Positions 1-64,000 of a stretch of DNA of 64,000 nt are shown piece after piece (position 1 is the stretch's first letter; each line of letters starts with the position of its first letter). This DNA comes from Limnochordaceae bacterium (GTDB lineage Bacteria > Bacillota > Limnochordia > Limnochordales > Geochordaceae): NCBI GenBank assembly GCA_014896295.1, contig JADBKR010000007.1, positions 62,001 to 126,000 on the forward strand. Direction: 5' to 3'. The position numbers were made by a program, and so were the translations under genes. Under the pieces are notes generated by a model, which saw only the letters and a list, made by a program, of their open reading frames with translations, had not been told where the DNA came from and did no database searches.

Positions 1-13453: not shown

Positions 13454-14548
13454 TCAGCCCGTCTTGACCCCCCAGGCTCCGTCTGCCGCCGCAGGCAAGG
13501 ACGTCTGCGAGACGTCCTGCCCGCCCTCCAGCAGCTCCAGCATCCGCAGCGCCGCTCCCTCGTCGGTGATCAGCACGTCCTGGTAGCGGGTGGAGATCAC
13601 CGCCAGCGCCGCCTCCGCCTTGCTGCGACCACCGCCGACGATGACGACCTGGCCGCAGCCCGCCAGGTCCTCCAGGCGCAGCCCGAACGTCCCCGTCTGG
13701 TAGACGGGACGCCCCTGCCGATCAAAGTAATACCCAAAGGCTTCGCCTACCGCGCCGAGCCGCCGCAGCTTCTCCACGTCGGCCGCGCCGAGCCGCCGGC
13801 GCCGCGCCATCTCCTCCGCCGTGCCGACGCCGTGCAGCACGATGTCGGCCCGGCGGATCAGTGCCAGGAGCTCCCTCACCTGGGGCTGGGAGACGACGGA
13901 GTTGACCGCCTCGTCGGGAAGGTCGTCCGGCACGTGCAGCAGCCGGTAGTTGGCCCGCAGCCGGCGGGCGATCTCGGCCGCCACGGTGTTGGCCTGGAGC
14001 TCGACGTCCTCGCCGAGCCCGCCCCGGCCCGGTATCACCGTGATGCCCAGCGGCACCGACTCCTCGGGGAGGCTGCGCGCCACCTCCGCCAGGGTCGTCC
14101 CTCCGGTGACCGCCAGCACCTGGCCCTCCCGCAAGACCTCCTTGAGGAAGCGCGCCGTGGCCCGGGCGATCTCCTTCTTGGCGGTCTCGTCGACGTCGGC
14201 ATCCCCGGGTACCACGATCACCCGCTGCAGGCCGAGCCGCCTGGCCAGGCGCTGCTCCACGTCGAAGAGGCCCCGCAGCTCCCTCACCAGATCCTTGAGC
14301 TCGTTGAGCAGCTGCTGCCCTTCCGCGCTCACCCGCATACCGTCGGGAGCCAGGTCGAGGAAACCGTGGTAACGCAGGAAGTCGACCTCGTTGCGCACCA
14401 TGCGCTCCGGCCAGCGCAGCCGGGCCGCCAGCCCCCGCCGGCCCACGGGCTGCAAGAACGCTACGTTGCGCAGCACGATGTAGCGCCGCTCGATGACCTC
14501 GGAGAGCTCCGGCGCCACCTTGAGCATCAACGAAAGACTCGGTGTCAT
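13454..14548 (-). CDS. cggR: Central glycolytic gene regulator (SorC/DeoR family)
   Basis: This repressor of the gap operon responds to fructose-1,6-bisphosphate in Bacillus. It has 364 residues. The N-terminal winged helix (GLAARLRWPERMVRNEVDFL, about residues 35-60) is followed by a SorC sugar-binding domain with VTGGTTLAEVARSLP, VIPGRGGLGEDVE, LHGVGTAEEM and GRPVYQTGTFGL. ATG 14548 is the first start after the operator region. It sits directly upstream of gap, pgk, tpiA and eno, so autoregulation of the whole operon is expected. Confidence 0.93.
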   Translation of the reverse strand: MTPSLSLMLKVAPELSEVIERRYIVLRNVAFLQPVGRRGLAARLRWPERMVRNEVDFLRYHGFLDLAPDGMRVSAEGQQLLNELKDLVRELRGLFDVEQRLARRLGLQRVIVVPGDADVDETAKKEIARATARFLKEVLREGQVLAVTGGTTLAEVARSLPEESVPLGITVIPGRGGLGEDVELQANTVAAEIARRLRANYRLLHVPDDLPDEAVNSVVSQPQVRELLALIRRADIVLHGVGTAEEMARRRRLGAADVEKLRRLGAVGEAFGYYFDRQGRPVYQTGTFGLRLEDLAGCGQVVIVGGGRSKAEAALAVISTRYQDVLITDEGAALRMLELLEGGQDVSQTSLPAAADGAWGVKTG

Positions 14549-14589
14549 CTCATGCGCCTTCCCGCCCCGGAGGCCGCACCGGGGGAAAA

Positions 14590-14636
14590 GGGACAAAACC
14601 CGCCAGCGGGGGACCGAAAACGTCCCGACCGGGACA
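14590..14636 (-). promoter_or_regulatory. Putative CggR operator (repeated GGGAC half-sites)
   Basis: Upstream of cggR lie direct and inverted copies of GGGAC/GTCCC at 14590, 14610, 14622 and 14630. On the minus strand CGGGACGTTTTCGGTC resembles the Bacillus CggR site CGGGAC-N6-TGTC and is followed by GCGGGTTTTGTCCC. The spacing differs slightly from the Bacillus operator, so the assignment rests on position and half-site sequence. Confidence 0.55.
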
Positions 14637-14787
14637 AACAAAAACCGCGCGCAGTTGCACCAGAACCGGCGGTGGCGGCGACACGCGCTCCCCCTCGCCT
14701 CCCTCTATGCCCGGACCTCCGCTTTCGTCACGCTTCCGCTCGATCCTTCTCCCCTGCGCGTCAAAGCTCCGGGCCGCAGGCCCGCCC

Positions 14788-16119
14788 TCACACCAGCAGC
14801 ACGTGACGGCGCAGCCCCGTCCGGCCTCTTTGCTGGCCTCTCGCCAGCACCTCCTCGACGGTCAGGTGCTCGCCCGGCTGTCCCACCTGCCGCCCCAGGC
14901 CGGCCAGGGCCGCCACCGCCTCGGCGAGACGCACCGGGTCGTGGCGCACCACCTGGGTGAGGGAGATGAGCGGGCCGCTCACCACCACGAGCCCCATCCC
15001 CTGCATCTCCGCCACGTCCGCCTCGACGGGCCGCGCCCCCTCGGCCAGGTAGCGCTCCAGCAGGTGGGCCGGCACCTCGCCGGTGTTGACCAGCACGCAG
15101 TCGATGACCCGCGGGCCCGGCACGTGCTGCAAGATGGCCCGCACGTGGTCCGAGGCCCGGTACCCGTCCGTCTCCCCCGGCTGGGTCATCACGTTGCAGA
15201 CGTACAGCCGCAGCGCCGAGGTGCGCCGCAGGGCCGCCGCCACGTCCTCGACCAGCAGGTTGGGGATGACGCTCGTGTAAAGGCTCCCCGGGCCGAGCAC
15301 CACGATGTCGGCCGCCTCGATGGCCTCGATCGCCTCGGGCACGGCGTTGACGTTGGGCGGCACCAGGTACACCCGCCGGATGGGCCGCCTCGCCTTGGGA
15401 ATCTCGCTCTCTCCCACCACCGACGACCCGTCGGAGTAAACCGCTCGCAGCCGCACCGCCTGCAGGGTCGACGGCAGCACCTGGCCCCTCACGGCCAGGA
15501 CCCGGCTGAACTGCCGGATGGCCTCCTGAAAGTCGCCGGTGATGTCGGACATGGCCGCGATGAACAGGTTGCCGAAGCTGTGCCCCGACAGCCCTTCCCC
15601 GCGGGTGAACCGGTACTGGAACAGCCGCTCCAGGAGCGGCTCCGTGTCCGCCATCGCCACCAGCGTGTTGCGGATGTCGCCCGGCGGCAGGATGCCCATC
15701 TCCTGGCGCAGCCGCCCCGAGCTCCCGCCGTCGTCGGCCACCGTGACCACGGCCGTCAGGCGGTCGCTGTACAACTTGAGACCCCGGAGCAGCGTCGCAA
15801 GACCCGTACCGCCGCCCAGCACCACGGCCCGGGGGCCCCGCTCCCGCTCCCGCCGCTGGCGCATCACGTCGGCCAGAAACCGCGTGCGCTCGGGCGCAAG
15901 CGTACCGGCCACGGCCATCACCGTCTCCCGCAGCGCCACGAGCGCCACCACGGCGCCCCCGAGCACCGCCAGGAGCCCGGCCTCGCCCCCGACGCCTCGC
16001 CCGTACGCCGCTCCGCCTCCGGCAGCCATCAGCGTCCCGGCCAGCACCAGGGCGCCCCAGCGCTTCAGGCCCGTGCCGGGCAGCACCCAGCGCCAGGCCT
16101 CCTGCCAGCGCCCGTTCAC
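14788..16119 (-). CDS. yvcK: Gluconeogenesis factor YvcK (CofD-like UDP-sugar-binding protein)
   Basis: In Bacillus this protein is needed on gluconeogenic carbon sources and for envelope homeostasis, and binds UDP-GlcNAc. The 443 residues begin with two hydrophobic segments ([35 protein letters not shown]), longer than the usual start, then the core [34 protein letters not shown] and [16 protein letters not shown]. It overlaps rapZ as ATGA. The usual third gene of this cluster, whiA, is not present; cggR follows instead. Confidence 0.92.
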
Positions 16120-17056
16120 GGCGCCTCGACCCCGGGATCCGGGTCCGTGCCCGGCCGGTCGACGTCACGATGCTTGGCGACCGCCTCGTAGCCCGCCGCC
16201 CTGAGGTGCCGGGCGAGCCGGTTGGCGACGGCCACGGAGCGGTGGCGCCCCCCGGTGCACCCGATGCCGATGAGCAGATGGCTCTTGCCCTCGTTGACGA
16301 ACTGCGGCAGCAGGAAGTCGACGAACCGCCCGAGCCGCTCCATGAACTCCTGCGCCACCGGCCATCCGAAGACGTACTCCTCCACCCGGGGTCGTTGCCC
16401 GTGAGCGGCTGCAGCGCCGGCACGTAGTGCGGGTTGGGCAGGAACCGCACGTCGAAGATCAGGTCGGCGTCGATGGGGATGCCCCGGGCGTAACCGAACG
16501 ATACCACCGTCACCGCCAGGCCCCGGGTCGGCGCCAGGGCCCGGGCCTGGTTGCCGATCTGTTCCCGCAGCTGCCGCGGGGTCAGGGACGACGTGTCGAT
16601 GATGATGTCCGAGCGCCCCCGCAGTGGCTCCAGGCGCTGGCGCTCGGCCCGGATCCCGTCCAGCACGCTGCCCTCCGGGGCGAGGGGGTGGCGGCGCCGC
16701 GTCTCCTTGAAGCGGCGCACCAGCACCTCGTCAGACGCCTCGAGGAACAGGATGCGATACCAGATCCTGCGGCGCTCCAGGCTTTTGAGGGCCTCGAACA
16801 GATCGTCGAAGAACTCCCCGCCCCGGGCGTCGCTCACCAGTGCCGCCTTTTCGATGCGGCCCGACTGCTGGCACAGCTCCGCGAAGGTCGGGATGAGGGC
16901 CGGCGGGAGGTTGTCGACGCAGAAGAAGCCGAGATCCTCGAGGGCCCGCATCGCCTCGGTCTTCCCCGCTCCCGATAGCCCCGTCACGATGACGAAGACC
17001 GGGCGGGTGGCCGGCTGCTCCTCCCGGGGCACCTGCGTTTGCATGGCTGCTTCCAC
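16116..17056 (-). CDS. rapZ: RapZ/YvcJ family nucleotide-binding protein (one frameshift)
   Basis: This P-loop protein of the RNase adapter family is about 313 residues after repair. It shows Walker [42 protein letters not shown] and the C-terminal [23 protein letters not shown] 17056 is preferred because AAGGAAGG lies about seven bases upstream. The frame breaks near 16390 where a run of four C should be five: GNDP then continues as [10 protein letters not shown] in the next frame. It is coupled to yvcK by a 4-bp overlap. In Bacillus its targets are not fully known; in E. coli it controls GlmS small RNAs. Confidence 0.9.
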
Positions 17057-17154
17057 CGGAAGCCTTCCTTCGAGCCGCCTGTTGCGGCCCCTCTATCTTA
17101 CCAGAGCCGCAACGGGCCCGTTCAGGGGGCGGGCGGGCCCCTCGGGGGCAAGCC

Positions 17155-18447
17155 TCACGGGGAGGCGCGGGCAACTTCGCGCTGGTAGACCACGTGGCCG
17201 GCCACGATGGTGGTGCGCACCTCGAGGGAGCCGGCATCGAGCACCGCCACGTCCCCCCGGGCGCCCGGCCGCAGGCTCCCCAGCTCCCCGCCGAGCCCCA
17301 CGGACAGGGCGGGCGTCCAGCTCGCCATCGCCACCGCGTCGGCCAGCGTCGCCCCCGCCCATCGCACCATGTGCTGCACGGCCTGGCCCAACCCCAGGAT
17401 GCTCCCCGCCAGCGTCCCGTCCGGCAGGCGGCAAGCGCCGTCCTTGACCACGACCTCGAAGTCGCCGAGCCGGAAGCGCCCCTCCCCCAGGCCCATGGGC
17501 GCCAGGGCGTCCGTGATGAGCGCGATGCCGCGAGCTCCTCGGGCCCGGTACGCGACCTTGAGCGCTACCGGGTGCACGTGCACGCCGTCGGCGATGAGCT
17601 GGGCGACCAGCCGCTCGTCCGCCAGCGCCGCGCCGGCCAGCCCCGGCGTCCGGTGGTGGAAAGGCGCCATGCCGTTGAAGAGGTGGGTCACCTGGCCGGC
17701 GCCCGCCTCGATGGCCCGCTCCAGCACCTCGCCCTCGGCGGCCGAGTGGCCTACCGCCACCTGGACGCCGTGTGCGGCCAGCCACCGGATGGCCGCCTCG
17801 CTGCCGGCGCGTTCGGGCGCCATCGTCACCAGGCGGAGCAGGACCTCGCCGTCCGCAGCCTTCGACGCGTCGAGCATCCGTTGGAGCTCGGCCAGGTCCG
17901 GGTCCCGCATGTAGGCGGGGTTTTGGGCGCCTTTGCGTTCGGGGTTGAGGTAGGGCCCCTCCAGGTGGATCCCGGCGATGCGGGCCCCCCAGGCCTCGGG
18001 ATCGCCCGGGCCGGTCACCTGCGATCCGGGCGCCCGCTGCCACCAGCGCCGCTGCATCCGGTACGCCTCGGCCACGGCCCGCTCGGCCTCGACCGTCTGG
18101 TCGAGCGACGCCGTCACCGTCGTGCAAAGGAGCGCCGTCGTCCCCGCCGACGCGTGGGCCAGGGTCATCCGCCGCAAGCCCTCGGGGGAAGCGTCCATGG
18201 TGTCGGCTCCGCCGCCCCCGTGAACGTGGATGTCGACCCACCCGGGCACCACGTAGCCGCCCGAAGCGTCCACCTTCGTGGCGTCCGGCGGCACCGCCGC
18301 GTCGAGTTCGGCCATGGGCCCGGCGTACACGATGGTATCGCCCCGGATGACCACCGCCCCGTCGGGCACGGCCGGCCGCAGAGGATGGATGAGGGTTCCG
18401 CCCTCGATCACCGTCGTCCGTTCAGGGGCCCGCTCCCGCTGCGCCAC
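17155..18447 (-). CDS. nagA: N-acetylglucosamine-6-phosphate deacetylase
   Basis: It removes acetate from GlcNAc-6-phosphate in amino-sugar and wall recycling. This 430-residue amidohydrolase shows the metal motif PGWVDIHVHGGGG, IHLEGPYLNPERKGAQN (Glu ligand), VAVGHSAA and THLFNGMAPFHHR (His ligands), and ITDALAPMG (catalytic Asp). GTG 18447 follows AAGGAG. No nagB deaminase is adjacent. A GGGCCCG/CGGGCCC hairpin follows the stop but lacks a T-run. Confidence 0.94.
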   Translation of the reverse strand: MAQRERAPERTTVIEGGTLIHPLRPAVPDGAVVIRGDTIVYAGPMAELDAAVPPDATKVDASGGYVVPGWVDIHVHGGGGADTMDASPEGLRRMTLAHASAGTTALLCTTVTASLDQTVEAERAVAEAYRMQRRWWQRAPGSQVTGPGDPEAWGARIAGIHLEGPYLNPERKGAQNPAYMRDPDLAELQRMLDASKAADGEVLLRLVTMAPERAGSEAAIRWLAAHGVQVAVGHSAAEGEVLERAIEAGAGQVTHLFNGMAPFHHRTPGLAGAALADERLVAQLIADGVHVHPVALKVAYRARGARGIALITDALAPMGLGEGRFRLGDFEVVVKDGACRLPDGTLAGSILGLGQAVQHMVRWAGATLADAVAMASWTPALSVGLGGELGSLRPGARGDVAVLDAGSLEVRTTIVAGHVVYQREVARASP

Positions 18448-18521
18448 GCTCTACCGCTCCTTCACCGCCGTGGTGACCCACCCGGCTCGTCTTCCTCAGG
18501 CGCGCCCTCGTGCCGCCACGC

Positions 18522-19622
18522 TCAGGGTACCCACCGCAACACGTGCAGCAGATTGGGGTATTCGGCGACCACCGCCTCGGTCCGGCCGTCCCCGTCCAGG
18601 TCGCCGAGCGTCGCCGCGCCCAGGCTCCATCCCAGCGTGACGACGCCCCCCACCCGGCTGAACCCCTTGGAGGTCCATTCGTACAGCGCCGTCCGCCCTT
18701 TGTCGTCCGCCACGAGCAGGAGGTCCTTGCTCGGGTCCACCTCCGGCACCCGCCCGGCCTCCAGGCCGAAAGCCGGAGCGTCGCGCAGGGCTGCGGAGCC
18801 CGCCTGCACGAAGGCGCTGCCCGTCCACCGCCAGACTTCGATTCGGCCCCCCTTGTTGCCCTCCCCGGTCTCGACCACGACCTCGCTTTCGCCGTCCCCG
18901 CCCAGGTCCCCCGAGCTCATGGCCCGCACGGGCCCGATGGGGAAGGGGCCGGCGACCGGTTCCATGGCGTTGCCGTTCCAGTGCCACACCCGGAGCAGGT
19001 AGTGCCACGCCGGCTTGGTCTCCACGTAGACCAGGGCGAGGGCGGCCGGTTCGCCGGGGAGCTCGACCGGGGCCAGGTCCTGCACGCGGGCGGAGTAGTT
19101 GCCCTCCCAGGCGCGCTCCAGCTTGCCGCCGGTCCAGTGCCACACGACGAGATGGCTGTTGGTGGCCACCAGGATCTCGGGCCCCTGCGGGCGGGTAAAC
19201 GGCCCCACCGCCAGCGTGACGTGGCTCAGGGGGTGGGCGAACGGCGGGCTCGCCGCGGCCACATGGAAAAGCTGCCCGCTTTCTCCCGGCCCGTTGCGGG
19301 CCGCGCCTTGCGGGAGGGCACCCGGCCACGTGAGGACGTACAGGCGGGCCTCCTGGCGCTCGTAGTCGCGGCCGACCATCACGAGCTCGGCGCGCCCGTC
19401 GCCGTCGAGATCCGCCGCCGCCAGCTGCAATACCGCCGGCGCCGGCGCCACCTGCGTGCCCAGGCGCTCCCAGCCCCGCGCCGAGGCGGGGACAGGCGCC
19501 GCCAGAACGGCGAGGTGGAGGAGAGCGGGCAGCGCCCGCTCCGCGAGCGCGAGCAACACGTTGCAGGAAGACCACCGAGACCGCCGTGGCAACGCTCTCC
19601 CGGGCCCTCCATCCTCCCCCAT
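18522..19622 (-). CDS. Secreted FG-GAP/VCBS repeat protein
   Basis: A predicted exported beta-propeller of about 366 residues. The N-terminus has a hydrophobic stretch (LPALLHLAVLAAPVPASARG) ending in a signal-peptidase-like AxA site. Repeat motifs with calcium-binding Asp residues are visible at AAADLDGDGRAELVMVG, SSGDLGGDGESEVVVETG and ATLGDLDGDGRTEAVVAEY. ATG 19622 is supported by AAAGGCGG; a GTG at 19667 would lengthen the signal region. The function is unknown; such proteins often bind carbohydrate or act at the cell surface. It is probably co-oriented but not coupled with nagA (74-bp gap). Confidence 0.7.
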   Translation of the reverse strand: MGEDGGPGRALPRRSRWSSCNVLLALAERALPALLHLAVLAAPVPASARGWERLGTQVAPAPAVLQLAAADLDGDGRAELVMVGRDYERQEARLYVLTWPGALPQGAARNGPGESGQLFHVAAASPPFAHPLSHVTLAVGPFTRPQGPEILVATNSHLVVWHWTGGKLERAWEGNYSARVQDLAPVELPGEPAALALVYVETKPAWHYLLRVWHWNGNAMEPVAGPFPIGPVRAMSSGDLGGDGESEVVVETGEGNKGGRIEVWRWTGSAFVQAGSAALRDAPAFGLEAGRVPEVDPSKDLLLVADDKGRTALYEWTSKGFSRVGGVVTLGWSLGAATLGDLDGDGRTEAVVAEYPNLLHVLRWVP

Positions 19623-19797
19623 GGTCCCCGGCCGCCTTTCTTCGAACGGGTTCGAGGTTCCTACCACGTTTCAGGATTCGGCCGGCGCCCGGCGCCCATT
19701 TAGGCGCGGGGCATCCGGACACGGCAGCGGCAGGCATGGGCTCAGCACCGGTCATGACCTCAAGAAGGGAAGAGTCGCCTTGGGAAGGCGCCTCGGG

Positions 19798-22278
19798 TCA
19801 GGGACCGGGGGACGAGGCGGTGCGCACGTAGGCGGCGTACTGCTCGAGGAGGTCCCGGGCGTCGTCGAGCGTGGCCGCCTCGACTTGCAGGCGCACCAGG
19901 GGCTGCAGGGCATCGGGGCGGACGAGCGCCCACCCGCGGGGGTGACGCACCTTCAGCCCGTCGACGGGCGGTTCGGCCATGGCTCCCAACTGCTCCGCCA
20001 GGCGCCGCATCACCTGGCCGATCTCGTTCCACGCCACGGGCACCGCCAGCTCGAGCCGGCTGGGGGCGGGACGGCCGTCGAGGAGCACGTGCTCGATGCG
20101 GCCCAACCGGGCGGCCAGGGCGCAGGCCAGGCACGCCGTGGCGACGCCGTCGGCGGCGGTGAGGCCGGCGCCGTCGCTCGGGTGGCCTGCGTACGGCGAG
20201 ATGCGTTCCACCCGCCGTCCCCACGCCCTCGCTACGGTTTCGGCCACGTCGCTGGCCTCGACCGGGAGTGCCACGACGGGCCCGCCCGGCCACAGCGCCC
20301 AGAGCGCGTGTACGACGGATTCGGCCACGGGCCGGCCGTCGCGTTCCCAGAGCTCCACGCGCTCCCCCGACGGGCTCACCCGGGCTGCCGCCACGACGCC
20401 TGGCGTCCCCTTGCGCCCGCCGCCCGGCACCGGGACTGCCACCGGCTCCATGCCGCAGGCTTGCAGCGCTGCTACCAGGAGGTCTCGCCCGGGGGACGAG
20501 GGCCCGGCCACGCCCACCAAGGGCGGCTCGGCGTCGGCCGGGCGGAGGGCGCCGCCGGTGGAGCGGCCGGCGTCGTCCAGGGCCAGCAGCACTTCCCTGA
20601 CCCTCCGGGCGACCGACTCCACGTATCGCTCCCGGGCCCGCCGCCGCGGCCCCTCGTACGGGCCGATGGGCCCCATCGCCTCCGGCCCGACCCGGCGCCA
20701 CTCGTCCCGCCGGAAGGCCTGGTCGACGGCCCTCGCCCGCTCGGGCGCCGGGTCGCGGCCGGAGGCGTCCCACATCCGAAGCCGCGCAGGCGCTTCGCCC
20801 GCCTCGCCGTCGTCCTGGTCCACGTACAGGGCTCCGGCGAGCTGCATGCCGCCGGGCCCCTCGTCCTCGCCGCCCGCCAGCAGCGCCCGCACCTCGGGCG
20901 AAGCGGCCGGCCCGAGCCAGACCACCCGAAGACCTGCCGACGCCGCGCCGGCCGCAGCCGCCGCCGCCAGGGCCCGGGCGGCGCGCCCGCCGGCGTCCGC
21001 CACCGCCACCGTGCTCTCCGGCGCAAGCAAGCTCGCAAACGCCCCCGCCACCCCCGCCGCCATCTCGGGCGTGAGTTCGACGCCGGGCAGGCCCTCGACG
21101 CCCCGCACGCCGACCACGGCTCGGGAGACCGTGCCTGCCCAGACGACGGAGCGGCTCACGTGGCGGTGGGGTGGGACCTGCTTGTCCGGCCACAGCCGCA
21201 CTCCGGTCGAGACGACGGCCGACTCGCCGACGCGGGTGCCGTGCCCGACCACCGCCCCCTCGAAGATCCGGGCCCGCCGCCCGACCACCACGCCGTCGGC
21301 CAGCACCGCGCCCCGCACCTCGGCGCCGGGCCCGACCCGGCAGCCCTTCCAGAGCACGCTGTGCCGGATGCTGGCCCCCCGCCCGACCCAGCACCCCGAT
21401 CCGAGCGACGCAAACGGTCCCACCTCGGCCCCGTCCTCCACGTCGCAACCGGGGCCCACGACGCAGGGTGCCGCCAGCCGGGCGCCCGGCGCCACCCGGG
21501 CCTGCTCGCCGACCCAGACGCCCGGCTCGACCTCGTAGCCGAGCCACTCCGCCGCGGCGGGCAGCTGCACCTGCCCTCGCAGCGCGTCGAGGTGGGCCTG
21601 GCGGTACTGTTCCGGGTTGCCGACGTCGGACCAGTACGCCCCGGTGAGGTAGCCGTAGAGGGGTTGCCCGGAGGCGAGCAGGAGCGGGAAGAGATCCCTG
21701 CTGAAGTCGAACGGCCGATCCGGGGGCACCCGGGAGAGCACGTCCGCCTCGAGCACGTAGATGCCCGTGTTGACCTGATCGGAGAAGACCTGGCCCCGGG
21801 CCGGCTTTTCGAGGAACCGCAGCACCCGCCCGTCCTCGGCCGTGATGACCATGCCGTACTCGGAAGGGTCCTCCACCGCCTTGAGCACGAGCGTGGCGGC
21901 CGCCCCCCGGCGGCGGTGGAACTCCACCACCGGCGCCACGTCGAGGTCGGTCAGGGCGTCGCCGCTGATGATGACCACCGTGCCGTCGAGCAGCCCCCGG
22001 GCCCGAGCCACGCTCCCGGCGGTGCCCATCGGCCGGTCTTCCACCAGGTGGTGCATGGTGACGCCCCAGGTCTCGCCGCGGCCGAAGTGGTCGGCGACCT
22101 GTTCGGGCATGGGGTGGAGCGTCGTCACGATCTCCCCGACGCCGCTTTGCTGCAGCAACCGCACGATATGGGCCATGATGGGCTGGTTGAGCACCGGCAC
22201 CATGGGCTTGGGCCGGTCGCAGGTCAGCGGGCGCAGGCGGCTGCCCTGACCGCCTGCCATGACGACGGCCTTCAACAC
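19798..22278 (-). CDS. Sugar-phosphate nucleotidyltransferase fused to a phosphomannomutase-like domain
   Basis: An 826-residue fusion. Residues 1-230 are a nucleotidyltransferase (AVVMAGGQGSRLRPLT, KPMVPVLNQPIM, VIISGDALTDLD, GIYVLEADVL), most like mannose-1-phosphate guanylyltransferases. About 245-370 is a left-handed beta-helix (hexapeptide repeats such as ARVAPGARLAAPCVVGPGC). The remainder resembles alpha-D-phosphohexomutases (GVELTPEMAAGVAGAFAS, TAADGVATACLACAL) but I see neither the phosphoserine loop (TASHNP) nor the metal loop (DGDxDR). It probably supplies activated sugar for surface glycans; whether the mutase part is catalytic is doubtful. GTG start at 22278. Confidence 0.82.
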   Translation of the reverse strand: MLKAVVMAGGQGSRLRPLTCDRPKPMVPVLNQPIMAHIVRLLQQSGVGEIVTTLHPMPEQVADHFGRGETWGVTMHHLVEDRPMGTAGSVARARGLLDGTVVIISGDALTDLDVAPVVEFHRRRGAAATLVLKAVEDPSEYGMVITAEDGRVLRFLEKPARGQVFSDQVNTGIYVLEADVLSRVPPDRPFDFSRDLFPLLLASGQPLYGYLTGAYWSDVGNPEQYRQAHLDALRGQVQLPAAAEWLGYEVEPGVWVGEQARVAPGARLAAPCVVGPGCDVEDGAEVGPFASLGSGCWVGRGASIRHSVLWKGCRVGPGAEVRGAVLADGVVVGRRARIFEGAVVGHGTRVGESAVVSTGVRLWPDKQVPPHRHVSRSVVWAGTVSRAVVGVRGVEGLPGVELTPEMAAGVAGAFASLLAPESTVAVADAGGRAARALAAAAAAGAASAGLRVVWLGPAASPEVRALLAGGEDEGPGGMQLAGALYVDQDDGEAGEAPARLRMWDASGRDPAPERARAVDQAFRRDEWRRVGPEAMGPIGPYEGPRRRARERYVESVARRVREVLLALDDAGRSTGGALRPADAEPPLVGVAGPSSPGRDLLVAALQACGMEPVAVPVPGGGRKGTPGVVAAARVSPSGERVELWERDGRPVAESVVHALWALWPGGPVVALPVEASDVAETVARAWGRRVERISPYAGHPSDGAGLTAADGVATACLACALAARLGRIEHVLLDGRPAPSRLELAVPVAWNEIGQVMRRLAEQLGAMAEPPVDGLKVRHPRGWALVRPDALQPLVRLQVEAATLDDARDLLEQYAAYVRTASSPGP

Positions 22279-22322
22279 CGCAGTCTCCCGTCCTCGGCGC
22301 AGGCTGTTGGAAGCGCCGCCTC

Positions 22323-22363
22323 AAAAAGCCGGCCGCCCTGCCTCCTTGCGGGGCAGAGCGGCC
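22323..22363 (-). terminator. Intrinsic terminator of the pgi-to-talC operon
   Basis: A 12-bp stem (22331-22342 with 22352-22363, one wobble pair) with a 9-nt loop is followed on the minus strand by GGCTTTTTGAGG. It lies about 155 bp after the aldolase stop and upstream of the next gene. Confidence 0.85.
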
Positions 22364-22518
22364 CGCCAGCGGCCACTCGTTAGTCTGCGGCGCCCCCCAG
22401 GGGGCCATACGCCGGGGACGGCCACCAGGCCGCGCTCGCCGCCCCAGGACTGCCAGGCGGACAGGCGGTGCGCCGGACGCGCCGGCCCGCCGTCTCCGCC
22501 GGCAGCCGGCCTGCCGCG

Positions 22519-23202
22519 TCAGGAGCCGGCCGGCCCGCCGCCCTGGCCCGGCCGGGACGCGCCCGGCACCTTGGCCCAGTCGGCCAGGAACCGCTCGATG
22601 CCGCGGTCGGTCAGCGGGTGCTGCACCATCGCCTTGAGCACGCCGAACGGCACCGTGGCGATGTGGGCGCCCGCCTTGGCCGCCTCCAGCACGTGGACGG
22701 GGTGGCGGATGCTGGCGGCGATCACCTGGGTCTCGATGCCGTGGATCTCGAAGATGTCGACGGTGTCGCGCACGACGTCCATGCCCACGTGGCCGATGTC
22801 GTCGAGGCGTCCCACGAACGGGCTCACGAACGAGGCGCCCGCCCGGGCGGCGAGCAGCGCCTGCAGGGGCGAGAAGATCAGGGTCACGTTGGTGCGGATC
22901 CCTTCCCGGGAGACCCGGCTCACGGCCTTGAGGCCCTCCGGCGTGATGGGGATCTTCACCACCACGTTGGGGGCGACCCGGGAGAGCTCCCGGGCCTCCC
23001 GGACCATGCCGTCGGCGTCTTCACTGACCGCCTCGGCGCTGACCGGGCCCTTCACGATCTCGCAGATCTCCTCCACCACCGACAGGAAAGGGCGCCCTTC
23101 CTTGGAGACGAGGGTCGGGTTGGTCGTCACCCCGGAGACGACGCCCCAGCTCACCGCCTCGCGGATCTCGGCCACGCTCGCCGTGTCGAGGAAAATCTGC
23201 AC
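22519..23202 (-). CDS. Transaldolase-like fructose-6-phosphate aldolase (TalC/MipB type)
   Basis: A 227-residue short transaldolase. The N-terminal [25 protein letters not shown], the Schiff-base Lys in [14 protein letters not shown], and [26 protein letters not shown] are characteristic. Sequence alone does not separate transaldolase from F6P aldolase activity. GTG 23202 lies seven bases after the tsaD stop, making this the last gene of the long operon. It is flanked by sugar-phosphate enzymes, consistent with pentose-phosphate metabolism. Confidence 0.92.
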
Positions 23203-23208
23203 CGCCTC

Positions 23209-24267
23209 TCATCCCTTTCCGACGGGGGTATCGGCCCCGATACTCGCCTGTGGGATGCGGGCCGACGGATCGACCCCGAGGGCCGTGTCCGACGGGCCCT
23301 CGTCGAGCAGCCGGAAGTGGCCGGCCGCCGCGATCATGGCGCCGTTGTCCGTGCAGAGCGCCGGCTCCGGGAGGATGAGATCGAGCCCCCGCTCCTGCGC
23401 CGCCCGGGAGAGGGCCCGGCGCAGGCCCCGGTTGGCCGCGACGCCCCCGGTGGCCGCCACGACCCGGGCGCCGGTGCGCTCCGCCGCACGCATCAGCCGG
23501 TCCACGAGGACGTCCACGATAGCCTCCTGCAGCGAGGCGGCCGCGTCCTCCAGGGACAGGCGCCCGTCCCTCACGGCCGGCAGCATGTACCGGCTCGCCG
23601 CCGTCTTGAGCCCGCTGAAGCTCAGGTCCAGGGTATCCACTTCGGAGAGCCCCCGCGGCAACCGCACCGCGTCCGGCCGCCCGCGCTCGCTCAAGCGGTC
23701 GACGGCAGGGCCCGCCGGGTAGCCGAGCCCGAGCAGCCGCCCCACCTTGTCGAAGGCCTCGCCCGCCGCGTCGTCCCGGGTGCCGCCCAGGCTCTCGAAG
23801 CGGCCCGGCCGCCGCACGTACAGAAGCTCCGTGTGCCCGCCCGAGGCGACCAGCACCACCGCCGGTTGGTCGAGGGCAGGGCGGGCGAGCCAGATGGAGC
23901 TCGCATGGCCCTCCAGGTGGTCGACCCCGACGAAGGGCCGATCGATGGCAAGGGCGAGGGCCTTGCCCGCCATGAAGCCCACCAGCAGGCTCCCCACCAG
24001 CCCGGGGCCGTACGTGGCCGCTACCCCGTCGAGGTCCTGGGGAGCGATGCCGGCCTCGTCCAGCGCCCGCCGGATCACGGGCAGGATCGCGACCAGGTGG
24101 CGGCGGGAGGCGATCTCGGGCACCACGCCCCCGAAGGGCCGGTGCACTTCGACCTGGGAGGCGACCGCACTCGAGAGGATCTCCCGCCCGTCCTTGACCA
24201 CGGCCGCGGCGGTGTCGTCGCAGCTCGTGTCGATCCCCAGCAGGAGGCCTCCCCGGTAGGGCTTCAT
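23209..24267 (-). CDS. tsaD: tRNA N6-adenosine threonylcarbamoyltransferase TsaD
   Basis: The catalytic subunit that attaches threonylcarbamoyl to A37 of ANN-decoding tRNAs. The 352 residues show GIDTSCDDTAAAVV, the metal motif HLEGHASSIW (HxxxH), VASGGHTELLYV, GEAFDKVGRLLGLGYPAG, SFSGLKTA and ATGGVAANRGLR. ATG 24267 overlaps the rimI stop as ATGA, deciding the start. Its partners tsaB and tsaE are in the same operon; tsaC is not in the window. Confidence 0.97.
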   Translation of the reverse strand: MKPYRGGLLLGIDTSCDDTAAAVVKDGREILSSAVASQVEVHRPFGGVVPEIASRRHLVAILPVIRRALDEAGIAPQDLDGVAATYGPGLVGSLLVGFMAGKALALAIDRPFVGVDHLEGHASSIWLARPALDQPAVVLVASGGHTELLYVRRPGRFESLGGTRDDAAGEAFDKVGRLLGLGYPAGPAVDRLSERGRPDAVRLPRGLSEVDTLDLSFSGLKTAASRYMLPAVRDGRLSLEDAAASLQEAIVDVLVDRLMRAAERTGARVVAATGGVAANRGLRRALSRAAQERGLDLILPEPALCTDNGAMIAAAGHFRLLDEGPSDTALGVDPSARIPQASIGADTPVGKG

Positions 24268-24746
24268 GCGCCGGGGCCGGTCCCCTCGGAGAGCTCCCGC
24301 CACATGATGATGGCGTCCTCGTTGTTGTCGCGGTAGTAGCCCTTGCGAAGCCCCACGCCCTGGAAGCCCAGCGACTCGTACAGGCGCTGGGCCCGCAGGT
24401 TGGACTTGCGCACCTCCAGGGTGAGGCGGCGGGCGCCCTTGCGGCGGGCCAGCTCCGTGATGGCCTCCATGAGCTTGCGCCCCACGCCGCGGCTGCGGTA
24501 CTCGGGATGCACCGCCACGTTGGTGATGTGCCCCTCGTCGGCCACGAGCCAGATGCCCACGTACCCCACGGCCCTGCCGTCGGCCCGGGCCACCAGGTAG
24601 TGGGCGCGCTCGTTTTCCAGGAGCTCCGACAAGAAGGCGCTCTTGGACCACGGGGTGGAGAAAGAGAGCCGCTCGATCACCATGATGTCGTTGAGGTCTC
24701 GCACTCGCATGGGATCGACGGTCACGTCGAGGGGGCCTCGATGCAT
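24264..24746 (-). CDS. rimI: Ribosomal protein bS18 alanine N-acetyltransferase-like GNAT enzyme
   Basis: This 160-residue GNAT acetyltransferase has the acetyl-CoA loop VHPEYRSRGVGRKLMEA and RimI-type features NLRAQRLYESLGFQGVG and YYRDNNEDAIIMWREL. ATG 24746 overlaps the tsaB stop as ATGA and is chosen over an in-frame ATG 18 bp upstream. The tsaE-tsaB-rimI-tsaD order is common in Bacillota. The substrate (bS18 or other proteins) is from family knowledge only. Confidence 0.92.
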   Translation of the reverse strand: MHRGPLDVTVDPMRVRDLNDIMVIERLSFSTPWSKSAFLSELLENERAHYLVARADGRAVGYVGIWLVADEGHITNVAVHPEYRSRGVGRKLMEAITELARRKGARRLTLEVRKSNLRAQRLYESLGFQGVGLRKGYYRDNNEDAIIMWRELSEGTGPGA

Positions 24747-25471
24747 CAGCTCTTCTGCAGCCATCGGCGCTCGGCCTCCGTCGCCTTCAAGTACCGCGCA
24801 TCCAGGGCGGCCGGGTCGTCGTGCCGGCCCGTCTCGAGCTGCAAGCGGCCCAGGATGCCCACCGACACCACCTGCACGATGCGGCTCTCCTGCTCGGGCA
24901 CCCAGACGTACTCCACCGGCGAAAGCCGCACCAGCGCGTCGCGGTGGGCAAGGCAACCGTCGCCGGCCGCCGCGGCCCGCTCCAGCCCCCGCCGATCCGC
25001 CACCTCTCCAAGCGCCCGGGCCAGCTCCTCCACGGGCGCCGCCCGCGGGCCCCACCACGCCTCCACCGGGGCCTCCTGCCCGCGCCCGTACACCCCGCCG
25101 AAGACCTCACCGTGCCGGGCGTCGATGGCCGCCACGACGACGGGCGCCGCCCAGAGCGCGCCGAGCGCCATCGCCGCCAGGGTGTCGACACCCGCCAGGG
25201 GCCGCTGCCACGCCCACGCCAGCGTCTTGGCCACCGCCAGCCCGACCCGCAAGCCCGTGTAGGAACCGGGCCCGGCAGCCACCGCGATCCCATCCAGATC
25301 CTGACCGCGAAAGCCGGCCTCCGCAAGGGCCCGATCGATGACCCCGGTCAGCTGCTCGCCCCGCCCGCCGAGCCCCTGCCAGGCCTGCACCCACCACCCA
25401 CCCCCGGCGAAAAGGGCCACTCCGGCCGCCGGGCCGGACGTGTCGATGGCGAGGATGCGTTCAAAGCCCAT
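24746..25471 (-). CDS. tsaB: tRNA threonylcarbamoyladenosine biosynthesis protein TsaB
   Basis: A non-catalytic scaffold that pairs with TsaD. The 241 residues have an ASKHA fold with ILAIDTSGPAAGVALF, AGPGSYTGLRVGLAVAKTLAWA and VVAAIDARHGEVFGGVY. It overlaps tsaE by 11 bp at its start and rimI by the ATGA at its stop. All metal ligands of TsaD are absent, as expected for TsaB. Confidence 0.95.
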   Translation of the reverse strand: MGFERILAIDTSGPAAGVALFAGGGWWVQAWQGLGGRGEQLTGVIDRALAEAGFRGQDLDGIAVAAGPGSYTGLRVGLAVAKTLAWAWQRPLAGVDTLAAMALGALWAAPVVVAAIDARHGEVFGGVYGRGQEAPVEAWWGPRAAPVEELARALGEVADRRGLERAAAAGDGCLAHRDALVRLSPVEYVWVPEQESRIVQVVSVGILGRLQLETGRHDDPAALDARYLKATEAERRWLQKS

Positions 25472-26048
25472 CGCGTTCGCCCGCCTGGTCGCCCCTGCCG
25501 CCGGCCTGCCCGCCGCCGGCTCCGGCCCGCGCCGGCCGCCACCCCAGCTCGGCCGCCAGTTGGGCAGCGAGCGCCTCGTGCCGCTCGCCCCACGCCTCCA
25601 GGCGCACCTGGCGCCGTTCGCCCGAGGGGTCGTCCTCCACCCAGTCGAGGGAGATGCGCAGGTGGTCGGCCGGCAGGGCGTCGAGGATGGGCTCCGGCCA
25701 CTCGATGACCGTGAGGCCGCCGGAGCGCAGGTAGTGGGAGAGACCCAGTTCCTCGAGGAAGCCGGCCGCCTCCCCGGGCCCGGCTCGTCCCACGAGGCGG
25801 TAGGCGTCGACATGGTACAGAGCAAGCCGCCCGCCCTTCACTTCCCGCACGTAGAGGAACGTCGGGCTCACCACCGCCGACGCGCCGAGCCCGAGCCCCC
25901 GGGCGACGCCCTGCACGAGCGTGGTCTTACCGGCCCCGAGCGGGCCCAACAGCGCCACCACGTCGCCGCCTCGGGCCAGCCGCCCCAGCGCCTCGCCGAT
26001 CCGGCGCGTCGCTTCGGCGCTCTCGCTCGAGCCCTCCCACGCCTGCAC
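25461..26048 (-). CDS. tsaE: tRNA threonylcarbamoyladenosine biosynthesis ATPase TsaE
   Basis: An ATPase required for t6A turnover. Walker A LLGPLGAGKTTLVQGVARG, the switch VVSPTFLYVREV, LYHVDAYRL and VIEWPEPILDALP are diagnostic. It has 195 residues including a Gly/Arg-rich C-terminal tail that extends beyond the usual ~150-residue family length and overlaps tsaB. GTG start at 26048. Confidence 0.95.
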   Translation of the reverse strand: MQAWEGSSESAEATRRIGEALGRLARGGDVVALLGPLGAGKTTLVQGVARGLGLGASAVVSPTFLYVREVKGGRLALYHVDAYRLVGRAGPGEAAGFLEELGLSHYLRSGGLTVIEWPEPILDALPADHLRISLDWVEDDPSGERRQVRLEAWGERHEALAAQLAAELGWRPARAGAGGGQAGGRGDQAGERDGL

Positions 26049-26084
26049 CGAAGGCCCTGCCCGCCTTTCACCCGAAGCCGGGGC

Positions 26085-26897
26085 TTACCCCCGCGCCGCC
26101 ATCGCAACCCTGCCGGCCACCGGTGCCGGCCCTGACGCCGCGCCGGCCGAGGCCCGCCGCTCGCGGTAGGTGCGGGCTGCCCGTACCAGCGCCGCAAAGA
26201 GCAGCCGCTGCCCGGGGTAGCGATCCACCATGCACTCGGGGTGCCACTGCACGCCAACGCAAAAGCCGTGCTCCCGGCTCTCCACGCCCTCGATCACGGC
26301 GTCCTTCGCCTTGGCCGCCACCCGGAAGGTGGGCGCCACCACCCGCACCGCCTGGTGATGGAAGCTGTTGACGCGCAGCGTGTCGGCCTGGAAGATCTGG
26401 CGCAGCAGGCTGTCGGGCTCCAGCCGCACCTCGTGGCAGGGGAACCACCGGGGCGCCGTCTGGTCGTGCAGCAGCGCGTGCGGCACCTGCGCCCGCACGT
26501 CCTGGTAGAGCGTGCCCCCGGCGGCGACGTTCATGACCTGGATGCCGCGGCAGATGCCGAGCAGCGGCATGTCGCGCTGCATCGCGCCGGCGGCCAGGGC
26601 GACCTCCAGGGCGTCTCGCTCGGGGTCGACCTCGCCGAGCTCCGGCATGGCATCCTCCCCGAACCGGTGGGGATCGACGTCGCCCCCGCCCGAGAGCAGC
26701 AACGCGTCGAGGTTGTCGAGGTAAGCCGCCGCCAGCTGCGGGTCGTCGGTCACCGGGATCAGCACCGGCAACCCGCCGGCCATCTCTACGGCCCGGACGT
26801 AATCGCGGGAGAGCGACGCCCGCAAGGTGCCGTCCTTCGAGCGCAGCTGCCCCGCCGAAATCCCGATGACGGGCCGTTGCCCGCCGGCACTCTCCAC
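26085..26897 (-). CDS. Gamma-glutamyl-gamma-aminobutyrate hydrolase family peptidase (C26)
   Basis: A class-I glutamine amidotransferase-like hydrolase of 270 residues. The triad is visible: Cys in LLGICRGIQVMNVAAGG, His and Glu in VGVQWHPECM, with LLLSGGGDVDPHRFGED upstream. Members cleave gamma-glutamyl amides (PuuD, GATase1-like). It is six bases behind pxpC, so a link to gamma-glutamyl or pyroglutamate metabolism is reasonable inference. The true substrate is unknown. GTG start. Confidence 0.88.
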   Translation of the reverse strand: MESAGGQRPVIGISAGQLRSKDGTLRASLSRDYVRAVEMAGGLPVLIPVTDDPQLAAAYLDNLDALLLSGGGDVDPHRFGEDAMPELGEVDPERDALEVALAAGAMQRDMPLLGICRGIQVMNVAAGGTLYQDVRAQVPHALLHDQTAPRWFPCHEVRLEPDSLLRQIFQADTLRVNSFHHQAVRVVAPTFRVAAKAKDAVIEGVESREHGFCVGVQWHPECMVDRYPGQRLLFAALVRAARTYRERRASAGAASGPAPVAGRVAMAARG

Positions 26898-26903
26898 GCC
26901 CCA

Positions 26904-27935
26904 TCAACCTGCCTCTCGATGGACGTAGTAGACGGCGGCGTCCGTGGAGACCACGAAGGCGCCGCCACGTTCGGGGCGCTGCCGCGCCAGCGCCCGCTCG
27001 ATCTCGGCCAGGCGCCGCCGGCGCTCCTCCCGTGCCCGGCGCGCCGCGGCCTCGTCCACGCTCAGGAATCTTACATGTTGGCCCGGACGCACCTGCCCCA
27101 TCGCGTCGAGATCGGCGCCGATCACCGTCGCGATCTTGGGATACCCCCCGGTCGTCGGGCGCTCGGCGAGCAGGACGATGGGCTGCCCGTCGCCGCTCAC
27201 CTGGATGCTGCCGGGAGCCGTGGCATCCGAGACGATATCGTACCCCCGGCGGGCTTCGATGGGAGGCCCCATCAGCCGCACCCCCATGCGGTCGCCCCGG
27301 GCCGTCACCCGGAAGGCGCTGTGGAGAAACGTGCGCAGCCCCCGGGGCGTGAAGGCGTCGTCCTGTGGCCCCAGCATCACCCGGATGGGCCCTGCCCGGC
27401 GCGCCGGCCGGAGCTCCGGGGGCACTCGCCTCCCGAGCAGCTCCTCGCACGGCCGTGGGGAAGGCCCGATGGGCACCCGGTCCCCGGCGGAGAGCGGTCG
27501 CCCGTCCAGGCCGCCGATGCGGGCCCGCACGTGGGTGCTGCGGCTGCCCATCACAGGCGGCACGTCGACGCCGCCCGCCACCGCCAGGTACGCCCTCGCG
27601 CCCGCCCGCACCGCGCCGACCGCGATCAGGCTCCCGTCTCGCACGAGCACCGTCTCCCAGAGCGGAAGCGGCTGCTCCGGCCCGCTCACGAACCACTCCC
27701 CGTCCACGGCGGCCAGGGCCAGGATCGCCTCGCCGTGCACGGTGAAGACCGGCCCGTCCAGGGTCACCTCGAGGGCGGCCGCACCGGGCGGATTGCCGAC
27801 CAGCACGTTGGCGGCCGCCAGCATCTCCGTATCCATCGCACCGGCGGGGGCAAGCCCCATCCTCGCAAAGCCGGGCCGCCCGGCATCCTGGACGGTGGTC
27901 ATGAGCCCCCCGTGCAGCATTTCCAGCCAGGCCAC
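26904..27935 (-). CDS. pxpC: 5-oxoprolinase subunit C (KipA / biotin-dependent carboxylase-like)
   Basis: One of three subunits of prokaryotic ATP-dependent 5-oxoprolinase. The 343 residues show the family N-terminus LHGGLMTTVQDAGRPGFARMG, NVLVGNPPGAAALEVTL, RVMLGPQDDAFTPRGL, RMGVRLMGPPIE and the conserved ERPTTGGYPKIATVI. GTG 27935 directly abuts the pxpB stop. It may alternatively be a KipA-like antagonist in sporulation control, but the pairing with pxpB fits both. Confidence 0.92.
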   Translation of the reverse strand: MAWLEMLHGGLMTTVQDAGRPGFARMGLAPAGAMDTEMLAAANVLVGNPPGAAALEVTLDGPVFTVHGEAILALAAVDGEWFVSGPEQPLPLWETVLVRDGSLIAVGAVRAGARAYLAVAGGVDVPPVMGSRSTHVRARIGGLDGRPLSAGDRVPIGPSPRPCEELLGRRVPPELRPARRAGPIRVMLGPQDDAFTPRGLRTFLHSAFRVTARGDRMGVRLMGPPIEARRGYDIVSDATAPGSIQVSGDGQPIVLLAERPTTGGYPKIATVIGADLDAMGQVRPGQHVRFLSVDEAAARRAREERRRRLAEIERALARQRPERGGAFVVSTDAAVYYVHREAG

Positions 27936-28703
27936 TTAGCCGCTTTCCATCTCCCAACCCAACGCTTGGGCCCGCTCCACCCACTCCGGTGGGGCCCGGT
28001 CCTCCGAGACCGCCTCGAACCGCACCCGATCGCCCGGCTGCAGCAGCGCCGGCGGCTCCCGGGCGCTGTCCCACAGCTCCAGCCAGGTGCGCCCGATGAC
28101 CTGCCATCCTCCCGGCGCACCGCCCAGGGCGTAGATACCGGTCTGCTCGCCGCCGATGGCCACGGAGCCCGCCGGCACCGAGAGCCGGGGCGACGCCCGG
28201 CGGGGCGTGGCGAGAGCCGGGTCGAGCCCGCCGAGGTAGGCGAAGCCCGGCATGAACCCCAGCATGTAGACCCGGTATTCGCGCTCCGTGTGGCGGCGCA
28301 CCACTTCGCCGGGCGAAAAGCCGCTGTACCGGGCGACCTCCTCCAGGTCGGGCCCGTAGCACTCGCCGTAGACCACGGGGATGGTCACCCGGCGGCCCTC
28401 CGGTAGGCGGCGACGCCGGGCCCGGCTCACCGCCCGATCCAGGGCCGCGAGCACCGTCTCCCGCTCCGCCCGATCCGGATCCCACTGCACGAGGACCGAG
28501 CGGTAGGTGGGCACCGCCTCGACCATCCCCGGCACGGGCTGCTCCTCGAGGGCATGCCACAGCCGCAGCACCTGCGCGTGGGTCTCCGGATCGATCCGCT
28601 CGCCCCACTCGACCGTGACGGCTGCGTCCCCCGCCAGCCGGATACGGGGGTAACCCCCGGCCTCCTCGCCCCGGGCCGCCGCACCCGCCCGCCTACCCGG
28701 CAC
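27936..28703 (-). CDS. pxpB: 5-oxoprolinase subunit B (KipI family)
   Basis: A 255-residue partner of PxpC. Motifs are LAGDAAVTVEWGERID, VPTYRSVLVQWDP, VIPVVYGECYGPDLEEVA-type carboxyltransferase core, RVYMLGFMPGFAYLGGL and PRRASPRLSVPAGSVAIGG. The first 20 residues are an Ala/Arg-rich extension, so a later start is possible; GTG 28703 overlaps the glucokinase gene by 11 bp. No pxpA (LamB/YcsF-type) gene is in the window, so the complete 5-oxoprolinase is not encoded here. Confidence 0.92.
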   Translation of the reverse strand: MPGRRAGAAARGEEAGGYPRIRLAGDAAVTVEWGERIDPETHAQVLRLWHALEEQPVPGMVEAVPTYRSVLVQWDPDRAERETVLAALDRAVSRARRRRLPEGRRVTIPVVYGECYGPDLEEVARYSGFSPGEVVRRHTEREYRVYMLGFMPGFAYLGGLDPALATPRRASPRLSVPAGSVAIGGEQTGIYALGGAPGGWQVIGRTWLELWDSAREPPALLQPGDRVRFEAVSEDRAPPEWVERAQALGWEMESG

Positions 28704-29730
28704 GGCTCTCCACGCCCTCGAGCTTGCCGAGCTTCTTGAGGGCCACCGCCGCCGCCCCCACCACCCCGGCGTTGGGGCCCAGGACCGCCGGCACCAGGCG
28801 CGTCCCCTCGGCCGGCCCCGGCACCGCCCGGGTGCGAAGCTCCCGGCGGAGCGGCTCCATCATGGCCTCCCCGATGCGGGAGACGCCGCCCCCGATCGCG
28901 ATGGCGTCTGGGTCGAAGAGGTTGGCCAGGTTGGCGAGGCCCGCCCCGAGGTAAAGCCAGGTGCGGTCCAGCACCTCCTTTGCGAGCGGATCGCCCTGCC
29001 GGGCCGCCTCGGCCACCTTGCGGGCGTCGACCTCGGCGAAGCGCCCGCCCGCCAGCCGTACGAGCCGCGCGCCCGGCCGCTCGTCCGCCGCCTCGGGCGC
29101 CTCTCCCTCCCGCCAGCCGGCCTCCTCCAGCGCCTCGATCGCCCGGCGGGCGATGCCGGTGCCGGAGGCGACCGACTCGAGGCACCCGCGCCGCCCGCAC
29201 CCGCACAGCGGGCCGTTTTCCACGACGATCACCGTGTGGCCGATCTCCCCCGCCGCCCAGTGGGCGCCGCCGTAGATGGCGCCGTCGATGATGATCCCAC
29301 CGCCGATGCCCGTGCTGACCGTCACGTAGATGAAGTGCCGGGTGCCCCGGCCGGCTCCCACCCACCACTCGCCGAACGCGGCGGCGTTGGCGTCGTTCTC
29401 CAGGTAGACCGGCACGCCGAGCGCCGCCTGCATGGGGCCGACCACGTCGACGTGCCGCCAGCCCAGATTGGGCGCCGCGATGACCACGCCGCTGGCCGGA
29501 TCCAGCGGGCCCGGGCAGGCCACCGTCACCGCCTCCACGGCGCCCGGCCGCACGCCGGCCCGCCGGCACACCTCCCCGACCGACTGCGTCATCCGCTCGA
29601 TGACCGTCTGAGGGCCCTGCTCCGGCCGGGTCAGCTGCTCGAGGCGCTCGATCACCTGGCCCCGGTCGTCCACCAGCCCGGTGGCGATCTTGGTGCCCCC
29701 CAGGTCCACTCCCACCACCCACGTTTGCAT
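28693..29730 (-). CDS. ROK-family glucokinase
   Basis: It phosphorylates glucose or a related hexose. The 345 residues contain VGVDLGGTKIATGLVDD (phosphate loop), YLENDANAAAFGEWW (catalytic Asp), VTVSTGIGGGIIID, GEIGHTVIV and the ROK zinc motif CGCGRRGCLESVASG, then IAIGGGVSRIGE. ATG 29730 starts at the ATPase core. Its place directly after the phosphoglucose/phosphomannose isomerase gene fits entry of glucose or mannose into glycolysis. Confidence 0.9.
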   Translation of the reverse strand: MQTWVVGVDLGGTKIATGLVDDRGQVIERLEQLTRPEQGPQTVIERMTQSVGEVCRRAGVRPGAVEAVTVACPGPLDPASGVVIAAPNLGWRHVDVVGPMQAALGVPVYLENDANAAAFGEWWVGAGRGTRHFIYVTVSTGIGGGIIIDGAIYGGAHWAAGEIGHTVIVVENGPLCGCGRRGCLESVASGTGIARRAIEALEEAGWREGEAPEAADERPGARLVRLAGGRFAEVDARKVAEAARQGDPLAKEVLDRTWLYLGAGLANLANLFDPDAIAIGGGVSRIGEAMMEPLRRELRTRAVPGPAEGTRLVPAVLGPNAGVVGAAAVALKKLGKLEGVESRAG

Positions 29731-29786
29731 GCCCGCTCTGCCCCTATGCCGTGCGCTCCGCCCGGCCCGCCCCGGCGCGGCCGGCC

Positions 29787-30920
29787 TCACCGCATGGTGG
29801 CCAGCTCGGCCTTGAGGCGGTCGATGAAGCGCACCGGCGTCGGGTCCACCCCCTTGGCGATGGCCAGGTAGAACGTGACGTAGTCTCCCAGGTGCAGCAC
29901 CGACAGGGCCCGGGCGAGATGCCCCTCGCCCTCGCCCCGCAGCGTCACCATGCTGGAGGCCCGCCCCTCCAGGATCCGCCTCGTCGCCTCGAATCGCCGC
30001 TCCATCCGCGGCGACTCGTCGCCCACCTCGAGCATGAGGATGCGAAGCAGCCTCGCCGCCGACGGCGGCGGCGCCTCCCAGCCCACCACTTCGTTGTGGT
30101 CGAGCTCGGGCAGGCTCGTCCAGTAGGCCGGGTGTTTGCTGTTTTCGTTGAACTGGCACTTCCACCGGTACGCCACCGACGCGCCGATGCCGCTCGAGCC
30201 GTACACGATGGGCACCCGGTCGACGAGCTCCAGCGCCTCCTGCTTGGCCGGGTTGTCCTTCAACGAACGGGCCATGGCGCACCGCTGCCGCACCGCCTCG
30301 ACGGCCCGGATCGACTGCTCGACGGGAGTCTGCATCTCGGGCAGCAGCCCGGCCGCCTCCAGGATCCCGATGGCCGCGAACAGCGAGTAGCCCAGGGCTG
30401 CCCGGGGCGGGAGCCCCGATGGGAGGCGGGCCGTGGGCCACCCCTTCTGCGCCGCCAGATCCCCCAGACGCCCGCCGCTCGTGAGCGCCACGATGCGGGC
30501 GCCCGCCTTCTGCGCCTGCTCCTGGGCCGCCAGCGTCTCCTCCGTGTTGCCGGAGTAGCTGGAGGCGACGAACAGCGTGTGCCCGTCGACGTAAGCCGGG
30601 ATGCGGTAGTCCCTGGCGACGGCCACGGGCACGGGCGAGAAGTCGGCCGCGATCGCGCCGACGAGATCGCCCCCGATGGCCGAACCGCCCATGCCGGCGA
30701 TCACCACGGACCGCCAGCCGCCCTTGGGGGGATCGGCCGCCGCCCGGCGGCCGATGTCGTAGCCTGCCTGGATCTGCTCCGTCAGGCCGTCGATGAGGCG
30801 CAGCATCCCGTACGGATCGAGCCGCGCCACCGCCGCCGGGTCGTCCAACCGCTGCCGGATCTCCTCGAGGGCCGCCGGCGTAAGGCCGCCTGCCTCTCCT
30901 GCAGCCCTGCTCTGCGCCAC
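29787..30920 (-). CDS. Bifunctional phosphoglucose/phosphomannose isomerase
   Basis: A SIS-domain isomerase of about 377 residues interconverting F6P with G6P and M6P. Seen are VVIAGMGGSAIGGDLVG, FVASSYSGNTEETLAA, the conserved NENSKHPAYWTSLPELDHNE with catalytic Glu and His, and a second SIS half. I chose GTG 30920 (VAQSRAAG) because AGGAGG lies about nine bases upstream; an ATG 33 bp further up would overlap the promoter. First gene of a ten-gene run. Confidence 0.92.
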   Translation of the reverse strand: MAQSRAAGEAGGLTPAALEEIRQRLDDPAAVARLDPYGMLRLIDGLTEQIQAGYDIGRRAAADPPKGGWRSVVIAGMGGSAIGGDLVGAIAADFSPVPVAVARDYRIPAYVDGHTLFVASSYSGNTEETLAAQEQAQKAGARIVALTSGGRLGDLAAQKGWPTARLPSGLPPRAALGYSLFAAIGILEAAGLLPEMQTPVEQSIRAVEAVRQRCAMARSLKDNPAKQEALELVDRVPIVYGSSGIGASVAYRWKCQFNENSKHPAYWTSLPELDHNEVVGWEAPPPSAARLLRILMLEVGDESPRMERRFEATRRILEGRASSMVTLRGEGEGHLARALSVLHLGDYVTFYLAIAKGVDPTPVRFIDRLKAELATMR

Positions 30921-30948
30921 GAGTAGGCCACCTCCTTGCACGCGCCCG

Positions 30949-30977
30949 ATCATATCATGGCCTGCCAGGCTGGCAAA
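30949..30977 (-). promoter_or_regulatory. Likely promoter of the isomerase-to-aldolase operon
   Basis: Minus-strand TTTGCC (30977-30972) and TATGAT (30954-30949) are 17 bp apart, 29 bp before the GTG start. The -35 box is weak and the -10 box good. Gaps downstream are at most 56 bp for the next ten genes. Confidence 0.5.
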
Positions 30978-30996
30978 GGATCCCTGATCATGGACC

Positions 30997-31026
30997 GGCC
31001 GCCCCGGGAGCGCCTCCGGGGCGGCC
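30997..31026 (-). terminator. Hairpin after msmX
   Basis: GGCCGCCCC (30997-31005) pairs with GGGGCGGCC (31018-31026) around a 12-nt loop, 30 bp after the msmX stop. It lacks a clear T-run, so termination efficiency is uncertain. Confidence 0.5.
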
Positions 31027-31058
31027 GTGAGGGTCCACCCACCCGATCGGGCCAGCGG

Positions 31059-32168
<1,110 letters not shown>

Positions 32169-32320
32169 TCGACCCCCACGCCTCCTCGGACGCCGCCAGG
32201 GCGGCCTTCGTCTCGACTGACGAAAGCCGTTTTCGACGCCCCTCCCCGCGCATTCCTGCCACGGGGAGCGTGTATACAAGATCCAGGCTACGCCCTCGGG
32301 TCGCCCCTTGCCCCTTCCTG

Positions 32321-32356
32321 CAAAACGAAGGAGCGGTGCGTCCGGTGCACCGCTCC
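32321..32356 (-). terminator. Intrinsic terminator of the first porin-like gene
   Basis: GGAGCGGTGC (32330-32339) pairs with GCACCGCTCC (32347-32356), 34 bp after the stop. On the minus strand it is followed by TTCGTTTTG. Confidence 0.88.
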
Positions 32357-32389
32357 TCGATTCCCGGACCCTTTCGGGTCAGTGTCGCC

Positions 32390-33941
32390 TCAGAAGCTCA
32401 CGCTCAGCGTGCTGGTGAGCTTGACGTCCTCGACCTTCGGCAGTACGACGACGCCGTTGGCATTCTTCACTTCGCCGGCGGTGGTGCTGTTGACGCCGAG
32501 GCTAACCGAGGCCTTGTCGGAGAACTTGTACGTAGCCTTAGCGCCGAACGTGGTCGAGCTCCCGGTGAGTTCCTCGTCGCCAGCCGTGTACGGATCAGTC
32601 TTGTCGACCCTGACGGTGTAGTTGGCGAGCTCTACGCTCGGAGACACCGTGAGGGCCGGCGTCACTGCGTAATCGAGTCCGAGGGACACCTTCGACGTGG
32701 CATAGAGGATGTCACCGATACCGACGCCATTCGCCCAGGTGTAGTCCCCGGCGGCGCCCAGCGCGTCGTCTTGGTCGGTCGTGTACCCGAAGCTGCCGTT
32801 CAACGTGACGGGCTCGATGGGCGAATACTTCGCCTCGCCGCTCACGTCGAGCGTCGCCTTGTCGTTCTCCTTTTTGGTCGTCGAGGAAACGCTCAGACTG
32901 GCTAGCTCGCCATAGGCTACCTTGCCGGAAATCTCTTGTGTGTGCTTATTCTTCTCCGTACCGCGGCCGTCGTTGGTGTACGCCACCTCGACGCTGACCG
33001 GGTCGATCGGTTTCACCTCGGCGCCGACACCAAACGCGAGCGAGTCCTTGTCCTTGCCCGCGTTCGTTCTGAAGGCCACGCCAGCCTTCGCTGTCAGGAG
33101 CCCGGCCACTGGCGCCTTGACGTCGAAGGACACATCCATGCTGCTCTCGGCGGCGCTCATATCCCCGTTCTGGATCGCTGCGCCCAGCGTGCCAATGCCG
33201 GCGACGTCCATATTGGCCAGCAGGGTCATCGCGTCACCCTCGGCCGTGTCGTAGTCGAACGTGAGGTTGGGCCCGAGAGCGCTGGACTCCACCCGGAACT
33301 TCGGACCGTCAACCTCGCCGGCGGAGGAGATGAACTCGAACAGGTCGGCCTTGTCTCCTGCGTCATAGCTATTGCCCCACGCGGTGAGCGTCAACGGGCC
33401 GGGCTTGACGCTGAGTTGGTACGCACCAAGCTGCGCGCCGATGACGGAGGGCCCGGTGGGGAAATCGTTCCACGATTTGTCCTCCGCAGCGATTCGACGA
33501 TCCAGTGCGGCTACGGTAGCGTCGCCAAGGGCCGGCCCGACGCCCGTAATGTCGCTAGGCACCTTCGGATCAGTAGAAAGAGGAGACGTCACCTCGTAGT
33601 AATTGTCATCGAGATCTTTCACATAGTACTTGCCATTTACGTTAATCCACTGCTTCAGGTACTTACCATCCGGGGACATCCCGTACGACGCCCCGGAGCC
33701 CAGAAGGCTGCCGATGTCCAGGCTCGCATTCCAGAGCTCGCCCTGGGCGGCCTTGAGGGTCAGGCTGGCCGTGTCGACGGATCCGTCTGAAGTTGATGCT
33801 CTTCGCGGTCAGGTCCTGCTCCGCCTTCAGCGTGAACGTGCCGCCGACGGACAGGGTCGGAGCCGGCTGCGCCTCCTCCGCCAGGGCCGGTGCCGCGACG
33901 ACCAGAAGGCCCAGCAGCACCACAAACAGAGTCTTGCGCAT
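32390..33941 (-). CDS. Secreted beta-barrel (porin-like) protein, one frameshift
   Basis: About 516 residues after repair. ATG 33941 follows GAAGGAGG and begins a clean signal peptide (MRKTLFVVLLGLLVVAAPALAEE). The mature chain is made of alternating amphipathic strands rich in Gly, Ser, Thr and Asp (VSLGVNSTTAGEVK, VTLNGSFGYTTDQ, KVSLGLDYAVTPALTVSPSV) and ends in LTSTLSVSF with a terminal Phe, the outer-membrane insertion signature. One extra base near 33788 breaks the frame after KSINF; the next frame resumes DGSVDTASLTLKA. No SLH domain is seen. I do not recognise a named family. The region is visibly less GC-rich than its neighbours. Confidence 0.68.
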
Positions 33942-34369
33942 CGTGGTCCTCCTTCTGACGTATGAGTTGCTCAGGAACGGGATCCCGTTGACGTCGATGA
34001 CGCGCGTACCGATGTCGGACACACGACCCGCAGGCCCGCCGCTCCTGGCCGGACGAGCCGCGGGGAAGTCTCCACGTTTCCTTCCTCGCACACACCCAGC
34101 CCGAACGAGCGGGCCCCCTCCCCCGGTCGCGGCCGTGCGCAACCGGCCCTCGCGGCGCTGGTCGGCCCCCCTTCCTCCCGCAGACTGGGTCCGGGGCGCA
34201 CCACCGGGAAAGGCTCGTCGCGAGTGGGACGGGCTCCCACCGCTGCGTGGGGTTTCGATGCGAGGCATAGAATTCCTTCTCAGGATCTGTCAGCCCTGGG
34301 GAAGGATCGCGTTTGCCCGAGGCACCATGCCCGGGGCTGTCGAGGCCTGCCGCACGTCGACACGGTCCC

Positions 34370-34413
34370 AGGAAAAAGAGGGAAGGCCCCGGGCCTTTGC
34401 CCGGAGCCTTCCC
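34370..34413 (-). terminator. Intrinsic terminator of the second porin-like gene
   Basis: GGGAAGGC (34380-34387) pairs with GCCTTCCC (34406-34413), and an inner CCGGGC/GCCCGG stem closes a 4-nt loop. On the minus strand the stem is followed by TCTTTTTCC. Confidence 0.9.
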
Positions 34414-34517
34414 CCGCCGGGCCTGCCGGTGCGGAGGCGGAACGCCGGCCACGGTGCTTGCCCCCTGAAGGCAGGCCCGGCGCGCTGCGGCCAGGCGCCG
34501 CAGCGTGGAGTCGCTCG

Positions 34518-35876
34518 TCAGAACTCCGCCTTGAGGCCCGCCTCGGCCCAGGCGCCCTTGGCCGTGTCGTAGTGGATCCCCGTCGACAGGCCGTTGGGAG
34601 CCGTGTAGCTCACGTCCGCCCCGTAGCTGAGCGAGCTGTCGGCCGCCCGCTTCACCCGGGCCGCGACCCCGATGCCGGGCAACTGGGGCACCGCGTTGAC
34701 GGTGGCCTCGGCGCTCAGCTCGTGGCTGATGCCTGCGGGCTCGATGGTCGCCTCGTACTTGGGCGTGACGGTCATGCCGGTGACGGCCATCGGATAGGCC
34801 ACGGAGACCGTGCTCTTCTGGAGGGCGACGCCCTCGTTGAGCCGGAAGTCGCCGCTCGCCGCCAGCTCGAAGCCGTCGAGGGTCGTGCTGGCCGCGACCG
34901 AGGCGTCACGGTTGAAGACGTTGGCCTTGTAGTAGTGATCGAGGCTCGCCTTCAGGTCCACGCCCTGCTGCACCGTGTGCACGCCGACCACGACGCCCCG
35001 CTCGTCCTTGTTGTTGGCGAGCCAGTCGATGCGGGTGGTCTCGTCGGCCGGGTCGTACTCGGCCTTCTGATAGGCCGGGTCGAAGCCGGGCTCGACGTTG
35101 CGGTACTCGGCGTTGAGGGTCAGGTTGGGCATGACGGCGGCCTCGGCGTCGAGCCGGGTCATGGCCGCCGGCCGCGCGCCCTCGCCGGAGCGGGCGTAGG
35201 TGCCGCTCACGTTGATCCAGGGCATCGGCATGCCGGAGGCGCCGATCTCCCAGTCGTGGCGGCCGTTGACGTTGACCGCGGTGACGCTGCCGGTGGCGCC
35301 GAGGAGCTCGGCGCGTACCTGGGCGCCGGAGACGGTGAACGGATCGCCGTACTTGGTGACGTTACCCGCTGCGTCCTTCTCCAGCGCCGCGGCGTCCCGG
35401 CCCACGAAGGCCGATACCGAGACCGGGCCGTAGCCGAGGCCGGAGATGGACAGGCCCTCCCGGTCGAAGGTCGCGATGTAGGGCGAGAGCCCCACGTCCA
35501 GGCTACCGAGGCGGGCGGTGGTGTTGGGGCCGCCCTCCCAGAGCTTGCCGTTGGCCTCCACGAACGCCCGCTCCACCGAGATCTGCCCGAGCCCGGGCCC
35601 CGGGGCGAACGGCATGCGCGCCTCGAGCGGCGCCAGTTGGAGGAACGCCCGCACGCCGCGCTCGGGGCTGCCCATGACGGCGTTGAGCTTCAGCGTGGTG
35701 GCGGCCGACACGCCCGCCGGGTTGTCCGGGTCGGGCGCATGGTCCTTCATCCACTGCTGCTGGCGCCAGGTCAGGTTGCTCTCCATCGAACCGCTGATCT
35801 GGAGGTCTTGGGCCAGCGCCGGCGCGGCCATGGCGGCCACCAGCACGGCCGAGACCACGAGAGCCAGCTTTTTCAT
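34518..35876 (-). CDS. Secreted beta-barrel (porin-like) protein
   Basis: 452 residues, intact. Signal peptide MKKLALVVSAVLVAAMAAPALA is followed by a mature N-terminus QDLQISGSMESNLTW. Repeated strand-turn-strand segments such as PNLTLNAEYRNVEP, VDLKASLDHYYKANV, MTVTPKYEATIEPAG and SLSYGADVSYTAPNGLSTGIHYD alternate polar and aromatic residues. The chain ends AEAGLKAEF with a terminal Phe. This pattern fits an outer-membrane barrel and is unexpected in a monoderm. It is transcribed alone, with its own terminator, 577 bp upstream of the first porin-like gene. Confidence 0.68.
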   Translation of the reverse strand: MKKLALVVSAVLVAAMAAPALAQDLQISGSMESNLTWRQQQWMKDHAPDPDNPAGVSAATTLKLNAVMGSPERGVRAFLQLAPLEARMPFAPGPGLGQISVERAFVEANGKLWEGGPNTTARLGSLDVGLSPYIATFDREGLSISGLGYGPVSVSAFVGRDAAALEKDAAGNVTKYGDPFTVSGAQVRAELLGATGSVTAVNVNGRHDWEIGASGMPMPWINVSGTYARSGEGARPAAMTRLDAEAAVMPNLTLNAEYRNVEPGFDPAYQKAEYDPADETTRIDWLANNKDERGVVVGVHTVQQGVDLKASLDHYYKANVFNRDASVAASTTLDGFELAASGDFRLNEGVALQKSTVSVAYPMAVTGMTVTPKYEATIEPAGISHELSAEATVNAVPQLPGIGVAARVKRAADSSLSYGADVSYTAPNGLSTGIHYDTAKGAWAEAGLKAEF

Positions 35877-36525
35877 CGAGCGGAATCCCCCTCATTGGAG
35901 TGCATCCACTGCCGTTGTGACGACGCCACGTCAACTGCACGACGACGGTGCTGCGACGCATGCTGCGATGGGGTGGCCGTGCCGGCCCTCCGGGGCGAAG
36001 GGGGACGCTCGAAGAGTATCCTCGTTGCCTCCCGAACGGCTCTCCCTCACCCTGCCGGCGGCTCCCCGGCTGCGACGGGTGGTGCGACCCTCACGCCTCG
36101 ACCGGCTGCGGCCCCTCGGCACCGTGCGGTACTCATGCTGCCGGCGACCGTATGTGCTGCGGCCCCCCTTCCCGGGCCGCCGGAGGTGGCGTGAACGGGT
36201 GGAGCTCCGTCCGTGGCTCTCCAAGGGTCTTGCAACGGTATGGGGGATGTGAAGGTGCCGGCCCTTCCGTGGCGGGCCCCCGCCCGGGCGCCCGCGGCCG
36301 CCGCCTTTCCGTGCGGGCGGCCCTGCGTGACGTCCGAGACGCTCGAGGGCGCCTCGGGCGAGGGAGCGCCTCCTGTGCGCTGGTGATGTTACATACCGGT
36401 GTTTAGCCCTCCTGCCGGGCAAGGCTGGCTAACTGCTGGCGCGCGAACCAGGCTCGGCCCAGGGCCTCCTGCCAATGGCGCTGCTTCCGGTGACGCCCTG
36501 GCCGGAGGGCAGGGCCGGCTTTCGC
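35877..36525. other. 649-bp intergenic region without a supported gene
   Basis: It separates the porin-like genes from the YvlD-like gene. A GAGGGGG site precedes the porin start and TTGACG is present on the minus strand near 35930, but no well-spaced -10 box was found. Reading frames here have no recognisable domain and biased composition. Confidence 0.5.
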
Positions 36526-36875
36526 TCAGGCCCCGTCCTGGATGAGCCAGCCGATGGCAGCGCTGACGATGCTGAGGAGGAGACTCCCCCACAGGGCCGA
36601 CCACAGCCCCGCCACCGAGAACCCCGGCACCAGGGCGGCGGTCAGCCACAGCATGAGGGCATTGACGACCCAGGGTGAACAGGCCAAGCGGTCAGGAGGT
36701 TGATCGGCAGGGTCAGGAGCAGGAAGAGGGGCCGGATGAACGCGTTGACCAGCCCCAGCACGGCCGCCGCCAGCAGCGCCGCCAGGACCCCATGGACGTC
36801 GATACCTTTGATGATGCCGGCCACGATCAGAAGCGCCACGGCGTTGATGAGCCAGCGCGCCACCCAGCCTTTCAT
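36526..36875 (-). CDS. YvlD-like 4-TM membrane protein (PF04020 phage-holin-like family), frameshifted
   Basis: About 115 residues after repair. Segments VARWLINAVALLIVAGIIKGI, LLAAAVLGLVNAFIRPLF, LLTLPINLLT and VVNALMLWLTAALVPGFSVA match the PF04020 pattern (VNAFIRP...LTLPIN....VNA..L.). Between 36670 and 36690 the reading passes through three frames (LLT, then GLFTL, then VVNALM), which requires two single-base insertions. ATG 36875. It is the last gene of the envelope operon; the Bacillus counterpart YvlD is in the SigW-controlled yvlABCD operon. Confidence 0.75.
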
Positions 36876-36926
36876 AGCGGTGCCCCGTCCCCCCAGGATG
36901 CTTCCGTACTCGGGACGTCTCGCCCC

Positions 36927-37517
36927 TCATTCGACGACGATCTCGACGCCGGTGTCGTCTTCGTCGCGCACCTCCAGGATCTTGCCGTACGCCCCCCACT
37001 CGATCTGCGCCAGGAGCTCCTTCAGGTCGATCCCTTCGAGGTGCCTGGCCGCCGACCTGGGCACGAGCCGCAGCGCCGAGTGGGCCAGGGCGATCGGGAT
37101 GTTGAGGCGCATCCGGTCCTCCCCCTCTTCGAAGACCCGGATCTGCAGCGTCCTGCCTCGCACCTCGCCGCCCCGCGGGCCGGCGCCGCCCTGTGCGCGG
37201 GTACCGCCGGGCGTACCCATCCCGCCCGGCGCGCCCGGAGCCGGCGCGAGCGCCTCGAGCAGCCGGAGCGCCTCCTCCGGGCGCAGGCGCCCCGCCTCCA
37301 CCATCCGGAGAATGCGCAGGCGGTCGTCGGGCGGCTCGCCCTCACCCGTGCCGCCGGACGGCGCGGCTTTCCCGGCGCCCGGCGAGGCTTCTTCCGGGCG
37401 CGGCGGGGCCTGCGGCAGAGGCTTCTTCTCGCCTTCGTCCCCTGCCCCCCGCCGCTCGCGGGCGCCGGCTACGCCGCCTGGCTCCTCTCGTTCGTCGACG
37501 GGTTCATCGGGCCACAT
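36927..37517 (-). CDS. SHOCT-like domain protein
   Basis: 196 residues, cytoplasmic, no signal peptide. The N-terminal third is low-complexity Pro/Gly/Glu. A SHOCT-like helical pair (LRILRMVEAGRLRPEEALRL) lies at about residues 67-90, and after a Gly-rich linker a beta domain follows (LQIRVFEEGEDRMRLNIPIA, HLEGIDLKELLAQIEWGAYG) ending VRDEDDTGVEIVVE. The C-terminal half resembles a domain found beside YvlB-type proteins. Function unknown; it sits between the YvlB-like and YvlD-like genes. Confidence 0.72.
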   Translation of the reverse strand: MWPDEPVDEREEPGGVAGARERRGAGDEGEKKPLPQAPPRPEEASPGAGKAAPSGGTGEGEPPDDRLRILRMVEAGRLRPEEALRLLEALAPAPGAPGGMGTPGGTRAQGGAGPRGGEVRGRTLQIRVFEEGEDRMRLNIPIALAHSALRLVPRSAARHLEGIDLKELLAQIEWGAYGKILEVRDEDDTGVEIVVE

Positions 37518-37548
37518 GCGTGCCGCCCCCTTCCTCCCCGCACCGGCT

Positions 37549-38771
37549 TCACTCGCTCGTGATGCTGGCGCTGCCGGTGATGGTGCGCACGTCGACGTGC
37601 AGCGTGCGGGCCGACTCGGCGAGGTGCGGGCTCTGGTGTTCGACCTGCTGGCGGCCCATGCGGGCCGTCTGGGTGATGAGCACCGTGCCGGGCACCTCGA
37701 CCTGCGTGGAGCCCCAGTTGGTCGACGCCCGCAGCGACAGCCCGAGCTCCTTGCGCTCGGCCGCCTCGCGCACGGCCGCCGGCAGGATGACCCGCACGCC
37801 GCCGTTGGACGCCTGGACGTCGAGGCGCTGGTGGGCGGCGCCCTCGGGCCGCCACAGCGGCCGCAGCGTCACGGAACCGTTGGACGTCGACACTTCCATC
37901 TCGGCGCCGCCCACGCTGCCCGTCACGGCGCCGTTGGACGAGCGGGCCTCGAGCACGTCGGCCTGCACCCCGTCCAGCACCAGGGAACCGTTGGAGGTGC
38001 GGGCCACCACCCGCTGCGCCTCGACCTGGGAGAGGTCGATGCGCCCGTTGCTGCTGCGCACGTCGACCGTCGTGCCGCGCACCCCCCGCACCGCGACCGA
38101 CCCGTTGGACGTCTCCACCTCGAGGCGCACCGTCACGGGGGCAGGACGAGTTCGAGGTCGGCGCTGCCGATGCTCCAGCTCTCGGCGCGGGCCGTGAGGC
38201 CGGTGGGGCCCTGGGTCACGGAGACGAGGTGCTGGCCCTGGGAGCGGGCTTCCTCGGGCGTGCGGGCGCGGACGCGCTTTCGCACCGTGAGGCGCCAGGT
38301 GCGGCCGGCCTGGGGGTCGGTGTGGACCCGCACCGTGCCGTTGGGAGTCGCCAGGTGCACCTGGGGCACCGCGCCCTCGGCGAACTCGCCGGCCATCTCG
38401 TCGGTGAAGGCGTGGGCCGGCAGCGCCAGCGTCCCGAACTGGCCGAACGCCTGGGCGATGCGGTCGGCCACCGTGCGGCCCACGTCGGCCATCCGGTCGG
38501 CCACGTCGCCCACCTTCTCGCCGACGTCGGCGGAGGCGACGACCCGCTGGACCCGCTGGGCGAACTCGTCGGCGAGCTCCGAGACCCGCGAGCCGAACTG
38601 CTCGGCCCAGCGGCCGAGGTCGACGGTGCGTTCGGAGCCGGGCTCGGGGGCCCCCTCGGCGGCCGGCCCCTGGAGGGCCTTCAGCAGTTCGACGGCCTGG
38701 TCGGGCGTGATCTTGCCCTCTTCGAGCATCTTCAGGATCATGCGCCGTTCTTCGGCGACGTCGTCAGCCAT
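37549..38771 (-). CDS. YvlB-like SHOCT + DUF4097 beta-helix protein (one frameshift)
   Basis: About 407 residues after repair. The N-terminus carries a SHOCT-like motif (RRMILKMLEEGKITPDQAVE), then a helical linker, then DUF4097 with at least six repeats of the T/SSNGxV kind (VETSNGSVAVRG, VRSSNGRIDLSQ, ARTSNGSLVLDG, ARSSNGAVTGS, VSTSNGSVTLRP, VQASNGGVRVIL), which should fold as a short beta-helix. The apparent stop after LELVLPP is caused by five C where six are expected (38138-38142); with six, the chain reads LPPVTVRLEVETSNG. Bacillus YvlB and LiaX relate to envelope stress. Confidence 0.8.
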
Positions 38772-38843
38772 GCTTGATCACCTTCCTGTGATTGGGTCTC
38801 CCTGTCGACCTTCGCCCTCGAGGCCCTGGCGGCCTCGGGGCGG

Positions 38844-39347
38844 TCAGCCTCCTCGGGACTCCTCGCCGGCGCCGCCCGGAAGCCCGCGGAGGCGGGCGAG
38901 CGCCTGGTCGACGGTGATTTCGCCCCGTTCCAGGGCCTCGAGGATCCGGCGGCGCTCCGGCAAGGCCACGACGGCAGCGGCGAGGGAGGGAGGCGCCTGC
39001 CGGGGCGGCGGGGGTGGCGAAGGCGGCGGCGGAGGCCCGGGCTCCTCGACCCGGCCGACGACCTCGCCCCGCTCCAGCCGGTAGCCGAGCGCCTCGATGA
39101 CCGACTCGAGCCGGGCACGGATGGCCGGGTAGGAGAGACCGAGCATCCGCTCCATCTCCCGCAGGTTGCCGCGGGCCGCGATGAAAAGCTCGGCGAACTC
39201 CCGCTGTTCGGCGCTCAGGGCGCAAAAAGAGCAAAGGGCGAACGACCCCTCGAGCGCCGTGCGGCAGGTCGGGCAGCGGAGGCGCTCCACCTCCAGGCGT
39301 GCGCCGCAGACGGGGCAGATACCCGGCGCCACCGGTTTGCCCGGCAT
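38844..39347 (-). CDS. DUF2089 zinc-ribbon/HTH protein with C-terminal SHOCT-like motif
   Basis: 167 residues. Two CxxC pairs (CPVCGARLEVERLRCPTC) form a zinc ribbon and are followed by CSFC, then a helix-turn-helix-like segment (GNLREMERMLGLSYPAIRAR) typical of DUF2089. A Pro-rich linker leads to RRRILEALERGEITVDQALA, a SHOCT-like motif. ATG 39347 follows GGAAGG. The zinc ribbon plus HTH suggests a transcription regulator of this operon; that is inference. Confidence 0.82.
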   Translation of the reverse strand: MPGKPVAPGICPVCGARLEVERLRCPTCRTALEGSFALCSFCALSAEQREFAELFIAARGNLREMERMLGLSYPAIRARLESVIEALGYRLERGEVVGRVEEPGPPPPPSPPPPPRQAPPSLAAAVVALPERRRILEALERGEITVDQALARLRGLPGGAGEESRGG

Positions 39348-39379
39348 CCGTGCGATCCTTCCTTTCCTGCAGCCGGCCG

Positions 39380-39628
39380 TCAGAGGAGCGGCCGGAGCGT
39401 GCCCGGCCCCTTTAGGGTGCCCCGGCGCAAGCGGGCGACCAGCGCCCGCAGGGCGGCGGCGAAACGCCCGGCCGGCCCGCCGGTGCGGGCGGGGCCATGG
39501 CCTGGCCCGCCGCGACCGTGGCGGCCGCGTGCCCTCCGGATCTCCCGTTGGAGGGCGGCCTCCTGCCATTGCTCTTCCATCCTGGCCCGGGCCAGGCGGT
39601 AGTCAAACGTGTGTCCTGTGAAATCCAT
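39380..39628 (-). CDS. Small basic protein, first gene of the envelope operon
   Basis: 82 residues, unrecognised. ATG 39628 is preceded by GAGGTGGG at good distance and lies 59 bp after a promoter -10 box. An acidic-basic helical N-terminus (DYRLARARMEEQWQEAALQR) is followed by a Gly/Arg-rich middle and a basic C-terminus. An in-frame ATG at 39715 lies inside the -35 box and is rejected. Confidence 0.55.
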   Translation of the reverse strand: MDFTGHTFDYRLARARMEEQWQEAALQREIRRARGRHGRGGPGHGPARTGGPAGRFAAALRALVARLRRGTLKGPGTLRPLL

Positions 39629-39686
39629 GGCGCCCACCTCGCTGTCGAAGACGGGCGCCGCCGGCGGCATCCCTCGTGCCGCCTCT

Positions 39687-39715
39687 ACCATACGCTGGCG
39701 CGTCGAGAAAGTCAA
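39687..39715 (-). promoter_or_regulatory. Promoter of the envelope operon
   Basis: Minus-strand TTGACT (39715-39710) and TATGGT (39692-39687) with 17-bp spacing. It serves the five-gene run down to 36526, whose internal gaps are 31-72 bp. Confidence 0.65.
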
Positions 39716-39746
39716 TACCGCATATGCACATCTCTTATATGCGACC

Positions 39747-40274
39747 TTAATCTTTTGAGAAGCCTCCGCCCCTCAGCCTCTTCCATCGACGCACCAGGCG
39801 ATCGCACTCTTCCGTTGGCAGGCGGGATCCCGCCGCAAGCATCGTGTTAAGGCACTGCTCGGCCGCGGTTGCGGCGATGAGTCCGCGTTGTACCAAGCAA
39901 TCCATTAGCCAGAGCGTGCCATGCACGGTCACCTGCTGCTCCTGGCAGAACCTCCGCAGCGGGCCGTCCCCTGTCAAAACCCCAGCACCGAGGTCGCAGG
40001 CAAGCAAGTAGACAGAGATGTCCTGTACCGACAGAGCCGACCTGCTCTCAGCGATCCGGGACAACTCCGGTATTTGATGGCTTGCCATGGTGCGGGCTTG
40101 CATTCCCAATGACCGCAGGTGTGCAGCAAGGGAGGCGGGCAGCTCTTCTGAAATGACAAGATCGGGCGACACGAAGTCGATCCCCAACCCAAACACCGCT
40201 TGCAGCGCGTGCTGGCACAAGTGCAGGTCGATCCAAACCGTCGCGTCAACCACGTACACTGTGGGTTGGTGCAT
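39747..40274 (-). CDS. PIN-domain protein, likely toxin
   Basis: 175 residues. The PIN nuclease pattern is visible: YVVDATVWIDLHL (first acidic residue), PDLVISEELPA (Glu), LSVQDISVYLLACDLGAGVLTGDGPLR (two Asp) and HGTLWLMDCLV. The start at 40274 lies inside the end of the upstream XRE/ImmA gene (29-bp overlap), so translation is coupled. Expected activity is RNA cleavage, held in check by the partner. Base composition is visibly less GC-rich than the flanks, suggesting transfer. Confidence 0.8.
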   Translation of the reverse strand: MHQPTVYVVDATVWIDLHLCQHALQAVFGLGIDFVSPDLVISEELPASLAAHLRSLGMQARTMASHQIPELSRIAESRSALSVQDISVYLLACDLGAGVLTGDGPLRRFCQEQQVTVHGTLWLMDCLVQRGLIAATAAEQCLNTMLAAGSRLPTEECDRLVRRWKRLRGGGFSKD

Positions 40275-41307
40275 TGGCTGGTCTTAATTGAGAGCGAAGT
40301 TCTATGACGCGAATGCCGAGAAGTTCGGCGGCTCGGGACTCGGAGACCAGCCCCTCGCTGAGCAACCGGTAGACCAGATCGGTCAGGCGCCGTGGCCGCT
40401 CAGGCGTCAGGCTGGGGCCGGGCTCCTGCCTGTGCCAGCCCCTGCTCCGAAGTGCCACCATCCAGCGCCTGTATTCGCTGTCGGTTATCACGTCAAGGTC
40501 GCGTGCTCGCCGAATCCAAGCTTGTACGCTGAGCCCGTAGCGCACCTTGAGCGAGACCAGTTCCTGGAGGCTCAATCGCCGGCGGCTCTGGCCTAGCTCC
40601 CGCCTCACGACGGCGGCTGGCACGAGAAAGGCCGCGGCGAACCGGTTGGCCGCGTCTTCTGGATCGACCGCTTGCGCCTCCAGGACGAGATGTCCGAGTT
40701 CATGGGCCACGCTGAAGCGCCCGCGGTCGCCTGGCATGCCGTCGCGAACCACGATCACCGGGCTACCGTCGTCGACCGAGAAAGTCAGGGCGTCGAAGGC
40801 GTCGTCCGCCCGGATCGTCCCGACGCGAATGCCTCTCGCCTCGAGCTCTGCGGTCAAATTAGCGATGGGGTCGAGCCCGAGCGACCACTGGTGGCGCAGT
40901 TGCTCTGCCGCTCGCTCCACCGCGTCGAGGGACTGCACCGCTCGATCGGGCAAGGCCGGCCGCACGAACGTCACGCGTTCGGCCGGTGGCAGGAAGGATT
41001 CTGCGGCAAGATACCTTCCGACCCACTCTTCGACTCGCGCCATGATGTGGGATAAGGCGCGTGCCGACAACCGGGACGGCCGGCTGCGAAAAGCGGGCCT
41101 GACGCCGATGACGGGCTGCGGTCGCAGGAGGTAATCGGGGCGTACCCCCAAGGACGCGGCCAGCTTGAGCAGCACCGCCGACCCCGGCACGTCGAGTCCA
41201 CGCTCGTACTTCGAAATGGCCTGCGCGCTCACTCCCACGCGCTGTGCGAGGTCACGCAGGCTGAGGCCGGAGGCTTTTCGCGCAAGACGAAGTCGCTCGC
41301 CCAGCAT
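40246..41307 (-). CDS. XRE-family regulator fused to ImmA/IrrE-type metallopeptidase, likely antitoxin
   Basis: 353 residues. An N-terminal Cro/CI helix-turn-helix (LRLARKASGLSLRDLAQRVG, residues 5-60) is followed by a COG2856 domain with zinc motif VAHELGHLVLE (HExxH-like) and DPEDAANRFAAAFLVPAAVV. Proteins of this build commonly repress their own promoter and are degraded or activated by proteolysis. It precedes the PIN gene with overlap, and an inverted repeat straddles its promoter. Confidence 0.85.
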   Translation of the reverse strand: MLGERLRLARKASGLSLRDLAQRVGVSAQAISKYERGLDVPGSAVLLKLAASLGVRPDYLLRPQPVIGVRPAFRSRPSRLSARALSHIMARVEEWVGRYLAAESFLPPAERVTFVRPALPDRAVQSLDAVERAAEQLRHQWSLGLDPIANLTAELEARGIRVGTIRADDAFDALTFSVDDGSPVIVVRDGMPGDRGRFSVAHELGHLVLEAQAVDPEDAANRFAAAFLVPAAVVRRELGQSRRRLSLQELVSLKVRYGLSVQAWIRRARDLDVITDSEYRRWMVALRSRGWHRQEPGPSLTPERPRRLTDLVYRLLSEGLVSESRAAELLGIRVIELRSQLRPANAPTHSVRG

Positions 41308-41328
41308 GGCAGCTCACTCGTCCGTTTC

Positions 41329-41369
41329 CGGTTTACAGTTTAGACGATCATCGGCGATCTTGTAAACCG
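41329..41369 (-). promoter_or_regulatory. Promoter flanked by a 9-bp inverted repeat (probable XRE operator)
   Basis: CGGTTTACA (41329-41337) and TGTAAACCG (41361-41369) are perfect inverted repeats 23 bp apart. On the minus strand one half-site contains the -35 TTTACA, and a -10 TAAACT, 18 bp downstream, borders the other. Binding by the XRE protein would block its own transcription. Confidence 0.7.
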
Positions 41370-41430
41370 TCAACGGCGGGCGGTATCGCCGAGTACCTGA
41401 GCAATATCCTGCTCACCGATGCCGCACGGG

Positions 41431-43557
41431 TTACGCTTCGGGGCGGGCGCCCTGGTGGATGCGCTCGGCGACGGAACGGGGCAGCCCCGGCACGGCCAGC
41501 AACTCCTCCAGCGTCGCCTCCATGACCCGCTTCGCCGAACCGAAGTGCTCGATGAGCTGCTTCTTGCGGCGGGGGCCGACGCCGGGGATGTCGTCGAGCG
41601 CAGAGTGGGTGGCCCGCTCGCCCCGCAGCTTGCGGTGGTAGCCGACCGCGAACCGGTGCGCCTCGTCCCGGATCTGCTGCAAGAGGTGCAGGGCGTACGA
41701 GTCCCTCGGCAGCTCGATGGGGTCGGGCTCGTCTTCCACGAAGATCTGCTCCAGGCGCTTGGCCAGGCCGATGGCCGGGATCTCCTCGTCGAGCCCGAGG
41801 TCGCGCAGCGCCTCCCGGGCGGCGTTGAGCTGGCCCTTGCCGCCGTCGATGAGCAGCAGGTCGGGAAAGACGGCGAAGCGGGCCTCCGCTTCGGCCTTCT
41901 CGAGGCGGGCCTTGAGCTCTTCGGGGGATTCCGCCGCGCGCTCCCCGGGCGCCAGCACCCCGCCGGCGTGGCCGTTCTGCGTGGAAGCGGCGGTGGCGGG
42001 AGCCCGGCTCTCCGCCGCCTCGAGCCGCTGGCGCAGGGCCTTGAGTTCTTCTCGTTCCTTGAGGCCCCGGGAAAAGCGCCGGTGCACGGCCTCTTTCATC
42101 ATGGCAAAATCGTTGGGGCCGCCCGCCAGCCGGATCTTGAAGCGCCGGTAGTCGCTCTTCTTGGGTTCGCCGTCTTCCATGACCACCATGGAAGCCACGG
42201 CGTCCGTCCCCTGGATGTTGGAGATGTCGAACGCCTCGATGCGCCGCGGCAGCCGGTCGAGGGCCAGCACGTCCCGCAGGACGGCGAGGCCGCGCTCCCG
42301 TTCGGCGGCGCGGCGGCCCGCCTGGCTGCGCAGCTCCTCGAGGACGAGGGCGGCGTTTTCGGCGGCCATCTCCACCAGGCGACGCCGGTCGCCCCGCTGC
42401 GGCACGACCAGGCGCACCCGGGCGCCCCGGCGCTCGGTGAGCCAGCGCTCCAGGAGCTCGGGCTCCTCCACCGGGTGCTGCAGGGTGACCGAGGGCGGCA
42501 CGTTGGGCGCCCGCTCGTAGAACTGCTGCACGAACGAGCTCATGACCTCGGTGTCGGAGACCTTCTCCGAACTCTCGAGGATGAAGTGATCGCGGCCGAT
42601 CAGCTTGCCGCCCCGCACGTAGAACACCTGCGCGCACACCGTCTCCCCGAAGCGGGCGAACGCCACCACGTCCTGGTCGTCCTCGCCGGCGGCGACGACC
42701 TTCTGGTGTTCGACGACCTTGCGCAGGGCCTGGATCTGGTCGCGCAGCCGGGCCGCCCGCTCGAACTCCAGGCGAGCGGCGGCCTCGCGCATCTTCGCCT
42801 CGAGGCCGGGGATGAGCCTTTCCTGGCGGCCCTCGAGGAAAAGGCACACCTGGTCGATCATCTGCCGGTACTCCTGCTCCGTCGTTTTGGCGGCGCAGGG
42901 CCCCAGGCAACGCCCGATGTAGTACTGCAGGCACAGGCGGTAGCGGCGGTTGCCGTTGAGGTCGAGGTCGCAGGTGCGGATGGGGAACAGCTTGCGCAGG
43001 AAGCGCATGGTCTCCCGCACGGCGCCGGAGTTGGTGTACGGCCCGAAGTAGCGGGCGCCGTCGCGCTTGATGCGGCGAACGACCAGCACCCGGGGGTAGC
43101 GTTCGTCGGTGGTGACCTTGAGGTAGGGGTACGCCTTGTCGTCACGGAGCTTGACGTTGTAGAAGGGGCGGTAGCGCTTGATCAGGTTGGACTCGAGGAC
43201 GAGGGCTTCGATCGCCGAGGCCGTCACGATCCACTCGAAGTCGGCGATCTCCGCGACGAGGGCGTCGACCCGGGGGTTGCCGGTGCGGCTCGACTGGAAG
43301 TAGGAGCGGACGCGGCTTCGAAGCGACGAGGCCTTGCCCACGTAGATGACCTCGCCGGCGGCGTTTTTCATGAGGTAGACGCCGGGGCGGGCCGGCAGGA
43401 GGGCCAGCTTCTCCGGGAGCGAGAGGCCGGCGGAGGCGGGCGCGGCCGTCGTGGCAGGCGCTTGCCCCACCGGGGCTCCGCCGCCCGGGTGCTTGCCGTC
43501 GAGATCCTCACCTGTCTCGCGGCGGCTGTGGCGAGTCAGTCTGGTGAGCCGTACCAT
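41431..43557 (-). CDS. uvrC: UvrABC system protein C
   Basis: The dual-incision nuclease of nucleotide excision repair, 708 residues. GIY-YIG domain (PGVYLMKNAAGEVIYVGKAS), the cysteine-rich stretch CLQYYIGRCLGPCAAKTTEQ, the UVR motif (EAAARLEFERAARLRDQIQAL), the RNase H-like nuclease half (EAFDISNIQGTDAVASMVVM, LLIDGGKGQLNAA) and C-terminal HhH repeats (DDIPGVGPRRKKQLIEHFG). ATG 43557 leaves about 45 residues before the GIY domain, so a later start is possible. A roughly 45-residue Ala/Glu-rich insertion precedes the FPDLLLIDGG strand. Confidence 0.96.
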   Translation of the reverse strand: MVRLTRLTRHSRRETGEDLDGKHPGGGAPVGQAPATTAAPASAGLSLPEKLALLPARPGVYLMKNAAGEVIYVGKASSLRSRVRSYFQSSRTGNPRVDALVAEIADFEWIVTASAIEALVLESNLIKRYRPFYNVKLRDDKAYPYLKVTTDERYPRVLVVRRIKRDGARYFGPYTNSGAVRETMRFLRKLFPIRTCDLDLNGNRRYRLCLQYYIGRCLGPCAAKTTEQEYRQMIDQVCLFLEGRQERLIPGLEAKMREAAARLEFERAARLRDQIQALRKVVEHQKVVAAGEDDQDVVAFARFGETVCAQVFYVRGGKLIGRDHFILESSEKVSDTEVMSSFVQQFYERAPNVPPSVTLQHPVEEPELLERWLTERRGARVRLVVPQRGDRRRLVEMAAENAALVLEELRSQAGRRAAERERGLAVLRDVLALDRLPRRIEAFDISNIQGTDAVASMVVMEDGEPKKSDYRRFKIRLAGGPNDFAMMKEAVHRRFSRGLKEREELKALRQRLEAAESRAPATAASTQNGHAGGVLAPGERAAESPEELKARLEKAEAEARFAVFPDLLLIDGGKGQLNAAREALRDLGLDEEIPAIGLAKRLEQIFVEDEPDPIELPRDSYALHLLQQIRDEAHRFAVGYHRKLRGERATHSALDDIPGVGPRRKKQLIEHFGSAKRVMEATLEELLAVPGLPRSVAERIHQGARPEA

Positions 43558-43623
43558 CGTCGCGCCGATCGCTCTCCCCTCTTGCGGGCGCGCCCTCCTC
43601 TCCAGCATAGCACGCGCCGCCCG

Positions 43624-43656
43624 CGAAAAGGCCCGGGCGGCTCGTTGCCCGGGCCT
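43624..43656 (-). terminator. Intrinsic terminator of the coat-protein genes
   Basis: AGGCCCGGGC (43629-43638) pairs perfectly with GCCCGGGCCT (43647-43656) around an 8-nt loop, and on the minus strand is followed by TTTTCG. It lies 15 bp after the coat-protein stop and upstream of uvrC. Confidence 0.88.
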
Positions 43657-43670
43657 CCGGCGCCTTCGCC

Positions 43671-44039
43671 CTAGCGCTGCTCGCGGAGGTTTTGCTGCAG
43701 GGCTTGCAGCGCCTGGGCGCCACCCAGGCTGCCTCCGGCCGGCTGCGGGGCCTGCCAGGCCGGCGAGGTAGCCGCTTGGCCGAAGGCCGCCGCCTGAACC
43801 GGCATTCCCTGGAACGTGTACGGCTCGTTGTACGCCCAGTCGCCGGGCACCCGCGGGTACCAGTTGCGCTGTTCCATGAGCCGCAAGAACTGCGTCTGCA
43901 ATTGCTGGTGGTCCTGGAGCTGGGAGAAAAAGAGCGGCTTGAGGTCCGGGGATGCCTCGCCTCCCAGCACCGTCTCCATGAAGCTCAGGTACTTGAGGTC
44001 CTTGACGACGTCGAAACACACGTCCCGTTCCGACAGCAT
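43671..44039 (-). CDS. Spore coat protein, CotF-like
   Basis: 122 residues. The CotF-type helical pair is visible (ERDVCFDVVKDLKYLSFMET, then LFFSQLQDHQQLQTQFLRLM and WYPRVP), followed by a Gln/Ala-rich C-terminus. ATG 44039 follows AGGAAGGGG. It is 38 bp downstream of a second coat-like gene, forming a two-gene operon closed by a terminator. Members localise to the spore coat; sporulation of this organism is inferred, not shown. Confidence 0.75.
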   Translation of the reverse strand: MLSERDVCFDVVKDLKYLSFMETVLGGEASPDLKPLFFSQLQDHQQLQTQFLRLMEQRNWYPRVPGDWAYNEPYTFQGMPVQAAAFGQAATSPAWQAPQPAGGSLGGAQALQALQQNLREQR

Positions 44040-44077
44040 CGGTGCGTCGAGCCCCTTCCTGCGTCCCTGTCACGTCC

Positions 44078-44380
44078 TCATTGCGTCCAGCGGAACTCGG
44101 ACTGGACGCCCCAGGCCGGCGCTTGCGCCTGGCCCCCCGCCTGCTGCGGCTGAACGCCCAGCAATTGCTGCGGCGACGGCTGGGCCGCCCCCAGTTGCTG
44201 CTGGAGCTGGCTGCGGGCCGTGGACAGCATCGAGAGGTGGCGCTGGTGCACGCGGGCGGCATCCTGGAGCAGGTGGCGGATGACCGGGTCCTGCACCTGC
44301 TGCGCGTAGAAATGGCACTTGTTCATGAGAAGCTGCATCTCGTTGGCGGTGTGGTTGATCATGTCGATGTCGCGCAACAC
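44078..44380 (-). CDS. CotF-like spore coat protein paralogue
   Basis: 100 residues. Helical N-terminus (IDMINHTANEMQLLMNKCHF, DPVIRHLLQDAARVHQRHLS) resembles the ferritin-like coat proteins of the CotF group, followed by a Gln-rich tail. GTG 44380 is chosen because AGGAGGAG lies about nine bases upstream. Together with the next gene it forms a probable sporulation operon. Confidence 0.72.
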   Translation of the reverse strand: MLRDIDMINHTANEMQLLMNKCHFYAQQVQDPVIRHLLQDAARVHQRHLSMLSTARSQLQQQLGAAQPSPQQLLGVQPQQAGGQAQAPAWGVQSEFRWTQ

Positions 44381-44502
44381 GGGCCCTCTCCTCCTTTCGG
44401 CGGAAGCTGCACCAGCCCTCAGGATGCCCGGCGGGCGCATGCGTATACCTGCCGCCCGCGGGGTCGGCGGGATCTAGCTAGCCATACGCGCATCTAGGCG
44501 TC

Positions 44503-44532
44503 TTGACGCTCCCTTCCGGTTCGTGCTACTTT
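44503..44532 (+). promoter_or_regulatory. Promoter of the RHH/PIN module
   Basis: TTGACG (44503-44508) and TACTTT (44527-44532), 18-bp spacing, end 20 bp before the GTG start. Just upstream lies the palindrome CTAGCTAG, a possible operator. Confidence 0.55.
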
Positions 44533-44551
44533 TGCGGCGGAGGAAACGCTC

Positions 44552-44785
44552 GTGCGCAAGAAGATCGCCACCACGCTGGATCCCGAGTTGTATGCTCGCG
44601 CACGCGAGCAGGCTCAGCGAGAGGGACGTAGATTCAACGAGCTGCTCGAGCGGGCCCTTTCTGCTTACCTCGAGGGGGCCACGCGGCGGCGTTCGGTGGT
44701 GCAACAGACCTGGGGCGTTTTCCGGGTGCCACCGGAGTTCGTTCGAGAGGCAACAGAGGCGCAGATCTATGGCGATGCTGACTGA
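44552..44785 (+). CDS. Ribbon-helix-helix type antitoxin
   Basis: 77 residues beginning at GTG 44552 behind GGAGGAAA. The N-terminus KKIATTLDPELYARAREQA and RRFNELLERALSAYL is a typical ribbon-helix-helix DNA-binding fold; the C-terminal 30 residues would wrap the toxin. It overlaps the PIN gene by 17 bp. It is expected to repress the module and neutralise the nuclease. Confidence 0.8.
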   Translation: MRKKIATTLDPELYARAREQAQREGRRFNELLERALSAYLEGATRRRSVVQQTWGVFRVPPEFVREATEAQIYGDAD

Positions 44786-45281
44786 GCTGCCAGCGGGCGC
44801 GTCCGTGTACATCGATGCCAACATCTTCGTCTATCACTTCACCGGCATGTCCCAGCAGGTACGAACATTTCTCAGCCGGTGCGAGCGGCACGAGGTAGCG
44901 GCCAATGCGGGGACACTCGTCCTGCTCGAGGTCCTGCACCGGCTCATGGTGATCGAGGCCAGACACAAGGGGCTTGTCAGCGGGGCCAATCCCGTACGGC
45001 AGCTCGAGCAGCACCCGGATCGCGTGCGTGCTTTGTCAGAGTACCAATTTCACACACAGGCCATCCCGGCGATGGGTGTCCACATTCTCGACCTACCGGG
45101 AGACTGGTTGACCAGGAGCCTGGAGCTCCGCCAGCGCTACGGACTTCTGACCACCGACTCCGTCATTGCCCTGGAGATGCTGGACCACGGCATTCCCTTC
45201 ATCGCCTCCGCCGACCCGGCCTTCGACCGCGTCCCCGGCGTGACCCGGCTCGCCCCCACCGATCTGCCTTTCCAGGCATGA
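44769..45281 (+). CDS. VapC-like PIN-domain toxin
   Basis: 170 residues. PIN signatures VYIDANIFVYHF (Asp), NAGTLVLLEVLHRLMV (Glu), LRQRYGLLTTDSVIALEML (Asp) and FIASADPAFDRVPGVTRL (Asp) are intact, so an active ribonuclease is expected. ATG 44769 lies inside the antitoxin gene; a second ATG six bases later is also possible. It forms a type II toxin-antitoxin pair with the RHH gene on the plus strand, against the direction of all neighbours. Confidence 0.87.
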   Translation: MAMLTELPAGASVYIDANIFVYHFTGMSQQVRTFLSRCERHEVAANAGTLVLLEVLHRLMVIEARHKGLVSGANPVRQLEQHPDRVRALSEYQFHTQAIPAMGVHILDLPGDWLTRSLELRQRYGLLTTDSVIALEMLDHGIPFIASADPAFDRVPGVTRLAPTDLPFQA

Positions 45282-45332
45282 GGGCGGGTGCGCCGCTGCC
45301 GTCCCACCGCCCTTGGAGAAGCCCGCAGAGGT

Positions 45333-48275
<2,943 letters not shown>

Positions 48276-48332
48276 CGGCGTTCAAGACCCCTCGTGGCAG
48301 CGAAGCCAGAGCCTGGCCGGCGCAGCCGGCGC

Positions 48333-50368
48333 CTACCCTACCGGCACGTAACCGAGCAGCTCCTGCCGCAAGGCCTTGATCTGGTCCCGCAGCTCGGCCG
48401 CCTTCTCGAACTCCAGCTGCCGGGCCGCCTCGTACATCTCCTCTTCGAGACCGCGGATGAGCGCCGACAGCTCCTCGGGCGCCATCTCCCGGGCCTTCTG
48501 CTGCAGCCCGCGCAGGCCCTGCTGCTTTTGCTGCTCCTGCTCGGCGCGGAAGGCCTGCACGATGTCGGTGACGGCCTTCTGGATGGTGCGCGGCACGATG
48601 CCGTGCGCCTCATTGTACTCGATCTGAAGCCGCCGGCGCCGGTTGGTCTCGTCGATGGCCCGCTGCATCGACTCGGTCACGACCTCGGCGTACATGATGA
48701 CCTTGCCGCGCACGTTGCGAGCCGCCCGCCCGATGGTCTGGATGAGGCTGGTCTCCGACCGCAGGTACCCCTCTTTGTCGGCGTCGAGGATGGCCACCAG
48801 CGACACCTCAGGCAGGTCGAGCCCCTCCCGCAGCAGGTTGATGCCCACCAGCACGTCGAACTCGCCGAGCCTGAGCCCCCGCAGGATCTCCACCCGGTCG
48901 AGCGTCTCCACCTCCGAGTGCAGGTAGCGCACCCGGATGCCCATGTCGGCCAGGTAGTCGGTGAGGTCCTCCGCCATCTTCTTGGTGAGGGTCGTGACCA
49001 GCACCCGCTCGCCCCGGGCCACCACCTCGCGGATCTCGTGGACGAGGTCGTCGATCTGCCCCTGGATGGGCCGCACGACCACCTCCGGGTCGACCAGCCC
49101 GGTCGGCCGGATGATCTGCTCCACGATCTGCTGGCTCTTCTCCCGCTCGAACGGCCCCGGCGTCGCCGAGACGAAGATCACCTGGTGGATGTGCCGCTCG
49201 AACTCCTCGAACCTGAGCGGCCGGTTGTCCAGCGCCGACGGCAGCCGGAAGCCGTAGTCGACCAGCGTCTTCTTGCGCGAGTAGTCGCCGTTGTACATGC
49301 CGTGCAGCTGCGGGATGGTCTGGTGCGACTCGTCGATGAACATGAGGAAGTCCGCGGGAAGTAGTCGAGCAGCGTGGTCGGCGTCGACCCCGGCGCCCGC
49401 CCGCTCAGGTGGCGGGAGTAGTTTTCGATCCCGTTGCAGTAGCCCACCGTCGCCAGCATCTCGAGGTCGAAGCGGGTGCGCTGCTCGAGGCGCTGCGCCT
49501 CCAGGAGCTTGCCCTCGCTGCGGAAGTAAGCGAGCCTCTCCTCGAGCTCCTGCTCGATGGTCTCGAGGGCCCGCCGCAGCTTCTCCTCCGTCGTGACGTA
49601 GTGGGTGGCCGGGTAGATGGTCACCGTCTCGGGCTGCCCCAGCACCTCGCCCGTCACCGGGTCGATCTCCAGGATGCGGTCGACCTCGTCGCCGAAAAAC
49701 TCGATGCGCAGCATCGTCTCCGAGTAGGCCGGGTAGATCTCGATCGTATCCCCCCGTACCCTGAAGGTGCCCCGCTTGTATCCCACGTCGTTGCGCTCGT
49801 AGTGCACGCCGACGAGCCGGCGCAGGATGTTGTCGCGGTCCCGGAAATCGCCGTGGCGCAGGCTCAGGGTCATCCCCACGTAGTCGTCGGGCGACCCCAG
49901 GCCGAAGATGCACGAGACGCTCGCCACGATGACGACGTCGCGCCGCTCGAAGAGGGCGCTGGTCGCCGCGTGCCGCAGCCGGTCGATCTCGTCGTTGATG
50001 TTGGCGTCCTTCTCGATGTAGGTGTCGGTCTGCGGCACGTAGGCCTCGGGCTGGTAGTAGTCGTAGTAGCTGACGAAGTAGTGCACCGCGTTGTCCGGGA
50101 AGAACTGCCGGAACTCGTTGGCCAGCTGCGCCGCCAGGGTCTTGTTGTGCGCGATGACCAGCGTCGGCTTTTGCACCCGCTCGATGATCTTGGCCATCGT
50201 GAAGGTCTTGCCGCTCCCGGTCACGCCGAGCAGCGTCTGGTACTTGAGCCCCTGCTCGACCCCGCGGCTCAGCGCCTCGATGGCCTTGGGCTGGTCTCCC
50301 GCCGGCTCGAAGTCGGAGACGACCCGGAAGCGCCCCGGCAGTTGCGCAGGCCGAACCGCCATCGCCAC
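48333..50368 (-). CDS. uvrB: UvrABC system protein B (one frameshift)
   Basis: The helicase-like damage-verification subunit, about 678 residues after repair. Walker [16 protein letters not shown], the beta-hairpin [38 protein letters not shown], helicase motifs [18 protein letters not shown] and QTIGRAARN, and the C-terminal UVR domain [20 protein letters not shown]. The frame breaks near 49358: LLDYFP should continue [10 protein letters not shown] and does so with one base restored. GTG 50368 is preceded by GGGAGGAG. Confidence 0.95.
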
Positions 50369-50412
50369 CGGGCCTCACGCTCCTCCCGTACACCCATTCG
50401 GACTCGCCTGCG

Positions 50413-50418
50413 ATTATA
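50413..50418 (-). promoter_or_regulatory. Extended -10 promoter of uvrB-uvrA
   Basis: Minus-strand TGGTATAAT (TATAAT at 50418-50413) is a perfect -10 with the TG extension; the -35 (TTCCCG, 17 bp upstream) is poor. It lies 45 bp before the uvrB start. I see no GAAC-N4-GTTC SOS box around it. Confidence 0.6.
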
Positions 50419-50477
50419 CCATTCCCCGCCGGCACCGGGAACCGAACAGGGCGTGACGAGGGTGCAAACCGGTGCGT

Positions 50478-51495
50478 TCAGCGGTGCAGGAGCGCCGACA
50501 CGGGGACCAGCAGGACGCCCTCCCGGCGCAGCTGCGGGAGCATGGACTCGAGGGCCGCCGCCGTGGCCGGGCGCACGTGGCCGATGGCGACGGCCGCGCC
50601 CGTTCGCAGGGCTCGCTGCATGGCAAGCTGCAGGCGCGAGCGCACGGCCTGCACGCTGGGTTCGCCGTCGAGGAAGAGCTGGTTGCGCGCCCACGGCACC
50701 CCCATCGCACTCGCCACGGCGGCCCCTACCGAGTGAGGGCTCGTCGCGCTGTCCACGTAGAACATCCCGTGGCGCGCCACCTCCGCGAGCACCTGCCGCA
50801 TCACCCGCGGGTCGGCGGTCGCCCTGGAACCCATGTGGTTGTTGACGCCCACCGCTCCCGGCACCGCCTCGATGGCGCGGCGCACCGCCTCGCGGACCTC
50901 GATGTCGTTCATCTGGGTGGTGACGGCGCCGGGGCCGGGGCTGACGGAGGGGTCGTCCGGTTCCATGGGAAGGTGTACGAGTACCTCGAAGCCGCGGCTT
51001 CGCGCCCGCAAGGCCTGCTCGCGGCTGTACGGCAAGAACGGCAGGACCGCCACGGTGATGGGGGCGTCGAGCTTCAGGAGGCGCTCGGCCGCCTGCCAGT
51101 CGTACCCCCAGTCGTCGATGACGATGGCAAGCCGCGGCCCGGATGCCCTCACGTCCCAGGGGTGTGCCGGGGCGGAGGCCCGGCGGCACGCCGCCGCCCG
51201 GCAGCTCTTCGCCGGGGAGCACGGCCATGCGCTCGGGAGCAAGCCACATCGTCCACAGCGGCGACAGGGGCGTCACTGCTGGCGGTTTGGGCCATCCTTC
51301 GGCCAGCGCCCGGTACGTGGCCGCGTCCTGTGCTGCGACGAGGCGCGTGTACGCCGCCAGGCCCTGGCAGAGGAGAGCGAAGCTCCCGCCGGCAAGAGCC
51401 GCCAAGAGGAAAACGCCTGCGAGCACCGGCCACCGCGTGCGCCACGGCCCGCCGGGGACGCGGGGGCGCCGGCCCGTGCCCGCCCCGGTGGGCAT
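50478..51495 (-). CDS. Divergent polysaccharide deacetylase family protein (one frameshift)
   Basis: About 338 residues after repair. ATG 51495 opens a basic segment and a membrane anchor (WPVLAGVFLLAALAGGSFALL). After a linker the deacetylase-like domain reads LAIVIDDWGYDWQAAERLL, VAVLPFLPYSREQALRA, LVHLPMEPDD, GVNNHMGSRATAD (a His-containing metal site), FYVDSATSPHS and AIGHVRPATAAAL. One extra base between about 51140 and 51180 separates anchor and domain. Proteins of this family (DUF610, YibQ-like) are probably periplasmic; the substrate is unknown. Confidence 0.82.
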
Positions 51496-51551
51496 CACCC
51501 CCGCGGGCCATACGCCGCCGGCCGGCGGCGCCGCGCTCCCGCCTCTGACGG

Positions 51552-52838
51552 TCAAAGAGGTCGCCCTTCCAGGCGCCGGCGCAACCGCCGCCACCAGCGC
51601 TGCAGGGGACCCGACATCTGCAGGGTCACGTAGCGGGGTTCGTCGGGTTCGGGCGCGGGCACGATGCCGAGCGGGGGCACCCTGCCCGGGTAGCGCACCA
51701 CCCGGCGGCCCCGGGAAGGGCCGAGACGGTTTTCCACCTCGAGCTCGACGTCCACCGACCACGGCTCCATGGCGGCCTGGAGCTCCTCCCGGTTGCGCAC
51801 CGCCTGCCCGTTGAACGCCCGGATCAGATCCCCGGGATGCAGCCCCATCTGTGCCGCCGGCGTGTTGGGCAGCACGTCCAGCACCATGACCCCGTCCCGG
51901 CTCACGAAGACCGGCTCGCCGTGCTCCCGCCAGCGCCCCCAGTGGATCAACAGGTCGTGCCCGAGGGGGGAGAAGATGGCCGCCACCCACGCCAGGGCGG
52001 TCACCTGCCGCGCCCCCAGGGCCAGCGCCAGGAGCAGCAGGCTGAACAGCACCAGTCCGCCCGCCGAGTCGCGCGCCTTCACCCGGGGGTCGCGGGTCAC
52101 CGTGAAGTCCCCGTAGCCGAGGCCGGCCACCACGGGCAGCAGGTGGAAGACCATCTCGTGGCCGGCCGGCACCGGTGTGCGCGGGCCGAAGAGCGGCCAC
52201 CAGTCGGGCATCGGCACCGTCTGGCCGGTCACCATCTCCCGGGCGACCACGAACCCCACCGCCGCCACGAAAGGCAGCGGCCACACCTTCTGCAGGGCGA
52301 AGCCGCCCACCACCTGGCCGTCGGGTTGCTTGATGTAAAGCGGTGTCGGGCTGATGTGGCCGTCGAGCCAGACCAAGAGCGCCTCCACCAGGTGCAGCGC
52401 CCCCACGAGCGCCATCACGGCCGGCACGTCCACGCCCAGCCTCCAGCCGAACAGCCCTGCTACGAGCGACGCGAGGGAACCGAGCCCGCCCGCGTACGCG
52501 AAGCACATGAACCGCGGCTGCACCAGCGCCAGGGCAAGCGCCACGAGGAACAGGACGCGCCAGGTATCGATGAAGCTGATGTCGAAGGTGATGCCGAGCC
52601 CCACGAAAAGCGCCGTCGCCAGCGCCCCACCCAGCAGTCCCATGCCGAGCGCCTGCAGCGTTTGCCGGCGGGTCGAGGTGCGCACGACGCCGAACATGTA
52701 CTGCTCGACGGCGGCCGACCGGGCGGCTTGCACGTATACGAACCAGACCACGACCGACAGCAGCAACAGCGCCGTGGGGGATGCGATCAGCCCCAGCAGG
52801 CTCTCTCCGATGAGCCGCAGCAGGTCGCCTACAGGCAA
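51552..52838 (-). CDS. Multi-pass membrane protein with C-terminal PDZ domain (MinJ-like)
   Basis: 428 residues. About seven membrane helices (LIASPTALLLLSVVVWFVYV, LGMGLLGGALATALFVGLGI, TWRVLFLVALALALVQPRF, LVLFSLLLLALALGA) precede a PDZ domain (DGVMVLDVLPNTPAAQMGLH, GDLIRAFNGQAVRNREELQA). This is the build of Bacillus MinJ, which links DivIVA to MinD, and like that gene it lies next to ctpA. No sequence motif proves the septal role. TTG start at 52838, eight bases after ctpA. Confidence 0.8.
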   Translation of the reverse strand: MPVGDLLRLIGESLLGLIASPTALLLLSVVVWFVYVQAARSAAVEQYMFGVVRTSTRRQTLQALGMGLLGGALATALFVGLGITFDISFIDTWRVLFLVALALALVQPRFMCFAYAGGLGSLASLVAGLFGWRLGVDVPAVMALVGALHLVEALLVWLDGHISPTPLYIKQPDGQVVGGFALQKVWPLPFVAAVGFVVAREMVTGQTVPMPDWWPLFGPRTPVPAGHEMVFHLLPVVAGLGYGDFTVTRDPRVKARDSAGGLVLFSLLLLALALGARQVTALAWVAAIFSPLGHDLLIHWGRWREHGEPVFVSRDGVMVLDVLPNTPAAQMGLHPGDLIRAFNGQAVRNREELQAAMEPWSVDVELEVENRLGPSRGRRVVRYPGRVPPLGIVPAPEPDEPRYVTLQMSGPLQRWWRRLRRRLEGRPL

Positions 52839-52846
52839 GTGGCCGG

Positions 52847-54100
52847 TCAGCCCCCTTCGGCGCGCCCGCCCGCCTGTGCGAGCTGCCGGGTCAGGATCTC
52901 CATGGCCTTCTGGATCTGCACGTCGTTGAGGTCGACCTTGCCGGAGGCGAGCGGTGGTGCCTCCTGGTCGCCCTCCGGCACCTTGACGACCACGTCGGGC
53001 TCGATGCCCTCGTTACCGATGTACCGCCCGCCGGCCGTCTGGTATTTCTGGGTGGTGACCGTCAGGGCGTCGCCGCGCCCCAGCGGGATCACGGTCTGCA
53101 CGAGCCCCTTGCCAAACGTCTTGGTCCCCACCAGGGTCGCGACCTTGCGATCCTGCAGGGCGCCCGCCAGGATCTCCGAGGCGCTGGCCGACCCCTTGTT
53201 GACCAACACCACCGTGGGCACCAGCGGGTGCGCCCGGACCGAGCCTGCCTCGATGGTGTGCCGTTCGCCGCTGCGGCCGACGACGTGGACGACCGGGCCA
53301 TCTCGCAGAAAAAGGCTGGCGACGTCGATGGCGGCCGTCAACAGCCCGCCGGGATTGTTGCGCAGGTCGAGGATGAGGGCGCGGTATTTTTTCTGCTCCA
53401 GGGTCGACAGCGCCCGCTCCATCTCGGCCGGCGCGTCCTCCGAGAACTGCAGCAGGCGCACGTACCCGATCTGCCCGGGCAACAGTTGCACCGTCGACAC
53501 GGCGGGCACGACGATCTCTTCCCGGGCGATGCGCACCTTGAACCGCTTCTGCTTGCGCTCGACGGTGAGCTCCACCGTGGAGCCCTTGGGCCCCCGGATG
53601 AGGGTCGTCGCCTCCTCCTGGGCCATCTCGCTGGTCGGTCGCCCGTCGACCTCCACGATCCAGTCGCCGGCCTGGAGCCCCGCCTTGGCCGCGGGCGTGC
53701 CGGGGATGGGGGCGACGACGGTGAGCTTGTTGTCCTGGATGCCGATATAGATCCCGATCCCGCCGTAGTGGCCGCTCGTGTCGATCTGGAACTGCTTGTA
53801 CGCCTCGGCGTCCATGTAGCGGGTGTACGGGTCCTTGACCGACTCCTTGAGCATCCCGTTGATGGTGCCGGTGCGCATGTAGGCGGCCAGCATGTCGACG
53901 GTGCTGACGGGCTCGAGGTAGTGGGTCTTGATGACGCCGATCACCTCGAGCGCCGTGGCGAGGTCGTCGCCGGATCGCGCCGAGGCGCCCTGGGAAGGAG
54001 GAGCGCCCATGCTCAAGAGGCTCACGCCCACCAGGGCCCCAACGGCCAGGGCGGTGACGATGACGATCGCCGGCCACGCCTTCCCCATAGGACCCTTCAA
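52847..54100 (-). CDS. ctpA: Carboxy-terminal processing protease (S41 family)
   Basis: 417 residues, membrane-anchored or exported (IVIVTALAVGALVGVSLLSM). A PDZ domain (GIGIYIGIQDNKLTVVAPIP, AGLQAGDWIVEVDG) precedes the S41 catalytic core: ILDLRNNPGGLL, nucleophile Ser in VNKGSASASEILAGALQD and Lys in GTKTFGKGLVQT. TTG 54100 behind GGGAGG overlaps the previous stop as TTGA; ATG 54088 is an alternative. A minus-strand TATAAT at 54157-54152 suggests an internal promoter. Confidence 0.94.
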   Translation of the reverse strand: MKGPMGKAWPAIVIVTALAVGALVGVSLLSMGAPPSQGASARSGDDLATALEVIGVIKTHYLEPVSTVDMLAAYMRTGTINGMLKESVKDPYTRYMDAEAYKQFQIDTSGHYGGIGIYIGIQDNKLTVVAPIPGTPAAKAGLQAGDWIVEVDGRPTSEMAQEEATTLIRGPKGSTVELTVERKQKRFKVRIAREEIVVPAVSTVQLLPGQIGYVRLLQFSEDAPAEMERALSTLEQKKYRALILDLRNNPGGLLTAAIDVASLFLRDGPVVHVVGRSGERHTIEAGSVRAHPLVPTVVLVNKGSASASEILAGALQDRKVATLVGTKTFGKGLVQTVIPLGRGDALTVTTQKYQTAGGRYIGNEGIEPDVVVKVPEGDQEAPPLASGKVDLNDVQIQKAMEILTRQLAQAGGRAEGG

Positions 54101-56249
54101 GCGCTCGCCTCCCCGGATCCGGGACCGCGGGTGCTTCTGCCCTGCTCACCCATTATAGAGGTATTTGACGTCGACCGGGCACTTTCGGCAGGATTCGGGG
54201 CGCGGGCCCGGCCATGCCTTCCCCACCGCGCCGCGAGCACGTGCGCGGCAAAAAGCGGCAACACCCGCATGCGCCCGGCCCGCCGAGGCTCCCGCGCCAA
54301 CCGCCAGAGCCACTCGAGCCCGGCCTTGCGGGCCAGTGCCGGAGCGCGGCGGGTCTTGCCGGCCCAGACGTCGAAGCTGCCCCCCACGCCCATGGCCACC
54401 CTCACCGCGCCCGCCAGGCGCTTCCGGTGGCGGGCGATCCAGAGTTCCTGGCGAGGCGAGCCCATGCCGACGAGCAAGAGCGCCGGCCGGGCCTGTTCGA
54501 TCGCCGCGAGCAGGGCCTCTTCCTCGGGGCTGCCCGGGCGGAAGTATCCGTGGTGCGTCGCGACCACCCGCAGCCCCGGCAGGCGCTGCCGGAGCCGCAG
54601 CGCCGCCTGTTGGGCCACGGGCAGCCGCGAGGCGGCCGGTTGGCCCGGGGCGCCGCCGACGAAGACGACGGGCCGGCCGGAAGCCGCACAGGCGGCCAGG
54701 CATCGTTCGGCCAGCTCGATGCCCGGCACCCGGCCCACGGCCGGCCAGCCCATCCGGCGGCACGCCCACACGACGCCGATCCCGTCGGGCACCAGCAGGT
54801 CGGCCTGCTCGAGGACCCGGCGGAAGCCCGGGTCGTGGCGGGCCGCCATGATCATCTCGGGGTTGAGGGTCACCACGTGCCGCACCGGCTGCGCCCCGGG
54901 CTCGCCGGAGCCGTCTCGCTCCGCCATCCACCGCTCGATGGCGCTCGCTGCCTCCTCGAGCCCCAGCAGGTGCACGGGCACGCCCAGCACCTCGCCCGAG
55001 GGCGGGAGCGCCCCTGCGTGACGGACGGGCTCCCTCCTCGGGGGCGAGACGGGTCCCGGCGGAACGGGGACGGGAGGTTGCTGCTCGGTGGCGAGCACGG
55101 CCCGGCGAACGGCCTCGACCGCCCCCATGGCCTTCGCCACCATGGCCGGCCGCAGGCGCTGGAGGTGGGCGACCAACACCGGCCGGTCGGCGAGCGCGGA
55201 CCGCAGCCGCATCTCCCACGCCCGTACGTCCGCCCCGTCTTCCGGAGCCAGGGGCGGGATCGGCCACCGAAGTTCCGCCCCGGCGGCCTCGACCTTGGGG
55301 TCGTAGGCCACCCCGACGAACGGCACGCCCGCCATGGCCGCCAGGATCAAAGCGTGCAGCCGCACGGCGACCACCAGGTCCCACGACGCGAGGCGATCGA
55401 GCGCCTCCTCGGGGCTCGGGGGAGCCTGCGTCACCGTGACCCGCACCGCTGCCCCCGTCTCCGCCCGCACCCCGCGCTGCAAGCTCCCGGCCATCTCCCG
55501 GCAGGCCGGGAGGTCGAGGCCGGGCTGGAAGGCCATCACCTCGACCTCGAGGCCGGGCCTTCCCAGGCGAGCGAGCGCCCGGCCCAGCGCCACGCCGGCC
55601 TCGGCGGTCGTCACGGGCTGGCCTTTCCACTCGCGCCATACCACGCCGGCCTTGAGACCGGCCCGCTCCTCGTCCTGGCCGCCCGGCGCCTCAGGGGAAG
55701 GCAATGCCGTGGGAAGCGCGGGGAGCCGGCAGCCCCCTGCGGCTCTGCGAGGAGCCACGCGGCGTCGGCCACCACCTGCACCCTGGCCGGATCCACGCCC
55801 ATGGCGACCAGGTCGTGGCGCGACGCCTCGTCGCGTACCGTGACGGCCGCCGCCCGGTTCGCCTCCCAGGCGACCAGGCGCCTCAGCCACGACCGGCGCA
55901 CAGGCCCGATGCCCTGGGCGAACCAGACGACGCGCGCGCCATGCAGGCGGGCGAGCTCCATCACGAAGAGGTAGTAGAGGAGGCTTCGCACGCTGGTGAC
56001 GTCCTGGAGCAAGCTCCCTCCGCCGCTCACCAGCACCGTCGCGCCCCGCACGGCACGCCACGTGGCGCCCGGCGCGCGGCTTTCTGCTTCGACCCGGTGC
56101 AGTTGCCGGGTGATCGGGGGATCGGAAGAGAGCACCACCAGCCGGGCGTCTTCACCCAGGTGGCGACGAAGGCCCCGCAGCGCGCCCGCCAGGACGGCCT
56201 CGTCCCCCAGGTTGCCGAACCCGTAATAACCCGAGAAAAGTATTTTCAG
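54097..56249 (-). CDS. CsaB-TagA fusion: polysaccharide pyruvyltransferase joined to WecG/TagA glycosyltransferase (one frameshift)
   Basis: About 717 residues after repair. The N-terminal half is CsaB-like (ILFSGYYGFGNLGDEAVLAG, LVSGGGSLLQDVTS, WFAQGIGPVRR, VRLHALILAAMAGVPFVGVAYDPK); CsaB pyruvylates the wall polymer that anchors SLH proteins. From about residue 440 a WecG/TagA/CpsF domain follows (GVPVHLLGLEEAASAIERWM, VTLNPEMIMAARHDP, PDGIGVVWACRRMG, VGMGSPRQELWIARH, GVGGSFDVWAGK). A run of five G at 55734-55738 should be six; that joins the halves. The start appears to be CTG 56249, overlapping the upstream stop. The last ~30 residues look non-native. Confidence 0.85.
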
Positions 56250-58171
56250 GGGGTGACGCCGAGTCCCCGTTGCGATCGCTCCTGCTGCCCCCCGGCCACC
56301 GCCCGCAGCCGGGCACGCCGCCTGGCGCCCGCTTCGAGCCGGCCGGCCACCGCCCAGACGAGCGCCGCGGCGAGCAGCCCCAGGGCCATCCCGTTGAACT
56401 CCCGCTGCAGCGTGATGGCGAGCGGCGTGTGGAGATGGGCGAAAGTATTGGTCACGGAGACGGGAGCGATGGAGGCAGCCCCCATCACGCCGGCCCACAG
56501 CAAAGGCCATTCCCGGGCCCAGCCCCGGCTCCACATGAACAGCCCGGCGGCCAGGGCCGGATACCCGATGAGAAACTCCTTGGTCCGGGGCCGCACCGAA
56601 AGGCCCGTCTCGAGCCAGCCCCGGAGCGCCCGCTCGAGCTCCGAGACGGCCCCCGCCTCGTTGCCGGTGCGCAACACGTAGTAGGCTCCGGCGGCGACCA
56701 GCACCACGGCCAGTGCCGCGTCGACCCAGCGTACGGGCCGGATCAGCCAGCGGCGCACCTGCTCCCCATCGGCCCCCGCCAGCGCCAGGGCACCCGCCGC
56801 CACCGTCACCGGCGGCAGCACGTGCACGAGCTTGACCCCCCTGAACTGTTGCAGCCGCAGCATGAACAGGCTGTCGCTGAGCAGGCTCGCTACCAGCAGC
56901 CCCCCGATTAGGCCCACCAGCGCGACCGCAAGCCACGCCCCGAGCGCCCGCAGCGTACTGCCCTGCCCCCGGCTCCCGACGAGGCTGCCGTCCAGGCGCT
57001 GCGGCCGCCCGGCTACGGACAGCCCGGCGGCCATGGCCGCCACCGGCGCCACCAGGGCCACCCCGAACGCCCCCATCTGCCTGGCCAGCACGGACAGGGC
57101 ACTATCCCATCCCCGGGCGTGGGCCACCACCAGCACCGCCCCGGCGAGCAGCCCCAGGGCGGCCGCCACGACGGCCACGAGCGGCGACGCCAGCGTGCGG
57201 GCGCCCGCACCGCCGGCCGATGCCCACCCGGCCACGAGCCACAGCAACAGCCCGGCCGCGCCCACGCCCGCCAGCAACAGCGTCAGGGCGCCGGGCCCCC
57301 TCCAAAGAGGCGCCGGCCGGGCAAGCCCCATGGTGTACCCTTCAGCCCTCAACCGCCCGGCGAGCCCGGCCACCAGGGCCAGGGTGTCCTGCTCCTGCGG
57401 TGCCGGCCGCAGGTACAGCACCCGCACCCCGCGCTCCCGCACCGCCCGCACGTACCGGTCGATGGAGGCGTCCAACCCGGCCCGTTCGATCTCTTCCGAC
57501 TTCATGCTGTGCACCGCGACGCCCGCCATGCCCAGGGAGCGGGCCAGCTCTGCGGCGCCCGCCTGCCCGGCGAACTCCACCAGGCCGATCGCGAAGTGCC
57601 CTTCTTCCATGGGAGGCTCGACGGTCTCGAGGTCCGGGACCCGGGCCCCCTCGAAGATGACGACGCGGCTCGTCGGCACGCCCTTCGTCGCCTGTGCGTC
57701 GAACCACGGCACGATCCGCGGGCGGTCGGCGTAGCGCAGCAAGACCGGCAGGCCCGCCCCCCGTGCGGCGGCCAGTGCGTCCTGCGGGAGTCCCACGCCG
57801 AAGGCGTGCGCTCGTGGCGCCGGCGCCGGAATGGCGAGCGGCGGCTGGCCCGGTTGCAGCAACCACGTCACCGGGGACTGCACCGGAGCGGCGGGTGCGG
57901 GGAGGCGCAGCATCTCCATCTGTACCGGTGTCATCAAGAGCGCCTCGCCCCGGCTGACGAGTTCGCCGGCGGTCTGCTCGGGGACGGCCAGCGACGTCAC
58001 GCCGGCCTTCGCCAGTTCCCGGACGAGCTCGGCCGGGGGACGCTCCCACTGTTCCGCGGCCGCTTGCAGCGACGGCCAGTCGAAGGTCAGTTCCACGGGG
58101 CCCCGGGAAGCCTGCTCCCGGGCAAGGCGTGGCACCAGCACCCCCGCGGCCCCTGCCACCCCCAGGGCCAC
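56246..58171 (-). CDS. DUF5693 membrane protein
   Basis: 641 residues as read from GTG 58171, but a hydrophobic stretch in frame just upstream (LTLAWVAGGLL) suggests the first helix starts earlier, so the start is uncertain. An extracytoplasmic domain (PVELTFDWPSLQAAAEQWER, PTSRVVIFEGARVPDLETVE, AGVAVHSMKSEEIERAGLDA, RVLYLRPAPQEQDTLALVAG) is followed by about ten membrane helices. Genes of this family commonly neighbour csaB, as here. The role is unknown; linkage suggests wall polymer metabolism. Confidence 0.82.
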   Translation of the reverse strand: MALGVAGAAGVLVPRLAREQASRGPVELTFDWPSLQAAAEQWERPPAELVRELAKAGVTSLAVPEQTAGELVSRGEALLMTPVQMEMLRLPAPAAPVQSPVTWLLQPGQPPLAIPAPAPRAHAFGVGLPQDALAAARGAGLPVLLRYADRPRIVPWFDAQATKGVPTSRVVIFEGARVPDLETVEPPMEEGHFAIGLVEFAGQAGAAELARSLGMAGVAVHSMKSEEIERAGLDASIDRYVRAVRERGVRVLYLRPAPQEQDTLALVAGLAGRLRAEGYTMGLARPAPLWRGPGALTLLLAGVGAAGLLLWLVAGWASAGGAGARTLASPLVAVVAAALGLLAGAVLVVAHARGWDSALSVLARQMGAFGVALVAPVAAMAAGLSVAGRPQRLDGSLVGSRGQGSTLRALGAWLAVALVGLIGGLLVASLLSDSLFMLRLQQFRGVKLVHVLPPVTVAAGALALAGADGEQVRRWLIRPVRWVDAALAVVLVAAGAYYVLRTGNEAGAVSELERALRGWLETGLSVRPRTKEFLIGYPALAAGLFMWSRGWAREWPLLWAGVMGAASIAPVSVTNTFAHLHTPLAITLQREFNGMALGLLAAALVWAVAGRLEAGARRRARLRAVAGGQQERSQRGLGVTP

Positions 58172-58235
58172 CAGCAGCCCGCCCGCGACCCATGCCAGCG
58201 TGAGGTGCGCGCCGGGGCCGTCGGAGCGCCGCCCG

Positions 58236-58985
58236 TTACGATGGAGGCCGGTAACTCGCGAAAAGATGGAGCTCGCCCTCCCCTACGGTCACCCTGTCGA
58301 TGGCGACCGGCACCGGAAGCTGCCCGATCTCGATCCGCAGGGGGCTGTCTGCGCCCGCCAGGCTCAACGCCAGCGCCTGCGCGCCTTCCCGTTCGATGGC
58401 GAGGCGGTCCGGCACCACGGCCACCACGTTGCCGGGCTCGACCTGCAGCTTGCTGTCCAGGCTGATCCGCACCGCCTGGTCCTGCAGCTGCGCGTCCATC
58501 AGCAGCCGGGGCCCCTGCGGCAGAAGCTGCACGTGCAACAGCCGGGCCAGCTCGTAGGTGGCCTGCAGATACCGGTTGACCGACTCCTCGCTCACGACCA
58601 TCTCCATGTCGAGCCGCCGGGCCCTGGAGACCGAAAGCCCCCCGCCGCCCGCCAGCTTGCCCATGTCGAGCTGCAGGGCGTCACCCACCAGCGAGAACCG
58701 GTCCGCCACCAGCTCCCCGGCGCGAAGCGCGGTGCCCGAGATCTCCAGGTGGTCGATCTGCCCGGCCAGCACCCGGTAACCGGGGCGGGTCTCCAGGCGC
58801 ACTTCCAGCGAACCGGCACCGTCCAGGCTCGACAGCAGTGCGTCCCGGATCCGCTGCTCCGCCGAACGCGGCAGGCCGCTGCTCCAGGCCAGCACCCCGA
58901 CGGCGGCAGCTCCGAGGAGGATCGCCGCTGCACCCGCCGCCACCAGCAGGCCGGGCCCTCGGCGCCTCGGCAACGCCCCTCTCAT
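58236..58985 (-). CDS. DUF2993 (LmeA-like) lipid-binding protein
   Basis: 249 residues. An N-terminal anchor ([23 protein letters not shown]) is followed by a DUF2993 fold with [40 protein letters not shown] and a beta-rich end ([19 protein letters not shown]). Related LmeA proteins bind phospholipid in the envelope. ATG 58985 overlaps the prfB stop as ATGA, so it is co-translated with prfB. Confidence 0.78.
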
Positions 58986-60159
58986 CGGCGGGCCGGCGCG
59001 CCGGCCGCCTGCCAGCGCAAGTAGGCCTCGATGAACGGCTGGAGCTCGCCGTCCATGACGCCCTGGACGTCTGAAGTCTCGTACCCGGTCCGGTGATCTT
59101 TCACCATGGTATACGGGCAAAACACGTACGACCGGATCTGGTTGCCCCAGGCGATCTCGCCCTGCTCGCCCCGCAGCGCCTCCAGCTTTTCCCGCTGCTC
59201 GGCCATCTTGCGCTCGAGCAGCTTTGCCTTGAGGATGCGCATCGCCGCCTCACGGTTTTGGAGCTGGGAGCGCTCGCTCTGGCAGCTCACCACTATGCCC
59301 GTCGGCAAGTGGGTGATGCGTACAGCCGATTCGGTCTTGTTGACGTACTGTCCTCCGTGCCCGCCGGCACGAAATGTCTCGATTTTGATACTTTCCGGGT
59401 CGACCTCCACGGCCACGTCGGTCGGCAGATCCGGCAGCACGTCGACCGAGGCGAACGAGGTGTGGCGCCGGCCCGAGGCGTCGAAGGGGGAGATCCTCAC
59501 CAGGCGATGGACGCCCTTCTCGGACCGGAGGTACCCGTAGGCGTTGGTCCCCTTGATGGCCAGCGTGGCGCTCTTGATCCCCGCCTCGTCCCCGGGCAGG
59601 AGGTCGAGGAGCTCCGCCTTGAAGCCGCTCTCCTCGGCCCACCGGCGATACATCCGCAAGAGCATCTGGGCCCAATCCTGCGACTCCGTGCCCCCGCCCC
59701 CGGATGAATGGAGAGGATGGCGTCGTGCGGATCGTACTCGCCGCTCAACAGGGTCTCGAGCTCGAGCCGCCTCAACGCCTGCGAGGCGCGCTCCGAACTC
59801 CTCGAGGATCTCCCGGACCGGCGGGCGACTGCTCGACCGCCGCGTCCTGCTGGCCCGACTCCTGGGCCTCCGCCCGGGCCAGCTCGAAGAGCACCGCGAG
59901 GTCGTCGACCTGGCGGGCCACCTCCTCATACGACTCCTGGATGCGCCGCAGCCGGCGCATCTCCTCGATCAGCGAGCGGGCCCGCTCCTGGTCGTCCCAA
60001 AAGCCCGGCGCCGCCATCTCCTGCTCGATGGCGTCCGCCCGGGCGCGCTTGCCGGGGATGTCAAAGAAACTCCCTCAATTCGGCGATGCGCCGTTGCCGC
60101 GCCTCGATCTCCTCTGCCAGGGTGCCCCACGCCCAGATGGGGCGCGCCGGTTTGTCCAT
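58982..60159 (-). CDS. prfB: Peptide chain release factor 2 (programmed +1 frameshift, plus three indels)
   Basis: RF2 recognises UGA and UAA stops. ATG 60159 gives 32 residues to an in-frame TGA at 60063-60061; a +1 shift there yields [15 protein letters not shown] and [15 protein letters not shown]. Later features are [20 protein letters not shown], the catalytic GGQ in [19 protein letters not shown], and [16 protein letters not shown]. The SPF tripeptide is seen as [10 protein letters not shown]. Three more breaks near 59825, 59790 and 59705 (two extra bases, one lost G) interrupt a region where all frames continue RF2-like text; these are probably errors. Repaired length is about 391 residues. 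Confidence 0.95.
60061..60076 (-). promoter_or_regulatory. Programmed +1 frameshift site of prfB
   Basis: Minus-strand AGGGAG (60075-60070), TTT, then CTT TGA C. The internal Shine-Dalgarno-like hexamer and slippery CTT before TGA match the E. coli layout (AGGGGG TAT CTT TGA C). RF2 shortage favours the slip, giving autoregulation. Confidence 0.95.
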
Positions 60160-60198
60160 GACCTCGCTCGTCCTCTCCTGCTACGGGTTACGCCCGCG

Positions 60199-63180
<2,982 letters not shown>

Positions 63181-63221
63181 CCGACCTCCGCCACACTTCC
63201 CGGGCCCGAAGGCCGCCGCTA

Positions 63222-63998
63222 TTATAACCCGGCCCCCTCCGGCGGTGAAAGCTTGGCCAGCGCCTCGAGGGCCGCAAGGGCACCGGCCAGGGCGGCGTTA
63301 TCCGACAGCGGGCTCGAGCCGCTCGCCCAGCGTGGACGCGACGGTGCGCCGGCCGGCGCCTGGAGCACCATGACCACCACCGCCGGTGCCGACGAAGGCC
63401 CCGCCACGTCCACCCAGTGGAGCACGGCAGGCCCCCCGCCCGGGAGCCGGCCCCCCAGGGCGTCGACCACCGCCCGGGCGCCGAGCAGCGAAGCCAGGCT
63501 CTCGCCCTGCGGCCCCCGCGCCGACCCCGTCGCCTGCCGGCTCTCGCCGTCCGACAGGGCCACGCTCACCTCGGTCTCGCCGGGTGCCATCCGCATCGTG
63601 ACGGACTCGAGCCGCCACGGAAACTCGGGCCGTACCGCCACGGCCGCCGGAAGGGGCGGCGAGACCATCGGGCGCTGCGCAGCAGGCGGGAGCGGGGGCG
63701 GCCCCGGGAGGGCCTGCCCCACCGGCTCCGAAGGCTCGGGTCGAGGCTCGAGGGGCCCCTCGGCCTCTTCGAGCGGTTCCCGCACGGGGCCGGCCCGCCC
63801 CTCCACCACGGGCGCAGGTCCCGGTGGGGGACCGGGCCGAGCCGCCATCCGGGAGCGGGGGCCCCCCTCGGATGCCCCCCGGCTTCGCGTGACCACCACG
63901 CTGACTTTCTGGTGAGGGATCGAAACGTTGAAATGTACCAACAAAAGGGTTTGGATATCCCGAACCACCAGCTTGGGAGGACGCTCGCCCGTCACCAC
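63222..63998 (-). CDS. Unrecognised protein, possibly partial at the right edge
   Basis: 258 residues if the start is at 63998, two bases from the window end, so it may extend further. A short N-terminal domain ([27 protein letters not shown]) is followed by a roughly 85-residue Pro/Glu-rich linker and a C-terminal alpha/beta segment with [31 protein letters not shown] and [11 protein letters not shown], which alternates strands like a small duplicated domain. I do not recognise it. It ends 41 bp before secA in the same direction. Confidence 0.5.
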
Positions 63999-64000
63999 CA

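Follow-up and report, generated by a model that had tools for sequence, protein, structure and literature searches.

Predicted SLH-free outer-membrane beta-barrels encoded near sugar-uptake genes in a Limnochordaceae genome

Genes and signals at the locus

The window, a stretch of 64,000 nucleotides from a Limnochordaceae bacterium, carries genes for two putative porins, B and A, together with genes for sugar uptake and early glycolysis (Table 1). The hairpin behind B (34365-34425) reaches -43.7 kcal/mol (z -4.25), and terminator-like hairpins stand 3′ of B in 44 of the 70 B frames tested, so co-transcription of B with the UgpC-type ATPase gene is not required. Terminator-like sites between 31000 and 36700 number three, against 3.0 in shuffles. 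A sigma-70 scan of 31000-36700 returned no site, and an Rfam scan of 28000-40000 returned no match at gathering scores.

Table 1. Features of the porin locus, in window coordinates
Feature	Position	Strand	Details
Porin B	34518..35876	-	452 aa; signal peptide ~1-22; C-terminal AGLKAEF; predicted 24-strand outer-membrane barrel
Most conserved B-family DNA stretch	35494..35540	-	Codes W-x-G-G-P-x-x-x-[TA]-R-L-G-[SD]-L-D
Likely intrinsic terminator	34378..34415	-	Strong hairpin, then T run; ~100 nt past B stop codon
Porin A, second putative porin	32390..33941	-	Signal-peptide frame and barrel frame unjoined in assembly
UgpC/MalK-type sugar ABC transporter ATPase	31059..32168	-	Pfam ABC_tran, OB_MalK, TOBE_2; NCBIfam UgpC above cut-off
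Bacterial-type phosphoglucose isomerase (bact-PGI)	29787..30953	-	PF10432 E 4.6e-50
ROK-family protein, likely sugar kinase (glucokinase)	28693..29730	-	PF00480 E 9.4e-77

Gene B is one intact frame that begins with the signal peptide MKKLALVVSAVLVAAMAAPALAQ and closes on AGLKAEF, and thus has both the export signal and the terminal phenylalanine ascribed to it in the initial annotation. Among complete B-family frames, which were chosen by profiles covering the C-terminus, 70 of 71 end in phenylalanine and 65 of 71 in a G-x-x-hydrophobic-x-F motif; A-family frames, picked in the same manner, end in phenylalanine (24/26) or tyrosine (2/26). A crude signal-peptide rule is passed by 57 of 71 B frames and 22 of 26 A frames. 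Hydrophobic alternation, scored against 500 shuffles, gave z 4.9 for B and 3.6 for A. The BamA barrel of the genome scored 2.3 by this measure, and the cytosolic proteins encoded nearby 0.4 (UgpC) and 0.9 (PGI). No Pfam family matches B up to E 1, a profile search of PDB sequences up to E 1 matched it to no porin and no close solved relative, and neither B nor A has a Pfam SLH match up to E 1, which bears out the claimed lack of an N-terminal SLH domain in both proteins; no SLH domain is listed for 18 aligned family members either (up to E 0.1).

Gene A is less straightforward. Its barrel frame ends in STLSVSF at 32390 and runs open no farther than about 33,808, three stops interrupt that frame between about 33,808 and 34,000, and the signal peptide (MRKTLFVVLLGLLVVAAPALAEE, start 33941) sits in a different frame, so that A, as assembled, is not one secreted chain. 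The signal peptide and terminal phenylalanine first reported for A are therefore both present but lie in different frames here, being joined only in L033, a complete genome of the same species in which A is a single open frame. A programmed frameshift was set aside because that same-species copy runs in one frame. Set against each other, the two conspecific genomes show A as an allelic island, with dS 0.44 there versus 0.05 for B. The profiles of A and B are related (hhalign 97.6%, E 3e-12), and 25 of 70 B loci have an A-family gene no more than 1.3 kb downstream of B. An initial count of 2/199 genomes suggested that A was confined to its own species, a view overturned by synteny and by a profile search that found the family in 13 of 72 genomes of the class (two strong matches and 11 weak partial ones, E 5e-8 to 3e-3). 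A structure model of A from its single sequence was unusable (pLDDT 33).

The outer membrane and the predicted barrel of B

Bacillota is mostly a one-membrane phylum. Limnochordia, the group to which this genome belongs, are already described as diderm (PMC11456536, PMC11448272), and an outer membrane in this lineage is not new. The genome encodes the BamA on which an outer-membrane reading of the locus depends (Omp85 E 1.5e-51, with POTRA domains), together with Skp, TamB, LpxA/C/D/I, a partial LpxB, an LptA-like protein and LptF/G, and hence has an LPS-type diderm envelope gene set (BamA, Lpx, Lpt). These genes and the barrel model of B support the outer membrane that the initial annotation had proposed from the two proteins. 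Of the LPS genes and lptD that it named for checking, Lpx and Lpt genes are present, but LptD is represented by a weak candidate below the model cut-off; the LptD C-terminal model has no match in the genome and matches only 2 of 14 control genomes, so that this absence is weak evidence. Near the outer-membrane cluster, on another contig than B, lies a gene (L059:8441-9517) for an SLH protein that carries a hydrophobic helix at its C-terminus.

The structure model of B (pLDDT 78.6, pTM 0.69, lower pLDDT in its N-terminal parts) has 24 strands of at least eight residues, the first from residue 26, right behind the signal peptide and without a coiled-coil stalk. B is thus predicted to be an outer-membrane beta-barrel, as had been proposed, but a large one of unusual size, with 24 modelled strands in place of the 12-18 expected. 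Foldseek places usher barrels first (E 6.2e-11), followed by MOMP, maltoporin and OmpM1, while VIA aligns PapC over 376 residues (Z 19.3, rmsd 4.6) and OccK channels at Z about 16; LamB and OmpM1 are not named among the VIA matches listed. All fold matches listed are outer-membrane barrels, either bacterial ones or mitochondrial VDAC, and since usher barrels head them, the fold does not indicate a sugar porin. Chaperone-usher pores such as FimD and PapC have a 24-strand pore, the strand number of the B model, with a plug, periplasmic domains and a chaperone gene nearby. The plug and periplasmic domains are not seen in the B model, where the 452-aa chain is modelled as barrel only.

The B model shares its fold class with LamB (Foldseek E 3e-7) and the OprD/Occ channels. 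LamB is a trimeric barrel with a greasy slide that translocates maltodextrins. Both families have 18 strands, versus 24 in the B model, and Pfam searches up to E 1 found no sequence similarity to LamB. LamB is encoded next to a MalK-type ATPase, and B likewise lies near one. Another comparison is with the OmpM/SlpA-like proteins (Veillonella OmpM1, Deinococcus SlpA), which share with B a C-terminal outer-membrane barrel, predicted in B, in diderm Terrabacteria, and OmpM1 (8bys) is matched by the B model at Foldseek E 4.3e-7. Those proteins carry an SLH domain and a stalk, whereas neither B nor A has an SLH match and B has no stalk. Within the class, three SLH-like proteins from other genomes (L199, L204, L205) match the B profile in their barrels (domain E 4e-9, 3e-4 and 3e-6) and supply the link to SLH-type barrels; the genome's own 629-aa SLH-like barrel aligns weakly with the B profile (hhalign 14%, E 0.002). 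On the strength of this distant homology with the three proteins, B seems to be a relative of the OmpM-type barrels that lacks their tether. Strand number differs, the published counts being 16 in OmpM1 and 28-30 in SlpA (PMC10628300, PMC9388160), against 24 in the model of B.

The Thermotoga envelope offers another comparison, by description. Omp-alpha of Thermotoga contains an SLH domain and a coiled coil. It is anchored by a helix and accompanied by a separate barrel, Omp-beta, predicted to have 22 strands (PMC9388160). The genome studied here likewise has the helix-bearing SLH protein mentioned above, but its gene lies near the outer-membrane cluster on another contig and not beside B.

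Distribution of the family and its sugar-gene neighbourhood

Among 199 genomes of the phylum, 36 have homologues of B and 49 have BamA. Every B-bearing genome has BamA (36/36) and none of the 150 BamA-less genomes has B, a nesting with a hypergeometric value of 5e-29 when genomes are treated as independent (15 families); 13 of the 49 BamA-bearing genomes lack B at this threshold. The family may consequently be useful for recognising an outer membrane from sequence. New in this analysis is that B belongs to a widespread family lacking both a Pfam model and an SLH domain, and the suggestion of a separate porin group is supported. Open-licence PubMed Central papers, judged by title and opening of the abstract, yielded no Limnochordia porins beyond the OmpM/SlpA type.

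B-family loci, searched with a DNA pattern from the conserved stretch in Table 1, commonly adjoin sugar genes. A MalK/UgpC-type ATPase gene shares the strand of B and lies no more than 7 kb away in 50 of the 70 B-bearing genomes examined, and in 43 of the 52 in which at least 1.5 kb is present on both sides. Counting UgpC, PGI or ROK, the figure is 57 of 70 (49 of those 52). Thirteen loci have none of the three; ten of these are cut short, the sequence stopping no more than 1.2 kb downstream or 0.7 kb upstream of B, and the other three (L085, L160, L173) are not. The position of the ATPase varies, upstream of B in some families and downstream in others. A control set of 20 PGI loci, drawn from the 38 BamA-less genomes with PGI, had no UgpC (at least 55% identity), B or A nearby (0/20), and ROK in 12.

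Proposed role and alternative readings

Proteins B and A are probably BamA-assembled outer-membrane porins that let in sugars for the uptake and glycolysis proteins encoded alongside. Sec would export both by means of their signal peptides, and Skp and BamA would recognise the C-terminal strand (of G-x-x-V-x-F type in B) and insert the barrels. As an untethered, SLH-free barrel, B would pass sugars or oligosaccharides into the periplasm, from which binding-protein ABC importers driven by the neighbouring MalK/UgpC-type ATPase could take them up, and the ROK kinase and phosphoglucose isomerase of the locus would feed them into glycolysis. A would be a second, faster-diverging barrel of the locus, a distant relative of B whose alleles are swapped between strains. 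The pore activity, sugar specificity, use of the adjoining ATPase and oligomeric state given to B are putative, as are the fold of A and its role as a porin.

A more tentative proposal, less likely than not, makes B the founding member of a diderm Bacillota porin family. B would be an SLH-free sugar channel of 24 strands that arose from an OmpM-type barrel or gave rise to one, accompanied in some of the class by the strain-variable A as a second barrel. With an SLH-free family near sugar-uptake genes, this bacterium could take in nutrients by a route other than the wall-anchoring pores that earlier work has dealt with. If the proposal is true, nutrient entry and wall tethering would be encoded separately in this lineage, against the OmpM linkage proposed for diderm Firmicutes, and bacteria that lost the outer membrane would not necessarily have given up their tether and their sole nutrient pores at a single stroke. 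A porin-like family of this kind, in a genome that also has SLH envelope proteins, lets the linkage proposal be tested in another diderm Bacillota lineage.

The link between B and UgpC could reflect an old conserved neighbourhood, and B and A may then be general, non-specific diffusion porins or surface-exposed barrels without a sugar role. UvrC, present in 16 of 35 B loci, would fit this reading, as would the frequent hairpins behind B and the allelic island at A, which is expected of a phage-exposed surface protein. It is nonetheless considered rather unlikely, because the ATPase stays near B despite changes of gene order between families, because B adjoins a family-4 glycosidase in five of 35 loci and a LacI regulator in three of 35 in other families, and because the ATPase is absent from the control loci. 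A reading as wall-linked S-layer or surface proteins instead of membrane barrels could draw on the strand-rich chains and signal peptides of both proteins (out of frame here for A) and on S-layers reported in cultivated Geochordaceae (PMC11456536). This is very improbable and was rejected, given the lack of SLH matches, the modelled barrel fold of B, the C-terminal phenylalanine and the restriction of B to BamA-bearing genomes among the 199.

A further question is whether this strain carries A as a pseudogene, leaving B alone functional, which is quite conceivable though somewhat disfavoured. The reading frame is broken between signal peptide and barrel, and no second copy of A was found in the genome. 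A sequencing or assembly fault is, however, another possible cause of the break, the barrel frame itself is uninterrupted and under purifying selection relative to the intact same-species copy (dN/dS 0.32), and A-family genes stay intact in relatives.

Candidate porin genes and the cell envelope

Two candidate outer-membrane barrel genes, porin B and porin A, are arranged head to tail, both on the minus strand, with A downstream of B (Table). Both had been described in the initial annotation as secreted, strand-rich chains with a terminal phenylalanine and no SLH domain, taken as evidence for an outer membrane. This finding is real, and its interpretation holds with corrections. The description of B is correct. 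That of A is right about the signal peptide and the STLSVSF end but not about a single chain, as the two lie in different frames. The long frame of A is open up to about 33,808, with three stops between there and 34,000, and alignment with the same gene of G190, a same-species genome in a single contig of 3.31 Mb, shows the frames to differ by one base near 33,790. The G190 copy is open in one frame.

Table. Features of the porin region and an SLH protein encoded elsewhere in the same genome
Feature	Coordinates	Strand	Description
Porin B	34518-35876	-	Intact, 452 aa; clear signal peptide; end AGLKAEF
Porin A	32390-33941	-	Barrel frame ends STLSVSF at 32390; signal peptide starts at 33941 (MRKTLFVVLLGLLVVAAPALAEE); two different frames
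Hairpin and T run	34378-34415		3′ of B; -43.7 kcal/mol for the surrounding 61 nt, z -4.25
UgpC	31059-32168	-	UgpC/MalK-type sugar ABC ATPase
PGI	29787-30953	-	Phosphoglucose isomerase
ROK	28693-29730	-	Likely sugar kinase
Low-identity island	32250-33750		Over A, compared with the same-species locus L062
Upstream gene run	36927-39569		DUF2089, SHOCT-like and DUF4097 genes
358-aa SLH protein	L059:8441-9517 (contig C8)		Signal-like N-terminus, one SLH domain, long central part, C-terminal hydrophobic helix (VALVIVGLLAVAGIVVK)

The genome (G000; 2.89 Mb, 8 contigs, 97.3% complete; window G000:C7:62001-126000) encodes a single Omp85 protein, with POTRA domains, for which the best NCBIfam name is BamA (E 1.5e-69, under that model's cut-off). 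Around it on contig C8 are genes for TamB, OmpH/Skp, LpxD, an LptF/G-family permease, an LptA-like protein, LpxC, a FabZ-like protein, LpxA, LpxI, and a partial LpxB match. BamA, among the checks proposed for the outer-membrane reading, is present amid Lpx, Lpt, Skp and TamB genes. A nearby 833-aa protein partially matches LptD (E 7.7e-11, well under cut-off); the LptD C-terminal Pfam model has no match in the genome, but is positive in just 2 of 14 control genomes. The outer membrane of Limnochordia is already known: earlier reports describe the class as diderm, with OmpM/SlpA-like proteins (PMC11456536, PMC11448272, PMC9388160, PMC10628300), and one gives TEM evidence of an outer membrane in two cultivated Geochordaceae, class Limnochordia, with G+C contents of 69.5 and 71.0% (PMC11456536). 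The window has a G+C content of 70.9%.

The B family and its probable relation to SLH-type barrels

Homologs of B were found by single-sequence search in 36 of 199 Bacillota genomes and BamA in 49 of the same set. All 36 B-bearing genomes, from 15 families, fall within the 49, with none among the 150 BamA-less genomes (hypergeometric 5e-29, genomes treated as independent); 13 BamA-bearing genomes lack B at the single-sequence threshold. A family profile matches 55 of 72 class genomes, 51 of these with E < 1e-25. The best-conserved DNA of the family supplied a search pattern of modest sensitivity (13 of 33 test loci, 30 of them B loci), which retrieved 20 stretches from one genome each of 84,980 species (genome_contigs). 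All 20 encode a B protein (blastp E 3.5e-13 or better); the titles of 19 name Bacillota, Firmicutes, Clostridia or Limnochordia, and the last reads only "bacterium", a range that at this sensitivity may extend to other phyla. In three genomes of one family in the order of the window's genome (G252, G253, G254; loci L195, L197, L198), tandem pairs encode 578-639-aa proteins, larger paralogs of B with signal-peptide-like starts, B-profile matches near both of their ends and a longer insert between.

In Pfam, B has no match up to E 1, and NCBIfam gives only the porin model DESULF_POR1 (residues 1-48, E 5e-4, 19 bits where the cut-off is 250). Among 18 family members, Pfam Porin_4 matches one (E 7.7e-5) and SlpA_C one (0.0025). 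AlphaFold2, run on B with 17 relatives, gave a mean pLDDT of 78.6 and a pTM of 0.69, with 24 strands of at least 8 residues between residues 26 and 451 and a less certain N-terminal part. Foldseek ranked usher pores best (E 6e-11), followed by MOMP, maltoporin, OmpU and OmpM1; VIA-align gave Z 19.3 to PapC (376 residues, rmsd 4.6, model residues 18-452) and about 16 to Occ channels (at most 292 residues, rmsd about 7). B is accordingly read as a large barrel by prediction. Phenylalanine is terminal in 70 of 71 complete family frames, the exception being a second, lower-scoring copy in one locus (L167), with a G-x-x-[hydrophobic]-x-F end in 65 and a signal peptide by a crude custom rule in 57.

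Neither B nor A has a Pfam SLH match, so the annotation was correct on this point. SLH proteins occur elsewhere in the genome: two above the Pfam cut-off, of 358 aa (with a C-terminal hydrophobic helix) and 453 aa, lie about 22 kb from the BamA cluster, and a third, weak match is on contig C5. A 629-aa protein in the same C8 area, with no Pfam match, ends QFNLRF; its N-terminus is SLH-like, sharing 49% identity with the 358-aa protein across 47 residues. Three proteins from other class members, at L199, L204 and L205, terminate in SIRF or SIKF. Their N-termini are SLH-like by similarity to the 358-aa protein (E 8e-8 to 2e-10), and the B profile matches them inside their barrels (domain E 4e-9, 3e-4 and 3e-6). 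The C-terminal part of the 629-aa protein resembles these three proteins (E 3e-14 to 2e-19), with a weak direct match to B. By these similarities, B may be inferred to be an SLH-free relative of OmpM-type barrels. The layout of the 358-aa protein resembles that of Thermotoga Omp-alpha, a tether apart from any barrel. Searches of open-licence papers in PubMed Central listed none that describes Limnochordia porins free of SLH domains, and the SLH-free, sugar-linked family is undescribed as far as these searches show.

Sugar genes beside B

The window order is B, A, UgpC, PGI, ROK. Seventy B-bearing genomes were compared, including the window: 34 of the 36 from the single-sequence search, leaving out G157 (a 3.4-kb contig) and G082 (L095, with just a fragment of B at the end of its contig), plus 36 of another 48 class genomes matched by the profile, the remainder mainly having matches near contig ends. 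At 50 of 70 loci, the strand that carries B also has, within 7 kb, a UgpC/MalK-type ATPase at least 55% identical to the window's; among the 52 loci flanked by 1.5 kb or more on each side, 43 have it. One or more of UgpC, PGI and ROK is near B at 57 of 70 and 49 of 52. Flanks are short at 10 of the 13 loci lacking all three and not at L085, L160 and L173. B followed by UgpC, with PGI, ROK or both behind, is kept at many loci, whereas other families have UgpC ahead of B. Genes for Family-4 glycosidases are found next to B at 5 loci of other families, and LacI regulator genes at 3. At 20 control PGI loci, drawn from 20 of 38 BamA-less genomes with PGI, ATPase, B or A is near none but ROK is near 12, so PGI with ROK is the more widespread pairing, and the ATPase and porin genes track the outer membrane within this sample.

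Applied to 70 B frames, a custom rule detects a hairpin similar to the window's no more than 200 nt from B in 44, and the mean of 10 mononucleotide shuffles per frame reached the same limit in none. Transcription of B is therefore probably often separate, and its link with UgpC is one of neighborhood, any shared operon being putative.

Putative porin A, a variable second slot

An A-family gene lies 3′ of B, on the same strand and within 1.3 kb, at 25 of 70 loci. The two-sequence A profile matches 13 of 72 class genomes, strongly only in the window's genome and G190; the other 11 frames, of 340-506 aa, end in phenylalanine (10 of 10 complete) and mostly have signal-peptide-like starts (10 of 11). 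Across the family, 24 of 26 end in phenylalanine and two in tyrosine, and 22 pass the crude signal-peptide rule, the window's A being among the four failing. The A and B profiles align by hhalign (97.6%, E 3e-12, 222 columns, some of them in the signal-peptide region). No fold was obtained for A alone, without relatives (pLDDT 33).

Between the window's genome and G190, 250-nt windows are 72-89% identical in A (94% at the signal-peptide end) and 92-100%, mostly 97-99%, around it. A has a dS of 0.441, as against 0.052 for B and 0.015 for UgpC, a jump that points to allelic replacement at A rather than fast point mutation. Its dN/dS of 0.316 indicates that the barrel frame has been under selection. 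G+C is 61-65% in A, 65-68% in UgpC and 70-71% in B. Recombination, or an exchange of surface barrels driven by phages, may account for the low-identity island over A.

The gene run upstream of B is partly kept beside B in other class members. At four other loci (L016, L024, L026, L029), the opposite-strand gene adjoining B belongs to one family in four genomes; its representative at L026, an L,D-transpeptidase that carries LysM and PG-binding domains, might bear on envelope linkage.
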